A stretch of 64,000 nt of DNA, from assembly GCF_900104845.1 (NCBI RefSeq), contig NZ_FNSR01000002.1, positions 1,364,001 through 1,428,000 of the forward strand, given 5' to 3'. Every line of letters begins with the position of its first letter. Position 1 is the stretch's first letter. Origin of the DNA: Paraburkholderia caballeronis. Lineage in GTDB: Bacteria; Pseudomonadota; Gammaproteobacteria; Burkholderiales; Burkholderiaceae. Of this stretch, positions 1 through 64,000 are shown one piece after another. The position numbers and the translations under genes were made by a program. The notes beneath the pieces are model-generated. The model was not told the DNA's origin, searched no databases, and saw only the letters and a program-made list of their open reading frames with translations.

Positions 1-964
1 TTCGAGTATTTGAAGGCAATCGGATGACAGCTTCCCGCAAGGCCGCGTCTGGTGCGGCTGCACCATCAAAGCTCAAAAAAACAAGATGTTACGGCTCTGA
101 TGTGGTGCAGCAACGACGGATTGCACGAGCCGCCGCATTGCGCTATACGGAAATAAGTTTTACGAAAGAAATTAGCGTGCCGGTAAGAAATGCGGATCAA
201 CTCTTATATAAGTATGACGATTAAATGTAACACGCATGTTGCAATTGGCGCATCTGCGATGCGTGTCGCATGAGGTCGCAGTCGATAGCTTGTAACAGGA
301 TGCAAGGAGGGCGCGGAGCGATTCTTTGGCTCCGCGCGGCCGTCGCGACGCATGTTTCGGTGTGCTCCATTGTGGTGCGTCTGGAGTGCCAGGCAGACCT
401 TGGTTACGGTGGTTTATCCGCTAAAAAGCGCCGGATGTTCGTCGTAGCCGTTCCTCGGTCGGTCCACGCGTGCGGCGTTGCGTCGCATCTCCGTCTTTCC
501 GGGACGAAGGGCGAGCCTCAGGCGGTCGACAAACCGGCCGCAAGGTCTTGTCCTATGCGCGCAACGCATTGGCGGTCTGCTGGTCGGCGGGGAAACACAC
601 CTCGGTAGCCGGCGGGCCGAAAACCGTGGTCGCGCCGAGGAATGACAGCGTTTGATTTCCGGCGCGCAGTTGTCACGGCACCGCGATCTCCGCTTCGATG
701 GTGTCGCCGGATGCCGGTTGTATGCCCGCCCGCGCGGGACAAGCGCCCCATTCGGCGTGCGGCACGGCGAGCGATGCAGGCGGATTCATGCGGCCGATTC
801 CAGCGGGGCGATGGCCGCCGAAGACGCCCTCCGGGTAATCGCGGACACGGCGTAAACCGTCGCATCCGACGGCGGATGATGACGATGAACGGCGCTTATC
901 GCGGGCCAAACAATCACCTAAAATAAAATTCCCATTGTGTCTGTTGGCATGGCGGGAGATGGCC
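1..964. other. Left-edge stretch with no gene I can support
   Basis: The first 330 bases are clearly more AT-rich than the rest of the window, especially about 130-260. A 66-codon frame at 24-224 has a plausible upstream AAGG but no recognisable domain. From about 330 to 930 the sequence is GC-rich, but several short overlapping frames on both strands compete and none dominates. It may be a regulatory region for a gene off the left edge or decayed sequence. Confidence 0.5.
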
Positions 965-1126
965 ATGAACGAAACGCTGGTTGCTTACCTTCTCGGTCCG
1001 GCCGTGATGTTGCTGGTGTGCGCCGCGCTTTGGGCGGTCTCGCGCCGCGGCCGCGGTGTGCTGGAAAAACGCATCGATCGCTGGCTCGACGCGCATCGCG
1101 GTTTCTGGATGCACCATAAGCACTGA
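965..1126 (+). CDS. Small single-pass membrane protein, 53 aa
   Basis: Not a family I recognise. The protein begins MNETLVAYLLG, has one hydrophobic segment at about residues 5-25, then a basic tail (RRGRG, KRIDRW) that should stay in the cytoplasm, and ends in HHKH. The start at 965 is preferred because GGGAG at 954-958 sits six bases upstream; an in-frame ATG at 959 would overlap that site. No partner gene is adjacent. Real coding is likely but not certain at this length. Confidence 0.55.
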   Translation: MNETLVAYLLGPAVMLLVCAALWAVSRRGRGVLEKRIDRWLDAHRGFWMHHKH

Positions 1127-1503
1127 GCGTGCCAACGGCGTCGTCGGCGGTTCCTGTTCGCCGATGCCGTTCCGGTCGTCGGGGTTTGCCCCAGGTCTTA
1201 TCCGCTACCGTGTTTCTCAACGCCTGCTGATATCTGTAGCAATGCAAACGAACCTTTGGTTTCGTTTGCCGCCGCAACATACCGCGCGTTGCCGTTGCTC
1301 CGTCGCCTGCCTCAAGCGTCGCCGGCACCTCGCGGTCTGGCAGTAACCGGCCGCCTGGCGACGGCCTCTCTTCAAACTTCGATACGCTGTACGCGAGTCC
1401 CGATGCCTGCCGGCTGCTTCACCAGGCGCCGCCGCTCCATGCAAGGGTCGGGAACTGAACGCGCGGGTCGCGGTCACTCGACAATTGCCTACCGGAGTTC
1501 CTG
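1127..1503. other. Gap with no gene seen
   Basis: 377 bases between the small membrane protein and the DoxX-like gene. Short frames overlap on both strands, but none has a good ribosome binding site or a recognisable product. It probably holds the promoter of the DoxX-like gene; I cannot point to convincing -35/-10 boxes. Confidence 0.4.
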
Positions 1504-1935
1504 ATGATGCGTTCCGCCGATTCCCTGATCATTTTCGTTGCCCGCGTTGCATTGGCGGTCCTCTTTCTGTGGGGCGGAGCAATGAAGCTGATGGGCTATG
1601 CGGGCTTCATCGGCTATCTGCAGACGCGCGGCGTGCCGTATCCGCAACTGGCCGCGCCGATCGCGATTGCGATCGAACTGCTCGGCAGCATCGCGCTCGT
1701 ATTCGGCATCCGCACGCGTGCGGTCGGCTTCGCAATGGCCGTGTATGCTGTCGTAACGGCGGTCTTCGGCCACGACTTCTGGAACGTCACCGAGGCCGCG
1801 ATGCAGCAGGACGTGGCGGTCCATTTCTGGAAGAATCTCGCGATTGCCGGCGGTTTCCTGCTGCTGATGGTGACCGGTGCGGGGCGGCTGTCGGTCGATG
1901 CGATGCGCACGCCGCGCGGCGGACTGCGCGGCTGA
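1504..1935 (+). CDS. DoxX family integral membrane protein, 143 aa
   Basis: Matches the DoxX/YphA type of small four-helix membrane protein. It has an N-terminal helix (LIIFVARVALAVLFLWGG), the family-typical lysine-rich turn GAMKLMGYAGF, and further helices near residues 52-72, 77-92 and 117-132. Members are often tied to redox or thiol stress, but no reaction can be assigned from sequence. ATGATG at 1504/1507 gives two possible starts; CGGAG lies just upstream. The next gene follows after 27 bases on the same strand, so the two may be co-transcribed. Confidence 0.85.
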   Translation: MMRSADSLIIFVARVALAVLFLWGGAMKLMGYAGFIGYLQTRGVPYPQLAAPIAIAIELLGSIALVFGIRTRAVGFAMAVYAVVTAVFGHDFWNVTEAAMQQDVAVHFWKNLAIAGGFLLLMVTGAGRLSVDAMRTPRGGLRG

Positions 1936-1962
1936 CCCGCGACGCAACTCAAGGAGCGCGTT

Positions 1963-2232
1963 TTGATACAGAACTTCGATTTCAACGTGGGCGGCAAGAT
2001 CGAACAGTTTTGCGCGAGTCTCGCGGAGGACGGCACGCGTCGCGTGCTCATCAGCTTCGCGGATACGGCAAAGACCCTGGTGATACTCGACGCATCCGGC
2101 CTGATCGGCGCGTTGAAGGCCGAATTCGAGGAGCCGGGCGAGTTGATCGCGCATGCGATCCGCAAGGCGCAGGACGAAGGGCTGATCGAGCGGGCGGTGA
2201 CGACCGGCGCGATTCAGGAAACCACGCTCTAG
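1963..2232 (+). CDS. Conserved-looking hypothetical protein, 89 aa
   Basis: Soluble and acidic, with no signal peptide; I do not recognise the family. The start is TTG at 1963, chosen because a strong AAGGAG (1951-1956) sits six bases upstream and no ATG or GTG lies nearer. The protein runs from IQNFDFNVGGK to GAIQETTL and alternates charged and hydrophobic residues like a small alpha/beta fold. It follows the DoxX-like gene by 27 bases and is followed by a terminator-like hairpin at 2329-2359, which suggests a two-gene unit. Confidence 0.65.
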   Translation: MIQNFDFNVGGKIEQFCASLAEDGTRRVLISFADTAKTLVILDASGLIGALKAEFEEPGELIAHAIRKAQDEGLIERAVTTGAIQETTL

Positions 2233-2328
2233 GTGCGTTCGCATCGGGTGCAACGGTCGTCGCGCGAATGGCTTCACTTCGTGTGAATACGCGACGACCA
2301 TCGGACATATCAAGCCGGTTTTCCCCAG

Positions 2329-2359
2329 ACAACGCCGACGCAACCCACGTCGGCGTTGT
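2329..2359 (+). terminator. Hairpin terminator after the DoxX-like unit
   Basis: ACAACGCCGACG (2329-2340) pairs perfectly with CGTCGGCGTTGT (2348-2359) across a seven-base loop, followed by the T-rich TGTATT. It lies between converging transcription units: the 1504-2232 pair on + and the MFS gene ending at 2422 on -. The weak T tract makes efficient intrinsic termination likely rather than certain. Confidence 0.6.
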
Positions 2360-2421
2360 TGTATTGACGGCGCGTTCGTTATCAGAGGCATCGAAGCTTC
2401 ACGACGACACGCATTCATTGC

Positions 2422-3879
2422 TCAACGAGATTCGTTGGCTCCGGCCACCGCTCGCGCGGCACGCGCCGCGGCGTTGTCGGACTGCACGGAGTCCATCCGC
2501 ACGCGGCGGGCGAGCCACGCGGCGATCAACAGCAGCGCGGTCGATATCGCGGCTTCGACATGCAGTCCAGCAACGACCTGCGCCGCGAAACCGCCGCCGG
2601 CCAGCGCGCCGAACGCCGCAACGCCGATCGCGCCGCCCGCCTGCCTCGCGGTGTTCAGCACCGCCGACGCGGTGCCGGCCCGCCCCGGCTCGACCGACGC
2701 GAGCACGGCGGTCGTCATCGCGGGCACCGCGAGGCCCATGCCGGACGGAATCAGCAGGAACGGCAGCAGCACGGCCGCGAGCGGCGTATCCGCATCGACG
2801 GCGATCAGCAGCGCGTAACCGCACGCGGCGAGCAGCGCGCCGCCGATCATCGGCCGCCGCGTGCCGTAGCGCGCGACCACCCAGCCGCTCGCGACGTTCG
2901 ACAGCAGGAAACCGCCGGTCAGCGGCGCGAACGCGAGCCCGGCTTCCAGCGGCGATTGTCCGCGTGCGTGTTGCAGGTACAGCGCGAGGACGAACACGGT
3001 GCCGTAGTACGTGAGATTCACGCAGACGCCGAACAGCACCGCCGCGCTGAACGTCGGATTGCGCAGCAGCGCGAGCGGCAGCATCGGCTCCGCGATGCGC
3101 GCTTCGAGCGCGACGAACGCGCACGCCGCGACACCCGCCAGCACGAATCCGCCGACGACGAACGGATGCGAGAAACCGAGCGACCGCCATTCGATGACGG
3201 CGCCGGTCACGGCGGTGAGCGCGACGATCGCCAGCAATTGGCCGTACACGTCGAGGCTGCGGCGGGCAAGCGGCGCCAGTGCAGCCCCCTTGCGCGGCAC
3301 CCAGACGAGCGTCGCGACGAACCCCGCCGCGCATAACGGCAGGTTCACGAGAAAGATGCTGCGCCAGCCGGCGGCTTCGATCAGCAGTCCGCCGGCAACC
3401 GGCCCGGCCGCGATCGAAATCGCGCCGGCCGCGGTCCACAGGCCGACCGCGCGCGCCCGCAGCGCGCGATCGTGTCCGCACGCGTCGTTGAGCAGCGCGA
3501 GCGAGTTCGGCAGCATCGCGGCCGCGCCGAGTCCTTGCAACGCGCGTGCCGCGATCAGCGCGGCCGGCGAGGTCGCGAGTCCGCAAACGAGCGACGCGAA
3601 CGCGAACATGACGAGCCCTGCCGCATACATCCGCCGCGCGCCGTAGCGGTCGCCGAGCACGCCGCCGGACAGCATCAGCACCGCGAACGCGAGCGTGTAC
3701 GCATCGACGATCCATTGCAGCCGCGCGACGTCCGCGTGCAGATCGGCGGCGATGCGCGCGAGCGCGATGTTGACGATGGTCACATCCAGTTGCGTGACGA
3801 CGAAACCGACGCTGACGGTCGCGACGATGCGTGCGAGCGCGGGCGTGAAGCGGGACGGGAGGGGCGTGGAGGTATTCAT
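2422..3879 (-). CDS. MFS drug/solute exporter, DHA2 (EmrB/QacA) type, 485 aa
   Basis: Proton-driven inner-membrane transporter of the 14-helix DHA2 family. The first loop carries motif A (LGDRYGARR, about residues 78-86), and a proline/glycine-rich helix around GAISIAAGPVAGG matches the antiporter motif of helix 5. QLDVTIVNIALARIA near residue 30 is the typical DHA2 opening. Length fits the family. The substrate cannot be read from sequence. It lies 94 bases downstream of another MFS gene on the same strand, with no membrane-fusion partner nearby, so it probably acts alone. Confidence 0.88.
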   Translation of the reverse strand: MNTSTPLPSRFTPALARIVATVSVGFVVTQLDVTIVNIALARIAADLHADVARLQWIVDAYTLAFAVLMLSGGVLGDRYGARRMYAAGLVMFAFASLVCGLATSPAALIAARALQGLGAAAMLPNSLALLNDACGHDRALRARAVGLWTAAGAISIAAGPVAGGLLIEAAGWRSIFLVNLPLCAAGFVATLVWVPRKGAALAPLARRSLDVYGQLLAIVALTAVTGAVIEWRSLGFSHPFVVGGFVLAGVAACAFVALEARIAEPMLPLALLRNPTFSAAVLFGVCVNLTYYGTVFVLALYLQHARGQSPLEAGLAFAPLTGGFLLSNVASGWVVARYGTRRPMIGGALLAACGYALLIAVDADTPLAAVLLPFLLIPSGMGLAVPAMTTAVLASVEPGRAGTASAVLNTARQAGGAIGVAAFGALAGGGFAAQVVAGLHVEAAISTALLLIAAWLARRVRMDSVQSDNAAARAARAVAGANESR

Positions 3880-3973
3880 GCGCCGATGCTACGGCGCAGC
3901 CCGGCCCCGACGTTTCACGCTGGGGTGAATCGTCGAAGCCGGCGGGGCGAAGCGAGGAGAGAGGCGCGGCGCG

Positions 3974-5275
3974 TCAGCCGCGCGCGGGCGTTTCCTTGAC
4001 GAACAGCGCGGTCACGACGCCGAGCGCGCAGACCGCCGCGACGTACAGCGCGGGCGCCATCGGCGCGGACTTCATCAGCAGCGCGACGACGATCGGCGTG
4101 AGGCCGCCGAACACCGCATACGCGACGTTGTATGAGAACGAGATGCCGGAGAAGCGCACGACCGGCGGGAACGCGTTCACCATCACGAGCGGCACCCCGC
4201 CGATCGTGCCGACGAGGAAGCCCGTTACCGCGTACAGCGGCATCAGCAGCGACGTGTCGACGGCGAGCTGCCGGTACATCGCGTAATACGACACCGCGAG
4301 CAGGATGCCGCCGATCGCGAGCGTCGGCCGCGCGCCGAAGCGTCCGGCGAGCGAGCCGGCGCTCACGCAGCCGACCGTCAGGCACAGCGTCGCGACGCAG
4401 TTCGCGAGCAGCGACGTCGTTGCGTCGATGTGAAACTGCTTTTGCAGCAGCGGCGGCGTCATCAGGATCACGACGACGATCGCCGCCGACAGCATCCACG
4501 TGAGCAGCATCGACACGATCACCGCGCGGCCGTGGTCGCGCAGCACCGCCTTCAGCGGAATCTCGGCCGCGAGCGACTTGCGCTGCTGCATTTCCGCGAA
4601 CACCGGCGTTTCGTGCAGCCACTGCCGCAGCCGCACCGACACCAGCCCGAACGCGCCGCCGAGCAGGAACGGGATGCGCCATCCGTACGACGCGATGTCG
4701 GCCGGCGCGAAGTGGTGGTTGACCGCCGCGGCGATCAGCGAGCCGAGCAGGATGCCCGCGGTCAGGCCGGCCGTCAGCGTGCCGCACGCGTAACCGACGT
4801 GGCGGCGCGGCACGTGCTCGGACACGAACACCCATGCGCCCGGCACCTCGCCGCCGACCGCCGCGCCTTGCAGCACGCGCAGCGCGAGCAGCAGCACCGG
4901 CGCGAACACGCCGATTGTCGCGTAGGTGGGCAGCAGGCCCATCGCGAGCGTCGGCAGCGCCATCAGCAGCACCGACAGCGTGAACATCCGCTTGCGGCCG
5001 AGCAGGTCGCCGAAGTGCGCCATCACGATGCCGCCGAGCGGCCGCGCGAGATAACCGGCCGCGAAGATGCCGAACGTCTGCAACTGCCGCAGCCAGTCCG
5101 GAATCGCCGCCGGGAAAAACAACTGGCCGATCACCGGCGCGAAGAACACGAAGATGATGAAGTCGTAGAACTCCAGCGCGCCGCCGAGCGCGGCGAGGGC
5201 GAGCGTCTTGTAGTCGCCGCGCGCAAGCGCGCGTGCGGGCGCGGGCGCGCTTGCGCCCAGGTTGGTTGCGTGCAT
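3974..5275 (-). CDS. MFS metabolite:proton symporter (MHS/ProP type), 433 aa
   Basis: Member of the MHS group (relatives of ProP, KgtP, ShiA), which import organic acids or small zwitterions with protons. Typical features are the opening ALGGALEFYDFIIF, the loop FGDLLGRKRMFT, and RVLQGAAVGGEVPGAWVF. The frame extends upstream to 5455, but the ATG at 5275 gives the normal family length and puts residue 1 shortly before the first helix, so that start is used. Substrate unknown. It is divergent from the response regulator gene at 5596. Confidence 0.88.
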   Translation of the reverse strand: MHATNLGASAPAPARALARGDYKTLALAALGGALEFYDFIIFVFFAPVIGQLFFPAAIPDWLRQLQTFGIFAAGYLARPLGGIVMAHFGDLLGRKRMFTLSVLLMALPTLAMGLLPTYATIGVFAPVLLLALRVLQGAAVGGEVPGAWVFVSEHVPRRHVGYACGTLTAGLTAGILLGSLIAAAVNHHFAPADIASYGWRIPFLLGGAFGLVSVRLRQWLHETPVFAEMQQRKSLAAEIPLKAVLRDHGRAVIVSMLLTWMLSAAIVVVILMTPPLLQKQFHIDATTSLLANCVATLCLTVGCVSAGSLAGRFGARPTLAIGGILLAVSYYAMYRQLAVDTSLLMPLYAVTGFLVGTIGGVPLVMVNAFPPVVRFSGISFSYNVAYAVFGGLTPIVVALLMKSAPMAPALYVAAVCALGVVTALFVKETPARG

Positions 5276-5595
5276 TTCCGAAGAGACGAATCGAATTGTT
5301 ATGGGAGGACGGCTCACGCGGTTGGCGTGACGGTCGGGGGTCGTCGGAAGGTGGGGCGCGGGGTGGGCACGGAACACGGGCGCGTCCGGACGGATGGGCG
5401 GACGCGCCGACGACTTGAGGCCAGCCCGCGATTTTACCGTAACCCGACAGCGCACCCGACCGGGCTGTTGTCGGACAGGGATGAGGTCGGGTTGCCACAG
5501 GCGCGATGCAATTCGGATTGTTCCGATGGGCGGTTCCGGTTCGTGTCCACAGAATGGCGCACGTTTTAACCGGACGAATGGAAGAGGACTTCAAG
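5276..5595. other. Divergent promoter region, transporter and response regulator
   Basis: 320 bases separate the start codons of two divergent genes. The middle is less GC-rich than the flanks (AATTCGGATTGTTCC near 5511, ATTTTACCGTAACCC near 5433), as expected for promoters. I see no convincing direct repeat for the adjacent OmpR-type regulator and no RNA gene. Confidence 0.45.
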
Positions 5596-6384
5596 ATGCG
5601 TATCGCGATCCTTCAGCGCGACCTCGCGCAACGCAACCTGATCGAGACGACGCTGACCGGCTGCGGCCACACGTGCGTGCCGTTCGACGACTGCCTGATG
5701 CTGGCGAACGCGCTGGCGGCGACTGCGGTGGACCTGCTGGTGCTCGACTGGTACGGCGCGCTGCCATCGGACGTCGAACTGCTGACGACGCTGCGCGCAC
5801 GCGGCGGCGTGACGATCCCGGCGCTGTTCGCGTCGGCGGACCGCTCGGACGAAAGCGTGCTGCGCGCCTTTTCGGCGGGCGCCGACGACTACGTGAGCCT
5901 GCCGGTGAGCCCCGCCGTGTTCGGCGCGCGGGTCAACGCGCTGCTGCGGCGTGCGTTTCCGGACCGCTACCGGCCGGCGCAACTCGACGCCGGCCCGTAT
6001 CACTTCGACGCGCAACGGCAGATGGTCACGCTGCATGGCCGGCAGGTGCTGCTGTCGGGCACGCAGTATCGGCTTGCGTCGCTGTTCTTCGGGAACGTCG
6101 GCCGCGTGCTGTCGCGCGACCACATCTATGCGGCCGTGTGGGGCCGCGAGCTGCATACGATGACGCGGACGATCGACAGCCACGTATCGCGGCTGCGCAC
6201 GGTGCTGGAGATCGACGTGCCGAACGGCTTCAGGCTTCAGCCTGTGTACAAGAACGGCTATCGGCTGCTGCGCCTCGACGGCGACCCGCAGGGCGGTTCG
6301 CATCCGCCGGTGCCGGCCGACGTCGGCTGCCACAGGCCGCAGCGCCGTGTGGCAGGCGTGCGCCGGTCGCGTCGGCTCGCGTGA
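5596..6384 (+). CDS. Orphan OmpR-family response regulator, 262 aa
   Basis: Receiver domain (residues about 1-115) followed by a winged-helix DNA-binding domain (about 140-225, with RTIDSHVSRLR and the end motif VYKNGYRL). The phospho-acceptor Asp51 (LLVLDWYG) and Ser80 are kept. The N-terminal acidic pair, however, reads QRD instead of EDD, and the near-universal lysine before proline is Leu102 (SLPVS), so ordinary phospho-switching is doubtful. The ATG at 5596 is chosen because earlier in-frame starts would add 30 residues with no receiver homology. No histidine kinase is adjacent. The tail after residue 235 is basic and probably disordered. Confidence 0.88.
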   Translation: MRIAILQRDLAQRNLIETTLTGCGHTCVPFDDCLMLANALAATAVDLLVLDWYGALPSDVELLTTLRARGGVTIPALFASADRSDESVLRAFSAGADDYVSLPVSPAVFGARVNALLRRAFPDRYRPAQLDAGPYHFDAQRQMVTLHGRQVLLSGTQYRLASLFFGNVGRVLSRDHIYAAVWGRELHTMTRTIDSHVSRLRTVLEIDVPNGFRLQPVYKNGYRLLRLDGDPQGGSHPPVPADVGCHRPQRRVAGVRRSRRLA

Positions 6385-6450
6385 GCATGAAACGGGGTAT
6401 TGCACGGATGCCGGTCCGCACGGGACCGGTCATGGCGGGGTTGCGGCGGA

Positions 6451-6753
6451 TCAGCGGGCGAGGCCGAGGCCTTGCAGCACCGCGTTGCCTTCCGGCGTGA
6501 GGCGGATCTTCTGCGCGCCCGCTTCGGACGAAATCTGCTCGACGAGGCCGGCTTCCTGAAGCATCGGGATTTCCGGCTTCGCGTGCGCGTCGATCGGCGC
6601 GTGCAGCAGCAGCAACAGCGTGGCGAGTTCGTGATGGCTCAACAGCCGGCGCAGCATCGTGCGTTTCGCGGGTTTGTCGGCCGGCGTGCGGTTGCCGGCC
6701 GGGGCGGGTTTGAAAGTCGTTGCGTCGTTCGTCATCGGATCTTGCCTGTTCAT
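6451..6753 (-). CDS. Small winged-helix-like hypothetical protein, 100 aa
   Basis: Soluble. The C-terminal two thirds (LRRLLSHHELATLLLLL, ISSEAGAQKIRLTPEGNAVL) look like a small winged helix: helices, then a wing and RLTPEG, as in MarR- or ArsR-like folds. The first 30 residues are polar and likely disordered. AGGAGG lies five bases before the ATG at 6753. A direct repeat resembling an OmpR-class operator sits 46 bases upstream (6800-6816), and an orphan OmpR-type regulator converges from the other side. No function assigned. Confidence 0.7.
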   Translation of the reverse strand: MNRQDPMTNDATTFKPAPAGNRTPADKPAKRTMLRRLLSHHELATLLLLLHAPIDAHAKPEIPMLQEAGLVEQISSEAGAQKIRLTPEGNAVLQGLGLAR

Positions 6754-6799
6754 CGGCGCCTCCTGCTGCTTTTTGGTGTGGCGATCTTGCGGACGAACC

Positions 6800-6816
6800 C
6801 TTAAGCGATTCTTAAA
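6800..6816. promoter_or_regulatory. CTTAA-type direct repeat (PmrA/QseB-like box)
   Basis: CTTAAG at 6800-6805 and CTTAAA at 6811-6816 are separated by five bases, giving an 11-bp period. This matches the known arrangement of PmrA/BasR-type half sites. It lies between two - strand genes, 46 bases upstream of the start at 6753. Which regulator binds it is inference. Confidence 0.5.
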
Positions 6817-6954
6817 ACGGCCGCCGAAGTTGTGACGGCGCGAGACAGCGCGTAACGGGACGTAAGAGCGTGTAATTCATGTGACGGAAACCGCCGTGCC
6901 GTGGCGTGTCCCCGGTGCGGGCCGTGACCGGCATGTTCGAAACCGCACGATCGT

Positions 6955-7287
6955 TCACGGCGCGCAGGACTTGTCCGCGTTTTCGAGCCACAGGTTCGAC
7001 ACGTGCCGCTTGCCGGCGTAGAAGCGATAGGTGGTGCCGCCGTTGTCCGCGCGGACCTTGATTACGTTTGAATCGCCGAAGTCGAGCATCGAGCCTTGCG
7101 GCAGCGGTGTTGTGCGGAAGCTTGCGCCGCGTTTCGACGCTTCGACTGTGAGGCATTCGATCACGTCGTGGACGGAGCGTGCTGTTGTTTTGTCGACGAC
7201 CGGGTCGCCGGCGTCTGGGTCTTTCTGGAAATACGCGCACGCGCTGAGTGTGAGCGTGATGAGCAGGGGCAGGGCGAATCGCTTCAT
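6955..7287 (-). CDS. Small predicted lipoprotein, 110 aa
   Basis: Signal peptide with a lipobox (LSAC, Cys17) indicates a lipid-anchored envelope protein. The mature part has no family I recognise; it contains ECLTVEASKRG and ends KSCAP, with two cysteines (in IEC and SCAP) that could form a disulfide. AGGAG lies just before the ATG at 7287. The five-unit hairpin array begins 14 bases upstream of the start, so the transcript leader may consist mostly of hairpins. Confidence 0.78.
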   Translation of the reverse strand: MKRFALPLLITLTLSACAYFQKDPDAGDPVVDKTTARSVHDVIECLTVEASKRGASFRTTPLPQGSMLDFGDSNVIKVRADNGGTTYRFYAGKRHVSNLWLENADKSCAP

Positions 7288-7300
7288 GTTTCTCCTGTGT

Positions 7301-7544
7301 GTCGACCAGAGTTGGCGCTTCAGCGCCTACTCTGGTCCCATGCAAAGCTGTCGACCAGAGTTGGCGCTTTAGCGCCTAGTCTGGTCCCATGCAAGGCGGT
7401 CGACCAGAGTTGGCGCTTTAGCGCCTAGTCTGGTCCCATGCAAAGCTGTCGACCCGGGTTAGCGCTTTAGCGCCTACTCGAATCCCATGCAAGGCGGTCG
7501 CCCGGAGTTAGCGCTAGCGCCGACTCCAGTCCGATCCAATATGG
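7301..7544. repeat. Five tandem 49-bp hairpin repeats
   Basis: Units start at 7301, 7350, 7399, 7448 and 7497, exactly 49 bp apart. Each holds an inverted repeat: in unit 1, GACCAGAGT pairs with ACTCTGGTC and GGCGCT with AGCGCC, with one T/T mismatch and a two-base loop. Linkers alternate between CATGCAAAGCTG and CATGCAAGGCGG, so the true period is a 98-bp pair. Units 1-3 are nearly identical; units 4 and 5 have drifted. With a period that is not a multiple of three it does not encode a repeat protein. Bases 7545-7803 after it show nothing I recognise. Confidence 0.93.
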
Positions 7545-7803
7545 TTGCTGACGAATGACTACACAGCGCACCGCCTGGCCATTCGTACGGACATACAACC
7601 AACGCGACCGACCATTATATCGGCCGGTTCCTGTCGTTTCCGATGCGAAAACCTGTCGGATTTCCCGATAGACGCGATCGGTGTTGTAGGTGCACGACTG
7701 TCGGAACCCGCGCGTTCAAGTGTGCGCGCAGCTTTCGGCCGGGCGGGATAGACTATTCGGCAGGTGCAATTCCGTGATCTGGCGCAAGTCAGGGAGAATC
7801 CGC

Positions 7804-10800
7804 ATGAACCGCCCGTCGGTACGCTTTCCGCTCCGCGCCGCTGGCTTCGGCTCGCTCTGGAAGTGGGTCAAGTGGGGATTCGTCGTCGCGGTCCTCGTCG
7901 CGCTGGTCATCACGGCGCGCATCGTCCAGATCGAAATCGAAACCTCGCGCCTGCAGGCGCACTATCTTTCGGAACTCACGCGCGACATCGGCTTCACGGT
8001 CGGCAGCGGTCCGAGCCCCAACATCCGGTTTCCTTCGTCCAACGGTCCGTACGACGTGCGGCTCGGTTATGCGCAACTGCCGACGTTCGTCGCGCGGCTG
8101 AACGCGCGCGGTTTCGCGGTCGCCGCGCAGGCGCGCGATTCGGAACGCATGATCTCGCTCGCCGACGACGGCCTGTTCCTGCCTTACGCGGAGAAAGACC
8201 AGGCCGGCCTGATGCTGCGCGACGCGAGCGGCGCGACGCTGTTTCACTCGCGTTATCCGCAGCGCGCGTACGAGAACTTTGACGCGGTGCCGCCGCTCGT
8301 GCGCGATTCGCTGCTGTTCATCGAGGATCGTTACCTGCTCGCGGACGACCAGCCGAACCGCAATCCGGCGCTCGACTGGGGCCGTTTCGGCCACGCGCTC
8401 GCGGACCAGGGGCTGCGGCTCGTGAACCGCGGCCAGGCGACGCCCGGCGGCAGCACGCTCGCGACGCAGATCGAGAAGTTCCGCCATTCGCCGGGCGGCC
8501 GCACCACCACGCCGCCGGAGAAGCTGCGGCAGATCGCGTCCGCGTCGGTGCGCGCATATCTCGACGGTCCGCAGACGATGCCCGCGCGTCAGCAGATTCT
8601 CGTGCGTTATCTGAATTCCGTGCCGCTCGCGGCGAAACCCGGCGTCGGCGAGATCAGCGGGATCGGCGACGGGCTGGCCGCGTGGTACGGCCGCGACTTC
8701 CGCGACGTGAACCGCGTGCTGCGCGCGCCGCTGACCGACGCGACGCTCGCGGAACAGGCGCTCGCGTTTCGCCAGGTGTTGTCGCTGCTGATCGCGCAGC
8801 GCGCGCCGTCCTATTACCTGCAACGCGACAACCCCGAACTCGCGCGGCTGACCGACAGTTATCTGCGGCTGCTCGCGAGCGGCGGCGTGATTACGCCCGC
8901 GCTGCGCGACGCTGCGCTGGCCGCGCAACTGACGCTCGATCGCTCGAAGCCGGTCCGCGCGCCGGTGTCGTATGTCGAACGCAAGGCGACGACGTCGCTG
9001 CGCACGCAGTTGATGTCCGCGCTCGGCGTGCGCACGCTGTACGACCTCGACCGCCTCGACCTGAGCGCGACCGCGACGCTCGACGACTCGGTGCAGCAGG
9101 CCGTCAGCGACCGCCTCGCCGACGCGATGACGAAGGACGGCGCGCGCGCGGCCGGACTCGTCGGCTTCGAGATGCTGCGCCCGCAGGACGACCCGTCGAA
9201 GATTTCATACAGCTTCACGCTGTTCGAGCGCCGCAACGGCGAGAACGTCGTGCGCGTGCAGACCGACAGCGTGAACCAGCCGTTCGACATCAACCAGGGC
9301 GCGCGGCTGAACCTCGGTTCCACCGCGAAGCTGCGCACGGTGATCACGTATCTGCAGATCGTGCAGCGGCTGCACGCGCAATACGCGCCGCTCGACGCGA
9401 AGGCGCTGCGCGCCGTTCAGCCGGACCGTTCCGACGTGCTGACGCGCTGGGCCGTCGATTACCTGTCGCACACGCAGGACCGCTCGCTGCGCGCGATGCT
9501 CGAAGCGGCGGTCGATCGCAAGTATTCCGCGAATCCCGGCGAGACGTTCTACACCGGCGGCGGCGCGCAGAGCTTCAACAACTTCGAGTCGAGCGACAAC
9601 GAGCAGATCCTGCCGCTGCGCCGCGCGTTCCAGCATTCGGTGAACCTCGTGTTCGTGCGGCTGATGCGCGACATCGTCCGCTACGAGATGATCCAGACGT
9701 CCGGCCCGCCGTCGCAATGGCTCGACGATCCGGCCGTGCGTCACGCGTATCTGACGCGCTTCGCGGACGGCGAAAGCCAGGTCTACATGAACCGTTTCTA
9801 CGCGCGTTATCAAGGCAAGAGCGCGGACGACGCGCTGGCCACGCTGTTGCATCACGTGCGCAAGTCGCCGCCGAAACTCGCGACTGCGTTGCGCAGCGTC
9901 GCGCCGGACGGCTCGTTGGCATGGTTCGACACGCAGATGCGCGCGCAGCTGAAAGGCACGAAGTTCCAGTGGCTGACCGACGACGATCTCGCGAAGCTGT
10001 ACGACAAGTACGCGATCGACCGCTTCAACCTGAACGATCGCGGCTACATCGCCAGCGTGCATCCGCTCGAACTGTGGCTGCTGAACTATCTGCGCGCGCA
10101 TCCGGGCGCGCCGCTCGCGCAGGTCCAGCAGGACAGCGGCGACGTGCGGCTGTACACCTACAAGTGGCTGTTCAGGACGCGTTATCACGCGACGCAGGAC
10201 CGGCGCATCCGTCACATGATCGAACTGCGCGCGTACGATGCGATCGGCAAGTCGTGGCGCGAGCTGGGTTATCCGTTCGCGACGCTGACGCCTTCGTATG
10301 GCACGGCGATCGGCGCGTCGGGCGACCGGCCGGCGGCGCTCGCGCAATTGATCGGCCTCGTGGCGGCCGATGGCGACAAACTGCCGACGCACAGCATCGA
10401 CTCGCTCGAATTCGCGCGCGGCACGCCGTATGAAACGCGCTTCGTGCACGCGGCGGTGCCGCCGCAACCGCTCGTGGCGCCGGAGATCACGGTGGTCGTG
10501 CGCGAGTTGTTGACGTCGGTCGTGCAGGGCGGCACCGCGAAACGGCTCGCGGACGGCCTCACGTTCCCGGACGGACGCGCGTTGCCGGTGTACGGCAAGA
10601 CCGGCACCGGTGACCAGCGGTTCAACGTGTATGCGCCCGGCGCGCGGCTGATCGAATCGCGCAAGGTAAACCGCAGCGCGACGTTCGTGTTCGTGATCGG
10701 CGACCGCTTCTACGGCACGCTGACCGCGTGGGCGCACGAGCCGTATGCGGCGCGTTATACGTTCACGAGCGCGATGTCGGTGCAGTTGCTGAAGTCGCTC

Positions 10801-10956
10801 GCGCCGGTGTTGCAGCCGTTGCTGGAAGAACCGGCCGCGTCGGGCGGCTCAAAGGCGGCGAAGGCCGGCGTTCGTCAGATGACCGATGCGCCGACGGTCA
10901 TCGATGCGTTGCGCCGCGTCGCGTGGCGCGCGGACCTCGACGCGCAGCGCCGGTAA
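7804..10956 (+). CDS. Bifunctional penicillin-binding protein (GT51 + transpeptidase), 1050 aa
   Basis: Peptidoglycan synthase of class A type, anchored by one helix (about residues 21-42). The glycosyltransferase domain has the catalytic Glu174 (FIEDRY) and GGSTLATQ (about 216-223). The transpeptidase domain has Ser506 of SxxK (STAK), SVN at 612-614, and KTGT at 932-935, so all active-site motifs remain. At 1050 residues it is longer than PBP1a/1b, with a large insert between SVN and KTGT. AGGGAG precedes the ATG at 7804. It is monocistronic, ending at a strong terminator. It is probably an accessory synthase rather than the housekeeping PBP1a. Confidence 0.9.
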   Translation: MNRPSVRFPLRAAGFGSLWKWVKWGFVVAVLVALVITARIVQIEIETSRLQAHYLSELTRDIGFTVGSGPSPNIRFPSSNGPYDVRLGYAQLPTFVARLNARGFAVAAQARDSERMISLADDGLFLPYAEKDQAGLMLRDASGATLFHSRYPQRAYENFDAVPPLVRDSLLFIEDRYLLADDQPNRNPALDWGRFGHALADQGLRLVNRGQATPGGSTLATQIEKFRHSPGGRTTTPPEKLRQIASASVRAYLDGPQTMPARQQILVRYLNSVPLAAKPGVGEISGIGDGLAAWYGRDFRDVNRVLRAPLTDATLAEQALAFRQVLSLLIAQRAPSYYLQRDNPELARLTDSYLRLLASGGVITPALRDAALAAQLTLDRSKPVRAPVSYVERKATTSLRTQLMSALGVRTLYDLDRLDLSATATLDDSVQQAVSDRLADAMTKDGARAAGLVGFEMLRPQDDPSKISYSFTLFERRNGENVVRVQTDSVNQPFDINQGARLNLGSTAKLRTVITYLQIVQRLHAQYAPLDAKALRAVQPDRSDVLTRWAVDYLSHTQDRSLRAMLEAAVDRKYSANPGETFYTGGGAQSFNNFESSDNEQILPLRRAFQHSVNLVFVRLMRDIVRYEMIQTSGPPSQWLDDPAVRHAYLTRFADGESQVYMNRFYARYQGKSADDALATLLHHVRKSPPKLATALRSVAPDGSLAWFDTQMRAQLKGTKFQWLTDDDLAKLYDKYAIDRFNLNDRGYIASVHPLELWLLNYLRAHPGAPLAQVQQDSGDVRLYTYKWLFRTRYHATQDRRIRHMIELRAYDAIGKSWRELGYPFATLTPSYGTAIGASGDRPAALAQLIGLVAADGDKLPTHSIDSLEFARGTPYETRFVHAAVPPQPLVAPEITVVVRELLTSVVQGGTAKRLADGLTFPDGRALPVYGKTGTGDQRFNVYAPGARLIESRKVNRSATFVFVIGDRFYGTLTAWAHEPYAARYTFTSAMSVQLLKSLAPVLQPLLEEPAASGGSKAAKAGVRQMTDAPTVIDALRRVAWRADLDAQRR

Positions 10957-10961
10957 AGGAA

Positions 10962-10997
10962 AAACGCGCGGGCGTGAATCGACACGCCCGCGCGTTT
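10962..10997. terminator. Strong hairpin terminator between convergent genes
   Basis: A perfect 15-bp stem: AAACGCGCGGGCGTG (10962-10976) pairs with CACGCCCGCGCGTTT (10983-10997) across a six-base loop. The A and T runs at its ends allow it to serve both the penicillin-binding protein gene on + and the lipoprotein gene ending at 11114 on -. Confidence 0.8.
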
Positions 10998-11113
10998 CAT
11001 GAACCGGTCTTGCCGCCGCAAGCCCCGCGACGCTTTCCATTCTCTTTCTTCTTGCTCGCAATTCCCTTTCGCATTCGCCGGTTTCGCTCGATGCGCGAAG
11101 GTATCGCGCGGGC

Positions 11114-11629
11114 TCAATAGCCCTGCGGGGGCGGCGGCGGTGCGGATCCCGGCGGCGGAGGCGGCAGATAACGCTGCTGCATCGGCTGCGACGTGGACAT
11201 CCCGCCGCCCGGCACCGGAATCCGGTTGCCGGACGCGTACATGCATTGCATGTACGCATAGTCGTAGCGGCGCTGCACGTCGTACGACGAACCTTGCGCG
11301 CTGTTCATGCCGACCGCGCTGCCGGCGAGCAGGCCCGCGCCCGCGCCGATCGCCGCGCCGCGTCCGCCGCCGAACGCCGCGCCCGCCGCCGCGCCGAGCG
11401 CGGTGCCGACCGCCGCGCTGCCGACCGCGCTCGTATTCGCCGCTTCGCTGGCGGACACGCCACCGACCTGCTGCAACGCGAACTGGCGGCACGAATAATC
11501 GTCGGCGCGGAACTGGTCGAAGGACTTGCCGGTGCCGGGCAGCGCCATCACGCTCGGTCCGGCCGGGACGACGGCGCACGCGCTCAACAGCGCCGCCGCC
11601 GCAACTACTGCGAAACAGGTGTATTTCAT
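11114..11629 (-). CDS. Glycine-zipper lipoprotein, 171 aa
   Basis: Lipobox LSAC (Cys18) after a short signal peptide. The middle (about residues 65-108) is a glycine/alanine-rich segment with repeated AAxGxxxG spacing, the Gly-zipper seen in SlyB-like or YMGG-like outer-membrane proteins. It is followed by QRRYDYAYMQCMYASGN and a proline-rich tail. Such proteins are envelope components without known catalysis. It sits 13 bases after the stop of the next upstream gene on the same strand, so the two form an operon. Confidence 0.85.
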   Translation of the reverse strand: MKYTCFAVVAAAALLSACAVVPAGPSVMALPGTGKSFDQFRADDYSCRQFALQQVGGVSASEAANTSAVGSAAVGTALGAAAGAAFGGGRGAAIGAGAGLLAGSAVGMNSAQGSSYDVQRRYDYAYMQCMYASGNRIPVPGGGMSTSQPMQQRYLPPPPPGSAPPPPPQGY

Positions 11630-11642
11630 CTGGGACTCTCGT

Positions 11643-12074
11643 TCACTCGGGCATGTCGCTTTCGGGCGCGGGCTGCGCGGGCACAGCCCGCCAGCCCGAC
11701 GCGCATTCCTTCACATACGGGTAATAGGTCTTCGACGCGTCGCAGAAGTACCAGGTGTCGCCGGTCGCTGCCTGAGACGGATCGGCCTGCGGGGCCGGCG
11801 GCATGCGGCCTTGCGGAGCCGGTCCGGGGCCGCCTTGCTGATACGGGGCGGTCTGCGGCTGGCCGTCCGGACCCTGCTCGATGTAGGTGGGCGGCGCGGG
11901 CGGCGGCGCGACGACCACCGGCGCGGGCGCGTAGTAGTACGGGACCGGCGCGACCGGGTAGTAATACGGCACGCCGCCGCCGATGAACACGCCGACGCGC
12001 GCCGCGTGCGCCGCGCCGCTCGCGCAGACGACCGCCACGGCGGCGGCGCCGAGTAACAGTTTCGACCTTCTCAC
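11643..12074 (-). CDS. Secreted proline-rich protein, 143 aa
   Basis: Signal peptide (about residues 1-24, ending GAAHAA), then a tyrosine/proline-rich stretch (VPYYYP, VPYYYAPAPVV) and a C-terminal cysteine-containing module (WYFCDASKTYYPYVKECASGW). This layout is common in Burkholderia envelope proteins of unknown role. GTG at 12074 is used because GGAG lies six bases upstream and the signal peptide begins exactly there; the frame remains open further upstream without signal features. It leads the lipoprotein at 11629 by 13 bases. Confidence 0.8.
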   Translation of the reverse strand: MRRSKLLLGAAAVAVVCASGAAHAARVGVFIGGGVPYYYPVAPVPYYYAPAPVVVAPPPAPPTYIEQGPDGQPQTAPYQQGGPGPAPQGRMPPAPQADPSQAATGDTWYFCDASKTYYPYVKECASGWRAVPAQPAPESDMPE

Positions 12075-12228
12075 AACGATCTCCAGAACGGAACGGACTG
12101 CCGCGCGCGGATGCGCGCTGTGCGACGGATTATCGAACGCTAAAGGATCGCCGGGGGCAATGCAATTACCGAAATTGCAGCCTTTTTTCGAGTTGTTACA
12201 AACGGCAACGCGGCGTGTCCCGGTTATG

Positions 12229-13242
12229 TCATGCGTCAAGCGCGAGCGTCGCGAAGGTGGCGAGCCAGTGCTCTCCCATGTAGTCGCCGGCCACGTGCGG
12301 GAGCGCGGTGTCCAGATGCGTCCGTGCCGCTTCGTGCAGCAGCGCGATGCGCGCGTCGCCATCGGGCAGCGCGCGGGCGAGCGTGCGCTGGCACCATGCG
12401 CGGCTCAGGTTCAGTCCGTCGAGATGGGCGATCTTGCCGTCGCTGCGGTCGGTCACGGTGGCCGGCGTGAACAGCGTCGCCGGCCGGCGTGCCGCGAGTT
12501 CCGGCAGGAAGGCCGCGAACCACGCATGGAAAGCGTCGCGCGGCAGCACGCGGCTCATCAGCACCGCCTCCATCAGCGCGGGCGACAGGAACTCGTCGCC
12601 GGACGGCTCCCATGCCTGGCACGCGACGTCGTTCAGATGCCAGCGGCGCGCGGTGTCCTCGATCAGCGTCGCGAGGCCGGCGCGTCCGGTCTGTCTTGCG
12701 AAGTCGAGCGCGAGCGTCAGCGCGAACGCGGTGTTGAAATGCGTGCCGACCCGCAGCGGGTACGTCGCTTTCGGCAGGAACGTCTCGAAGCGTTCGACGA
12801 ACGTCCCGGTCAGCGGCGCGAGCGCGCGCGACCAGCGTTGCGCTTCGGGCGTATTCATCGCATCGAGCTGCGCGGCGAGCGCGAGCAGCCATGCCCAGCC
12901 GTAAGGACGCTCGAAACCCTGGTTGTGCGGCAGGTCGAGGTACGCACGCTCGCCGGCCATCTTCTCGTCGGTGAAGTGTTCGTCGAACGTCGCGACGATG
13001 CGCGGCGCTTCCGGCAGGTCCGGAAAGCGTTGCAGCACGCGGGCGATGAGCCAGTAGCCATGCACGCATGAATGCCAGTCGTAGCTGCCGTAGAACACCG
13101 GATGCAACTCGCGCGGGCTGCGCACGTCCTGCGGACCCGCGAGGCCGTGCGTGAGCTTGTTCGGGTATTCGCGCGTCAGGTGGGCGAGCGCGATCGTCGC
13201 GAAACGCGATGCGATCGGGGCGGTGAACGGATGATCGGACAT
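12229..13242 (-). CDS. DUF2891 family protein, 337 aa
   Basis: The segment HPVFYGSYDWHSCVHGYW (about residues 47-64) and later GFERPYGWAWLLAL are characteristic of DUF2891, a family built from repeated helical pairs like those of alpha/alpha-toroid glycosidases. Catalytic activity is not established for the family; a sugar-related enzyme is only an inference from the fold. No signal peptide, so cytoplasmic. Divergent from the TPR/ATP-grasp gene, with 213 bases between starts. Confidence 0.85.
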   Translation of the reverse strand: MSDHPFTAPIASRFATIALAHLTREYPNKLTHGLAGPQDVRSPRELHPVFYGSYDWHSCVHGYWLIARVLQRFPDLPEAPRIVATFDEHFTDEKMAGERAYLDLPHNQGFERPYGWAWLLALAAQLDAMNTPEAQRWSRALAPLTGTFVERFETFLPKATYPLRVGTHFNTAFALTLALDFARQTGRAGLATLIEDTARRWHLNDVACQAWEPSGDEFLSPALMEAVLMSRVLPRDAFHAWFAAFLPELAARRPATLFTPATVTDRSDGKIAHLDGLNLSRAWCQRTLARALPDGDARIALLHEAARTHLDTALPHVAGDYMGEHWLATFATLALDA

Positions 13243-13455
13243 GGCGAGAGAGGTTGATGGGGCGGACTAGCGCCGGATGGACTGAAAGCCGTCAGCGTAC
13301 CGCACATTCGGAGTCGCACAGACGGACGCGTTCCGTTCCTTCGACGACCCGGCTGAAATAGATGGTAATACCCGCGAACAATTGCGAAACCTGCCGGGCT
13401 TATCGCCCGCCTATACTGGCGCGCTTCGCCTGGACCTGCATTGGCTTTCGCCCCT

Positions 13456-14847
13456 ATGTCTATTGAAACCCTGTTGCAACAGGCCGCGTCGCACGAGCAG
13501 GAAGGGCGGCTCGACGTCGTCGAAACCCTCTTGCGCCAGATACTCTGCGCTGCGCCGACGCATCGTGAAGCCACTCTCAAGCTGGCTGAAATCCTGATTC
13601 GCGCACACCGGTGCGATGAGGCGATCGGCTTGCTCAAGCCGCTCGACGACGATGCGCATCCGGACTCGGCGGTGCTTCGAAGGCTCGGTATCGCTCATGC
13701 GTTTACGGGCAGGGAGCGCCTTGCGCTCGGCTACTTCGAAAAGGTTCTCGCACTCGAACCGGACGATGCGCAGGTCTCGCAACTGGTCGCGAGTTTGCGG
13801 CAGGCGCTCGACGTCGAGGACGAGTCCGCCGCGACCTTTCGCCGTGCGCTTGAGGCGAATCATCTGGTGCGGGTGCCGGCCACGGTGTCGCCGCCGGACT
13901 ATCGGGTCCTGCTCGTTTTCGCGCCGTGCGCGGGCAATACGCCGTTCTCGTATCTGATCCGCGATGCGCGTTTCGAATGCACCGTGCTCAGCGCGCTGAC
14001 CGACTTCGACTACGACATCGAGTCGCTGCGCGACAGCGCGGACGTGGTCGTCAACCTGGTTTGCGACGCGGATCTCGGCCGCGCGATCCTCGGGACCGTG
14101 GAGACGCTCGTCGAGCGTATCGGCAAACCGCTGCTCAATCCTCCGCGGCTGATCCGGCAAACCGGCCGGGCGGCGGTGTCAGGGCGTCTCGCTTCCACGC
14201 CGGGCTGCCTCGTTCCGCAAACGCGCTTCTTCCTGCGGGAGGCGCTGCGGCAAACGCTCGACGAAGGCGGCGGGGCGGACCTGCGTTATCCGCTGCTGGT
14301 TCGCCCCGCTGGCACGCACGGCGGCGACGACTTCGAGAGGATGGAAGACCGGGACCAGCTCGTCGCCTTCCTGGCTGCCCACGATCAGTCGAGCTACTAC
14401 GTGATACCGTTCATCGACTATCGGTCGGCGGACGGTTATTTCCGCAAGTACCGCTTCATCTATGTCGGCGACGAGATCCTGCCGTACCACCTCGCGATCG
14501 ACGACAAATGGAAGGTCCATCACGCGACGACGCCGATGGTCGCCTCTCGATGGATGCAGGACGAAGAGCAGGCATTTCTTGCGGACCCGTGGCGCGTTTT
14601 CGGAGCCTCGCAGCGCGCGGCGCTGCAATCCATCAAGGACGAGTTCGGACTCGATTACTTCGGCATCGATTGCTCGCTGATGCCGGACGGCGCGGTCGCC
14701 GTGTTCGAGGTCAACGCGAGCATGCTGGTGCACGACCGCAACGAGCCGTTTCCGTACAAGAACGAAGCCGTCAGCCGGATCAAGCAGGCGTTTCAGGCGC
14801 TGCTCGAACGGACCGCGCGCGGCGAGCGGCGCGGTCCGGGCCGCTGA
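13456..14847 (+). CDS. TPR plus ATP-grasp-like fusion protein, 463 aa
   Basis: Residues about 1-130 form tetratricopeptide repeats (EGRLDVVETLLRQIL, RLGIAHAFTGRERLALGYFEKVLALEPD). The rest resembles a RimK-like ATP-grasp ligase: PLLVRPAGTHGG fits the nucleotide-binding lysine/arginine strand, and DYFGIDCSLMPDGAVAVFEVN has the metal-binding Asp/Glu/Asn pattern. ATP-grasp enzymes join a carboxylate to an amine or thiol. The TPR part would recruit a partner. The substrate is unknown, and no peptide precursor or ligase partner is adjacent. ATG at 13456 is preferred over TTG at 13441. Confidence 0.75.
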   Translation: MSIETLLQQAASHEQEGRLDVVETLLRQILCAAPTHREATLKLAEILIRAHRCDEAIGLLKPLDDDAHPDSAVLRRLGIAHAFTGRERLALGYFEKVLALEPDDAQVSQLVASLRQALDVEDESAATFRRALEANHLVRVPATVSPPDYRVLLVFAPCAGNTPFSYLIRDARFECTVLSALTDFDYDIESLRDSADVVVNLVCDADLGRAILGTVETLVERIGKPLLNPPRLIRQTGRAAVSGRLASTPGCLVPQTRFFLREALRQTLDEGGGADLRYPLLVRPAGTHGGDDFERMEDRDQLVAFLAAHDQSSYYVIPFIDYRSADGYFRKYRFIYVGDEILPYHLAIDDKWKVHHATTPMVASRWMQDEEQAFLADPWRVFGASQRAALQSIKDEFGLDYFGIDCSLMPDGAVAVFEVNASMLVHDRNEPFPYKNEAVSRIKQAFQALLERTARGERRGPGR

Positions 14848-14919
14848 AGTTCGCGGCGTCAGCGCGGCCGGTTCCGGGCGTTCCTGCCGGCCAGCGCTAT
14901 CGATAGCGTCGGGTACGCA

Positions 14920-15678
14920 TCAATCGACGGCTTCTAACGACGCTTCGCCGCGGCCGGCCGCTTGCGCCCGCGCCCGTTCCAGCCGCTGCATCGCCTCGCC
15001 GACGTCCTGGCCGAACTGCGCAAGCGCGGCCGTCGCCAGGTCAGGCGGCTGCAACGCGGACCACAGCACGTCGATCAGCCGCTGCGCGGTCGTTTCGATG
15101 TCGATGCGGCGGTTCGCGAGCGTCGCGTCCCACAACACATGCTCCATCGGCCCGAACACCAGCGAGCGCAGCAGGCGCAGCGGCACGTCGTTGCGGACCT
15201 GGCCGTTCTGCTGGCCGCGCGCGAGCACGCGCATCAGCGGCGCGGTGTAGCGGCGCTGCAACTCGGTCAGCGCCTCGCCCAGTTCGTGCTGCCGCGCGCG
15301 CCCCTCGGACAGCACCAGCGCGCACAGCCCCGTGCCGTTCTCCAGCATCAGCCGCAGGTGCATGTGGACGATGAACGCGAACTGCTGGCGCACCGTGCCG
15401 TCGCGCGGCAGGCCGGTCTCGATCGCGTCGATGATCTCGTCGTACCAGTCCGCGATCACCCGCGCGCACAACTCGCGCTTGCCCCGGAAGTAGCTGAACA
15501 CCGTCGCCTCGGACACGCCGAGCCGCTGTGCGATCTCCGCCGTGGTCGCGCGCTCGTAGCCCTTTTCGGAGAACACGTCGCGGCCCGCCTGAAGGATCTC
15601 CTTCACGCGCTGTTGCGACTTGCGTCCAGCCGGCTCCCTGCGGGACGCGGGCAGCACGGTTTTCGAGGCGGCGGGCAT
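14920..15678 (-). CDS. liuQ: TetR-family regulator of the leucine-catabolism operon, 252 aa
   Basis: N-terminal helix-turn-helix at about residues 24-70 (TTAEIAQRLGVSEATVFSYFRGK), followed by an all-helical ligand domain. In beta-proteobacteria the liu operon is known to be controlled by the TetR-type repressor LiuQ rather than the MerR-type LiuR. Its divergent position beside liuA makes LiuQ the natural assignment, though it is inferred from context. The likely inducer is an acyl-CoA from leucine breakdown. The intergenic region carries a near-perfect 16-bp palindrome that could be its operator. Confidence 0.8.
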   Translation of the reverse strand: MPAASKTVLPASRREPAGRKSQQRVKEILQAGRDVFSEKGYERATTAEIAQRLGVSEATVFSYFRGKRELCARVIADWYDEIIDAIETGLPRDGTVRQQFAFIVHMHLRLMLENGTGLCALVLSEGRARQHELGEALTELQRRYTAPLMRVLARGQQNGQVRNDVPLRLLRSLVFGPMEHVLWDATLANRRIDIETTAQRLIDVLWSALQPPDLATAALAQFGQDVGEAMQRLERARAQAAGRGEASLEAVD

Positions 15679-15791
15679 TCTGAGTGAGGTTCAATTATGG
15701 ATTTGGGTGCGGCCCATTATCCCGTGACAATCGCTTTAAAACAAGACAAACAGGCGCATGGTAAGAACTGAGCATTACTCAAATCTACCTA

Positions 15792-15807
15792 TTGACGTAT
15801 ACGTAAA
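15792..15807. promoter_or_regulatory. Palindromic operator candidate upstream of liuA
   Basis: TTGACGTATACGTAAA has a perfect 10-bp core (ACGTATACGT) and differs from full symmetry only at one outer pair. It lies 65 bases before the liuA start in the shared regulator/operon intergenic region, in a locally AT-rich stretch. The form resembles published liu-operator palindromes built on ACGT half sites; assignment to the adjacent TetR protein is inference. Confidence 0.55.
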
Positions 15808-15871
15808 TCTGGCGTGAAATGGGCGGCGAAAGGGCGAGCACGCGCCCATGCCCCATCTGGAGGAGACACCC

Positions 15872-17053
15872 ATGAGCAACGTACCCGGTTTGCAGTTCCC
15901 GCTCGGCGAAGAGATCGAGATGCTGCGCGACAGCGTCGCCGGCTTCGCGGCGAAGGAGATCGCGCCGCGCGCCGGCGAGATCGACCGCACCGACCAGTTC
16001 CCGATGGACCTGTGGCGCAAGTTCGGCGACCTCGGCGTGCTCGGCATGACCGTCTCCGAGGAATACGGCGGCGCGAACATGGGCTACACCGCGCACATGG
16101 TCGCGATGGAGGAAATTTCGCGCGCGTCGGCGTCGGTCGGCCTCTCGTATGGCGCGCACTCGAACCTGTGCGTGAACCAGATCCACCGCAACGGCACCGA
16201 AGCGCAGAAGCGCAAGTACCTGCCGAAGCTCGTGTCGGGCGAGCACGTCGGCGCGCTCGCGATGAGCGAGCCGAACGCCGGCTCGGACGTCGTCAGCATG
16301 AAGCTGCGCGCGCAGAAGAAGGGCGACCGCTACGTGCTGAACGGCACGAAGATGTGGATCACCAACGGCCCGGACTGCGACACGCTGGTCGTCTACGCGA
16401 AGACCGACCCGGAAGCGGGTTCGCGCGGCATCACGGCGTTCATCGTCGAAAAGGGGATGAAGGGTTTCTCCGTCGCGCAGAAGCTCGACAAGCTCGGGAT
16501 GCGCGGCTCGCATACCGGCGAACTGGTGTTCCAGGACGTCGAGGTGCCGGAGGAGAACATCCTTGGGGCATTGAACGGCGGCGTGAAGGTGCTGATGAGC
16601 GGCCTCGACTACGAGCGCGCGGTGCTCGCGGGCGGCCCGACCGGCATCATGCTCGCGGTGATGGATGCGGTCGTGCCGTACATCCACGACCGCAGGCAGT
16701 TCGGCCAGCCGATCGGCGAGTTCCAGTTGATCCAGGGGAAGGTCGCGGACCTGTACACGACGTTGCAGGCGTGCCGCGCGTATCTGTACGCGGTCGGCCG
16801 CCAGCTCGACACGCTCGGCAGCGACCATGTGCGCCAGGTCCGCAAGGACTGCGCGGGCGTGATCCTCTATACCGCCGAAAAGGCGACGTGGATGGCCGGC
16901 GAGGCGATCCAGATTCTCGGCGGCAACGGCTACATCAACGAGTATCCGGTCGGCCGGCTGTGGCGCGACGCGAAGCTGTACGAGATCGGCGCGGGCACGA
17001 GCGAGATCCGCCGGATGCTGATCGGCCGCGAACTGTTCGCCGAAACCCTCTGA
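15872..17053 (+). CDS. liuA: Isovaleryl-CoA dehydrogenase, 393 aa
   Basis: FAD enzyme oxidising isovaleryl-CoA to 3-methylcrotonyl-CoA in leucine degradation, passing electrons to ETF. The catalytic base of the isovaleryl subclass is seen as Glu in [14 protein letters not shown] (about residue 250), the diagnostic position that differs from most acyl-CoA dehydrogenases. [12 protein letters not shown] and MWITNG are the flavin-binding motifs. ATG at 15872 is preceded by GGAGGAG; the frame opens earlier but lacks homology. First gene of liuABCD, 25 bases before liuB. Confidence 0.95.
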
Positions 17054-17078
17054 CCGCCGCGACCGAAGGAAGCCCGCG

Positions 17079-18686
17079 ATGCCGATCATCGAATCGAAGC
17101 TCAATCCGCGCTCGGACGAGTTCCGCGCGAACGCCGCCGCGCTGGACGCGCTCGTCGCCGACCTGCGCGACAAGGTGCAGCGCCTCGCGCTCGGCGGCGG
17201 CGAGGCCGCGCGCGACAAACACGTGTCGCGCGGCAAGCTGCTGCCGCGCGAGCGGATCGCGCAACTGCTCGATCCGGGCTCGCCGTTTCTCGAACTGTCG
17301 CAACTGGCCGCGTACGGGATGTACAACGACGACGCGCCGGGCGCGGGGATCATCACCGGGATCGGCCGCATCGCGGGCCAGGAGTGCGTGATCGTCTGCA
17401 ACGACGCGACCGTGAAGGGGGGCACGTATTACCCGGTCACCGTGAAGAAGCACGTGCGCGCGCAGGAGATCGCGGAGGAAAATCGCCTGCCGTGCGTGTA
17501 TCTCGTCGATTCGGGCGGCGCGAACCTGCCGAACCAGGACGAGGTGTTTCCCGATCGCGACCACTTCGGCCGCATCTTCTACAACCAGGCGAACCTGTCC
17601 GCGCAGGGCATTCCGCAGATCGCCGTGGTGATGGGTTCGTGCACGGCCGGCGGCGCATACGTGCCGGCGATGAGCGACGAGTCGATCATCGTGAAGAACC
17701 AGGGGACCATCTTCCTCGGCGGGCCGCCGCTCGTGAAGGCGGCGACCGGCGAGGAAGTGAGCGCGGAAGACCTCGGCGGCGGCGACGTGCATACGCGCCT
17801 GTCGGGCGTCGCGGATCATCTCGCGCAGAACGACGCGCATGCGCTTTCGATCGCGCGCAGCATCGTCGGCAACCTCAATCGCGCGAAAACGCCGCCGCTC
17901 GCGCTGCGCGACCCGCTGCCGCCGCGCTACGACGCCGGGAGCCTGTACGGCGTGATTCCGGCCGACACGCGCAAGCCGTTCGACGTGCGCGAGGTGATCG
18001 CGCGGATCGTCGACGACTCCGCGTTCGACGAGTTCAAGGCGCGCTACGGCACGACGCTCGTCACCGGCTTCGCGCATATCTGGGGGCATCCGGTCGGGAT
18101 CGTCGCGAACAACGGCATCCTGTTTTCCGAGTCCGCGCTGAAGGGCGCGCACTTCATCGAACTGTGCTGCCAGCGCAAGATCCCGCTCGTGTTCCTGCAG
18201 AACATCACCGGCTTCATGGTCGGCCGCAAGTATGAGAACGAAGGGATCGCGCGCAACGGCGCGAAGATGGTCACGGCCGTGGCGACGGCGAAGGTGCCGA
18301 AGTTCACGGTCATCATCGGCGGCTCGTTCGGCGCGGGCAACTACGGGATGTGCGGGCGCGCATACTCGCCGCGCTTCCTGTGGATGTGGCCGAACGCGCG
18401 CATTTCGGTGATGGGCGGCGAGCAGGCCGCGTCGGTGCTCGCGACGGTGAAGCGCGACGGCATCGAGGCGAAGGGCGGCGCGTGGTCCGCCGACGAGGAA
18501 GCCGCGTTCAAGCAGCCGATCCGCGACCAGTACGAGCGCCAGGGGCATCCGTATTACGCGAGCGCGCGGTTGTGGGACGACGGCGTGATCGATCCGGCGC
18601 AGACCCGCGACGTGCTGGGTCTCGGCCTGTCCGCGACGATGAATGCGCCGATCGAGGACACGCGCTTCGGCGTGTTCCGCATGTAA
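17079..18686 (+). CDS. liuB: Methylcrotonyl-CoA carboxylase, carboxyltransferase subunit, 535 aa
   Basis: Transfers CO2 from biotin to 3-methylcrotonyl-CoA, giving 3-methylglutaconyl-CoA. The length and the markers ([27 protein letters not shown] near the middle, [17 protein letters not shown] and [15 protein letters not shown] toward the end) are those of the MCC beta subunit rather than propionyl-CoA carboxylase. It acts with the biotin-carrying subunit encoded two genes downstream. Spacing of 25 and 26 bases to its neighbours indicates one operon. Confidence 0.95.
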
Positions 18687-18712
18687 CGCGGTCCGTGCGA
18701 GGAGATTCGAAC

Positions 18713-19498
18713 ATGCACTACGACACGCTCACCGTGGCCGTTGCCGGCCATGTCGCGACGGTCACGCTGAATCGCCCGGACGTGCGCAACGCGTTCAACG
18801 AAACGATGATCGCGGAACTGACCGCCGCGTTCGACGCGTTGAGCACGCGCGACGACGTGCGCGCGGTGGTGCTCGCGGCGAACGGCAAGGCGTTCTGCGC
18901 GGGCGCGGACCTGAACTGGATGAAGAAGATGGCTGGCTACTCGGACGACGAGAACCGCGCGGACGCGATGCGGCTCGCGCGGATGCTGTCGGCCGTCTAT
19001 CGCTGCACGAAGCCGGTTGTCGCGCGCGTGCACGGCGACGCCTACGCGGGCGGAATGGGCCTCGTGTGCGCGGCCGACGTCGTCGTCGCGGCGGACAGCG
19101 CGCACTTCTGCCTGTCCGAGGCGCGGCTCGGGCTGATGCCCGCGACCATCGCGCCTTATGTGATCCGCGCGCTGGGCGAGCAGGCGTCGCGCCGCTACTT
19201 CGTGACGGCCGAGGCGTTCGACTGCGCGACGGCGGAACGGCTCGGCCTCGTTAGCGAGCGCGTGAGCGCCGATCAACTGGATGCGACCGTGCAGCGGATC
19301 GCGGACGCGCTGTGCGCGAACAGCCCGAACGCAGTGCGCGAATGCAAGCGGCTCGTGCAGGACGTCGCCGGCCGCACGATCGACGCCGCGTTGATCGAGG
19401 ACACCGCGAACCGCATCGCAAACATCCGCGCGAGCGACGAAGGCCGCGAAGGCGTGGGCTCGTTCCTCGACAAACGCACGCCGTCGTGGCGCGCCTGA
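18713..19498 (+). CDS. liuC: Methylglutaconyl-CoA hydratase, 261 aa
   Basis: Crotonase-fold enzyme hydrating 3-methylglutaconyl-CoA to HMG-CoA. AFCAGADLNWMKKM (about residues 62-75) is typical of this subgroup; the oxyanion-hole glycine lies in YAGGMGLVCAAD and the active-site Glu in LSEARLGLMPA. The start ATG at 18713 has AGGAGATT upstream. It lies between liuB and liuD, as in other Burkholderiales. The next enzyme, HMG-CoA lyase (liuE), is not in this window. Confidence 0.93.
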   Translation: MHYDTLTVAVAGHVATVTLNRPDVRNAFNETMIAELTAAFDALSTRDDVRAVVLAANGKAFCAGADLNWMKKMAGYSDDENRADAMRLARMLSAVYRCTKPVVARVHGDAYAGGMGLVCAADVVVAADSAHFCLSEARLGLMPATIAPYVIRALGEQASRRYFVTAEAFDCATAERLGLVSERVSADQLDATVQRIADALCANSPNAVRECKRLVQDVAGRTIDAALIEDTANRIANIRASDEGREGVGSFLDKRTPSWRA

Positions 19499-19526
19499 GC
19501 GCGCCGCACAACAGCGAGAACCGACA

Positions 19527-21524
19527 ATGTTCGACAAGATCCTGATCGCCAACCGCGGCGAGATTGCGTGCCGCGTCGCGGCGACCTGCCGGTGGCTCGG
19601 CGTGAAGAGCGTCGCCGTCTATTCGGACGCCGACGCGAACGCGAAGCACGTCGCCGCGTGCGACGAGGCCGTGCATATCGGCGGCGCGAGCGCGGCCGAC
19701 AGTTATCTGCGCATCGAGCGCATCATCGACGCCGCGCGCGCGACTGGCGCGCAGGCGATCCATCCGGGTTACGGCTTTCTGTCCGAGAACGAGGACTTCG
19801 CGCACGCGTGCGACGAGGCGGGCATCGTGTTCATCGGGCCGCCGGTGTCCGCGATTGCCGCGATGGGCTCGAAGGCCGCCGCCAAGGCGCTGATGCACGC
19901 GGCGGCGGTGCCGCTCGTGCCGGGCTATCACGGCGACGACCAGGACCCGGCGCTGCTGCAACGCGAGGCGGATCGCATCGGTTATCCGGTGCTGCTGAAG
20001 GCGAGCGCGGGCGGCGGCGGCAAGGGGATGCGCGTGGTCGAGCGCAGCGGCGACTTCGCGGCGGCGCTCGCGTCGTGCAAGCGCGAGGCCGCGAGCAGCT
20101 TCGGCAACGACCGCGTGTTGATCGAGAAGTACCTGACGCGGCCGCGCCACGTCGAAGTGCAGGTGTTCGCGGATAAACACGGCGGCGCGGTGTATCTGTT
20201 CGACCGCGACTGCTCGGTGCAGCGGCGTCACCAGAAGGTGCTGGAGGAAGCGCCCGCGCCGGGCCTCGCCGGCGAAGTGCGGCGCGCGATGGGCGAGGCG
20301 GCGGTGGCCGCCGCGCGCGCGGTCGATTACGTCGGCGCGGGCACCGTCGAGTTCATCATGACCGGCGCGGACTTCTACTTCATGGAGATGAACACGCGCC
20401 TTCAGGTCGAGCATCCGGTGACCGAGATGGTGACCGGGCTCGATCTGGTCGAGTGGCAGTTGCGCGTCGCGGGCGGCGAGCCGCTGCCGCTTGCGCAGGC
20501 TGATCTGAAGGTGAACGGCCACGCGCTCGAAGCGCGGATTTATGCGGAGAGTCCGGCGCGCGGATTCCTGCCGTCCACCGGCACGCTGAAGCATCTGCGG
20601 ATGCCGGAAGGCGTCGAGTTCGCGACCGGCGCATCGGTGCGGATCGACAGCGGCGTGCGCGAGGGCGATACGATCACGCCGTTCTACGACCCGATGATCG
20701 CGAAGCTGATCGTGCACGGCGCGACGCGCGCCGACGCGCTCGCGACGATGCAGCGCGCGCTGGAGGCGTGCGAGATCGTCGGGCCGCAGACCAACGTCGA
20801 ATTCCTGCAACGGCTCGTGACGAGCGAGCCGTTCGCGACCGCCGATCTGGACACGGGTTTGATCGAGCGTCATCACGACGCGTTGTTCGCGCCGCGTGAC
20901 AAGCCGCTGCGCGAGGCGCTCGCGCTGGCGTGCGCGGCGCTGCTGCGGCGCGAACGCGGCGCGGCGCGCGGCGCATCGCCGTGGGACGGCCTCGCGCACT
21001 GGCGTCTGAACGGCGGTTATACGCAGTCGTTCGTCTGGCGCGATCTCGACGGCGACGCGCTGCTGTCGGCGCGGTTCGCGCACGACGGCCGCGCGCAGAC
21101 GCTTGCGAGCGGGGCAGCCGACGCGGAGCCGTTCGCGTGGTGGTTGGGCGGCGGCGAACGCGAATACGGCGTGACGCTCGGCAACTCGCGCGTCACGGGC
21201 CGCGTGTTCATCGACGGCGACGTGTTCCATGTGTTTTGCCTCGGCGCGGCATTCGCGTTCGAATGGCAGGACCTGCTGGCGCATGCGGCGGATGCGGAGC
21301 ATGGCGAAGGACGGCTGACCGCGCCGATGCCGGGCAAGGTGATCGCGGTGCTGGTCAAACCGGGCGCGGTGGTCGAGAAAGGCGCGCCGCTGATCGTGAT
21401 GGAAGCGATGAAGATGGAACACACGATCGGCGCGCCGTCGGCGGGCAAGGTGACCGAGGTGCTGTACGCGGTCGGCGATCAGGTCGCGGACGGCGCGCAG
21501 TTGCTGGTGCTCGAAGCGGAGTGA
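19527..21524 (+). CDS. liuD: Methylcrotonyl-CoA carboxylase, biotin subunit, 665 aa
   Basis: ATP-dependent biotin carboxylase plus biotin carrier. The N-terminus MFDKILIANRGEIACRVA, the glycine-rich loop KASAGGGGKGMR, EMNTRLQVEHPVTEM, and the C-terminal biotin site EAMKMEH about 48 residues from the end are all present. Length is normal for MccA/LiuD. It is the last gene of the operon seen here; after it comes 393 bases with no gene, so transcription probably ends there. Confidence 0.95.
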   Translation: MFDKILIANRGEIACRVAATCRWLGVKSVAVYSDADANAKHVAACDEAVHIGGASAADSYLRIERIIDAARATGAQAIHPGYGFLSENEDFAHACDEAGIVFIGPPVSAIAAMGSKAAAKALMHAAAVPLVPGYHGDDQDPALLQREADRIGYPVLLKASAGGGGKGMRVVERSGDFAAALASCKREAASSFGNDRVLIEKYLTRPRHVEVQVFADKHGGAVYLFDRDCSVQRRHQKVLEEAPAPGLAGEVRRAMGEAAVAAARAVDYVGAGTVEFIMTGADFYFMEMNTRLQVEHPVTEMVTGLDLVEWQLRVAGGEPLPLAQADLKVNGHALEARIYAESPARGFLPSTGTLKHLRMPEGVEFATGASVRIDSGVREGDTITPFYDPMIAKLIVHGATRADALATMQRALEACEIVGPQTNVEFLQRLVTSEPFATADLDTGLIERHHDALFAPRDKPLREALALACAALLRRERGAARGASPWDGLAHWRLNGGYTQSFVWRDLDGDALLSARFAHDGRAQTLASGAADAEPFAWWLGGGEREYGVTLGNSRVTGRVFIDGDVFHVFCLGAAFAFEWQDLLAHAADAEHGEGRLTAPMPGKVIAVLVKPGAVVEKGAPLIVMEAMKMEHTIGAPSAGKVTEVLYAVGDQVADGAQLLVLEAE

Positions 21525-21917
21525 TCGTTGCGCCTCTCGCGGGCGCGGGGGCGTGAAGGTGTGCGTCTTTCGACGACGTTCGCGAAGCGGGCACGGTGGT
21601 TTGCGGTGGCTTGTATCCGGCCGGCCTCGATGCCGCGTGCGGCATCGCAGGACGGCGCGGTTCAATGCGTCGGCGTTCGCACGTGCGGCAGGCAATAAAG
21701 CAGGCAATAAACGCGGACGGCGTGCCGCGGAAATGCCGGGTGGCTTTATCGTGAAGTCTGCGTGCCGGTACCGCGATCCGGCGAACGTTTCCGCGAACGC
21801 GGGCTTCGCGCGAATGCCCGGCTACCGTACCGCGTCCCGAAGTCGCGACAGGGGCGCGCTCTTCACGCGTTCCGTATGCACCGGATGCCCGGTGCGCTGC
21901 CGCTGTCCGCTACTGCC
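21525..21917. other. Gap between convergent liuD and cdh, no gene seen
   Basis: Convergent ends. A direct repeat GCAGGCAATAAA / GCAGGCAATAAA occurs near 21690-21712. I see no convincing intrinsic terminator with a T tract and no open frame with coding features. liuE, which often follows liuD, is absent. Confidence 0.5.
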
Positions 21918-22682
21918 TCACGACGCGCGCGCAACCTTGCACGCGTGATCGAGCAGCCCTTCGGCGGTGCCGCTGCCGCCATCGACGTCGAGCCCGCTAT
22001 GGACGATCAGCCAGCCGTCATGCGCGGCGTCCGGACCCGCGCCGGTCACGAGGATCGTCTGGTCGCTCATCTGCTGCTGCGGGCCGAGGCTGCGCTGGAC
22101 GACGCGGAACGGATTGCTTCGATCGACGAGGCTCGTCACGCGCATCACGCGGTAGTGCTGGCCGTCGAGCGTGACCGGACGCCACGTATCCGGCGGGTCG
22201 CCGCGATGCGGCGCGAACGCATCGGTGACGTCCGCGCGCATGCAGTCGATATGGATGTGCAACTGGTTCTGCGAGCGCCGCCGCGCCGAGTTGATCTCCA
22301 GCCCCAACTGGTTCGCGGCGAGCGAGGTCTTCAGCCGCGCCTCGACGTGCCGGCCCGCGTCCCACGCGAACTGCCAGTATTCGGGCGAGCCGCCGTACAG
22401 GATCTCCGGGCTTTCGATGCCGCCGACGCGGTCGGTCGGAATCAGCAGATATTGCGCGCGGCCGTTCAGGTCCTTCAGCACCGCATAACGGCGCGTGAAA
22501 TCGACGGTCGTGCAGGGCGCCGGGTTGTTCGTGTTGCGCTGGTTCGGCACGCACTGGCCGCCCACCACTTTCCACAGGCCGTCCGAATCGACGGTGGACA
22601 GGCGGGCGCAGCCGCCCGATGCGAGGAGCACCGCGACGAACGCGGCGAACAGCGTGGTTCTGGCGAGAGTCAGATAGCGCAT
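21918..22682 (-). CDS. cdh: CDP-diacylglycerol diphosphatase, 254 aa
   Basis: Hydrolyses CDP-diacylglycerol to phosphatidate and CMP at the inner membrane. The family signature SQNQLHIHIDCMRADV is at residues 137-152; the histidines at 142 and 144 form a HIT-like active site, as in E. coli Cdh. An N-terminal hydrophobic segment (residues 8-24) anchors the protein in the periplasm. ATG at 22682 gives 254 residues, matching the E. coli enzyme; the longer upstream frame adds 56 arginine-rich residues and is rejected. Confidence 0.9.
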   Translation of the reverse strand: MRYLTLARTTLFAAFVAVLLASGGCARLSTVDSDGLWKVVGGQCVPNQRNTNNPAPCTTVDFTRRYAVLKDLNGRAQYLLIPTDRVGGIESPEILYGGSPEYWQFAWDAGRHVEARLKTSLAANQLGLEINSARRRSQNQLHIHIDCMRADVTDAFAPHRGDPPDTWRPVTLDGQHYRVMRVTSLVDRSNPFRVVQRSLGPQQQMSDQTILVTGAGPDAAHDGWLIVHSGLDVDGGSGTAEGLLDHACKVARAS

Positions 22683-22911
22683 CGGCGCGGGATTCCTCGA
22701 ACGGCAACAGCGATGAAAGGGCCGCGCCGCGTCGCGCCGGCGGCCCGGCGTTATCTGCGGTGCGGATGGAACGTCAGCGGCCGGTCGTCCGGACGCGCGG
22801 CGGAGGACGGCGGCCGGCAACTGCCGCATGCCCCGCGGCCGTCGCCGCACGCGTCGCGATCGCCATGAGCGCCGGCCGTTTCGCCCGGTTGCAGCGCGCG
22901 TCCGATGCGGT

Positions 22912-23067
22912 TCAGGACGGCTGCGCGCCCGGTTTCAGCAACTCGCGCGCGATGGCGTTCCGCCTGCGTTTCGTCAGCTTCGGCGCGAGCCGCCGCGCCG
23001 TATGGACCGCGCTCGCCGCCACCAGCAGCGCGATCACCGCATATTGCGCGACGAGTCCTACGCTCAT
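22912..23067 (-). CDS. DUF6587-type small membrane protein linked to FeoB, 51 aa
   Basis: Reads MSVGLVAQYAVIALLVAASA followed by a basic tail (LTKRRRNAIARELLKPG). This is the small protein usually encoded straight after feoB in Burkholderia, in the position where FeoC lies elsewhere. One helix with the basic end in the cytoplasm. Its ATG (23067) overlaps the feoB TGA by four bases (ATGA), so it is translationally coupled to the broken feoB. It looks intact, although its presumed partner is truncated. Confidence 0.75.
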   Translation of the reverse strand: MSVGLVAQYAVIALLVAASAVHTARRLAPKLTKRRRNAIARELLKPGAQPS

Positions 23068-23480
23068 GTGAAATGCCTCGCGACCTGATCCGTGACGAGC
23101 GCCGCGACGTACGCTACCACGAACCTATAACCGAACGAGATCGCGACGTTGCGCCACGGACGCGTCTCGCGGCGGATCACCGCGAGCGTGGACATGCACT
23201 GCGGCGCGAACGCGAACCACACCCTCAGCGACAGCGCGCTCGCCAGCGGGAAATTCGACGCGAGCGTATGGCCGGGACCGGCGATGTCCGCTTCGTCGCC
23301 CGCTACCGAATAGACGGTCGCGAGCGCGGCGACGGCCGTTTCGCGCGCGGCGAACGCGGGGATCGGCGCGAGGCTGATCTGCCAGTCGAAGCCGAGCGGC
23401 GCGATCGGATCGGACGCATGCGTGTCCGCGACGGTCTGGACGACGGCGGCGCTTCCTTTGGGCAGATCGGTGAGGTGCAT
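23064..23480 (-). pseudogene. feoB: C-terminal remnant of ferrous iron transporter FeoB
   Basis: The 138-residue frame begins MHLTDLPKGSAAV and then continues as the last quarter of FeoB: GFDWQISLAPIPAFAARETAVAALATVYS is the second Gate domain, and QCMSTLAVIRRETRPW plus the final helix complete the normal C-terminus. A full FeoB is about 600-750 residues, so the GTPase domain, GDI domain and most membrane helices are missing. No upstream frame on this strand encodes them before the amidase gene, and feoA is absent. It cannot transport iron as the canonical protein does. Expression as a stable fragment is possible but unproven. Confidence 0.82.
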
Positions 23481-23642
23481 TGCTGAAGGCGGATTGAAAC
23501 GCGAGCGGTTCTCACTGTAAGCCGCCGCCCCTCCGCAGAACGGTAACGGACCGTGTGTCGCGATCCCCGTGCGGACGGTGGATTCGCGATGGCGCGAGCA
23601 TTTGCTGCGGCTTTGGGCATACAGCCGAACGTCTAGCCGCGG

Positions 23643-25097
23643 CTACAGCGCCGGCGCTCGCAGCGTGCCGAGAATCTGCTCGAACGCGAGGCCGATCGCG
23701 AGCAGCCGGCGGTCGCTGCCCGCCGGTCCGTCGAGTTCGAGGCCGACCGGCAGGCGGCCGTCCGCGAGCCCGGCCGGCAGCGACAGCCCCGGAATTCCCG
23801 CATTGCTCGCCGGGTCGGTGTTGCGCAGATACGCGTCCATCTCGTCGATCGGCGCGCCGCCGTCGATCGACACGCGCGACGAGCCGTTCAGGTCGTCGAT
23901 CGGCACCGCGACGAGACGTGTCGTCGGGAACAGCAGCGCATCGAGGCCCGCGCTCGCGAAGGTCTGTGCGTACATCTGCTGCAGGCGCGGACGCCACACG
24001 GTAAGCGCGGTTTCATAGTCGCCGCCGAACGCGTCCGCGAGGATCGCGTCGTAGGCCGCGCGCACGTCCGGGCTCGCGATCCGCGCGGCGACGTCGGCGA
24101 CGGTCTGCACCGGCGCGTGATTCGCGACGAGCCATTCGAGCAGATCGTCGATCGGCTCGTGCAGCGCGAGCGTGCGGCTCACGCGTTCGTTCAGCACCAG
24201 CAGCTCGGGCATCCTGACCGGCACGAACGTGACGCCGGCCGCTTCGAGCTTCGCGAGCGCGACGCGCGCGACGTCCTCCAGCGAGCGTTCGAGTCCTTCC
24301 CACAGCGGCGCGGGCAGTCCGATCCGCAGATTCGCGACCGGCGCGTGCGCGAGCGGGCCGTGGCCGGTGATGACGCCGTCGAGCAGCGCGAGGTCCGCGA
24401 CCGTGCGCGCCATCGGCCCGACCGTGTCGCGCGTGTGGCTGATCGGCACGACCGCGTGCGGGTCGTGATAACGGCGGCCGGTGCCGCCGTCGCCGACCGA
24501 CGGCCGCAGCCCCGCGATCCCGCATAACGCGGCCGGGATGCGCGTCGAGCCGCCGGTGTCGGTGCCGAGGCCGGCCGGGACGATGCGCGCGGCGATCGCC
24601 GCGGCGGTGCCGCCCGACGAGCCGCCAGGAATCAGCGCCGGGTCGTACGGATTGCGCACCGGGCCGGCGTGCGCGCTGAGGTTCGTGCTGGTGATGCCGA
24701 ACGCGAGTTCGTGCATGTTCGCCTTGCCGAGCAGGATCGCGCCCGCATCGACGAGCCGCTGCACCGACGGCGCGTGGCGCGCCGGCACGAAGTGTTCGAG
24801 CGACGGCGTGCCGGCCGACGTCGTCAGTCCGCGCGTGTTGATGTTGTCCTTCACGACGACCGGCAGCCCCGCGAGCGGCAGCTTCGCGCGTTCGGCCGCG
24901 CCGAGCGAGTCGATCCGGTGCGCGCTCGCGAGCGCGCCCTCGACGTCGAGCACGGTCAGCGCGTTCAGGTTCGCGAGCGCCTCGGCGCGCGCGAGCAGCG
25001 TCGCGACGTAGCCGGACGCGGTCAGCCGGCCGGTCTGGATCGCATCGACGGCCTGCGTCGCGGTCAGTTCCGCCTGTTCGTCCACAGTCCAGGTCAT
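23643..25097 (-). CDS. Amidase-signature hydrolase, indoleacetamide-hydrolase-like, 484 aa
   Basis: Cytosolic amide hydrolase with the Ser-cisSer-Lys triad. Lys lies in LPVVVKDNINTRG (about residue 77), the cis-Ser in PGGSSGGTAAA (about 155), and the nucleophile Ser in TDTGGSTRIPAALCGIAGLRPS (about 178). It resembles the indole-3-acetamide hydrolases, but the substrate is not fixed by these motifs. ATG at 25097 has GGGAGGA five bases upstream; a longer frame to 25616 lies in another gene and is ignored. It follows the ferritin-like gene by 38 bases, so they may be co-transcribed. Confidence 0.87.
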   Translation of the reverse strand: MTWTVDEQAELTATQAVDAIQTGRLTASGYVATLLARAEALANLNALTVLDVEGALASAHRIDSLGAAERAKLPLAGLPVVVKDNINTRGLTTSAGTPSLEHFVPARHAPSVQRLVDAGAILLGKANMHELAFGITSTNLSAHAGPVRNPYDPALIPGGSSGGTAAAIAARIVPAGLGTDTGGSTRIPAALCGIAGLRPSVGDGGTGRRYHDPHAVVPISHTRDTVGPMARTVADLALLDGVITGHGPLAHAPVANLRIGLPAPLWEGLERSLEDVARVALAKLEAAGVTFVPVRMPELLVLNERVSRTLALHEPIDDLLEWLVANHAPVQTVADVAARIASPDVRAAYDAILADAFGGDYETALTVWRPRLQQMYAQTFASAGLDALLFPTTRLVAVPIDDLNGSSRVSIDGGAPIDEMDAYLRNTDPASNAGIPGLSLPAGLADGRLPVGLELDGPAGSDRRLLAIGLAFEQILGTLRAPAL

Positions 25098-25135
25098 GCG
25101 GTCCTCCCGAGGTCCGGCGCGGCGCGCGCGAGCTT

Positions 25136-26056
25136 TCATTTTTTCATGAAGCGCAGCGCGAGGCGAGCGAGCGCCGGCACGAACGTCGGACGCAGCAGGC
25201 GCGGATCGTAGCCGCGCATCCGGTCGTCGTTCTCCTGCAGGCACAGTTCGAGCATGTCGCGCGGCTTCAGCGCGTCGCCGATCACTTCGCGGTTCGCGGG
25301 CAGGAAGTTCGAGTCGTGCGCAACGCCGTCCGCGTCGATGCCGCGCGCGATCGCGAGCCGCTCCCACACGAGCAGGAACCCGATGACGGCGACGCACAAT
25401 GAATGCCACGGCCGGCGCCACCAGGGCATCGTCTTGCGATGCCACGCGACCCAGTTGGTGAAGAACAGGATGTGCCGGGCTTCCTCCTGGATCACCGGCT
25501 CGAAGGTTTCGACGAGTTCCGGCGGGAAGTAGCCGGACTCCTGGGCAGAGCGAAAGAGGCCGAACGCGAAGAAGCTGTCGATGCACTCGCTGTAGCCGGT
25601 GAACATCCACGCCCATTCGGGCCGCTTCGGCGGCGGATACGCGGGCTCGGGCGCGAGTGCGATGCCGTAGGCTTCGACCAGCTTCGACAGCACGACCTTG
25701 TGGCGCGCTTCCTCGTCGCCGTCCATTTCGATCGCTTCGCGCAGCAGCGGGTCGGTGACGGTGGCCGCATAGGTTTTCACGCGGATCGACGCGCGGCCTT
25801 CGGTCTGCACCGCGATGTCCCAGATCGGCAGCGACGTGAGGCGGCGCAGCGCGTCCGGTGCGAGCTTCGGCCAGTCGATCACCGCGGGGCGATACGGATT
25901 GTGCGTGTCGAGCAGCATCCGGCAGAACATCCGGCGATGCTCGTCCGAACCGATCCTGACGGGGCCGCGCACGTCATGCGTCCAGTGACGCAGCGCGGCG
26001 TCCGGGTTGTCGACTGTGCGGGTTTTTGCGTCGTCAGGCGTCAGGGTGTCGGACAT
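25136..26056 (-). CDS. Ferritin-like di-iron protein with a membrane segment, 306 aa
   Basis: Two ExxH motifs (EEARH at 115-119 and EEARH at 191-195) sit in predicted helices, the signature of ferritin-like di-iron carboxylate proteins. A hydrophobic stretch at about 217-236 may insert into the membrane. The family looks like the uncharacterised ferritin-like proteins common in Burkholderia; whether it is an oxidase, a hydroxylase or iron storage cannot be told. It precedes the amidase gene by 38 bases on the same strand. Confidence 0.78.
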   Translation of the reverse strand: MSDTLTPDDAKTRTVDNPDAALRHWTHDVRGPVRIGSDEHRRMFCRMLLDTHNPYRPAVIDWPKLAPDALRRLTSLPIWDIAVQTEGRASIRVKTYAATVTDPLLREAIEMDGDEEARHKVVLSKLVEAYGIALAPEPAYPPPKRPEWAWMFTGYSECIDSFFAFGLFRSAQESGYFPPELVETFEPVIQEEARHILFFTNWVAWHRKTMPWWRRPWHSLCVAVIGFLLVWERLAIARGIDADGVAHDSNFLPANREVIGDALKPRDMLELCLQENDDRMRGYDPRLLRPTFVPALARLALRFMKK

Positions 26057-26122
26057 GGAGCATCGATCGTCTACCTATGATGTGGCTCCTATTCTGTCAC
26101 AACAGTAAGATTGGCCGCAGCG

Positions 26123-26350
26123 TCACGCGCAACGGCGCAGCGCGGCGCGCTGGTCGTCGATCCACATCCGCGCCCAGCGGAATGCGTACGCGAGCGCGTG
26201 TTCCTCGTCGAAGAAGTAGTCGAGCGCGTCGAATGAGCGTGCGCTGCCGGACTGCGCCTCGATGGTCAGATTGGCGGCGAACAGGCCATTCGGAAGCCGC
26301 TGTGCCGCAGGGGCGACTTCATAGCCTTTGTAGCGAATGGATGGGTTCAT
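26123..26350 (-). CDS. Small conserved hypothetical protein, 75 aa
   Basis: Soluble alpha/beta-type small protein: MNPSIRYKGYEVAPAAQRLPNGLFAANLTIE, then FDALDYFFDEEHALAYAFRWARMWIDDQ. The pattern (beta strands, then an acidic loop and an amphipathic helix) recurs in short beta-proteobacterial proteins of unknown role. ATG at 26350 chosen because the upstream 45 codons are arginine-rich and look non-coding. 66 bases lie between its stop and the next downstream start (26056). Confidence 0.65.
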   Translation of the reverse strand: MNPSIRYKGYEVAPAAQRLPNGLFAANLTIEAQSGSARSFDALDYFFDEEHALAYAFRWARMWIDDQRAALRRCA

Positions 26351-26792
26351 GGCTTCGGTGAATCCGCTTGCAGGGTGCTTCGGTCGTGCGGTTCGCGCGC
26401 AACGGTTGCGGGTCGCGCGGGCACGGACAGAGCGTAGGGGCAGCCGTGCGCGGGAGGAACCAATCATTCGTCGCAAGCAAATCATGGGCGGCCTGAAACC
26501 GTCAGCAGATGATCCGGATGAGGCGAGGTGGCGCGTTCGGGACTAATGTGCGGCTACGAATTGCCGGTGTCTGTGGTGTGGCGCACGCGGTGCGTGCACG
26601 GGACGTGCGAGCGGGCGATGCGTTGGACGTGCTTCGGTGCGCATGCCTGGGAATGCGTGCGAAACGCAGTGCGGAGGGAATAGCGGCTTGCGAACGCAGT
26701 GCCGCGCCGGTCATGCGCGATGCGTCGCGCTCATGGCGCGCGACGCATCGTGATCGAACGGATGAAACGGGGGATGACGACGGATGCGCCGC
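26351..26792. other. Gap with a 13-bp stem hairpin, no gene seen
   Basis: 442 bases, less GC-biased in places. CGATGCGTCGCGC (26718-26730) pairs with GCGCGACGCATCG (26738-26750) across a seven-base loop, downstream of the FMN reductase stop at 26793. There is no T tract, so termination is only possible. A + strand frame from 26509 overlaps the reductase and has no recognisable features. Confidence 0.5.
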
Positions 26793-27455
26793 TCAGACCG
26801 CGACGCTGAACAGCCGGTTCGCGCGCGATTCGTTGACGGCCGGTGCGCCCGACGTCGCGGTTGCCGCGCGATGCGCGTTGAACGCGAGCGCGAACTGCGC
26901 GGCCTGCGTGCCGACCGTGTACAACTGGTCGACGACCTTCGGGTCCGAGCACTGCTGCGCGCTTTCGAAACGCGTTTCGAGCGTGTTGATGCCGGCGCCG
27001 AACGGCGTCGGCCAGCCGCGCAGCGCGTGCACGATCGAACGCAGCGACGTGAGCACCGACCCCGCTGCCTGCCAGCCGTACGCGGTCACGATGCAGCCGA
27101 CCGCGCGGCCGTCGAGATACGGACGCTCGTCGGCGCGCAATTCTTCCAGCGTGTCGAGCGCGTTCTTCACGAGACCGGACACGCCGCCGTGATAACCGGG
27201 CGTCGCGATGATCACCGCATCGGCGGCGCGGACCGTTTCGATCAGTTCGAGTTGTTCGTCGGTGCGCTGTTCGGTTTCCGGCGCGTAATGCGGGAGGCTA
27301 TGCAGGAACGTGCCGCCGAACAGATGGGTGCGCGCGCCGGCGTTCTCGGCGCCGCGCAGCGCGAAGCTCAGCGCGCGTTCGGTCGACGAGGCGGCGCGCG
27401 TCGTGCCGCCGATGCCGACCACGAGCGGGCGGCGATGGGGATCGGGAGTGGTCAA
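26793..27455 (-). CDS. NAD(P)H-dependent FMN reductase-like flavoprotein, 220 aa
   Basis: Flavodoxin-like fold of the SsuE/ChrR group. GIGGTTRAASSTERAL binds the FMN phosphate (about residues 14-29), ATPGYHGGVSGLVKNALD (about 83-100) is the second flavin loop, and VTAYGWQAAGSVLTSLRSIVHALRGW is typical of these reductases. It probably supplies reduced flavin, or reduces quinones, in the cytoplasm. No monooxygenase partner is adjacent. Its start faces the small-RNA candidate's promoter about 220 bases away. Confidence 0.88.
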   Translation of the reverse strand: MTTPDPHRRPLVVGIGGTTRAASSTERALSFALRGAENAGARTHLFGGTFLHSLPHYAPETEQRTDEQLELIETVRAADAVIIATPGYHGGVSGLVKNALDTLEELRADERPYLDGRAVGCIVTAYGWQAAGSVLTSLRSIVHALRGWPTPFGAGINTLETRFESAQQCSDPKVVDQLYTVGTQAAQFALAFNAHRAATATSGAPAVNESRANRLFSVAV

Positions 27456-27671
27456 CGAAGTGCTCCTTCTTGTTGCTTGGGGGCGAGTCGCGGGGCGCGG
27501 CTGGGCACCGGTCCGGGAGGCGAAGCTGGAACGGCAATCTTAGTGATCGGGCAGCGCCGGACGAAGCGAGATTTTGTTCTAACGATATACGCGGGCCGGG
27601 TTTCCCCGCGGGCGACCGGACATGCAGAGCAATGCAGGAAGGGCGGCCATATGCATATGCGAAAGCATTGG

Positions 27672-27701
27672 TTGAGGCGGACTGCGCCCGCTGGCTATGA
27701 T
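27672..27701 (+). promoter_or_regulatory. Sigma-70 promoter candidate for the small RNA
   Basis: TTGAGG (27672-27677) and TATGAT (27696-27701) are 18 bases apart, both close to consensus in a GC-rich genome. Predicted transcription start about 27708, directly before the small-RNA sequence. Confidence 0.65.
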
Positions 27702-27707
27702 GAACCC

Positions 27708-27776
27708 GTCTCCTCCATGACATCTCCTTGACATGGGATTGGACCCCGTACCGCGCTGGTGTCGGGGTCTTTTTTT
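27708..27776 (+). ncRNA. Two-hairpin small RNA with a ribosome-site complement in its loop
   Basis: About 69 nucleotides between a good promoter and an intrinsic terminator, with no open frame. The first hairpin pairs TCCATG (27714-27719) with CATGGG (27732-27737), including one wobble pair. Its 12-base loop shows TCTCCTT, the complement of AAGGAGA; a second CTCC run lies 5' of the stem. The second hairpin is GACCCCG/CGGGGTC (27742-27748 / 27763-27769) with seven Ts after it. Small double-hairpin RNAs of this kind, with anti-Shine-Dalgarno loops, are known in Burkholderia; I recall ncS27 of B. cenocepacia, but identity needs alignment. It probably represses mRNAs by pairing with their ribosome binding sites. 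Confidence 0.75.
27742..27776 (+). terminator. Intrinsic terminator of the small RNA
   Basis: GACCCCG (27742-27748) pairs with CGGGGTC (27763-27769), with an inner ACC/GGT pairing, followed by seven Ts (27770-27776). This is the clearest rho-independent terminator in the window. Confidence 0.88.
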
Positions 27777-27804
27777 ATGCGCTCGCGGCAGCTGACGGGA
27801 CGGA

Positions 27805-28185
27805 TTACGGCAGACGGATGCCGGCCGATGCGCGGCTCGCCGGCAACCGGTAGCCGACCTGCAACACGCGGCCGTCGGGACCGACCTTCGGGGTAAGGGC
27901 AGGATGGCGGTCGGTTTGCGGCGTCATGGCGGGTTTGGCGGGAGCGGCCGGCAAGGCGGCCGACGCGCGTTCGGCCGGCCCGGCGACCTTGCGCGGCGCG
28001 AGATGGTCCGCGGCCGCGATGCGGCGCTTCGCGCCTTTCTTCGCATGGCTTCGTTTGCCGGGCGCCGACGGGCGCGCGCTGTCGATACGCGCTTCCGGCG
28101 GATTCCAGACCTCCACGTAGTGCTCCGCGGCGAACGCGGAGGACGCGAGGGCGCACAGCATCGCCCCGGTCATGATGATTCGCAC
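27805..28185 (-). CDS. Secreted small basic protein, 126 aa
   Basis: Signal peptide (IIMTGAMLCALASSAFAAEH, cleavage about residue 22), then a mature region rich in alanine, lysine and proline (GKRSHAKKGAKRRIAAADHLAPRK). No domain recognised; the charge suggests a periplasmic or surface protein that may bind nucleic acid or polyanions. GTG at 28185 is chosen because GGAG lies about eight bases upstream and translation then starts at the signal peptide. Its stop is 29 bases from the T tract of the convergent small RNA's terminator. Confidence 0.65.
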   Translation of the reverse strand: MRIIMTGAMLCALASSAFAAEHYVEVWNPPEARIDSARPSAPGKRSHAKKGAKRRIAAADHLAPRKVAGPAERASAALPAAPAKPAMTPQTDRHPALTPKVGPDGRVLQVGYRLPASRASAGIRLP

Positions 28186-28456
28186 GTCGTGTTCTCCGTT
28201 TTTGATGAACGTGCCCGTTGCGTTCGACGGGCAGGCGGACGAATCTGCGCACTGTACATTCATACAGGCTTTTATGCAAATGCCGCGCAGATGCGGCGGC
28301 CGTTCAATGCCGGAGCGCGATGGTCCGGCTCCCAACGGGCGCGGCGTGCGAGCGCAGCCATGCCGCTTTAAAGCGGGGCTGCTGCGGATGGTCGGAGGTG
28401 GAAGCCGCGCGGGCGCAAAGCGAAGTGGTAGCGCTCGCGTATCGGCGTGTGCCGGG

Positions 28457-28669
28457 TCAGCGCGGCTCTGTGCGCTTGCTCAGTTCTTTCGACGCCGCGA
28501 GCGGAATGCGCGCGTCATCCCATGTCGCGAGCCATTCGACTTCCTTCGACGCGAACACCTGTCCATGATTGCGCAGCGCGTACTGCAGCGAATCGATGAT
28601 GTGGTTGCGGATGATCTCCGGTGTGTGCTGATCGTCGAGGACGGCACGAAATGCTTCGAGCGTGGCCAT
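28457..28669 (-). CDS. Small conserved hypothetical protein, 70 aa
   Basis: Short cytoplasmic protein of helix-rich character: MATLEAFRAVLDDQHTPEIIRNHIIDSLQYALRN, then EVEWLATWDDARIPLAASKELSKR. I do not recognise a family. The frame extends far upstream, but only the last 70 codons have coding-like features. It lies 92 bases downstream of the DadA-like oxidase on the same strand. Confidence 0.6.
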   Translation of the reverse strand: MATLEAFRAVLDDQHTPEIIRNHIIDSLQYALRNHGQVFASKEVEWLATWDDARIPLAASKELSKRTEPR

Positions 28670-28761
28670 CGGGTGTGCTCCGGCTTGCGTTTGCTGAGTA
28701 TCGGTTATCGCACGCCAAAAAAGCGCACGCCACGCGCGCGAAAAAAATGCCTGGAGGCCGG

Positions 28762-30003
28762 TCAGCCGAAACGCTCCGCGCGGTACGGACGCGGGTCGGT
28801 GAAGGTCGGCTCGCCGGTCATCATCTGCGCGAGCAGCTTGCCGCTGACCGGCCCGAGCGTGAGGCCGTGATGGTTGTGGCCGAACGCGAACCACAGGCCC
28901 GGATGGCGCGGCGCGGGGCCGATCACCGGGCGCATGTCGGGCGTGCACGGGCGCATGCCGAGCCACGGTTCGGCGTCGAGCCGGTCGCCGAGGCCGAACA
29001 GCGGGCGCGCGATCGTCTCGGCGCGCGCGAGCTGCACGCCGGTCGGCGGCGTGTCGCGGGTCGCGAGTTCGACGCCGGTCGTGAGCCGGATGCCCTGCTG
29101 CATCGGCGCGATGGCGTAGCCGCGTTCGGTATCGACGACCGGCATCGACAACGTGCCGCGCTGCGGCCGGTAGTGCATGTGATAACCGCGTTTCGCGCGC
29201 AGCGGAATCCGGTAGCCGAGCGGCTCGAACACGAGATCCGACCACGGACCCATCGCGATGACCGCTTCGTTCGCGCTGATCAGACCATCGGCGGTTTGCA
29301 CGGCCCATGCGTCGCGTTCGCGGCGCAGCGTGGCCGCGTCGCCGCGCCTGAACGCGCCGCCGTCCGTTTCGAACAGGCGCGCGTAACGTGCGACCAGTTC
29401 GCCCGGATTCGCGACGGTTTTGGGGTCGAGCCAGTGCAGCGCGCCCGCGAAGCCTGCCGCGAGACTCGGCTCGCGTGCGCGTAACGCCGCTGCGTCGAGC
29501 GCCGTCACGCGCAAGCCGTGCTCGCGCGCGACGCGCTCCGCACGGGCCGCGTCGAGTTCGAAGCGCGCCGGCGTGTGGATTGCCTGAAGCCAGCCGTTCG
29601 CGTGCAGGAGCGACTGCGCATCCGCGCGCGCGGCCAGTGCGTCGTGCTCCGCGACGCTGCGCTCGATCAACGGCAGCATGTCCCGCGCGGCCGCCGCATG
29701 GCGCTGTGGCGCGGACTCCCACCAGAAGCGCGCGAGCCACGTCGCGTAGGACGGCAGCGAGCGATAGTCCCAGTACAGGTCGGTCGAGCGGTTGCGCGCG
29801 TAGCGCAGCAGCGCGGTCGCGCTGCGCGGAAAACCATACGGCACCACCGACGACCGCTCGATCAGGCCGGCATTGCCATAGCTGGTTTCCTCGCCGGGGC
29901 CGCGCCGGTCGATCAGCGCGACGCGGCGTCCGCGATCCTGCAGATGCAGTGCCGCGCTCACGCCGACGATGCCGGCGCCCAGTACGATGACCTCGAAATC
30001 CAT
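28762..30003 (-). CDS. FAD-dependent amino acid oxidase/dehydrogenase, DadA-like, 413 aa
   Basis: DAO-type flavoenzyme. The Rossmann motif GAGIVG is at residues 9-14, followed by ALHLQDRGRRVALIDRRGPGEETSYGNAG, typical of D-amino acid dehydrogenase DadA; the C-terminal WLGMRPCTPDMRPVIGP and FAFGHNHHGLTLGPVSGKLLA close the FAD site. It would deaminate a D-amino acid (or a related amine) into the respiratory chain at the inner membrane. Substrate uncertain. ATG at 30003 starts right at the FAD domain; the 23 upstream codons are arginine-rich and rejected. Confidence 0.87.
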   Translation of the reverse strand: MDFEVIVLGAGIVGVSAALHLQDRGRRVALIDRRGPGEETSYGNAGLIERSSVVPYGFPRSATALLRYARNRSTDLYWDYRSLPSYATWLARFWWESAPQRHAAAARDMLPLIERSVAEHDALAARADAQSLLHANGWLQAIHTPARFELDAARAERVAREHGLRVTALDAAALRAREPSLAAGFAGALHWLDPKTVANPGELVARYARLFETDGGAFRRGDAATLRRERDAWAVQTADGLISANEAVIAMGPWSDLVFEPLGYRIPLRAKRGYHMHYRPQRGTLSMPVVDTERGYAIAPMQQGIRLTTGVELATRDTPPTGVQLARAETIARPLFGLGDRLDAEPWLGMRPCTPDMRPVIGPAPRHPGLWFAFGHNHHGLTLGPVSGKLLAQMMTGEPTFTDPRPYRAERFG

Positions 30004-30132
30004 GCGCCCGCCCAGTCTGCGTGGTCTTTGTGGGTTGGCCGTCCGTTGCGGAGGCAAGGGCGACGGCCGCACGTCAATCGTGGGCCGTCCGGGACTTTAG
30101 ACCACGGGCGCGCGCGTGGGCAAGCCCGCTGT

Positions 30133-30399
30133 TCACGGGCGCTTCGCGGCTTCCTTCCGGTACAGCGCCAGCTCGTCCGCGACGGCTTTCGCGACCGAAG
30201 GCCGTTGCAGCATCCGCCGCGCGTACGCGTGGACGGCGGGCCACGCGGCAAGATCGACGCCTGCGTGCGGCGCCCGGTTGAGCACGGTCACGAGGTAGGC
30301 GTCCGCGACGCTGAAGCGGTCGAGCAGAAAGTCGTGCGTTTCCAGATGGCGTTGCAGCACGCCGAGTCGCAACGCGACCTTGTACTGCCGGACGAAGCC
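30133..30399 (-). pseudogene. C-terminal remnant of a glutathione S-transferase
   Basis: The final 85 or so codons read KVALRLGVLQRHLETHDFLLDRFSVADAYLVTVLNRAPHAGVDLAAWPAVHAYARRMLQRPSV, the all-helical C-terminal domain of a beta-class GST, including the conserved FSVADAYL N-capping region. Upstream, the same frame turns arginine-rich without the thioredoxin-like N-terminal domain, and no other frame supplies it. About 115-120 residues, including the glutathione site, are missing, so it is a gene remnant. It lies 129 bases upstream of the DadA-like gene on the same strand. Confidence 0.72.
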
Positions 30400-30702
30400 G
30401 GCCCGGCGCTGCTCGCGCGGGTCGCGTCGGCGCTGCTCCATAGCCTCGCGGTGCGTGCGCGGGCCGGCGACTCGCGCGCGTCGTTGCGCGCGACCGCGGC
30501 GGCCGGCGTCGCGCTGATCTGCGGCGACGGACCGGCCGCCGCGATGCGCAAGCAACGGTCGTCGGCCATAAGCGGCGCGAGCCGCTGACCTTGGGTTTTT
30601 TCGCGAACGGATGGGGTGCATCGGGCGCGCTATGCGACGACGCGATGCGCACGCGACTTGCTACACTGACGCATCCCCGGACGACAGCACAAGGAGGTTC
30701 CG
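30400..30702. other. Region before DUF1653 gene, no intact gene
   Basis: This is where the first half of the GST gene would be expected. On + a GC-rich frame (about 30415-30588, containing LLHSLAVRARAGDSRASLRA) ends in a stop at 30586-30588 and looks partly coding in base composition, but it has no start of its own or family match. A good AAGGAGG precedes the gene at 30703. Confidence 0.4.
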
Positions 30703-30897
30703 ATGGTTCGGTATCGACACTACAAGGGCGGCATCTACGAACTGGTCTGCGAGGCGACGCTGGAGTCGGACCCGTCGGTCACGATGATCGTCTATCGCGC
30801 GGACAACGGCACCATCTGGACGCGCCCGTCGTCGGTATTCTTCGAACTCGTCGAGTACGAAGGCACGCTGGTGCCGCGCTTCGCGCCCGTCAACTGA
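30703..30897 (+). CDS. DUF1653 protein, 64 aa
   Basis: YRHYKGGIYELVCEATLESDPSVTMIVYRADNGTIWTRPSSVFFE fits the DUF1653 fold, a small beta-barrel-like domain that occurs alone or fused to other proteins; molecular function is not known. AAGGAGG lies six bases before the ATG. It is followed after 33 bases by a small membrane protein on the same strand. Confidence 0.85.
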   Translation: MVRYRHYKGGIYELVCEATLESDPSVTMIVYRADNGTIWTRPSSVFFELVEYEGTLVPRFAPVN

Positions 30898-30930
30898 TTT
30901 CCCGTCTGTCCGCAAAAGGAATATTCGAAC

Positions 30931-31125
30931 ATGCGTCTCCTGCTCGCGCTGCTGGTGCCCTGGCTGCAATTCTTCACGATTGGGCGGCCGATCGCCGGCA
31001 TCATCTGCCTGGTCCTGCAAATCACGCTGATCGGCTGGATTCCAGCCGCGATCTGGTCGGTGTACGCGCTCAGCCAGTACAACACCGATCGCAAGATCGA
31101 AAACGCGTTCGGCAAGCGCGGCTGA
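30931..31125 (+). CDS. YqaE/Pmp3-like small membrane protein, 64 aa
   Basis: Two hydrophobic segments (about residues 2-22 and 26-47) around the short turn IGRPIAG, then YALSQYNTDRKIENAFGKRG in the cytoplasm. This layout is that of Pmp3/YqaE-like hydrophobic proteins, which in other organisms affect membrane potential and are often stress-induced. AAAGGAA is upstream of ATG 30931. Confidence 0.75.
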   Translation: MRLLLALLVPWLQFFTIGRPIAGIICLVLQITLIGWIPAAIWSVYALSQYNTDRKIENAFGKRG

Positions 31126-31265
31126 CCGGGGCCGCCCGCGCGCGGATTCTCCTGCGTTGCCGCTCCCGGCCTTCCGGCTGCGGTTACAGAGGTAAACACC
31201 CGTCACAATTTCACGCGAACCCTGCGACGTTTCGCTTTTCTTACGTCCAAGAAAGGAGAAAAGCG

Positions 31266-31535
31266 ATGCTCAAGACTTTGATTGCCGCCGGACTGGCGGC
31301 TGCATTGGCCGGTTGCGCGGTGGCGCCGGGATACGACTACGGATATGGCCAGCCCGCGTACTACGGCGGTTATGCGCCTGCGTACGAGCCAGCATACGGC
31401 TCGGTCAACATCGGCATATGGGGTGGCGGCGGCCACGACCGCTACTACGGCGGCGGTCGCGGGCGCCCGTGGCATGGCGGTGGAGGCCATTTTGGCGGCC
31501 GTGGGGGTGGAGGACACGGCGGTCACGGCCGTTAA
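31266..31535 (+). CDS. Glycine/tyrosine-rich lipoprotein, 89 aa
   Basis: Lipobox LAGC (Cys17) after MLKTLIAAGLAAAL. The mature chain is almost wholly repetitive: YGGYAPAYEPAYGS, then long Gly/His/Arg-rich runs (GGGGHDRYYGGGRGR). It is probably a low-complexity outer-membrane lipoprotein; no enzymatic role expected. AAAGGAG precedes the ATG. A His-rich secreted protein follows after 81 bases on the same strand. Confidence 0.78.
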   Translation: MLKTLIAAGLAAALAGCAVAPGYDYGYGQPAYYGGYAPAYEPAYGSVNIGIWGGGGHDRYYGGGRGRPWHGGGGHFGGRGGGGHGGHGR

Positions 31536-31616
31536 CCCGGATGCGAGGGCCGGAGCCGAGGCTCCGGCGCATCGCTCCCTGTTTTCTACCGTCAACGTAT
31601 TTGTAACGGAGCAGTT

Positions 31617-31775
31617 TTGAAGAAGACCGTCATTGCACTGGCCACGGCGTTCGCCGTTCTCGCGCCGATGGCCGCCCAGGCCTATCCGCAACACCGCTAT
31701 TCGCACCATCATCATCGCGTTTGCCGCAACGTCCACGTGCATCATCACTGGGAGCGCCGCTGCTGGTGGCGATGA
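31617..31775 (+). CDS. Secreted histidine-rich small protein, 52 aa
   Basis: Starts at TTG 31617 with GGAG five bases upstream. The signal peptide is KKTVIALATAFAVLAPMAAQA, and the mature part is only about 30 residues: YPQHRYSHHHHRVCRNVHVHHHWERRCWWR. Nine histidines and two cysteines make metal binding (copper, zinc or nickel) plausible but untested. It was missed by a 60-codon length limit. The terminator at 31831-31867 follows it. Confidence 0.72.
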   Translation: MKKTVIALATAFAVLAPMAAQAYPQHRYSHHHHRVCRNVHVHHHWERRCWWR

Positions 31776-31830
31776 ACGCACGAGCCGACGCGGCGCGGTC
31801 CTGCTGAACGCCGCTTCGGCCCCAAAATGC

Positions 31831-31867
31831 GGAAAGGCCCGCTCTCCAATGAGAGCGGGCCTTTCCG
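31831..31867. terminator. Strong hairpin terminator
   Basis: GGAAAGGCCCGCTCTC pairs perfectly with GAGAGCGGGCCTTTCC across a short CAAT-type loop, followed by GTTT on +. It lies between the His-rich protein gene (+) and the DUF4148 gene (-), so it probably serves both. Confidence 0.8.
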
Positions 31868-31909
31868 TTTATGCCGGACGCCGCTGGCGACGCCCGGCCG
31901 AATCCGGTA

Positions 31910-32170
31910 TTACTGGCTCGATTGCGACGTGCCGCTGGTGCTCGGGCCGTACGCGGTGTTCGACGCCTTTTCCGCGCCGACACGGGCTTCCGCAGCCTGG
32001 ATGTTTTCCGGGTAGTGCATCCAGTCGTGCGGATCGTAACCGGCCGCGCGCAGTTGAACGAGTTCGTCGCGAACCTGGGCGCGCGTCAGCGGTTGTTGCG
32101 ACTGGGCGAACGAAACGGCCGGAACAGCGATGACAGCGGCGAGGACAGCAGCCTGGAAGATCGACTTCAT
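31910..32170 (-). CDS. DUF4148 secreted protein, 86 aa (copy 1)
   Basis: Signal peptide (about residues 1-22, ending VSFA), then the DUF4148 core LTRAQVRDELVQLRAAGYDPHDWMHYPENIQAAEARV and a short polar tail. DUF4148 is a small exported family much expanded in Burkholderia, without known function. A paralogue lies at 40044-40313 with the same order of motifs. The start ATG at 32170 has an AGGTTTCACC-type leader (GGAGGTTTCACC). Confidence 0.88.
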   Translation of the reverse strand: MKSIFQAAVLAAVIAVPAVSFAQSQQPLTRAQVRDELVQLRAAGYDPHDWMHYPENIQAAEARVGAEKASNTAYGPSTSGTSQSSQ

Positions 32171-32416
32171 GGTGAAACCTCCGAATTTGTCTTGTTAGGG
32201 GCAGAAGCGCGATCGCTTTGCCCATGTGCGCACTTTAGACAAATTTGAGATTAGGGTAAATACCTACTCCGCGAACTCACTGTTCCGGTGAGGGCAACAA
32301 TGCCGGGGTCATCATTTGACACTTTTGCATGTGGTGACTTAATAGCGCGGGCGCGCTGGATAAGCCAGGCGGCGCAAGCCTCGATCCGACGCGGGCTTGC
32401 GCCAGCCACATCCCCG

Positions 32417-32767
32417 TTAATGCAGGATTTCGAGCGATTCGACGTCGATGTACCGGCCGCGCGGGCTCCGGTCGATTTCGCCGGTGATCCGCACCCGGTC
32501 CTCCGGCGTCACCGTCCGGCCGCCGAACAGCCGGGGCGAAATCTCGACGCGGATGCTACCCGAATCGTCGCGAAACGTGAAATAGTCCTCGCGCTGATGC
32601 TCGACGACGTGACCGGTCAGCGTCACGTCGGAGCCGACCCGCAATCCGCTGCGCGCCTGCGCAACGGTGGCTTCCCTGACCGACGCGCCCGGCCCCTGAA
32701 ACTGCGCATGAACCGGCGCGGACAGCGCGACCAGCAGCATTCCGGCGACACAGATCCTCTTCTTCAT
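32417..32767 (-). CDS. YgiW/YdeI-type OB-fold periplasmic protein, 116 aa
   Basis: Signal peptide (MKKRICVAGMLLVALSAPVHA), then a beta-rich OB-fold: VGSDVTLTGHVVEHQREDYFTFRDDSGSIRVEISPRLFGGRTVTPEDRVRITGEIDR is the YgiW/YdeI/NirD-like signature. Family members (E. coli YgiW, Salmonella VisP) contribute to stress tolerance in the periplasm, perhaps by binding small ligands or sugars. GGAGATGCTG precedes the ATG at 32767. Monocistronic. Confidence 0.87.
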   Translation of the reverse strand: MKKRICVAGMLLVALSAPVHAQFQGPGASVREATVAQARSGLRVGSDVTLTGHVVEHQREDYFTFRDDSGSIRVEISPRLFGGRTVTPEDRVRITGEIDRSPRGRYIDVESLEILH

Positions 32768-32971
32768 CACAGCATCTCCTTGGCGGGGGAAAGCTACGAC
32801 AGGCGCGTCGGCGCGTGTCCGTGGCGGGGCGGCGGCATGGCGCTGCCGAAAACGGCAGCCCTTCGACGAATGCCGATGAAAGCGGCGCGGAGCATGGCAG
32901 GAAACGAAACGCGTCGGCGCACAGCCCCGCATTCCGTTACTACCGTGCGCGAACTCGCGCCGCGATGCGAC

Positions 32972-33274
32972 TCAGATTTCCTCGGCGTCCGGCACTTCGA
33001 TCGCCAGATCCGTTTCCGCGACCGCGACGCACGGCAGCGTGAGTCCTTCGGCCTTTTCCTCGCGCGTGAGCCCCGGCCATTCGATCGTGTAGCGCACCTT
33101 GCCGCTGACGATGCGGCACAGGCACGTGCGGCACGTTCCGTTGCGGCACATCCGCGGCAGGCGGATATGCGCGAACTGCGCCGCCTCCAGCAGCGTCAGG
33201 TCGGCGGGCGCCTCGAACGACTTGCCGAGCGGCTCGACGGTCACGAGCGGCGTCGCGTTTTTGACGTCGCTCAT
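32972..33274 (-). CDS. 2Fe-2S ferredoxin coupled to the iron exporter, 100 aa
   Basis: Plant-type ferredoxin. Cys43, Cys48, Cys51 (CRNGTCRTC) and Cys82 give the C-x4-C-x2-C-x30-C cluster-binding pattern; Cys53 is extra. It would transfer single electrons in the cytoplasm. Its ATG overlaps the stop of the ferritin-VIT1 gene by four bases (ATGA), so it is translated from the same mRNA and probably serves that protein. It may reduce stored Fe(III) for release, by analogy with bacterioferritin-associated ferredoxin; this is inference. Confidence 0.88.
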   Translation of the reverse strand: MSDVKNATPLVTVEPLGKSFEAPADLTLLEAAQFAHIRLPRMCRNGTCRTCLCRIVSGKVRYTIEWPGLTREEKAEGLTLPCVAVAETDLAIEVPDAEEI

Positions 33275-34401
33275 GAGATCGATACGCCGAGCAGGCGGCC
33301 CGCGCCGGCGGTGAAACCCGCCGCGACGAGCCCGATCACGATCTGCCGGAACGCGGAGAACAGCGCGCTGCGGCCGTTGAACAGCGAAGTGAACACGCCG
33401 ACCGCCGCGAGCCCGATCGCGCTCAGCACGACCGACTGGGCGATCGCCGCATAGCCGCCCGCCCACAGGAACGCGACGATCGGAAACGCCGCGCCGAGCG
33501 CGAACAGGAAAAACGACACCGCCGCGGCGGTCCACGGATTGCCGCCGAGTTCCTTCGGATCGATCCCGAGTTCCTCGCGGGTCAGCGTGTCGAGCGCGTG
33601 GTCCTTGTCGCGCATGATCTGGGAAGCAACGCGGCGCGCTTCGCCCGCCTCGATGCCCTTCGCCTGGTAGATCAGCGCCAGTTCGTGGCGCTCGGCGTCC
33701 GGCGTGTGCTCCAGTTCGTCGGCTTCCTTCGCGATCTGCGTGCGCGCCAACTCGCGCGCGTTGGTCACCGACAGCCACTCGCCGAGCGCCATCGAGCACG
33801 CGCCCGCGACGAGTCCGGCAAGCCCCGTCAGCAGGATCGTGCGATTGGCCGCGCCCGCGCCGGCGACGCCCATGATGAGGCAGAAGTTCGACACGAGCCC
33901 GTCGTTCGCGCCGAGCACCGCCGCGCGCAGATCGTTGCCCGACGTGACGCCGCGGTGCCACGATTCGGCCGCGGCGATCTGCGCGCCTTTGCTCTGCCCG
34001 CGCGCGGCCTTGTTCGCGACGATCGACTGCACGATCGCCGCGTGCTGCTGTTCCTGTGCGGACAGCTTCTCCGCGCCCGGTTCGTGCGCGTAGCGGTCGC
34101 GGTCCGCGTATTCGGCGGCGGCGACCGTCGGCAGCACGACCGACGGGCCGAACACGCGCGTCAGCGTCAACAGCAGCAGCGTCTTCCCGCTGCGCCGATG
34201 CGGCGGCACGCGCACGTTGTTCGCGGCGAGCTTCTCGCGCCACACCTGCGCGTGCTCGCGTTCGGCGACGGCTAGCTCCGCGAAGATCGCGCGGCGCTGC
34301 GCGTCCGATTCCGCGGTGGAAAGCGCGTCGTAGACAGCCGCGCTGTCGAGTTCGTCGGCGAGGTTGCGCCGGTAGCGTTTGAGTTCTTGGGGTGAGGCCA
34401 T
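33271..34401 (-). CDS. mbfA: Ferritin-like/VIT1 iron exporter, MbfA type, 376 aa
   Basis: Residues 1 to about 150 form an erythrin (rubrerythrin-like) di-iron domain (LADELDSAAVYDALSTAE, LAVAEREHAQVWREKL). The rest is a VIT1/CCC1 transporter with about five helices (RAAVLGANDGLVSNFCLIMGVAGAG, ACSMALGEWLSVTNARELARTQI). MbfA in rhizobia and Agrobacterium exports iron and protects against iron or peroxide stress; this one has the same architecture. Encoded first of two genes, with the ferredoxin gene overlapping its stop. Confidence 0.88.
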   Translation of the reverse strand: MASPQELKRYRRNLADELDSAAVYDALSTAESDAQRRAIFAELAVAEREHAQVWREKLAANNVRVPPHRRSGKTLLLLTLTRVFGPSVVLPTVAAAEYADRDRYAHEPGAEKLSAQEQQHAAIVQSIVANKAARGQSKGAQIAAAESWHRGVTSGNDLRAAVLGANDGLVSNFCLIMGVAGAGAANRTILLTGLAGLVAGACSMALGEWLSVTNARELARTQIAKEADELEHTPDAERHELALIYQAKGIEAGEARRVASQIMRDKDHALDTLTREELGIDPKELGGNPWTAAAVSFFLFALGAAFPIVAFLWAGGYAAIAQSVVLSAIGLAAVGVFTSLFNGRSALFSAFRQIVIGLVAAGFTAGAGRLLGVSIS

Positions 34402-34472
34402 TGAAGGGCGATCGAAAGCAGGTCCGCCAAGCTTAACCTGGCGTCGCGTTCGATGCGGCGGCGCTGCGCGTT

Positions 34473-36413
34473 CTAGCGGCGCGGCTTCAGGTGCCGATAG
34501 ACGGTGTTGCGCGCGAGCCCGAGTTCGCGCGCCGTGGCGGAGACGTTGCCGCGATGGCGCGCGAGCGCATCGTCGATCAGCGCGGCCTGCCAGTCGTGCA
34601 GACGCGTCGGCCGCGCGGCGGCAACCGTCGGCGGGGGCGTGCCGGTCCGTTGCACGGGCATCGAATTCGCGGCATCGCAATCGCGCAGCAGGTCGTCTGG
34701 CAGATGCTCGATGTCGATCGCGTCCGCGCCTTCGGCCATGATCGCGGCGGTCCGCAGCACGTTCGCGAGCTGCCGCAGGTTGCCCGGCCACCGGCAGCGT
34801 TCGAAGCAGGCGCGCACCGCGTCCGAGATCCGCGCGGGTGCGAGCGGCGTGTCGCGGCGCACGTCCGCGAGGACGCGCTCGACGAGCGTCGCGAGATCGG
34901 TGCGTTCGCAAAGCGGCGGCAGCGTGACCGAGAGGCCGTTGATCCGGTAATACAGGTCCTCGCGGAACGTGCCGTCGGCGATCATCGCGTGCAGGTCGCG
35001 GTGCGTCGCGCAGACGATCCGCAGATCGACCGGCACGGCGGTCGTCCCGCCGAGCGGCACGACCGCCCGTTCCTGAAGCACGCGCATCAGCCGCACCTGC
35101 TGCGCGAGCGGCATGTCGCCGATTTCGTCGAGGAACAGCGTGCCGCCGTGCGCCTGCGCGATCTTGCCCGTATTGCCGCGCCGCTTCGCGCCGGTGAACG
35201 CGCCGTCCTCGTAGCCGAACAGTTCCGCTTCGATCAGCGTGTCCGGCAGCGCCGCGCAGTTCAGCGCGACGAACGGCGCGTCGCGGCGCGGCGAGTCGTG
35301 ATGCAGCGCCCGCGCGAGCCATTCCTTGCCGGTGCCGGTGCGGCCGAGCACGAGCACGGGGATGTCGCGGCCGCGCACTTTCGCGACGCGCTGGAGCACG
35401 GCGCTCATCCGCGCGTCGCCGGTGTCGAGGTCGGCGAGCGTGACTGGCGGCGCGCGGCGCGCAGCCGGCGCGGCGGGTGGCTCCTGCGTGGCGCTGCGCG
35501 CGCTCTGACCCGCGAGCGAAATCGTGGCGGCGGTCCGCAGCGGACCCGGCGTGCCGCGCGCGATCACGCGCACGCCGCTCGGCAGCGTGAGCGTCAGCGT
35601 CTCGCCGGGCGCATGCACGAGCCGTTGCAGCAGCGCCGGAAACGGCATCCCGAACAGCGACGCGAAGCGGCGTTGCTGGAGCGTCGCGAGCGGCTCGCCG
35701 AACTGGAACAGCGCGCTGCGGTTCGCGCACAGCAGCGCGCCGTCCGCCGCGAACGCGGCCAGCCCTTCGTACAGCGTGCCGATGAACTCGGCGCGCGCAT
35801 GGAACTGCAGGCGGATGGCGTCGGCGAATTCGGTCGCGAACAGATGGTTCTCGATCATCTGCGCCGACATCCGCACGAGCGCAAGCGTGTGCTTGTGGAA
35901 GCCGCGCGAGTCGCCGCTCACGTCGAGCGCGCCGAGCGTGCGGCCGTACGGATCGGCGATCGGCGCGCACGAGCAGGTGAGGATGCGGTTCGCGTGCAGG
36001 AAGTGTTCGTCCGCGTGGACGGTGGTCGGCCGGCCGTCCACGAGCGCGGTGCCGATCGCGTTCGTGCCGCGATGGCTCTCGGCCCACGACACGCCCGGAC
36101 GCAGCGCGACCCGCCGCGCCTTCTCGACGAAATCGCTGTCGCCGAGGCTGTGCAGGATCACGCCGTTGCGGTCGGTCAGCAGCACCATGCTCTGGGTGTC
36201 GACGATCTGCGCGTGCAGCGCCTCCAATACCGGCAGCGCCTCGCTGTACAGCGTGTGATTGCAGTCGATCAGGCCGCGCAGCTCGTTGTCGCGCAGCGGC
36301 TGGAAGTCGGGCGCTTCGGACGCGCGCAGCCCCAGTTCGCGCGACCGCGCGTGAGCCTGCGCGATCGCGTCCGTGCGGGCCGCCGATGCGGGCGGGACAG
36401 GACGTCGGGTCAC
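34473..36413 (-). CDS. Sigma-54-dependent activator, AcoR type, 646 aa
   Basis: N-terminal GAF-like sensory region (about residues 40-200), central AAA+ domain with Walker A (LGRTGTGKEWLA), the sigma-54 contact loop GAFTGA and Walker B (GGTLFLDEIGDM), and a C-terminal Fis-type helix-turn-helix (GNVSATARELGLARNTVYRHLK). AcoR-type proteins activate acetoin or alcohol catabolism genes. The target here is unknown, as no -24/-12 promoter stands out nearby. GTG at 36413 is chosen because GGAG lies seven bases upstream; ATG at 36440 or 36458 are alternatives. Divergent from the DUF2964-like gene. Confidence 0.9.
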   Translation of the reverse strand: MTRRPVPPASAARTDAIAQAHARSRELGLRASEAPDFQPLRDNELRGLIDCNHTLYSEALPVLEALHAQIVDTQSMVLLTDRNGVILHSLGDSDFVEKARRVALRPGVSWAESHRGTNAIGTALVDGRPTTVHADEHFLHANRILTCSCAPIADPYGRTLGALDVSGDSRGFHKHTLALVRMSAQMIENHLFATEFADAIRLQFHARAEFIGTLYEGLAAFAADGALLCANRSALFQFGEPLATLQQRRFASLFGMPFPALLQRLVHAPGETLTLTLPSGVRVIARGTPGPLRTAATISLAGQSARSATQEPPAAPAARRAPPVTLADLDTGDARMSAVLQRVAKVRGRDIPVLVLGRTGTGKEWLARALHHDSPRRDAPFVALNCAALPDTLIEAELFGYEDGAFTGAKRRGNTGKIAQAHGGTLFLDEIGDMPLAQQVRLMRVLQERAVVPLGGTTAVPVDLRIVCATHRDLHAMIADGTFREDLYYRINGLSVTLPPLCERTDLATLVERVLADVRRDTPLAPARISDAVRACFERCRWPGNLRQLANVLRTAAIMAEGADAIDIEHLPDDLLRDCDAANSMPVQRTGTPPPTVAAARPTRLHDWQAALIDDALARHRGNVSATARELGLARNTVYRHLKPRR

Positions 36414-36684
36414 TGCGTGTCTCCGGTTTGTTATCCGCATGTCGCGCTGTCGCGCCATGCCGGCGAGGTGATTCGATGCACCCGGCGGCGTGACCGCTGC
36501 ATTGCAGCAGCGGGCGTGCATGCACGGTCATGGTAACAGGATCGGCACGGCGCACGGCCGGCGCTTCGACGTGCTTGTGTTTCGCCGTGCGAGGGGGATG
36601 ATGGGCGACAGGCGTGTGTGTGTGCCGCGCCTCGACGGCGACGGGTCGTCTGCCGCCGCGCTGGGTCGTCGGGTGGGTGGAATC

Positions 36685-36897
36685 ATGGTGCAAGGCGAAT
36701 TGAGGATCGTGGTGGCGGCGCTCGCCACCTTCGTCGCGCTGGCTGGCATGGCGATCTCGGTCCACGGGCTGCTTTACGGCGAGAACGACGTGATGCTGTC
36801 CGGCGCGATCGCGGTGGGCGTGGGCGTTGCGGCATGCGTTGCGATGCTGACGCTGCATCCGAAGGACGTCGAATCACACCGGCATCGCGAGTCGTGA
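36685..36897 (+). CDS. DUF2964-like small membrane protein, 70 aa
   Basis: Begins MVQGELRIVVAALATFVALAGMAISVHGLLY and has a second hydrophobic segment (VMLSGAIAVGVGVAACVAMLTL), a two-helix hairpin ending in a charged tail DVESHRHRES. The pattern matches the DUF2964 family of Burkholderia; function unknown. ATG 36685 begins at the first helix; longer in-frame starts exist (36600). It stands alone, divergent from the sigma-54 activator. Confidence 0.68.
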   Translation: MVQGELRIVVAALATFVALAGMAISVHGLLYGENDVMLSGAIAVGVGVAACVAMLTLHPKDVESHRHRES

Positions 36898-37257
36898 TGC
36901 GCAGCGTGCGCCGTCGCGGTGCGCATCGCGGGTGAATGCGGGCAGCGCGGCGCGAGGATGGCGGAGCCGATGCAGGCCGAAGCCCGCGCCGACGCGGGCA
37001 GGCGGGTTTGTTTGCGCATGGTGCGGGTTTCGCTGCGCCGCGCCATCCGCGCACCACGAAAGCACAGTGCAGAAAGGGCTTTCCCGACCCCGATCACGCC
37101 GGGCTTGCGGGTTGGCGGAAGTCGTCTAAAGTGAATCGAATCAACCGTCGGCGGCGCGTTGCGCGTGGCGGTCGATTCGTCCGTGCGCCCCGGTCTCGGA
37201 GGGACCCGCCATCGTGACACGCGCGGCCCGTTCACTGTTCACCGGAAGGCGATACCC
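36898..37257. other. Gap with two small hairpins, no gene seen
   Basis: GATGCGCA pairs with TGCGCATC just after the DUF2964-like stop, and GCCCGCG (36982-36988) with CGCGGGC (36993-36999) over a tetraloop followed by the T-rich GGGTTTGTTTG. The second is a weak terminator candidate on +. The remainder should hold the promoter of the DUF1488 gene. Confidence 0.45.
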
Positions 37258-37551
37258 ATGCAGATCATTTTTCCGAAAGAGAATCCCGAGTATTCGGGGC
37301 GAGAGTTGACGCTGGCCTTTCCGGCGATGATCGATGGGGAACGGGTCGAGTGTACGATCACCGCGGAGGCGCTGGAGGACCACTTCGGCGCCGCCTCGCC
37401 GCGCGCGGAGGACATGATCGACGCGTTCGATCATCATCGCGACCGGATCGAGGCCGTGGCCCGCCGGCTGCTGTCCGAGACGCGCGCGCAATGCCTCGTG
37501 CTGCGCAGCGGTTATGTGCGCTTCGTGCACGCGCACGCGGTGGTTTCCTGA
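37258..37551 (+). CDS. DUF1488 protein, 97 aa
   Basis: MQIIFPKENPEYSGRELTLAFPAMIDGERVECTITAEALEDHFGA fits DUF1488, a small cytoplasmic alpha/beta family of unknown function. The second half is an amphipathic helix region ending in RSGYVRFVHAH. ATG 37258 begins the conserved region and has GGAAGG upstream; the frame's extra 33 upstream codons are not conserved-looking. Confidence 0.82.
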   Translation: MQIIFPKENPEYSGRELTLAFPAMIDGERVECTITAEALEDHFGAASPRAEDMIDAFDHHRDRIEAVARRLLSETRAQCLVLRSGYVRFVHAHAVVS

Positions 37552-37564
37552 CCGGCGCTTCTTC

Positions 37565-37610
37565 GCGCGCGGTTCTTGCGCGGTTCTTGCGCGCTTCATG
37601 CGCGTTTCTC
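37565..37610. repeat. Short imperfect 11-bp tandem repeat
   Basis: After the DUF1488 stop, GCGCGGTTCTT is repeated, followed by the drifted copies GCGCGCTTCAT and GCGCGTTTCTC. Non-coding as far as I can see. Probably slippage-derived sequence. Confidence 0.5.
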
Positions 37611-37729
37611 GTGCATCCGTCGCGCGGACCTGCGCTCGCATTACGCGAGCGGCGGCTGCAACAGGTCCGTGCGCTTCACCCGCTGACGCTGGCTGACACG
37701 ACGGACGCGCGCCGGCGTCCGTTGCATCG

Positions 37730-38257
37730 TCACACCATCCGCCGCAGCGTGTTGTCGCGGAACACGACATGGTGGCCGATCGCGGCCGCCGCATGCAGAC
37801 CGATCACCCAGTAGAACAGGTTGCCGATGAACTCGTGCGCGTCCTTGATGGCGTCGTGCGCGAGCGGGTCCGCGCCGACGAGCGTGATATGCAGGTTCAG
37901 CCACGCAAGCGTGACCGGATGTCCGCCGGTGTTGATCGTCAGGATGCCGAGCAGCGGCTGCACGAAGATGAACAGATACAGCGCGACGTGCACGACGCGC
38001 GCGACGAACATCAGCACGCGGTTCGATTCGATCTCGGGCGGCGCGCCGCGCCACAGACGCCACAGCAGGCGCAGCACCGCGAGCGACAGCACGAGCGAGC
38101 CGGCCCAGAAGTGCACGTTGCTCCAGAAGATGCGGCTGTCGGTGCCTTTCGGGCCGCGCACTTCGATCGCGAGATACGCGAGCGCGACGAGCACGAAGAT
38201 CGCCCAGTGGAAAACGATGGCGGGTTTCGAATAACGGTCGTATCGGGTGCTGGCCAC
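37730..38257 (-). CDS. Cytochrome b561 family protein, 175 aa
   Basis: Di-haem inner-membrane cytochrome with four helices. Histidines suited to haem ligation occur in IVFHWAIFV (His17), NVHFWAGS, RVVHVALYLF and the final helix (VIGLHAAAAIGHH). The length and the opening YDRYSKPAIVFHW are typical of the YceJ/CybB branch, which shuttles electrons between quinol and periplasmic partners. No YceI partner lies next to it. Monocistronic by spacing. Confidence 0.92.
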   Translation of the reverse strand: MASTRYDRYSKPAIVFHWAIFVLVALAYLAIEVRGPKGTDSRIFWSNVHFWAGSLVLSLAVLRLLWRLWRGAPPEIESNRVLMFVARVVHVALYLFIFVQPLLGILTINTGGHPVTLAWLNLHITLVGADPLAHDAIKDAHEFIGNLFYWVIGLHAAAAIGHHVVFRDNTLRRMV

Positions 38258-38431
38258 ATGGACTCCTTCGGTTCAGGGACGCTCATCCGATGATAAGCGC
38301 GTAAGCGTACCGGACAAACGGTGCGGCGCGCGAAACTTCGCGCAGGTTGATGCAGACCCGCGCGCGGCCCGCGTCGCGCCGGGTTCGTTCAGAACCGGAA
38401 CGCCCATGGCGGAACGAATGCCGCCGCCGCT

Positions 38432-39733
38432 TTATTCCGCGCCGAGATACGCGTAGCGGAACAGGAACACGGCCGCGATGATCCAGACGATCAGCTTCAC
38501 GTCGCGCACGCGGCCCGTCAGCAGCTTCAGGCCCGCATACGACACGAAGCCGAACGCGATGCCGTTCGCGATCGAATAGGTGAACGGCATCGCGAGCGCG
38601 GTGAGCGTGGCCGGCACGACTTCGGTCGCGTCGTCCCACGGCAGGTCCGCGAGTTCGCGCAGCATCAGGCACGACACGTACAGCAGCGCCGGCGCGGTCG
38701 CATAGTCGGGCACCACGCCCGCGAGCGGCGCGACGAACAGGCACGCGAGGAACAGCACCGCGACGGTCAGCGCCGTGACGCCGGTGCGGCCGCCCGCCTG
38801 CACGCCCGATGCGCTTTCGATGTACGCGGTCGTCGACGACGTGCCGAGCACCGAGCCGGCGACGATCGCCGTGCTGTCCGCGAGCAGCGCGCGGTTCAGC
38901 CGGTGCATCTTGCCGTGCACGAGCAGCCCCGCGCGGTTCGCGACGCCCATCAGCGTGCCGGTCGCGTCGAACAGTTCGACGAGGAAGAACACGAGGATCA
39001 CGTGCAGCACGCCGGACGACAGCGCGCCGCGAATGTCGAGTTGCAGGAACGTCGGCGCGATCGACGGCGGCGCGGAGAAGATCCCGTGAAACTGGTTGCC
39101 GCCGAAGAAGAAGCTGAGCACCGTCACGCCGACGATGCCGATCAGGATCGCGCCGCGCACGCGCAGCACGTCGAGCGCGACGATCGCGAAGAAGCCGATG
39201 ATCGCGAGGATCGTATGCGGGGCATGCAGGTTGCCGAGCGTCACGAGCGTGGCCGGGTTGCCGACGATCACGCCGGCCGTCTTCAGCGAGATGATCGCGA
39301 GGAAGAGCCCGATGCCGGCGGTGATCGCGACGCGGATCGAATGCGGGATGCCGTTGACGATCGCCTCGCGCACGCGCAGCAGCGTGACGATCAGGAACAG
39401 GCAGCCGGATACGAACACCGCGCCGAGCGCGGCCTGCCACGTGAAGCCCATGCCCTTCACGACCGTGTACGCGAAGTACGCGTTCAGCCCCATGCCCGGC
39501 GCGAGCGCGATCGGATAGTTCGCGTAGAGGCCCATGATGATCGACGCGAGTGCGGCGACGAGACAGGTCGCGACGAACACCGACTCCTTCGGCATGCCGG
39601 CGTCGCCGAGGATCGCCGGGTTCACGAAGATGATGTAGGCCATCGTGAGGAACGTGGTGAGGCCGGCGAGCAGTTCGGTGCGCAGGTCGGTGCCTGCTTC
39701 TTCGAAACCGAAATAGCGTTTGAGGGCGTCCAT
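38432..39733 (-). CDS. Purine (guanine/hypoxanthine or adenine) permease, AzgA type, 433 aa
   Basis: NCS2 transporter with 12 or more helices that imports purine bases with protons. Start MDALKRYFGFEEAGTDLRTELLAGLTTFLTMAYIIFVNPAIL, APGMGLNAYFAYTVVKGMG and FFLVELFDATGTLMGVA are hallmark AzgA/GhxP/AdeP segments. The exact base cannot be assigned without comparison of binding residues. It stands alone, 310 bases from its neighbour DUF4148, with no purine riboswitch visible in its leader. Confidence 0.92.
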   Translation of the reverse strand: MDALKRYFGFEEAGTDLRTELLAGLTTFLTMAYIIFVNPAILGDAGMPKESVFVATCLVAALASIIMGLYANYPIALAPGMGLNAYFAYTVVKGMGFTWQAALGAVFVSGCLFLIVTLLRVREAIVNGIPHSIRVAITAGIGLFLAIISLKTAGVIVGNPATLVTLGNLHAPHTILAIIGFFAIVALDVLRVRGAILIGIVGVTVLSFFFGGNQFHGIFSAPPSIAPTFLQLDIRGALSSGVLHVILVFFLVELFDATGTLMGVANRAGLLVHGKMHRLNRALLADSTAIVAGSVLGTSSTTAYIESASGVQAGGRTGVTALTVAVLFLACLFVAPLAGVVPDYATAPALLYVSCLMLRELADLPWDDATEVVPATLTALAMPFTYSIANGIAFGFVSYAGLKLLTGRVRDVKLIVWIIAAVFLFRYAYLGAE

Positions 39734-40043
39734 GAAGTCGGGCCTTTGACAGTGAGGCGGATGGTTCTCGGGGAGCGGGCCGGCGGGAATGCATCCCGGC
39801 CGGATCGCGCGTTACGGGCGCGATTGTAAACAAGGATGTTGACCGCGTGATGGATCGGGCGTCGGCGTGGAGCCGGTGCAACAGCGTGCCGGCCGGTGAT
39901 GACCGCGCGCGATTGCGTCGATTGCCACGGGCTTGCGGCAGCGAGGCCGCGGCTCCGATGCCGGCGGCGGCATCGGAGCGGGGTTCGGAAGAGTCGGGAC
40001 GCCGGTGAAGGCGGGAAGGAAGAGACGGGGAAGTGAAGCGTCG
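39734..40043. other. Leader region of the purine permease, no gene seen
   Basis: 310 bases. A moderately AT-rich patch (GATTGTAAACAAGGATGTTG, about 39821-39842) may carry the permease promoter on -. GCCGGCGGGA.../TCCCGGCCGG near 39780-39803 can form a hairpin. I find no purine-riboswitch pattern and no open frame of note. Confidence 0.4.
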
Positions 40044-40313
40044 TTACTGCGATTGACCCGGCATCGGCACACCGGCCGCCGCACGGGCCGCGCGCCGCTG
40101 CGCGACGATCGCGCCCGCGCGTTGCGCGTTCTCCGGATAGTTGATCCAGTCAAGCGGGTCGAAACCGGCCGCGCGCCATTCGATGAGGTCCGCGCGGACT
40201 TCGGCGCGCGTCTTCGGCGCGGACGGGTCCGTGGGCGCCGCGAATGCGGACGCGGAAGCCGCCGCGCAACCCGCGACGATCATGCCGAGCATCAGACGGG
40301 AAACGGATTTCAT
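40044..40313 (-). CDS. DUF4148 secreted protein, 89 aa (copy 2)
   Basis: Signal peptide (MKSVSRLMLGMIVAGCAAASASAFA), then the DUF4148 core KTRAEVRADLIEWRAAGFDPLDWINYPENAQRAGAIV and a short alanine-rich tail. Paralogue of the protein at 31910-32170: same spacing of the R-A-x-V-R, AAG(Y/F)DP and YPEN(I/A)Q motifs. Exported; function unknown for the family. ATG 40313 is used; the frame's upstream 26 codons lack signal features. Confidence 0.87.
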   Translation of the reverse strand: MKSVSRLMLGMIVAGCAAASASAFAAPTDPSAPKTRAEVRADLIEWRAAGFDPLDWINYPENAQRAGAIVAQRRAARAAAGVPMPGQSQ

Positions 40314-40473
40314 TGCGACTCCTTTCATCTCAGGGATAACCCTTGAAAGTATAGGTTCGATCGCGTAATCCGGAAGGCTTGTCGCCCGCAACGGTTCCTT
40401 GCTTGCGCCGTATCAGTCTTGCTGCATATCGGGCGCAGGCAGGATTGCATTCATTGGCGACGCAATGCGCGAA

Positions 40474-41517
40474 TCATTCGGCATGCGATGCGGTTGCGGC
40501 ATCGCGTCCGCGCGCGCCGCGACAGTCTGACGGCCGCATGCCGGTCCACTTGCGGAACGCGCGATGGAACGCGCTCGGTTCCGCGAAGCCGATGTCCGCG
40601 GCAATGTCCGCGACCGTGCGGCGCGTGTCCTGCAACGCGCCGATCGCGAGATCGCGGCGCAGTTCGTCCTTGATCGACTGGAAGCTGCGGCCTTCCTGCT
40701 TCAGCCGCCGTCGCAGCGTCGCGGGGGCGACGTGCAGCCGGCGCGCGACGTCGTCCGCGCCGGGCCACGCGGACACCGGCAACGCGCGCAGCGTGCGCCG
40801 CACGCGCGCCGCATACGAGCCGGGATCGCGGTACTTGACGACGAAGTTGCCGGGCGCGCTGCGCAGGAACGTGCGGGCGGACGCGGCGGTCTGCACGACC
40901 GGCAGGTCGAGGAACGCGGGCGACAGGTCCACGTACGACGCGTCCTGCGCGAACTTCATGTCGTCGCAGAACATCAGCCGGTATTCGGCCGCGGCGGCCG
41001 GCATCGCGCAGCGAAAGCGCGCGGCGACGAGCGGGATGCGCTGCCCGACCAGCCAGCAGACCAGCCCGTAGACGAGGATGAACCATGTCGCATACGCGAA
41101 CATCGTCGGCGTCGGCGTGCCGTCGCGATGCGCGAGCACGATGCGCACGCGCGTGTCGTCGATGTCGATCTGGCCGGCGAGGTCGTCGAGCACGAGCCGC
41201 ATGAAACCGGCCGCGCGCTGCAACGCATGGCGGCCGGTGCGCGCGCCGAGCGCCGCATGCGTCATCGCGACGAAACTGCCGCTCTTCATCGGATGCGAGT
41301 CCTGGCCGAAGAATTCGTCGTCGAGCGCGCGCGCGATGCCCGACCACAGCGCGCCGTACTGCGCGGACGACACCCGTGCGCGCGGCGCCGCGAGCAGCGC
41401 CGGCGCGATGCCGGCCGCGTCGGCGAGCGGCGCCGCATCGAGCCCGCGCGCGCGGGCGAGCGCGAGGGTCTCGTTGACGAGGCTCATCGAGATCGTGCCT
41501 TTTTCGCTCTTTTTCAT
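40474..41517 (-). CDS. AraC-family regulator of the isobutyryl-CoA cluster, 347 aa
   Basis: N-terminal ligand-sensing region of the arabinose-binding/OruR-like type (about residues 15-200), C-terminal double helix-turn-helix ([21 protein letters not shown] and [30 protein letters not shown]). It is divergent from the acyl-CoA dehydrogenase gene, the position of MmsR relative to valine-catabolism genes in Pseudomonas, although the sensor domain differs. Start uncertain: ATG 41517 (MKKSEKG) or ATG 41487 (MSLVNETLA); neither has a strong ribosome binding site. Confidence 0.85.
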
Positions 41518-41752
41518 TGTCGTCCGGGTTCGCGTAAACGCGGACAGGGCCGCGATTCTGCGTAGAGTATGGCAAATCCGCTCACGCAGGTTGATCGTGC
41601 AGGACATAGGACGCCGCCGCGCCGGTCCCTACACTTTTCGCAAACCTTGCGGCCGGGGCCGCGTCGCGCGACAGTTCGAAACGCGGCCGCCGTCGCGCGG
41701 TCCGCCGCGGCGCAGCATGCGACCCGCCGCAAGACAGACGAGGAGACACACG

Positions 41753-42886
41753 ATGGACGAGTTCTATACCGACGAGCAGCGGATGATCCGCGACGCAGCC
41801 CGCGACTTTTCGACGGAGCGCCTCGCGCCGAACGCGGCGCAGTGGGACCGCGACGGCGCGCTGCCGCCCGAGGTCGTGAAGCAGTTGGGCGAGCTGGGTT
41901 TTCTCGGGATGATGGTGCCGCCCGAACTCGGCGGCTCGTACACCGACTACGTCGCCTACGCGCTCGTGATGGAGGAGATCGCGGCCGGCTGCGCGTCGTG
42001 CGCGACGCTCGTCAGCGTGCACAACTCGGTCGGCTGCGGGCCGATCCTCAAATACGGCACCGACGAGCAGAAGGAACGCTGGCTCGGCCGGCTCGCGGCC
42101 GGCGAGACGATCGGCGCGTTCTGCCTGACCGAGCCGCAGGCCGGCTCCGAGGCGAACAACCTGCGCACGCGGGCCGAACTGCGCGACGGCCACTGGGTGC
42201 TGAACGGCAACAAGCAGTTCGTGACGAACGGCGCGCGCGCGGGCGTCGCGATCGTGTTCGCGGTCACCGATCCCGACGCGGGCAAGCGCGGCCTGTCCGC
42301 GTTCATCGTGCCGACCGGCACGCCGGGCTTCAACGTCGGGCCGCCCGAAAAGAAGATGGGCATTCGCGCGTCGGACACCTGTCCGATTGCGCTCGACAAC
42401 TGCACGATCCCCGCAGGCAACCTGCTCGGCGCGCGCGGCGAGGGGTTGCGCATCGCGCTGTCGAATCTCGAAGGCGGGCGCATCGGCATCGCCGCGCAGG
42501 CGCTCGGCATCGCGCGCGCGGCGTTCGATGCGGCGCGCGCGTATGCGCACGAGCGCGTGCAGTTCGGCGAACCGCTGATCGCGCATCAGAGCGTCGCGAA
42601 CATGCTCGCGGACATGGCGACGCGCGTGAACGCCGCGCGTTTTCTCGTGCATCACGCGGCGCGGCTGCGCACGCTCGGCAAGCCGTGTCTGTCCGAGGCG
42701 TCGCAGGCGAAGCTGTATGCGTCCGAGATGGCGGAGGAAGTGTGCTCGCACGCGATACAGATTCACGGCGGGTATGGTTATCTCGCGGACTATAACGTCG
42801 AGCGGCATTATCGCGATGCGCGGATCACGCAGATTTACGAGGGGACCAGCGAAGTGCAAAGGATGGTGATCGCGCGGCAGTTGTAG
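41753..42886 (+). CDS. Acyl-CoA dehydrogenase, probably isobutyryl-CoA, 377 aa
   Basis: FAD-dependent dehydrogenase that reduces [17 protein letters not shown] and FVTNG are the flavin loops, and the catalytic Glu lies in YEGTSEVQ near the C-terminus, the position used by short-chain and isobutyryl-CoA dehydrogenases. Company with a 3-hydroxyisobutyryl-CoA hydrolase and an enoyl-CoA hydratase points to valine breakdown (isobutyryl-CoA to methacrylyl-CoA). Substrate is inferred from context. ATG 41753 has GAGGAGAC upstream. First gene of the cluster. Confidence 0.88.
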
Positions 42887-42956
42887 GGGCGAGGAGGGTT
42901 GTGGGCCGATTGCGGTTCGGATTGGCCGATTTCGATAAATGGAGCGAGGCGCGGCA

Positions 42957-42988
42957 GGCGCCAAGGCGCCAAGGTGCCAGGGTGCCAA
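42957..42988. repeat. Four tandem 8-bp repeats before the acyl-CoA synthetase gene
   Basis: GGCGCCAA, GGCGCCAA, GGTGCCAG and GGTGCCAA follow one another directly. The array lies 24 bases before the synthetase start codon, just 5' of its AAGGAG. Change in copy number would alter the leader without changing the protein. Confidence 0.75.
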
Positions 42989-43012
42989 GTGGCCTCGACG
43001 AAGGAGACAACA

Positions 43013-44725
43013 ATGACCCGCAACACACGTTCCGCGCAAGCCTTCCTCGACGCACGCGATCTGCTGCTGCGTCATCGCACCGACTACGAACGCGCGTATC
43101 GCGAGTTCGAATGGCCGAAGCTCGACACGTTCAACTGGGCGCTCGACTACTTCGACGTCATCGCGCGCGGCAACGACAACCCCGCGTTATGGATCGTCGA
43201 CGACCCGGCCGGCGGCGGCACGCGGCTGTCGTTCGCGCAGATGGCGGAACGCTCGTCGCGGATGGCGAACTTCCTGCGCGAACACGGCGTCGCGCGCGGC
43301 GACCGTCTGCTGCTGATGCTGCCGAACCGCGTCGAGTTATGGGACGTGATGCTCGCCGCGATGAAGCTCGGCGCGGTCGTGCTGCCCGCAACCACGCAAC
43401 TGTCGCCCGACGACGTGCGCGAGCGCGTCGAAGCGGGTGGCGCGCGTTTTGTCGTCGTCGATGCGGCCGAACTCGCGAAGTTCGACGCGCTCGATGCGAG
43501 CGTGAAACGCATCGCGGTCGGCGCGCGGCCGGACGAGGCCGAAGGCTGGATCGACCTCGGCCGCGCATACGGCGCGAGTGCGTCGTTCGAGCCGGACGGC
43601 CCGACGAACGCGACCGACCCGCTGCTGCTGTATTTCACGTCGGGCACCACGTCGAAGCCGAAGCTCGTCGAGCACACGCACGAGAGCTACCCGGTCGGCC
43701 ATCTGTCGACGATGTACTGGGTCGGGCTGCAACCGGGCGACGTGCACTGGAACATCAGCTCGCCGGGCTGGGCGAAACACGCGTGGAGCTGCTTCTTCGC
43801 GCCATGGAATGCGCAGGCGTGCGTGTTCGTCTACAACTACGCGCGCTTCGTGCCGAAGGACACGCTGACCGCGCTCGTCCAATGCGGCGTCACCACGTTG
43901 TGCGCGCCGCCGACCGTGTGGCGGATGCTCGTGCAGGAGCCGCTCGCGTCGTATCCGGTGAAACTGCGCGAGATCGTCGGCGCGGGCGAGCCGCTGAATC
44001 CGGAGATCATCGAGCGCGTGCGGCACGCGTGGGGCATCACGATCCGCGACGGCTACGGGCAGACCGAAACGACCTGCCAGATCGGCAATTCGCCGGGCCA
44101 GCCGGTCGTCGCGGGATCGATGGGGCGGCCGCTGCCCGGCTATCGAGTCGAACTGGTCGATGCGGACGACCAGCCGGTCGCCGAGGGCGAAATCGCGCTG
44201 CCGCTCGCGCATCGGCCGCTCGGGCTGATGACCGGCTACGCGAACAACGCGAAGGCGACGGAGTACGCGATGCGCAACGGCTACTACCACACGTCCGATG
44301 TCGCGCTGCGCCGCGACGACGGCTATTACGTGTACGTCGGCCGCGCGGACGACGTGTTCAAGTCGTCCGACTACCGGTTGAGTCCGTTCGAGCTGGAGAG
44401 CGTGCTGATCGAGCACGAGGCGATCGCGGAAGCGGCGGTCGTGCCGAGCGCGGACGCGCTGCGGCTGTCGGTGCCGAAGGCGTTCGTCACCGTGCGGCAG
44501 GGTTACGAGATCGGCCCGGAACTCGCGCGCGCGGTGTTCCGTTTCTCGCGCGAAAAACTCGCGCCGTACAAGCGTATTCGCCGGCTGCAATTCAGCGATC
44601 TGCCGAAGACGATCTCCGGCAAGATTCGCCGCGTCGAACTGCGCCGCCGCGAAATGGAGCGCGGCGCGGAACCGGCGCGGCTGCCCGGCGAATACTGGGA
44701 AGAAGATTTTCCCGACCTGCGCTGA
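43013..44725 (+). CDS. Acyl-CoA synthetase (AMP-forming), 570 aa
   Basis: ANL-superfamily ligase activating a carboxylic acid via acyl-adenylate. The P-loop YFTSGTTSKPKLVEHTH, DGYGQTETTC (adenine site), YHTSDVALRRDDGYYVYVGRADD and the catalytic lysine in LPKTISGKIRR are all present. Its N-terminus (FEWPKLDTFNWALDYFDVIA) resembles medium-chain and branched acid ligases. In this cluster it may activate isobutyrate or a related acid. AAGGAG lies upstream of ATG 43013. Separated by 334 bases, mostly heptamer array, from the next gene. Confidence 0.88.
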   Translation: MTRNTRSAQAFLDARDLLLRHRTDYERAYREFEWPKLDTFNWALDYFDVIARGNDNPALWIVDDPAGGGTRLSFAQMAERSSRMANFLREHGVARGDRLLLMLPNRVELWDVMLAAMKLGAVVLPATTQLSPDDVRERVEAGGARFVVVDAAELAKFDALDASVKRIAVGARPDEAEGWIDLGRAYGASASFEPDGPTNATDPLLLYFTSGTTSKPKLVEHTHESYPVGHLSTMYWVGLQPGDVHWNISSPGWAKHAWSCFFAPWNAQACVFVYNYARFVPKDTLTALVQCGVTTLCAPPTVWRMLVQEPLASYPVKLREIVGAGEPLNPEIIERVRHAWGITIRDGYGQTETTCQIGNSPGQPVVAGSMGRPLPGYRVELVDADDQPVAEGEIALPLAHRPLGLMTGYANNAKATEYAMRNGYYHTSDVALRRDDGYYVYVGRADDVFKSSDYRLSPFELESVLIEHEAIAEAAVVPSADALRLSVPKAFVTVRQGYEIGPELARAVFRFSREKLAPYKRIRRLQFSDLPKTISGKIRRVELRRREMERGAEPARLPGEYWEEDFPDLR

Positions 44726-44728
44726 TCG

Positions 44729-44938
<210 letters not shown>

Positions 44939-45059
44939 AAAACGCGCTACGGCGCGACACGCATGCAATACGACGCGTGCGGCTTCCCGCCGCGCACATT
45001 CGCGCGAACGCGGGTAGCCCGGCTCGCGCGTCCATGCCACTGATCGACGGAGACCCCCC

Positions 45060-45851
45060 ATGATCGAATTCGAATTCACGCACGGCGGCGCGGTGGCCGT
45101 CGTCACGCTGGCGCGTCCGCCCGCGAACGCGTTCACGCCCGATGGGCTGCGCCAGTTGCAGCAGGTCGTCGAGGCGTTCGACGCGCAACCGCAGGTGCGC
45201 GCGGTCGTCGTCACCGGCAGCGGCCCGAAGTTCTTCAGCGCGGGCGCGGATCTGAACACGTTCGCGTCGGGCGACCGCGACGTCGCGCGCGACGCGGCAT
45301 CCGCGTTCGGCTCGGCATTCGAGGCGTTGCAGAACGCGCGGCCGGTCGTGATCGCGGCGATCAACGGTTATGCGATGGGCGGCGGCCTCGAATGCGCGCT
45401 CGCATGCGACATCCGCGTCGCGGAAGAGCACGCGCTGCTCGCGTTGCCCGAAACGGCGGTCGGGCTGCTGCCGTGCGGCTGCGGCACGCAGACGCTGCCG
45501 TGGCTCGTCGGCGAAGGCTGGGCGAAGCGGATCATCCTGACCGGCGAACGTGTCGACGCGGCGACCGCGCTGCGCATCGGGCTCGTCGAGGAGGTCGTGC
45601 CGACCGGCGGCGCGCGCGACGCCGCGCTCGCGATGGCCGCGCGCGTCGCGTCGCTGAGCCCGCAGGCGGTGTCGTTCAGCAAGACGCTGATCCATCAGGC
45701 GCGCAACGGCGTGCCGCGTTCGGCGGCGCTCGCGGTCGAGCGCGAACGCTTCGTCGATCTGGCCGGCTCGGCCGATCAGCGCGAAGGCGTGAACGCGTTC
45801 CTCGAAAAGCGCGCGCCGCGCTGGGGCACCGCGACGGAGGGCAACGCATGA
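45060..45851 (+). CDS. Enoyl-CoA hydratase, 263 aa
   Basis: Crotonase-fold hydratase. SAGADLNTFASGD forms the first oxyanion-hole segment, YAMGGGLECALACD includes the first catalytic Glu, and LLALPETAVGLLPCGCGTQTLPWLVG includes the second Glu and the typical GxGGTQ-like loop (here GCGTQ). In the valine pathway it would hydrate methacrylyl-CoA to 3-hydroxyisobutyryl-CoA. Its TGA overlaps the next start by four bases (ATGA), giving translational coupling with the hydrolase. Confidence 0.88.
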   Translation: MIEFEFTHGGAVAVVTLARPPANAFTPDGLRQLQQVVEAFDAQPQVRAVVVTGSGPKFFSAGADLNTFASGDRDVARDAASAFGSAFEALQNARPVVIAAINGYAMGGGLECALACDIRVAEEHALLALPETAVGLLPCGCGTQTLPWLVGEGWAKRIILTGERVDAATALRIGLVEEVVPTGGARDAALAMAARVASLSPQAVSFSKTLIHQARNGVPRSAALAVERERFVDLAGSADQREGVNAFLEKRAPRWGTATEGNA

Positions 45852-46999
45852 GCGCGACGCCGGCCACGATGGATAAGAACGAAGCGCAAAACGACGTGCT
45901 GTTTCGCGTCGTGAATCGCGTCGCGATCGTCACGCTGAATCGTCCGGCCGCGCTCAATGCGCTGTCGCCCACGATGGTGCGCGACCTCGCGGCGCTGCTC
46001 GACCGGGTGCGCAACGACGACCACATCGTCGCGATGGTGCTGAACGGCGCGGGGCAGAAGGGTTTCTGCGCGGGCGGCGACGTGCGCGCGCTGTATCGCC
46101 TCGCGTGCGACCGCGAACGCGACGGCGACGCCGGCTGGCTGCAATTCTTCCTCGACGAATACCGGCTCGATTACGCGCTGCACACGTTGTCGAAGCCGCT
46201 TGTCGCGCTGCTCGACGGCGTGACGATGGGCGGCGGAATGGGGCTCGGCCAGGCGGCGCGGCTGCGCGTCGCGACGACGCGCTCGAAGATCGCGATGCCG
46301 GAGACGCGCATCGGCATGCTGCCGGACGTCGGCGCGACGCGTTTCCTCGCGGCGATGCCGGTCGAGACGGAACTATACGTCGGGCTGACCGGCGCGCTGC
46401 TGACCGGCGCGGACGCGGTGCAGTGCGGACTGGCGGACGCGTGCGTGTCCGGCGAATGGCTGGACGGTTTCGAGGACCGGCTGCAACGGATGCCGCTGCA
46501 CGATGACGACCTGCCAGCCGCGTTGCGGCGCGTATTCGTGCCGATGGACAACGACGTCGCGCAGACGGGCGCGCTCGCTTCGCTCGCGCCGCTGATTGGC
46601 CGCCACTTCGACCGTCATGCGGACGTCGCGCGGATCGTCGCGACGTTGCGGGCGGATCTCGAACGCGATCCGCCGGCCTCGGAGCGCGACTGGCTGAACG
46701 CGACGCTCGATGCGCTCACGCATTATTCGCCGACGATGCTCGCGGTCACGCGCGAGGCGTTGCTGCGCGGCCGGCAGATGTCGCTGGCCGACTGCTTCCG
46801 GATGGAACTCGGCATCGTCTCGCGCGCGATCGAAGAGGGCGACTTCTGCGAAGGCGTGCGCGCGCATCTGGTGGACAAGGACCGCGCGCCGCGCTGGGCG
46901 CCCGCGACGCTCGCCGAAGTGCGGCCCGAGCGTGTGCGCCATTTCCTCGTGTCGCCGTGGTGGGCCGGCACGCATCCGCTCGCGGACCTGGGCGGCTGA
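45848..46999 (+). CDS. 3-hydroxyisobutyryl-CoA hydrolase, 383 aa
   Basis: Crotonase-fold thioesterase that releases 3-hydroxyisobutyrate in valine catabolism. KGFCAGGDVRALY, MGGGMGLGQAARLRVAT, AMPETRIGMLPDVGATRFL and the C-terminal VRAHLVDKDRAPRWAPATL are the usual landmarks of the family, longer than hydratases by about 120 residues. It overlaps the hydratase gene by four bases. mmsA and mmsB, which would finish the pathway, are not in this window. Confidence 0.92.
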   Translation: MSATPATMDKNEAQNDVLFRVVNRVAIVTLNRPAALNALSPTMVRDLAALLDRVRNDDHIVAMVLNGAGQKGFCAGGDVRALYRLACDRERDGDAGWLQFFLDEYRLDYALHTLSKPLVALLDGVTMGGGMGLGQAARLRVATTRSKIAMPETRIGMLPDVGATRFLAAMPVETELYVGLTGALLTGADAVQCGLADACVSGEWLDGFEDRLQRMPLHDDDLPAALRRVFVPMDNDVAQTGALASLAPLIGRHFDRHADVARIVATLRADLERDPPASERDWLNATLDALTHYSPTMLAVTREALLRGRQMSLADCFRMELGIVSRAIEEGDFCEGVRAHLVDKDRAPRWAPATLAEVRPERVRHFLVSPWWAGTHPLADLGG

Positions 47000-47034
47000 C
47001 GGCGCAACGACGACGCAACGGCAACGACAACGCG

Positions 47035-47643
47035 TCAGGGTTGCGGCGCGCTGCTCCCGGTCACCGCCGGCGGCGTCGCCTGCACCTCGAACGGTTCGCC
47101 GGTCGCGAAGAACGTGCCGCCCGCGACGTAGTGGCAGGTCCGCAGTTCGGGCGTCGCTTCGAAGTGCCAGCGGTTGTGCGAGTACACGCGCGAGTCCGCG
47201 TACGCGGCGACGACTTCCGCGAGGATCAGGTCGTGGCGCTGCGCGTCGTCCGGAATCACCTTGCATTCGAACCAGGCTACGCAGTCCGCGAGCATCGGCA
47301 CGTCGATCTGCCGGCCGCGAAACGTGCGCAGGTCGAACGCCGCGAACTTGTCGATCTCGACGCCGTTGCTCGTGCCGACCGCGAGCGTCTGCCGCGCGAA
47401 CGCGACGGCCGGCAACTGCAAACCGAACACGCCGCTCGCCTCGACGAGGCGGCGCGTCAGCGTGTGGCTGTCGATCACGACGACGACCTTCGGCGGATCG
47501 AAGTCGAGCGGCATCGCCCACGACGCGGACATCACGTTCGCGCGTCCGTCGTGCTGGCTCGTGACGATCGTCACGGGACCGTGGTTCAGCAGGCGCGTGC
47601 AGCGCGCGAGTTCGACGTCCTGGCGATGGTTGTCGGTGTTCAT
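47035..47643 (-). CDS. Flavin reductase-like protein, 202 aa
   Basis: FMN-binding split-barrel of the DIM6/NTAB type. NHGPVTIVTSQHDGRANVMSASWAMPLDFDPPKVVVVID carries the flavin-binding strand and loop, and WFECKVIPDDAQRHDLILAEVVAAYADSRVY the typical histidine-containing C-terminal part. It would reduce flavin or act on an unknown small molecule in the cytoplasm. It converges with the hydrolase gene with 35 bases between the stops and no clear terminator there. Confidence 0.87.
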   Translation of the reverse strand: MNTDNHRQDVELARCTRLLNHGPVTIVTSQHDGRANVMSASWAMPLDFDPPKVVVVIDSHTLTRRLVEASGVFGLQLPAVAFARQTLAVGTSNGVEIDKFAAFDLRTFRGRQIDVPMLADCVAWFECKVIPDDAQRHDLILAEVVAAYADSRVYSHNRWHFEATPELRTCHYVAGGTFFATGEPFEVQATPPAVTGSSAPQP

Positions 47644-47689
47644 CGTGGGTTCCTTGTCGAGGATGCGTGAAGGGTTGCGCGGCGCGGGT

Positions 47690-49102
47690 TCAATCGAGCG
47701 TTTCGCGGTTTTCGGTTTCGTTCGCGGCGGGCTGCGATGCGCGGCGTGGGCGGGGCGCGCTCCGCTCGATGCGGGCCAGCGCGCGGCTGCGCGGCTGCGC
47801 GATCCAGCGTTGTGTCGCGACCGCGCCGGCGACCGCGAGCAGCATCGGTATCGCGAGATCGTGGTTCACGTGCGTGAATTCGAGCACCAGCACGATCGCG
47901 GTGACGGGCATCTGCATCGACGCCGCGAGAAACGCGGCCGCGCCGACGATTGCGAACGCGCCCGGCGACAGCCCCGGCCACAGATGATTCGCGAGGCCGC
48001 CGATCACGATCGCGAGCAGCGCGCCGTTCGCGAGCCCCGGCGTCAGCAGCCCGCCTTTCGCGCCGGCGCGCAGCGTCGTCGTCGTGATCAGCACTTTCAG
48101 CGCGAGCAGCGTCGCCGCGAGACCGATGCCGAGGTCGTCGGCGAAGCTCAGTCCCGCCGGCCCCTTGCCGTTGCCGAGCAGTTGCGGAAACGGAATCGCG
48201 AGCAGCCCGATCGCCGCGAAGTTCGCGAGCGCGAACGCGGGCAGCCGCCAGTCCTTCGGCGACGCTTCGCGCGCGCGGCTCGTCAGTTGCGCGAATCCAT
48301 GCGCGGCCGCGCCGAACAGCGGCCCGCACAGCGCGGACCCCAGCAGCAGATGCGCATCGACCGCATACGCGGGCACGTGGTACTGCTGCTCGTCGCCCAG
48401 CCCGATCCACGCGACGACCGCCGCGATCGACGACGTGGTCAGCGCCGGAATCACGGCGGACCACGCGAACGTGCCGAGCAGCACTTCGAGCACGAACACC
48501 GCGCCGCCGAGCGGCACGTTGTAGACGGCCGCGAGCCCCGCCCCCGCGCCGCACGCGATCATCACGCGGCGCTCGGCGGCGGTGAGGCCGGTGCGCTTCG
48601 ACAGCCAGCTCGCGAACACCGCGCCGACTTCGCGCGGCGCGACTTCGCGGCCGAGCGGCGAGCCCATCGCGACGGTGACGATCTGCAGCAGCGCATGCAC
48701 GAGCGTGGACAACACCGGCATTCTCGCGCCGCCCGGCTTCAGCGCGGCCGCGATGCCGACGAGCGGGCGGCCGAACCGGTACAGCGCCCACCAGCCGCCG
48801 CCGGCGATCGCGCCGCATGCGATCACCACCGCGACGCGGCGCGCGGGCGACGTGCCGGTCACCCCTTGCAGGAAGGTTTCGCGGCTGATCACATGCGCCT
48901 CGCTGTAGCCGTAGGCGAGGTGCTGCACTTCATGCAGCAGCAGCGCGAGCAGCATCCCGCCGAGGCCCGCGCCGATGCCGGTCAGCACCGTGACGACCGC
49001 CAGCGTGACGAACGGGCTGCGCGGCGGCGGCCGGTCGGTGGCGGCGCGCGGTCGGGTATCGGCTGAACCGGTTGAACCGGCGGAACGGGGCAGGGGGCGC
49101 AT
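47690..49102 (-). CDS. ClC family chloride channel or exchanger, 470 aa
   Basis: About ten helices. The gating-glutamate motif is present as MGSPLGREVAPREVGAVFA (canonical GREGP altered to GREVAP), and GAKGGLLTPGLANGALL matches the third filter motif. The first filter motif GSGIP is not seen; the corresponding region reads KPGGARMPVLST, so ion selectivity may differ from classic ClC proteins. The N-terminal 30 residues and the C-terminal 50 are polar and probably disordered. It lies 46 bases upstream of the flavin reductase gene on the same strand. Confidence 0.85.
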   Translation of the reverse strand: MRPLPRSAGSTGSADTRPRAATDRPPPRSPFVTLAVVTVLTGIGAGLGGMLLALLLHEVQHLAYGYSEAHVISRETFLQGVTGTSPARRVAVVIACGAIAGGGWWALYRFGRPLVGIAAALKPGGARMPVLSTLVHALLQIVTVAMGSPLGREVAPREVGAVFASWLSKRTGLTAAERRVMIACGAGAGLAAVYNVPLGGAVFVLEVLLGTFAWSAVIPALTTSSIAAVVAWIGLGDEQQYHVPAYAVDAHLLLGSALCGPLFGAAAHGFAQLTSRAREASPKDWRLPAFALANFAAIGLLAIPFPQLLGNGKGPAGLSFADDLGIGLAATLLALKVLITTTTLRAGAKGGLLTPGLANGALLAIVIGGLANHLWPGLSPGAFAIVGAAAFLAASMQMPVTAIVLVLEFTHVNHDLAIPMLLAVAGAVATQRWIAQPRSRALARIERSAPRPRRASQPAANETENRETLD

Positions 49103-49280
49103 GCGGGTTGCGGTCGCTTCGATCGGGCAACGGGCCTTTCGGCCGGAACGGCGGTTTCGCGCGGCGGCTGCTTCTCTCCGAAGCGCGCCGCGCGACGAGG
49201 TCCGCGCTTCGGCGCATTGTAGCCAGCCGAAAGGGGCGCTGTCGTGTCGGGCGGCAGGTGCCGCGCGCTCGCAGGCTGGA

Positions 49281-49306
49281 AACGAAAACGCCGCGCAAAG
49301 CGCGGC
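49281..49306 (-). terminator. Hairpin terminator downstream of ppnP
   Basis: Read on -, ACGCCGCGC and GCGCGGCGT form a nine-bp stem around TTT, followed by TTTTCGTTT. It lies 66 bases past the ppnP stop on the same strand, so it should end that transcript. Confidence 0.75.
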
Positions 49307-49372
49307 GTGGTTCTCTCTGTCGGGTCACGGCGCGAGCCGCGACCGTCCCGCTTCAGGCGACGCGATGCGGGT

Positions 49373-49693
49373 TCACAGATAGCTGCACACGTAATCGAGC
49401 GTCTCGATCACGTCGATGTCGAAGCGGCTCTTGCCTGGCACCGAGAACGTGTCTCCCGCGCCGTAGGTCTGCCATTCGCTGCTGCCGTCGAGCCGGATGC
49501 GGCACTGGCCGGCCTGCACTTCCATCAGTTCCGGCGCATCGGTGCCGAAGTTCAGCGTGCCCGGCAGGATCACGCCGAGCGTCTTGCGGCTGCCGTCCGC
49601 GAACAGCACGGTATGCGACACGCACTTGCCGTCGAAATAGACGTTGGCGCGCTTGACGACGGAGACCTGGTCGAACTGCGTTGCGGCCGTCAT
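49373..49693 (-). CDS. ppnP: Pyrimidine/purine nucleoside phosphorylase, 106 aa
   Basis: Small cupin-fold protein of the PpnP (YaiE, DUF1255) family, which phosphorolyses several ribonucleosides in E. coli. Signatures are [45 protein letters not shown] and [19 protein letters not shown]. Length is normal. It lies 157 bases downstream of the encapsulin gene on the same strand; whether they share an mRNA is unclear. Confidence 0.93.
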
Positions 49694-49850
49694 GGAAATT
49701 CCCCCTGGGTGTTGGTTAGCCGTGTGAGTGAAAGCGTGGCGCGCGGCGCGCGCGGCAAGGCCGTCATCATACCGGCCCGCGCGCGGCGCGCGACGGAAAA
49801 CCGCGCGGCGGGGAAGGTCGCGGACGGATGGGGAGCCGTCCGCGCATCGG

Positions 49851-50651
49851 TCATTCCGGCTTCACGGCCACCGACGCTTCGGTGGTCAGCAGCAGGAACG
49901 TGAAGCTCTCTTGCAGATACAGGCGCACCGTCGTGTCGGTGTGGCTCAGATAACCGATCGACACGTCCTGGCCGAGATGCAGCGCGAAGTCGCCGCCGCG
50001 CGTCGTCAGGATGCTGCCGCCGACGATCGCGGGCGCCCAGATGATCTCGCCGTTCACGAGCCGGCGGATGTGTTCGAGGATCGGGTAACCCTGGTCGCTC
50101 GCCTCGCTGACCGCCGTGTACGCGTCCGAGCCGAGCAGCACCGTGTACGGGCCGTCCACGCCTTGCAGCCGAAGCTGTTCGAGCGCCTTCGCGATCACGT
50201 TCGGATAGTCGGCGATGTCGGCCGGCAGCGGCAGCACCGGGTTCGACGTGCCTTCGCGGATGCCGGTGATCTGCGCGGCCTTGTAGCCGTCGAAGATCGC
50301 GCGGTCTTCCGCATACGCGAGGCGCGTCGCCGCGTCCTTCGCCGGCTGCCAGTCCGAGTCCTCCGCGCCGCGCTCGACGTCGTCGATCGCATCGCGCGAC
50401 AGTTCGAACGGCACGCGCAGTTCGACCACCGACTTCACCTCGCGCTGGCGCGCGCGAATGCCGTCGAGCGGCGCCTCGATGCCGTTCTGATGGCCGGTGC
50501 CGACCGCCGCGAGCGCGGCGCCGCACGGCCCGTTCACGTCCACGACGCGCCGGCCCGCGAGCGAGCGCTTGAACGTGCGGGACACTTCTTCTTCGATCTG
50601 CGACCAGGCGGCCGACGAGATCGGCGCCAGTTCGCGATGCAGGTTATTCAT
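49851..50651 (-). CDS. Encapsulin shell protein, family 1, 266 aa
   Basis: HK97-fold protein that assembles into a protein nanocompartment. The start [39 protein letters not shown] and the end [32 protein letters not shown] are typical of family 1 encapsulins. The upstream gene encodes the peroxidase cargo, whose stop overlaps this start by eight bases. The shell should enclose the DyP enzyme in the cytoplasm. ATG 50651 is taken because the family begins there; ten more upstream codons are in frame. Confidence 0.94.
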
Positions 50652-51750
50652 ACCGGGGTGCTCCTTTGAGGGAACCGACATTCAGCGAGCCGTCGCCGGA
50701 CGGCGCGGCGTTCGCGGTGGAGGGGGAGGCCGCCGAAGCGGACGCCGCCGATACGGCCGCGGCGGCTTCGGCCGCGGCGGCGGACGGGTCGCGGTCGGCG
50801 AGCGCCTCGAACAGCGGCTGCGACGGCACGAAAAACAGCCCGCCCGTCACCGCGCGGCTGAAATCGAGCAGGCGGTCGTAGTTGCCGGGCGGCTGGCCGA
50901 CGAACATGTTTTCCAGCATCTGCTCGATCGGCTGCGGCGAGCGCGCATAGCCGATGAAGTACGTGCCGAACTCGCCGGAGCCGGGCCGGCCGAACGGCAT
51001 GTTGTCGCGCACGATCTTGATCTCGTCGCCGTCCGGCGTTTCGAGCGTCGTCAGCGAGCTATGCGACCAGGTGGGCTTCACCGTTTCGTCGAGTTCGATG
51101 TCCGACAGCTTCGTGCGGCCGATGATGCGCTCCTGCATCTCGACCGGCAGCGCGTTCCAGCCTTTCATGTCGTGCAGGTACTTCTGCACGAGCACGTAGC
51201 TGCCGCCCGCGAACGCCGGGTCGTCGTCGCCGATCACCGTGAAGTGCGCGGCCTCGCTGCCGCTCGGGTTCTCGGTGCCGTCGACGAAACCGATCATCGC
51301 GCGCATGTCGAAGTTGCGGAATCCGTGCACCTCGTCGACGGTCGTCACCGCGCCTTCGAGACGGTTCATCAACTGCGTCGCGAGTTCGAAGCACAGGTCC
51401 ATCTGGTCCGCGCGGATGTGCAGCAGCAGGTCGCCGGGCGTCGCGACCGCGACGCGCTCGCCGGAGCCGAACTCGCGGAACGGATGCAGTCCGGCCGGGC
51501 GCGGCTCGCCGAACAGCAGGTCCCACGCCTTCGAGCCGAAGCCGCACACGCAGCTGAGGTTGCCGGCCGGCACGCGCTTGCCGACCGAGCGCACGAGCGC
51601 GGCGACGTCCGCGCACCAGGCGCGCACCGTCGCACGGCTTTGCGGGTCGTCGTTGATCGTCGCGACGAGGAAGATCGCGCTGCGCGTGACGGAACTGGAA
51701 ACGGACTGCGGCTCGGGGGCGGCTGGCTGGGGCGTCATGGGGTCGGGCAT
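50644..51750 (-). CDS. Encapsulin-targeted DyP-type haem peroxidase, 368 aa
   Basis: Dye-decolourising peroxidase, B-type length. The GxxDG motif is GFVDG (154-158, Asp157 distal), the proximal haem ligand His230 is in TWSHSS, and the distal Arg248 is in KIVRDNMPFG. After the catalytic domain comes an alanine/serine-rich linker (about 320-355) and the C-terminal GDGSLNVGSLKG, which matches the encapsulin cargo-loading peptide. The gene precedes the shell gene and overlaps it by eight bases. It probably reduces peroxides inside the shell. Confidence 0.94.
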   Translation of the reverse strand: MPDPMTPQPAAPEPQSVSSSVTRSAIFLVATINDDPQSRATVRAWCADVAALVRSVGKRVPAGNLSCVCGFGSKAWDLLFGEPRPAGLHPFREFGSGERVAVATPGDLLLHIRADQMDLCFELATQLMNRLEGAVTTVDEVHGFRNFDMRAMIGFVDGTENPSGSEAAHFTVIGDDDPAFAGGSYVLVQKYLHDMKGWNALPVEMQERIIGRTKLSDIELDETVKPTWSHSSLTTLETPDGDEIKIVRDNMPFGRPGSGEFGTYFIGYARSPQPIEQMLENMFVGQPPGNYDRLLDFSRAVTGGLFFVPSQPLFEALADRDPSAAAAEAAAAVSAASASAASPSTANAAPSGDGSLNVGSLKGAPRYE

Positions 51751-51999
51751 GGCTCAGGCGTGATCGGGCGTGACCGGGACCGGCCGCCGGAGGTCTCCGG
51801 CGGCTCGGCGTGATTCGCATGATTCTTGTGGCCCCATAGTTTAACCAAACTGACGGGTGCGACGCTTGCACGGCATGCGCGCGTTCGCGCGGACCGCTGA
51901 GGAGCGTCATGCGGCGGGGTTTTGCGCGCGGCCTTCGCGCCGCGTCCGCGCGGGGGCGCCATGCTACGATCGCCGTATCTTCAGCCATGGAGACGCACG

Positions 52000-52296
52000 A
52001 TGTGGGACCACACCGAGCACGAAGGCTTCGAGATCTGGGTGCTGACGCTTCCCGCGTTCGGGCCGCGCTCGCCCGAGCCGCTGTTCCACTACAGCGCGTA
52101 CCTGTGCCGGCACGGCGCGGATGCGCATCTCGACGGGCAGAGCGTGCGTTTTCACGACCTGATGCGCAACTACTCCGGCGAGGACGCGGCGCTCGACGCC
52201 GCGTATGCGGAAGGCCGCCGCCGCATCGATCACTATCGCGCGACCGGGCGCTGGTCGGCCGGCGTCAGCGGCGATCGTCCGGGACCAGCAGCGTGA
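52000..52296 (+). CDS. Hypothetical protein, 98 aa
   Basis: Cytoplasmic, no signal peptide or membrane segment: MWDHTEHEGFEIWVLTLPAF, then PEPLFHYSAYLCRHGADAHLDGQSVRFHD and an acidic helix EDAALDAAYAEGRRRIDHYRATGRW. I do not recognise the family. GGAG lies upstream of ATG 52000. Divergent from the DyP gene, with 249 bases between the start codons, and its 3' end overlaps the convergent DedA-PAP2 gene by 32 bases, so antisense effects are possible. Confidence 0.68.
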   Translation: MWDHTEHEGFEIWVLTLPAFGPRSPEPLFHYSAYLCRHGADAHLDGQSVRFHDLMRNYSGEDAALDAAYAEGRRRIDHYRATGRWSAGVSGDRPGPAA

Positions 52297-54307
52297 CCGG
52301 CCGCTCCTCGCAGCCCTCGCTCGCCGGCATCACGACCGCCTGCCAGCCCGGCGGGCCGTTTGGCCCGGCGATCGGCCGCTCCTGATCCCCCGCATACTGC
52401 ACCAGCACGTTGAACGGCCACGACGGCCGGCGCAGCCGCTCGTAGACGAGCGTGCCGACCCAGATCGTCGCCGGCGGGCGGCCGTCGTCGCGCAGCAGCG
52501 CATAACCGCTCGGCCAGAAGCGCAGCACGTCGCGGCGCGCGCCCGGATGCGCCGGGTCGTCCGGCAGATGCGCACGCGCGAACACGAGCGGCGACGGCAC
52601 GCCGTTGTTCAGCTTCGGCAGGATCGGCAGCGCGGTCGCGTTCACCTGCGGCGACACCAGCGACAGCAGGCCATGCGCGGTGAACTGCGGGCCTTTGGTC
52701 CAGCCGGCGTCGCGCAGCGCGGCGGACAGGTCGGCCGCGCTCGCGGCCCACTGGATCGTCATCGGCTCGCGGCGGCCGCCCTTCATGTCGACGCGGTAGC
52801 ACGCGAAGGTCTTCCACGACGTGTCGGTCCATTGCAGGCGCGTGAGCACCAGCGGCTCGTCCGCGCCGCGCGCCGCCATGCCGCCCGCGCGCGGCTCCTC
52901 GACCGGCTGCAGCACGAGCGCCGCCGCCAGCACGCCGGCGAATGCGAGCGGCATGAAGTTGCGCGACGGCGGATGGTCCGGGTAGCGCCACAGCGACGTC
53001 AGCACGACGACCGCCACCCAGATCGACGCGAACGCCGCGCCGCCGACCGCGTCGGAAAACAGGAAGCGGTCGAAGTACAGCCCCGCGAAGCCGAATGCGA
53101 CGATGATCGCGTTGCCGGCCGTCGCCACCGCGACCGCGACCTGCCAGCGCGACACGCGCCGCACCAGCAGGAACATCACGAAGCCGTACACGATCACCAT
53201 CGACGCGACGCGGTCGCTCGGGAACACGAACGCGTCGAGGTTGCCGTCGTCGGCCGGCGTGTGGTGGATCACGACGCGGATCGCGAGGATCAGCAACTGC
53301 GAGAACGCCGCCGCGATCAGCCAGTAGGCGATCGTGCGCCAGCGCCGCTCGACCGCCATCCAGACCGTGACGGCCGCCATCAGCGCGATCAGCGCGGGCG
53401 CGCTGCCGAGCGTCTCGATCCGCGCGAGCAGCGTGTCGGCCCACGTCGTGCGGATCGAATACAGGAACTGGCGCACCGACTGGTCGACCTGCACGAGCGG
53501 ATCGCCGCGCAGCACGTTGCCGAGCACGTACGAGAAGATCGCCGCGCATACCGGCACGAGGCCGGTCAGCACGACGACCGCGCCGAGCGCGGGCTGCGCG
53601 GGGTCGAGCAGCCGCGCGAGCCGGCGCGCGGTCGCGCCGTGGTGCTGCGCGGCCCAGCGCGCCGCCCGTTGCCGCGACGCGCTCGCCCACGCGTCCGCGT
53701 GCGACAGCACGATCCGCGACACGCGGAAGATCAGCCAGCCGGCCGCCGCGAAGATCGCGAGCACCGCGACGAGCCGGAACGACACCGCGCCCGCGAGTTG
53801 CAGCGACGCGCCGAACACGACGCCGGGCAGGATGTGCGCGGGCGCCCAGATCAGCGCGGACACGACGTTCATCACGAAGAACCGCATCGGCGACATGCCG
53901 ACCATGCCGGCGACGACCGGCACGACCGCGCGCAGCGGCGCGATGAAGCGCGCGAAGATCACGCTGCGCGCGCCGTGCCGGGCGAAATACTGCTTCGCGG
54001 CGGTCAGCAGGCCCGGATGGCGGCAGAACGGCCACAACTGATGCAGCGCGTCGCGATAACGGCGGCCGACCCAGTAGCTGAGGCCGTCGCCGGCGACCGC
54101 GCCGGAGATCGCGAACGCGAACAGCCAGCCGAGGTTCAGCGTGCCGGTGCCGACGAACGCGCCGGCGACGAACATCGCGGAACTGCCGGGGATGAACGTG
54201 CCGATCAGCGCGAGCGATTCGAGGAACGCGGCGGCGAATACGAAGGCGAGCGTCCACCCGGGGTGCGCGGCGAGCAGGTGCAGCAACTGGGCGTAGGCAT
54301 GTTCCAT
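52265..54307 (-). CDS. DedA - PAP2 phosphatase fusion with LssY-like C-terminus, 680 aa
   Basis: Three modules. Residues about 1-200 are DedA/SNARE-associated (TFIPGSSAMFVAGAFVGTG, FARFIAPLRAVVPVVAGM), a putative lipid scramblase or undecaprenyl-phosphate flippase. About 245-440 is a membrane PAP2 phosphatase (VFPSDRVASMVIVYGF is the motif-2 region). About 480-680 is a soluble LssY_C-like domain (LSAALRDAGWTKG). It probably dephosphorylates and moves a lipid phosphate across the inner membrane. Stop overlaps the convergent gene at 52296. Confidence 0.88.
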   Translation of the reverse strand: MEHAYAQLLHLLAAHPGWTLAFVFAAAFLESLALIGTFIPGSSAMFVAGAFVGTGTLNLGWLFAFAISGAVAGDGLSYWVGRRYRDALHQLWPFCRHPGLLTAAKQYFARHGARSVIFARFIAPLRAVVPVVAGMVGMSPMRFFVMNVVSALIWAPAHILPGVVFGASLQLAGAVSFRLVAVLAIFAAAGWLIFRVSRIVLSHADAWASASRQRAARWAAQHHGATARRLARLLDPAQPALGAVVVLTGLVPVCAAIFSYVLGNVLRGDPLVQVDQSVRQFLYSIRTTWADTLLARIETLGSAPALIALMAAVTVWMAVERRWRTIAYWLIAAAFSQLLILAIRVVIHHTPADDGNLDAFVFPSDRVASMVIVYGFVMFLLVRRVSRWQVAVAVATAGNAIIVAFGFAGLYFDRFLFSDAVGGAAFASIWVAVVVLTSLWRYPDHPPSRNFMPLAFAGVLAAALVLQPVEEPRAGGMAARGADEPLVLTRLQWTDTSWKTFACYRVDMKGGRREPMTIQWAASAADLSAALRDAGWTKGPQFTAHGLLSLVSPQVNATALPILPKLNNGVPSPLVFARAHLPDDPAHPGARRDVLRFWPSGYALLRDDGRPPATIWVGTLVYERLRRPSWPFNVLVQYAGDQERPIAGPNGPPGWQAVVMPASEGCEERPVTLLVPDDRR

Positions 54308-54574
54308 CGACGACGGGTTGGGGCGCTGGGTCGGGTCGCGCCGGCGGCGGACGGCCGGCGGCGGAGCGGCGCTGGGCCGGCTCCATCCGCAATATAGCCG
54401 GGCGCGCGCGGTTGCGTGTGGCGGCTGGCCGGGGGCCTGGCGCGGGGTTCTTTCTGTTCGGTCAGGGCGAGGGGCTTGTCGCGCGGCCGGGCGGATCGCG
54501 TCGGCTGGCGATCCTGCATCGACGGCGACCGGCAGACCGGCGAAGGCTTCGCAGCACGAAGCCTGCCTCGGCCA

Positions 54575-55786
54575 TCAGATCACGCCGCTGTCCCGCAATG
54601 CCGCGAGCCGGTCGTCGGACAGCCCGAGCACCGACTTCAGCACGTCGTCGGTGCCTTCGCCGAGTTGCGGCGGCGCGCGGCGCACCGGCATCCGCTCGCC
54701 GTCGAAGCGCCACGGCGGCGCGAGCACCGGCGTCGTGCCCGCGTGCGGATGCGGCTGCGTCGTCACGAGGCCGCCGTCGACCGCGCGTTTCGACGTCAGC
54801 GCCTCGCGCAGCCCGGCCACCTCGCCGCACGGGATGCCGGCCAGCGCGAGCCGGTCGAGCAGCGCGCGGCGCGGCCGCGCCGCGAGTTCGCGGCGGATCT
54901 CCGGCAGCAGCGTCGCGCGGTTCTGCGAGCGCAGGATGTTGGTCGCGAAGCGCGGGTCGTCCGCGAGGTCCGGACGGCCGATCACGTCGCGGCAGAAACG
55001 CTCGTACTGGCTGTTGTTGCCGACCGTAATGACGAGCGGGCCGTCCTGGGCGTCGAACACGCCATACGGCACGATCGACGGATGCGCGTTGCCGTAGCGC
55101 GGCGGGTCTTCGCCGGCGATCAGCGCTTCGAGCCCGTAGTACGACGTGATCATCAGCCCGCAGTCGAACAGCGCCATCTCGACGTGGCGGCCGCGCCCGG
55201 TGCGCTCGCGTTCGTACAGCGCGGCCAGCACCGCCTGCGCCGCATACATGCCGGTGAACAGGTCGACCGCCGCGACGCCGAATTTCAGCGGCGGCTGGTC
55301 CGCTTCGCCGTTCAGCGCCATCAGCCCGGCCTCGCCCTGCACGACGAGGTCGTAACCGGGCCGCGCCGCTTCCGGCCCGGTGCGGTCGTAGCCGGAGATC
55401 GAGCAGTAGACGAGCCGGGGATTGTCGCTCGACAGCGCGTCGTAGCCGAGGCCGAGCTTCTCCGCGCCGCCGGCCTTGAAGTTCTGGATCACGACGTCGC
55501 TCGTTTTCGCGAGGTCGCGCGCGATCGCGCAGCCCGCGTCGGTCTGCAGATCGAGCGTCACCGAGCGTTTGTTGCGGTTCACGCTGTTGAAATACGCGGT
55601 CTCCGTCTGGCCGACGCGCAGGCCCCAGTCGCGCGTGTCGTCGCCGCGGCGCGGATGCTCGACCTTGATGACTTCGGCGCCCAGGTCGCCGAGCACCATC
55701 GCGCTCCACGGTCCGGCAAGGATGCGCGACAGGTCGAGCACGCGCACGCCGGCGAGCGGCAGTGCGGGTTTATCGGTGGACTGCAT
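54575..55786 (-). CDS. Class III CoA transferase (CaiB/BaiF), 403 aa
   Basis: Moves CoA between carboxylic acids with an aspartyl-CoA intermediate. The N-terminus PLAGVRVLDLSRILAGPWSAMVLGDLGAEVIKVEHP and the catalytic Asp in FGVAAVDLFTGMYAA (about residue 169) are clear. At the end of the acyl-CoA cluster it may activate a dicarboxylate by exchange with succinyl-CoA. ATG 55786 starts at the conserved N-terminus; the open frame extends far upstream without homology. 80 bases downstream of the small dehydrogenase gene. Confidence 0.9.
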   Translation of the reverse strand: MQSTDKPALPLAGVRVLDLSRILAGPWSAMVLGDLGAEVIKVEHPRRGDDTRDWGLRVGQTETAYFNSVNRNKRSVTLDLQTDAGCAIARDLAKTSDVVIQNFKAGGAEKLGLGYDALSSDNPRLVYCSISGYDRTGPEAARPGYDLVVQGEAGLMALNGEADQPPLKFGVAAVDLFTGMYAAQAVLAALYERERTGRGRHVEMALFDCGLMITSYYGLEALIAGEDPPRYGNAHPSIVPYGVFDAQDGPLVITVGNNSQYERFCRDVIGRPDLADDPRFATNILRSQNRATLLPEIRRELAARPRRALLDRLALAGIPCGEVAGLREALTSKRAVDGGLVTTQPHPHAGTTPVLAPPWRFDGERMPVRRAPPQLGEGTDDVLKSVLGLSDDRLAALRDSGVI

Positions 55787-55866
55787 CGGGGAATGTCTCC
55801 ATCGGGTTGGGGCGAACGGCGCGAGCGCGGCGCACGGTCGGGTGCGCGTTGCTCGCGGCCGATAGC

Positions 55867-57000
55867 TTACGCTGCGCGGCCGAACGCGACGTAGCGTTCG
55901 AGGTGATGATCCTCGTCGCCGAGCTGATGGTCGATCATCACGAGCCGCTTTGCGTAGTGCGCGAGCGGCAGTTCCCACGTCATGCCGATGCCGCCGTGCA
56001 GTTGAATGCACTCTTCGGCGACGCGCGCGCCGATGCGCCCGACCGTGTATTTCGCCGCCGACAGCGCGCGTTCGCGGGCGGCGCGCGGCGCACCGAGCCC
56101 GGCCGCCGCGTTGATGACCGCCGAGCGCGCCTGCTCGATTTCGAGCAGCAGGTCGGCCATCCGGTGCTGCAACGCCTGGAAGCTGCCGATCGGCACGCCG
56201 AACTGCTTGCGCGTGCGCAGGTAGTCGAGCGTGAAGTCGCGCGCGACGTCCATCGCGCCGAGCGCCTCCGCCGCGAGCGCGACAAGGCCGAAACCGGTCG
56301 CGTGTTCGAGCGTCGCGAAGCCGCTGCCTTCCGGACCGACGAGCGCGTCGGCGCCGAGTTCGACATGATCGAACGTGACCTCCGCCGCGCGGCCGCCGTC
56401 GATCTTCCGGTAGCCGCGCACGCCGACGCCGCTCGAAGCGCGCGGGACCACGAACAGCGAAATGCCCGCTTCGTCGTAGTCGCTGCCGGACGTGCGCGCG
56501 GACACGAGCAGCACGTCCGCGTGCTCGCCCTGCTGCACGACGCCCTTCGCGCCGGTCAGCACCCAGCCGTCGCCGCGCTTTTCCGCGCGCGCCGTCACGC
56601 GCGTCGCCTCGTAATGCGAGCCCGGTTCGTCGTGCGCGAACGCGGCGAGCCGCGAGCCGTCGATCAGTTGCGCGATCGATTCGCGCTGTGCGTCGCTGCC
56701 CGCCTGCGCGAGCGCGCGGCCGACGATCAGCGTGTCGAGGAACGGTTCGACCACGAGCCCGCGCCCGAGCGATTCGAACACGACCGCCACGTCGAAGCCG
56801 TCGCCGCCGAATCCGCCATCCGCTTCCGCGAACAGCGCGCCGATCACGCCCAGTTCCGCGAAGCGTTGCCACAGGTCGCGGCTGAAGCCTTCGCCGGAGC
56901 GCGCGATGCGGTCGCGCACGTCGAAGCCGTACTGTTCCGCGATGAAGCGGTTCAGCGTATCCGCCAGCATCCGGCGGTCTTCGGTAGGTTGAAAGTCCAT
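55867..57000 (-). CDS. Acyl-CoA dehydrogenase, PimD-like small subunit, 377 aa
   Basis: Starts MDFQPTEDRRMLADTLNRFIAEQYGFDVRDRIARS and includes FAEADGGFGGDGFDVAVVFESLGRG, matching the small subunit (PimD) of pimeloyl-CoA dehydrogenase from Rhodopseudomonas. Near the C-terminus QLHGGIGMTWELPLAHYAKRL replaces the YEGTSE block of single-chain enzymes, as expected if the active site is shared with a partner chain. The partner is probably the 402-residue dehydrogenase encoded just upstream (11-base gap). Role: alpha,beta-oxidation of a dicarboxyl-CoA; inferred. Confidence 0.87.
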   Translation of the reverse strand: MDFQPTEDRRMLADTLNRFIAEQYGFDVRDRIARSGEGFSRDLWQRFAELGVIGALFAEADGGFGGDGFDVAVVFESLGRGLVVEPFLDTLIVGRALAQAGSDAQRESIAQLIDGSRLAAFAHDEPGSHYEATRVTARAEKRGDGWVLTGAKGVVQQGEHADVLLVSARTSGSDYDEAGISLFVVPRASSGVGVRGYRKIDGGRAAEVTFDHVELGADALVGPEGSGFATLEHATGFGLVALAAEALGAMDVARDFTLDYLRTRKQFGVPIGSFQALQHRMADLLLEIEQARSAVINAAAGLGAPRAARERALSAAKYTVGRIGARVAEECIQLHGGIGMTWELPLAHYAKRLVMIDHQLGDEDHHLERYVAFGRAA

Positions 57001-57011
57001 CGCGCGACCCC

Positions 57012-58220
57012 TTACAGACCGAGAATCATCTTCGAGATGATGTTCTTCTGGATTTCGTTGGAGCCGCCGAAGATCGACAGCTTGCGGTTGTTGAAGTACT
57101 GCGCGGCGGCGCTCGCGGCGTCGTCGGGGCCGACCGGCTCGCCGTCGTCACCCTCGTTGAGCGCCTCCTCGACGAACGGCTGCGCGTACGGCCCCATCGC
57201 GCGGCGCAGCAGCGACGAGATCTCCTGGCGGATCTCGGTGCCGCGAATCTTCAGCATCGAGCTTTCCGCGCCCGGCACGCCGCCGCCGGCCACCGCCGCG
57301 ATCACGCGCAGGTTCGTCGTTTTCATGTTTTCCAGATCGATCTCGACGCGCGCGATCCGCGCGGCGAACTGCGGGTCGTCGATCAGCGGACGGCCGTTGC
57401 GCTGCACCGTCTGCGCGGCGCGCTTCAGCCGCGCGAGCGCCGCGACCGAGAAGCCGACGCCCGCGATGTTCGTGCGCTCGTACGTGAGCAGGTATTTCGC
57501 GTAGGTCCAGCCCTTGTTTTCCTCGCCGACGAGGTTGTCCGCCGGCACGCGCACGTCGGTGAAGAACACCTCGTTCACTTCATGCTCGCCGTCGAGCGTG
57601 ATGATCGGCCGGACCTCGACGCCCGGCGTGTTCATGTCGATCAGCAGGAAGCTGATGCCCTCCTGCTTGCGCACGTCGGTCGCGGTGCGCACGAGGCAGA
57701 AGATCATGTTCGCGTAGTGGCCGAGCGTGGTCCACGTTTTCTGGCCGTTCACCACGTAGTGGTCGCCGTCGCTGTCCGTGCGTCGCACGGCGGTCGTGCG
57801 CACCGCCGCGAGGTCCGAGCCCGCGCCCGGCTCCGAATAACCCTGGCACCACCAGTCGTCGCCGTTCAGGATGCGCGGCAGCCAGTAGCGCTTCTGCGCT
57901 TCGCTGCCGTACTTGATGAGCACCGGCCCGAGCATGTTCACGCCGAACGGCACGATGCGCGGCGCGCCGGCGATCGCGCATTCGTTCTCGAAGATGAACT
58001 TCTGCACCGCGGTCCAGCCGGGGCCGCCGTACTCCTTCGGCCAGTGGTTCGCGAGCCAGCCCTGCCCGTTCAGGATGCGGTGCCATTCGGCCATGTCGTC
58101 GCGCGTGAGGCGCTTGCCGGTCTGCACCTTCGTTGCGAGCCGCTGCGGCAGGCGCTCGCGCAGAAAGCGCAGCACGTCCGCGCGGAACGCTTCTTCTTCG
58201 GCGGTGAAGTTCAGGTTCAT
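57012..58220 (-). CDS. Acyl-CoA dehydrogenase, PimC-like large subunit, 402 aa
   Basis: MNLNFTAEEEAFRADVLRFLRERLP, DMAEWHRILNGQGWLANHWPKEYGGPGWTAVQ and GDDWWCQGYSEPGAGSDLA resemble PimC, the large subunit of pimeloyl-CoA dehydrogenase. The C-terminal FGGSNEIQKN carries the Glu of the normal active-site block, so this chain would supply the flavin and base contacts to the heteromer. Upstream neighbour is the FadB-type gene (37 bases), downstream the PimD-like gene (11 bases). Confidence 0.9.
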   Translation of the reverse strand: MNLNFTAEEEAFRADVLRFLRERLPQRLATKVQTGKRLTRDDMAEWHRILNGQGWLANHWPKEYGGPGWTAVQKFIFENECAIAGAPRIVPFGVNMLGPVLIKYGSEAQKRYWLPRILNGDDWWCQGYSEPGAGSDLAAVRTTAVRRTDSDGDHYVVNGQKTWTTLGHYANMIFCLVRTATDVRKQEGISFLLIDMNTPGVEVRPIITLDGEHEVNEVFFTDVRVPADNLVGEENKGWTYAKYLLTYERTNIAGVGFSVAALARLKRAAQTVQRNGRPLIDDPQFAARIARVEIDLENMKTTNLRVIAAVAGGGVPGAESSMLKIRGTEIRQEISSLLRRAMGPYAQPFVEEALNEGDDGEPVGPDDAASAAAQYFNNRKLSIFGGSNEIQKNIISKMILGL

Positions 58221-58257
58221 CGAGTCGTTCTCTTGCAGGGATGCGCGGGCGCGACGC

Positions 58258-60381
58258 TCACGCGGATTGATTCAGGCTCGCGAACGTCGCGCCGCGTTCG
58301 GCCAGATCGACGAGCAGCGGCGACGGACGCCAGAACAACGGGTCTTCCTTCGCGAATTCGCGGATGTCCGCAAGCACGTTCGCGAGGCCGACGGTGTCCG
58401 CGTAGTGCATCGGGCCGCCGCGATGACGCGGGAAGCCGTAGCCGTAGATCAGCGTCACGTCCACGTCGAGCGGGCGCAGCGCGATGCCCTCGTGCACGAC
58501 GTTCGCGCCTTCGTTGACCATCGCGGCGAGGTAGCGGCGGATGATCTCGTCGTCGCTGAACGCGCGCGGCGCGATGCCCGCGCGTTCGCGCTCGGCCGCG
58601 ATGATCGCCTCGACCTCGGGGTCCGGCGAACCGGTGCGCGCGCCCTGCGGATACAGGTAGAAACCGCGCCCGGTCTTCTGGCCGAACCAGCCGCGCTCGC
58701 ACAGGCGGTCGGCGATCTGTACGTAACGCGCGTTCGGGTCGCGCGTGGCCGCGCGGCGCTTGCGGGTCGCCCAGCCGATGTCGCCGCCCGCGAGGTCGAT
58801 CACCTGGTACGGTCCCATCGGGAAGCCGAACTCGCGCACGGCCTTGTCGATCTGGTAGGGCGACGCGCCGTCCTCCATCAGATGATCGGCGGCCGTGCGA
58901 TAGACGGCGAGCAGCCGGTTGCCGATGAAGCCGTCGCAGACGCCCGCGCGCACCGGCACCTTGCGCAGCTTCTTCGCGAGGTCGAACGCGGTCGCGACCA
59001 CGTCCGCCGATACGCGCGCCGGCACCACGACTTCGAGCAGCTTCATGATGTTCGCGGGCGAGAAGAAGTGCAGGCCCACGACGTCCTGCGGGCGCGAGGT
59101 GGTGGCCGCGATCGCGTCGATGTCGAGATACGACGTGTTGGTCGCGAGCACCGCGCCCGGCTTGCACACGCGGTCGAGTTCCGCGAACACCGCCTGCTTG
59201 ACCGGAAGGTCTTCGAACACCGCTTCGATCACGAGATCGACGTTGGCGAGCGCGTCGTACGACGTGCTGCCGTCGAGGCGCGCGAGCGTCTGCGCTTTCG
59301 CGTCGGCGCTCAGGCGGCCCTTCGCGATCAGCCCGTCGTAGACCTTCTCGACGTTCGCGCGGCCGCGCGCGAGCGCGTCGTCGTCGCGTTCGATCATCGT
59401 GACCGGCAGGCCTGCGTCGAGCACCGCGACCGCGATGCCCGCGCCCATCGTGCCGCCGCCGACCACGCCGACGGTGCGCAGCGGACGCGGTTCCGCGTTT
59501 CTGGTCTCCGGCGCTTTCTGCACTTCGCGCTCCGCGAAAAACGCATGCACGAGGCCCGCGCGCTGCGGGCTGTCGAGGCATGCGACGAACTGTTTGCGCT
59601 CGAAGCGCAAACCTTCGTCGAACGGCTGGTTCAGCGCGGCCTCGACGCAATCGACGATCTTCTGCGGCGAAAACAGGCCGTGCGATTTCTTCGCGGCGCG
59701 CGCGGCCGCGATCGCGGCTTCGCTGGCCGCGCGATCCGCGAGGCCGTGCGCGTCGCGGGTGCGGCGCACCGGCGCGCGCGCCGCGAGCAGTTCCTGCGCA
59801 TACGCGATGCCTTCCGCGAGTACGTCGTCGCTGTGGCCGACGCGATCGACGAGACCGAGCTTCAGCGCCTCCTGCGCGCCCACGTGGCGGCCGCTCAGCA
59901 TCAGCGACAGCGCCGCCTCCGCACCGATCAGGCGCGGCGCGCGCTGGGTGCCGCCCGCGCCGGGCAGCAGGCCGAGCGTGACTTCCGGCAGGCCGAGCTT
60001 CGCGCCCGCGACCGCGATCCGGTAATGCGCGGCCAGCGCGACTTCGAGCCCGCCGCCGAGCGCCGCGCCGTGGATCGCGGCGATCACCGGTTTGGCCGAC
60101 GCCTCGATGCGGTTGCACACGTCGGGCAGCGCGGGCGGCTGCGGCGGTTTGCCGAACTCGCGGATGTCCGCGCCCGCGATGAAGTTGCGGCCCGCGCCGA
60201 CGATCAGCACGGCTTCGACCGCGTCGTTCGAATCGGCCGCGTCGATCGCGGCGGCGAGGCCGCGCCGCACGTCCACGCCGAGCGCATTGACCGGCGGGTT
60301 GTCGATCGTGACCAGCAGGACCTTGCCGCGCAGCGCGTGCGTAACCGGCGATGAGGGGGGGGAGGCGGTGTCGAATTCCAT
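58258..60381 (-). CDS. Enoyl-CoA hydratase / 3-hydroxyacyl-CoA dehydrogenase, FadB/PimF type, 707 aa
   Basis: Bifunctional beta-oxidation enzyme. The hydratase half has ALGGGLEVALAAHYRIA and GLPEVTLGLLPGAGGTQR (two active-site Glu), and the dehydrogenase half has the NAD motif VGVVGGGTMGAGIA (about residue 300) and LHFFSPANIMKLLEVV with the catalytic His. Length fits PimF and short FadB relatives. The first codons hold a run of eight C's (G8 at 60355-60362 on +). It leads a four-gene - strand operon and faces the LysR gene. No thiolase gene is in the cluster. Confidence 0.92.
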   Translation of the reverse strand: MEFDTASPPSSPVTHALRGKVLLVTIDNPPVNALGVDVRRGLAAAIDAADSNDAVEAVLIVGAGRNFIAGADIREFGKPPQPPALPDVCNRIEASAKPVIAAIHGAALGGGLEVALAAHYRIAVAGAKLGLPEVTLGLLPGAGGTQRAPRLIGAEAALSLMLSGRHVGAQEALKLGLVDRVGHSDDVLAEGIAYAQELLAARAPVRRTRDAHGLADRAASEAAIAAARAAKKSHGLFSPQKIVDCVEAALNQPFDEGLRFERKQFVACLDSPQRAGLVHAFFAEREVQKAPETRNAEPRPLRTVGVVGGGTMGAGIAVAVLDAGLPVTMIERDDDALARGRANVEKVYDGLIAKGRLSADAKAQTLARLDGSTSYDALANVDLVIEAVFEDLPVKQAVFAELDRVCKPGAVLATNTSYLDIDAIAATTSRPQDVVGLHFFSPANIMKLLEVVVPARVSADVVATAFDLAKKLRKVPVRAGVCDGFIGNRLLAVYRTAADHLMEDGASPYQIDKAVREFGFPMGPYQVIDLAGGDIGWATRKRRAATRDPNARYVQIADRLCERGWFGQKTGRGFYLYPQGARTGSPDPEVEAIIAAERERAGIAPRAFSDDEIIRRYLAAMVNEGANVVHEGIALRPLDVDVTLIYGYGFPRHRGGPMHYADTVGLANVLADIREFAKEDPLFWRPSPLLVDLAERGATFASLNQSA

Positions 60382-60465
60382 CGTGGCGTGTCTCCAGGGA
60401 TCGGGGCGGCCCGCGCGGGCGCAGTTTTCGGATGTTCCTGCGATTGTCGGCGCAGTCAGGGTTCA

Positions 60466-60513
60466 TTGACAATTGCATTGCCGGTTGACAGACTGTCAAG
60501 CCATCCTTGACAG
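60466..60513. promoter_or_regulatory. Operator region for the LysR regulator
   Basis: TTGACAGACTGTCAA (60485-60499) is a perfect inverted repeat around one A, and TTGACA recurs at 60466 and 60507. The region is less GC-rich than its surroundings and lies between the FadB-type gene and the LysR gene. It fits a LysR recognition plus activation site; the assignment is inferred. Confidence 0.65.
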
Positions 60514-60524
60514 TGACCCGATTG

Positions 60525-61472
60525 ATGGACGTCAACGCATTGACCCTGCTGGTCGAGATCCTCGACGCGGGCAATCTCAGCGAGGCGGCGCGCCGGCTGA
60601 AGATGAGCCGCGCGAACGTCAGCTACCACCTGAACCAGCTCGAAAAGTCGATCGGGCTGCAACTCGTGCGGCGCACGACGCGCCGCGTCGAGCCGACCGA
60701 GATCGGGCTGAAGCTGTACGAGCACGGCCGCGCGATCCAGAGCGCGCTGCTGGCCGCGCGCGAATCGGTGTCCACGCTCGGGCAGAGCCTGCAGGGGCGC
60801 GTGCGCCTCAGCGTGCCGAGCGGTTATGGGCAACTGGTGATGTCGGACTGGCTGATCGCGTTCAAGCGGCAGTATCCGGGCATCGTGCTCGACGTGATGT
60901 TCGAGAATCGCGTCGAGGACCTGATGCGCGACGAAGTGGACATCGCGGTGCGCGTGATGTCGGAGCCGCCGCAGAACCTCGTCGCGCGCGACATGGGGCC
61001 GGTGAGCTATGTCGCGTGCGCGTCGGCGGCGTATGCGGCGGAGCATGGGATGCCGTCCCGGCTCGACGACCTGCGCACCGCGCCGCTGATTACCGCCGCG
61101 GTGGTCGGGCGGCAGTTGCGGATCGCCGCGTATCTGCGCGACGAGCGGCACGAGGTGCTGCTGGAGCCGACGATCATTTCGGAAAACTTCCTGTTCCTGC
61201 GCCAGGCGATTCTCGCGGGCCTCGGCGTCGGCGTGGTGCCCGACTACGTGGTGCACGACGACATGCGCCGCGGCGACGTGGTGACCGCGCTCGACGCATG
61301 GCGGCTCAGCATCTTCGGCACGCACATGTACATGCTGTACATGCCGAACCGCCACCATACGCGCGCGGCCTCCACCTTCATCGACTTCATGCTGGCCGAG
61401 GCGCGCAAGACCGGCCGCGGCGCGGACCTGTCCGCGCGCGGCGGCCACGCGGATGCGCCTACTGGTTCGTGA
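60525..61472 (+). CDS. LysR-family regulator of the acyl-CoA cluster, 315 aa
   Basis: N-terminal winged helix (MDVNALTLLVEILDAGNLSEAARRLKMSRANVSYHLNQLEKSIG, residues 1-44) and a periplasmic-binding-like effector domain. TTG at 60507 or GTG at 60513 are in frame, but the ATG at 60525 starts exactly at the family N-terminus. It is divergent from the FadB-type operon, the classic LysR layout, so it should regulate that operon. Its 3' end overlaps the convergent lipoprotein gene by 14 bases. Confidence 0.9.
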   Translation: MDVNALTLLVEILDAGNLSEAARRLKMSRANVSYHLNQLEKSIGLQLVRRTTRRVEPTEIGLKLYEHGRAIQSALLAARESVSTLGQSLQGRVRLSVPSGYGQLVMSDWLIAFKRQYPGIVLDVMFENRVEDLMRDEVDIAVRVMSEPPQNLVARDMGPVSYVACASAAYAAEHGMPSRLDDLRTAPLITAAVVGRQLRIAAYLRDERHEVLLEPTIISENFLFLRQAILAGLGVGVVPDYVVHDDMRRGDVVTALDAWRLSIFGTHMYMLYMPNRHHTRAASTFIDFMLAEARKTGRGADLSARGGHADAPTGS

Positions 61473-62244
61473 GCGCGTTCGTCAGTTCGAGGGCCGGCTG
61501 CTGCGTGTTGCCGCCCTGCGCGACGAGCAGATGGATCTGGTTCGGCTGCAACTGGCTCAGCGCGCCGGCGACCGGCACCGTCGTGATCAGCCAGTCGGCG
61601 TTGTTCGCGAGGTCGAACGACGCGGACTGGAAGATCGGCGTCTTGCTGCCGGCCGTCGTGACGATCGCGACATAGGTGCCGCCGTTCATGTAGTTCGAGT
61701 CCTGGCCGCTGGCGGGCACCGCGTTCTTGAACGACACGCCCGCGAGCGTCGGCGACGTGGTCGAGATGTCGGTGTTCGGCGGCACGAGATAGATGTCGAC
61801 GTTCTGCGCGTTGACCGTCGCGTTGAATGCGCGCACCCGCGCGCTGTTCGACAGCAGGCCCTTGTCGAACGGATCGTCGATCAGCCCGATGTCCGCGCCG
61901 GTCAGCGCGGGCAGCGCGAGCACCGTGTATTCGTGGCCCTTCGCGACGTCCGGGAAGTTGCCGCTCGCGAGCGGCGTCGTGCTGCCGGCGTTGGCGAACG
62001 CGACCGTGGTTGCGCCGGTGTTGATGTTCGCGAAGTGGGTGACGGTCTTGTACGTGATGCCGGTCTGCAATGCCGAGCCGTTGACGAGGAAGTCGACGGT
62101 CGGGCCGCCGGCTATCGCGTGAACGAAATGGATCTCGGGGTTTTGCAGGCCGAGTTCCTTGCCGACATCGTCGCTGCCTCCGCCGCATGCGGCGAGCAGC
62201 GCGGCCGCGCCTGCGAGCGCGGCGATCGTGCGAATCATCTTCAT
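61459..62244 (-). CDS. DUF4397 lipoprotein, 261 aa
   Basis: Lipobox LAACGGGSDD (Cys about residue 20) marks a lipid-anchored envelope protein. The mature chain has two DUF4397 units, beta-sandwich-like repeats seen as IHFVHAIAGGPTVDFLVNGSALQTGITYKTVTHFANINTGATTV and VDIYLVPPNTDIS...FKNAVPASGQDSNYMNGGTYVAIVT. Members are surface lipoproteins of unknown role. ATG 62244 is preferred; ATG 62238 is also possible. Confidence 0.87.
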   Translation of the reverse strand: MKMIRTIAALAGAAALLAACGGGSDDVGKELGLQNPEIHFVHAIAGGPTVDFLVNGSALQTGITYKTVTHFANINTGATTVAFANAGSTTPLASGNFPDVAKGHEYTVLALPALTGADIGLIDDPFDKGLLSNSARVRAFNATVNAQNVDIYLVPPNTDISTTSPTLAGVSFKNAVPASGQDSNYMNGGTYVAIVTTAGSKTPIFQSASFDLANNADWLITTVPVAGALSQLQPNQIHLLVAQGGNTQQPALELTNALTNQ

Positions 62245-62745
62245 CTCTTCCACCTCATCGAAAGTCGGGCAAGGCGCCCGTGCCATCGCGGCGGCTGCGC
62301 GTCTTTGACGCACGGTCGACGACGTCTGTCGGGTCCGCCGCGGCTCCTGTTGTCCGGCCCGGCGCGGGCGTTCGACGCGCGGTGGGGACGCCTGCAGTCA
62401 GCAATCGCTGTGCCGCGCTGGATGACGAGCCGGAGAAAAAGGACATGGCGGCCTGGATCGCACAGGCTCTGTGCGGGTCTTCGGGCGAATGCGGAGGATG
62501 CGGCATCGCGTGCGCTACGCGCGGCGGCTGCGTATCACGTGGTCGGGGTGTGGTCGGGGTTGGGTCGCGTTTTACAACGTAAGTGGAGCGGTTTTTACGC
62601 GGAGTGGAAACCTGTTCATGACGTGTTCGGGTCGCGGTTCCCGCGCGGCTTGCCGCGGTGCATCGATCGCTGCGATCGCTACGATCGCTCGTCGGGACGT
62701 AGCCGCGTCAAGTATCGCGAGCCGCCGATGATGCCCGCGCATGAA
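62245..62745. other. Intergenic region with a short 9-bp repeat, no gene seen
   Basis: 501 bases between two - strand genes. CGATCGCTG, CGATCGCTA and CGATCGCTC follow directly at 62664-62690. Part of this stretch should hold the promoter of the DUF4397 gene. Short frames on both strands show no product I can recognise. Confidence 0.5.
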
Positions 62746-63162
62746 TCATCCGCATGCCGCGGAACGGATCGTATTCGTCATGCGCTGCGTCGCCTTCGTC
62801 GCGCACATCGCGACCGCCGCAGGCAGCATCGAGCCGCCGCCCCATTCCGTTTCTGCGGATCGCCTGCATCCGGCGTCGCGCTTGTGCTTCCACACGTCGA
62901 TCCTTTTCGCGAGCGCGGACCGGCACGACGTCGAAACGCCGGCCTTCGCATCGACGGCCGACTGCAACGCGTGTTCTGCGACCAGCTGGTCGCGCCACGC
63001 GCAGAAGTTCATGTTGGCCTGCGCGGCGTCGCAGTTCGACAGCATCGCGCGGACTTCGCTCGCGGGCAATCCGCTGCGCTGCGCGAGTTCGTCGGCGGGA
63101 TCGAATGGCGACGCGAGCGCGGTTGTGGAAGCGAGTGCAAGCAGCAGCAACGAACGTTTCAT
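62746..63162 (-). CDS. Secreted LprI-like protein, 138 aa
   Basis: Signal peptide (MKRSLLLLALASTTALA, cleavage about residue 18), then FDPADELAQRSGLPASEVRAMLSNCDAAQANMNFCAWRDQLVAEHAL and a cysteine-rich second half (SCRSALAKRIDVWKHKRDAGCRRSAETEWGGGSMLPAAVAMCATKATQ). The spacing of Cys, W, R and GGS resembles the LprI/DUF1311 family, whose mycobacterial member inhibits lysozyme. That activity is not shown here. ATG 63162 has GAGGCGG upstream; it lies 37 bases after the antiporter G subunit. Confidence 0.8.
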   Translation of the reverse strand: MKRSLLLLALASTTALASPFDPADELAQRSGLPASEVRAMLSNCDAAQANMNFCAWRDQLVAEHALQSAVDAKAGVSTSCRSALAKRIDVWKHKRDAGCRRSAETEWGGGSMLPAAVAMCATKATQRMTNTIRSAACG

Positions 63163-63199
63163 CGGCCGCCTCTGCATCCGCGCGCGGCTACACGCGAAG

Positions 63200-63574
63200 T
63201 CATGAACGCGCGTCGCCAGCGTCGCGCGGCGCCTCGTCGCCGTCATCCAGCGCCGGCCGCCCGCGCGTCGCGCGCCACAGCGACACGCGTTGCTGGATGC
63301 CCGCCTTCGCGAGCATGTGCGCGCTGATCGGCGCGGTCAGGAACAGGAATGCCGGAATCAGCACTTCGTGCAGGCTCGTCAGTTCGCGCAGCGACGAGAA
63401 GTGCACGACCGACGCGAGCACGACGCCGCCGACGCCGAGCGTCGTCGATTTCGTCGGCCCGTGCAGCCGCATGAAAAAGTCCGGCAGGCGCGCGAGGCCG
63501 ATCGCGCCGATCAGCGTGAACAGGCTGCCGGTCAACAGCAGCACGCAGACGATCGCTTCGATCACGGTGTCCAT
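63200..63574 (-). CDS. mnhG: Cation/proton antiporter subunit G (MnhG/PhaG), 124 aa
   Basis: Three helices with the MnhG/PhaG signature IGLARLPDFFMRLHGPTKSTTLGVGGVVLAS and ISAHMLAKAG. Part of a multi-subunit Na+ or K+/H+ antiporter that uses the proton gradient at the inner membrane. The C-terminal 30 residues are charged and exposed. Follows mnhF by 13 bases on the same strand. Which cation is moved cannot be read from this subunit. Confidence 0.93.
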   Translation of the reverse strand: MDTVIEAIVCVLLLTGSLFTLIGAIGLARLPDFFMRLHGPTKSTTLGVGGVVLASVVHFSSLRELTSLHEVLIPAFLFLTAPISAHMLAKAGIQQRVSLWRATRGRPALDDGDEAPRDAGDARS

Positions 63575-63587
63575 AGGCGAGCCCCGT

Positions 63588-63863
63588 TCAGTTCAGTTCG
63601 ATGATGTCGCCGCGCTGCAGATACTTCGTCAGCGCGACGGTGCCGACGAAGCCCGTCACCGCGATCAGCAGTGCGATCTCGAAGAACAGCGTCGAGCGCA
63701 ACTGGATGCCGTACACGACGATCAGCGCGATCGCGTTCACGTTCAGCGTGTCCAGCGCGAGGATGCGGTCCGGCAGCGACGGGCCGCGCACGAGCCGCAC
63801 GACGGTCAGCAGGAAGGCTGCGCCGAGCAGCGCGTACGAAACCGGAATCACGGCGGCTAACAT
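63588..63863 (-). CDS. mnhF: Cation/proton antiporter subunit F (MnhF/PhaF), 91 aa
   Basis: Three helices with VVRLVRGPSLPDRILALDTLNVNAIALIVVYG, the MnhF/PhaF hallmark with a conserved Asp in helix 2 (about residue 38). Works with the E and G subunits in the hydrophobic antiporter complex. Its ATG overlaps the 3' end of the E gene, and the G gene follows after 13 bases, so the three are one operon. Confidence 0.93.
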   Translation of the reverse strand: MLAAVIPVSYALLGAAFLLTVVRLVRGPSLPDRILALDTLNVNAIALIVVYGIQLRSTLFFEIALLIAVTGFVGTVALTKYLQRGDIIELN

Positions 63864-64000
63864 GTGAAGATCTCCATCAGCGGGGCTTCATAGCGGGTCT
63901 TGATCAGCGCGACGAGTTCCGCTTCGTCGTCGAGGTCGAGCACGTGGACCATCAGCTGCGTGCGGTCGTCGCTCAGTTCCGCGCACAGCGTGCCGGGGCT
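63857..64000 (-). CDS. mnhE: Cation/proton antiporter subunit E (MnhE/PhaE), 3' part only
   Basis: The last 47 codons run from the right edge of the window to TAG at 63857, ending DDEAELVALIKTRYEAPLMEIFTC after PGTLCAELSDDRTQLMVHVLDLD. This matches the C-terminal region of MnhE/PhaE after its membrane helices. The N-terminal two thirds, and presumably the large A, C and D subunits, lie beyond the window. It overlaps mnhF by seven bases. Confidence 0.9.
   Translation of the reverse strand, partial: SPGTLCAELSDDRTQLMVHVLDLDDEAELVALIKTRYEAPLMEIFTC

Follow-up and report, generated by a model that had tools for sequence, protein, structure and literature searches.

The window, a stretch of 64,000 nucleotides from Paraburkholderia caballeronis, is part of the second contig (C2) of a 7.1-Mb genome in three contigs. 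Upstream of a divergently oriented FMN reductase gene, it carries what appears to be a genuine and conserved gene for a small RNA that belongs to a known family. This RNA is apparently an additional, not yet catalogued member of the family RF02278 and, by analogy with its relatives, probably masks the ribosome-binding sites of metabolic genes and so silences them. The features of the locus and of its candidate target are the following.

15858..15867, + strand: candidate target TGGAGGAGAC, an exact complement of the RNA 5' end, predicted, 4 nt before the acyl-CoA dehydrogenase ATG
15872-17053, + strand: acyl-CoA dehydrogenase gene (protein search)
26793..27455, - strand: gene of the NADPH-dependent FMN reductase family (PF03358), divergent neighbour and marker of the orthologue group (protein family match)
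27649..27665, + strand: conserved upstream block, in relatives mostly close to GATAAGCATATGGCGAA, which may be a regulator site (conservation)
27672..27677, + strand: -35 hexamer TTGAGG (promoter scan and conservation)
27696..27701, + strand: -10 hexamer TATGAT (promoter scan and conservation)
27708..27776, + strand: double-hairpin small RNA, length about 69 nt (5' end placed from the promoter; fold, terminator, RF02278 match)
27709..27716, + strand: 5' stretch UCUCCUCC, main anti-Shine-Dalgarno seed (conservation and unpaired probabilities)
27714..27737, + strand: hairpin 1, outer arms UCCAUG / CAUGGG (pairing counts in the alignment)
27723..27729, + strand: loop of hairpin 1, UCUCCUU, second anti-Shine-Dalgarno element (conservation)
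27741..27776, + strand: hairpin 2 with U7, intrinsic terminator (fold and compensatory changes)

The RNA is preceded by a sigma-70-like promoter with an 18-nt spacer, found once where shuffled sequences gave a mean of 0.1 matches. An earlier note, made from the letters of this DNA, had called it close to consensus; the promoter is there and both hexamers are conserved (across 74 relatives, 90% for the -10 region and 88% for the -35 region, against 56% for the spacer), but 9 of 12 consensus bases make it moderate rather than close. Further upstream, the block at -42 to -58 averages 76% majority base in the 74 relatives, compared with 40-44% at -75 to -150. It could be a regulator site or belong to the reductase promoter. 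This block differs from the motif found upstream of the RF02278 paralogues, TTGC-N2-4-GCA, which occurs at 21 of 33 paralogue loci and is absent from the 95 nt upstream of the window RNA. A passage of Sass 2017 describes a common upstream motif in three of four double-hairpin RNAs.

A DNA search recovered the region in 58 of 70 genomes of the same genus, our own among them, and in one of 48 genomes from elsewhere. Scanning with the FMN reductase protein yielded 192 relatives, of which the best 80 named loci were kept; among these best 80 of 192, the RNA lies upstream of the reductase in 76, 75 detected by blastn and one (L126) by covariance model, while the model finds no RNA in the stretch examined at L075, L098, L120 and L125. 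The 75 sequences from 74 loci and our own genome reduced to 66 distinct ones, and 65 were aligned, with L059 omitted and L126 not included. L124 was excluded because its 5' part is rearranged: in this locus, from P. tagetis, the 5' part of the RNA and the promoter are replaced and the loop and terminator retained, a natural loss of the 5' end. In the alignment, columns 1-14 average 99% majority base, columns 20-35 95% and the terminator part 76%. Conservation peaks on the promoter, the 5' end and stem 1. A covariance model built from the reductase-linked group (model R1), run on 200 genomes with strict filters, scored at least 50.1 bits in 19 of 22 same-genus genomes and in 22 of 22 genomes of genus g60, presumably Burkholderia proper, among the matches listed; the best score listed for any other genus is 45.6.

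The two hairpins and the seven-T terminator described in the earlier note are borne out by the predicted fold of 27708-27776, which has an energy of -27.7 kcal/mol (z -3.31, none of 200 shuffles equally stable) and ends in T7 at 27770-27776. Hairpin 1 is present in the minimum-energy folds of 59 of the 65 sequences, and 99.2% of the cells in its stem are paired, with three of six pairs invariant and none changed on both sides; within the reductase-linked group stem 1 therefore keeps its letters and not its pairing alone. Between paralogue groups it varies with compensation: most of the 65 sequences and 28 paralogue loci fold with U-A as the fourth pair, and eight paralogue loci have C-G there. 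In the terminator stem, both sides have changed in 8 of 11 pairs, which gives 45 compensatory cells where shuffles average 11.6 over the whole structure, counts that used the named structure, written with the window and majority sequences in view, and that consequently favour it. In the consensus that RNAalifold derived from the 65-sequence alignment, the 5' end pairs with the terminator and no pair is compensatory; it was set aside, and the named structure counted, as the terminator stems are probably out of register in the alignment. A simple terminator scan reported no site, which we attribute to the bulge in the stem.

The compensatory changes in the plus-strand terminator also bear on whether the conserved block might encode protein, either as the Shine-Dalgarno sequence and ATG of a minus-strand gene or as a tiny plus-strand peptide. 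Its reverse strand, AAGGAGATGTCATG, does resemble a start region, and a four-codon frame opens from CCATGA on the plus strand in 38 of 63 sequences. Against coding stand the frame lengths among relatives: the minus-strand frame from ATGGAGGAGA runs for 6-9 codons in 55 of 64 sequences, the one from ATGTCATGG for 16 to 338 codons over 31 sequences, and the plus-strand frame beyond the 38 sequences for 25 to 291 codons. We rejected coding on these grounds and regard it as extremely improbable.

The small RNA exposes two CU-rich unpaired stretches complementary to ribosome-binding sites, a trait of the double-hairpin RNAs of Sass 2017. At the 5' end, the first five bases of UCUCCUCC in the window RNA are unpaired with probabilities of 0.89-0.96; the following U is open about half the time (0.55), and the terminal CC lies inside stem 1. 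In the loop, UCUCCU is unpaired with probabilities of 0.94-0.96 and the next U is mostly paired. Averaged over the alignment, the unpaired probability is 0.79 for the first five 5' bases (minimum 0.32) and 0.80 for the loop (minimum 0.37). The earlier note had placed its emphasis on the TCTCCTT loop and had made the conservation of loop and stems in relatives decisive. The loop is real and stem 1 near-invariant, with CUCCUU kept in 60 of 65 sequences and UCUCCUU in 35; the most constant anti-Shine-Dalgarno element, however, is the 5' end, where UCUCCUC occurs in 65 of 65 and TCTCCTCC in 64 of 65. CUCCUU is missing from the loops of L077, L101, L122, L128 and L129, and the last two, both from Burkholderia proper, have UCUCUACU at the loop position. 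The loop complement AAGGAGA, said to stand before many genes in this window, is scarcer than that: it occurs six times, against a chance mean of 2.11, and one occurrence is the complement of the RNA itself. Three of the other five precede an ATG by eye (31253, 32775 and 43001), and in 464 kb of the genome AAGGAGA falls within 4 of 199 roughly called start regions. At 32775 (- strand), CAAGGAGATG, which complements loop positions 27721-27730 exactly over 10 nt, stands directly before the ATG.

The constant neighbourhood, with 196-337 bp between the reductase start and the RNA 5' end in the de-duplicated loci measured, raises the question of whether the RNA mainly regulates the divergent FMN reductase mRNA through a loop-complementary AAGGAG start region. 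Of 73 loci where a start codon lies at the match, 53 do carry AAGGAG in the start region of the reductase. Yet this match is limited to the six-nucleotide Shine-Dalgarno core, the constant element of the RNA is its 5' end and not its loop, and the GGAGA or GGAGAC that the 5' end would need is found in 0 of 73 reductase start regions. The reductase was rejected as a special target, and regulation of the neighbour is in our view improbable.

At curated cut-offs, the window has no match in Rfam. In a permissive search of 501 bases, RF02278 (Betaproteobacteria toxic sRNA) matched with 40.4 bits and E 9e-7 (3e-6 genome-wide), below its gathering cut-off of 50 bits, in an alignment that spans model positions 1-64 of 64 and includes both hairpins, as expected of homology over the whole model. 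Seven reductase-linked relatives scored 43.7, 43.2, 42.5, 42.5, 42.5, 38.9 and 31.3 bits, placing the group, as sampled, under the cut-off. In our genome, three members above the cut-off lie on contig C1 and the window RNA, below it, on C2; model R1 in turn recognizes these paralogues with 41.5, 39.1 and 30.5 bits (E 4e-8 to 2e-5). Each of twelve genomes holds two to four members above the RF02278 cut-off among the matches listed, and seven of the twelve also hold a reductase-linked member, always below it. The covariance-model and blastn searches suggested in the earlier note thus yielded both homology to RF02278 and a group conserved beside the FMN reductase. The window RNA represents a fifth group of orthologues among the double-hairpin RNAs of Burkholderiales that resemble RF02278. 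It consists of two hairpins and little else, with a length of about 69 nt that depends on the inferred 5' end; Sass 2017 gives, in the passage concerned, 57-67 nt for three double-hairpin RNAs and 92 nt for ncS27, which is processed to a short form. Two further RF02278-like RNAs below the cut-off, L170 (G118:C7) and L173 (G129:C130), with the stem CCATATC/GATATGG in one and GACACCTCCTTGAC in the other, seem to indicate that more divergent members of the family exist.

The comparison with ncS27 in the earlier note holds for the kind, as RF02278 and R1 confirm; the RNA is not ncS27 itself but another paralogue, with a place and promoter of its own. The likely ncS27 counterpart is at C1:3447648-3447709 (L004), an assignment inferred from reported lengths rather than from comparison with J2315; there, 36 nt separate the end of a TATAAT from the conserved start. 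The window RNA shares neither the place nor, in its predicted form, the longer primary transcript that would mark an ncS27 orthologue. Identity with ncS62 was rejected as well. A passage on ncS62 locates it between BCAM1871 and BCAM1872, near cepI, whereas our genome has its AHL synthase at C2:2183710 and the RNA at C2:1391707; moreover, B. latens and B. ambifaria each hold a 58-nt member about 1 kb from an AHL synthase, fitting ncS62, and a separate reductase-linked one. The literature passages covered (PMC5688073, PMC10987360, PMC4603805, PMC7011215, PMC10175445, PMC11722255) and the openings of abstracts do not report the reductase-linked member, although it may be counted in Sass 2017, a passage of which states three to five homologues per genome. 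Along with its sequence, predicted fold, conservation and place, the homology of the window RNA and its separation from its paralogues are established.

The 10-nt complement of the 5' end, TGGAGGAGAC, occurs 16 times in the genome, against 6 for the reversed pattern. Four of the 16 are the sRNA genes. The remaining 12 comprise five that sit 0-5 nt ahead of a start judged plausible, a sixth (L209) that includes the start codon by our reading, and six taken as inside coding sequence, L196, L206, L207 and L208 having been judged intragenic by eye where the script offered start codons. Three proteins encoded behind such sites are the start of an ABC/AAA-type ATPase, a GntR-aminotransferase regulator and the acyl-CoA dehydrogenase of the window. 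The start region of the latter, examined in 30 of the 52 matching genomes (L224, misplaced, was counted as a miss), contains TGGAGGAGAC in one genome, our own; GGAGAC is present in 28 of the 30, and GGAGACA in 27. GGAGAC, complementary to the first six bases of the RNA, is found in 6 of 199 called start regions of our genome, and its conservation at the dehydrogenase may be ordinary Shine-Dalgarno conservation. As the paralogues have the same 5' end, the dehydrogenase could be the target of any of them.

Wider searches used 199 start regions called at the first ATG of long open reading frames, which is wrong for some genes. Exact 7-mer complements of the 5' end occur in 4 of 199 and of the loop in 7 of 199, whereas before internal ATGs each has one match in 191. 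The terminator loop, a piece of the RNA taken as a control, matches 1 of the 199 start regions and 6 of the 191 internal ones. Across the genome, the 11-nt loop complement shows no enrichment (five places, one being the RNA itself, against four for the reversed pattern), and none of its four other places is a clear start region by eye. Duplex energies of the 34-nt 5' domain with the 199 start regions average -15.12, against -15.57 for the shuffled domain; 26 of 40 shuffles were equally low or lower, and 45 regions fell below -18, against 54.8 on average. The acyl-CoA dehydrogenase ranks third in predicted pairing among the 199. Near it, at 18713 (+ strand), a GAGGAGA start region ranks 14 of 199 and precedes a protein that is enoyl-CoA hydratase-like by its first residues. 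In the target prediction that the earlier note had proposed for the loop, it was the 5' end that gave a candidate in the dehydrogenase; the 11-nt loop complement was not enriched, and the duplex energies showed no excess over shuffles. Since the wider target tests are weak or negative, the silencing of particular genes is a prediction.

We infer the transcription of the RNA, its Hfq binding, its targets and its repressive action from its relatives and anatomy. It would be made from its own sigma-70-type promoter, ended by the intrinsic terminator, and act in trans, probably assisted by Hfq. The 5' end GUCUCCUCC, with its first half single-stranded, would pair with start regions rich in purines, for instance GGAGAC or GGAGGAGAC, full pairing with the 10-mer requiring the first pairs of stem 1 to open, and the CUCC-bearing loop may help in mRNA pairing. 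Such pairing would stop ribosome binding on selected mRNAs, probably those whose products take up and degrade amino acids, acyl-CoAs and other sources of carbon. Alternatively, the RNA might act on translation in general, as a growth brake or toxin-like molecule. Its CU-rich parts resemble the 16S anti-Shine-Dalgarno sequence, which we count for this alternative. According to a passage of PMC5688073, the family owes its name to the inhibition of growth in E. coli, and overexpression of ncS27 slows growth. By contrast, S17, an RNA of the same kind, leaves exponential E. coli growth unimpaired and acts on defined mRNAs with compensatory proof, as a passage of PMC11722255 describes, and the review PMC10987360, in the part concerned, has ncS27 affecting amino-acid and carbohydrate genes with effects that vary with substrate. 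The small share of our start regions with exact complements of the 5' end or loop points the same way, and we hold a general action on translation to be unlikely. We are confident in the reading as a trans-acting double-hairpin RNA of the fifth group that has its own sigma-70-type promoter and intrinsic terminator and blocks selected start regions with its 5' end.

The Rfam cut-off would then conceal what seems to be an entire conserved branch of this family of regulatory RNAs, spanning two genera. More tentatively, the reductase-linked group could be a specialised branch whose own promoter and upstream element answer another signal and that controls partly different mRNAs than ncS03, ncS05, ncS27 and ncS62, with a Paraburkholderia loop tuned to AAGGAG-type starts and a changed loop in Burkholderia proper, which would rely on the 5' end; we consider this conceivable, although we would not favour it. 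Siblings with a common 5' end and different loops and promoters would offer a good test of target division or backup in carbon and amino-acid use.

Among known RNAs, the B. cenocepacia members of RF02278 (ncS03, ncS05, ncS27, ncS62) present the same order of a 5' UCUCCUCCA, a hairpin with a CU-rich loop and a terminator hairpin. The window RNA differs from them by a longer hairpin 1, with GACAUCUCCUUGAC inside, by its other genomic place and by its score of 40.4 bits, under the cut-off of 50. RF02837 (anti-hemB) is a weak match (19.4 bits, E 0.039 in the 501-base search, cut-off 49.5), and its model has an insert that the window RNA lacks. The sibling NmsR sRNAs of Neisseria meningitidis, as described in a passage of PMC5688073, likewise direct two CU-rich unpaired stretches against ribosome-binding sites; unlike the window RNA, they form a tandem pair. 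A further likeness is to S17/S17S of Bordetella pertussis, which its own paper links to the Burkholderia family (PMC11722255). There, a CU-rich 5' end (Site 1) and loops pair with ribosome-binding regions, and S17S, unlike the window RNA, is processed from a longer RNA. Matching mutations broke and restored repression through Site 1, the proven seed, with a loop site as an aid (PMC11722255, same passages), and the emphasis on the 5' end in the window RNA agrees with this seed.
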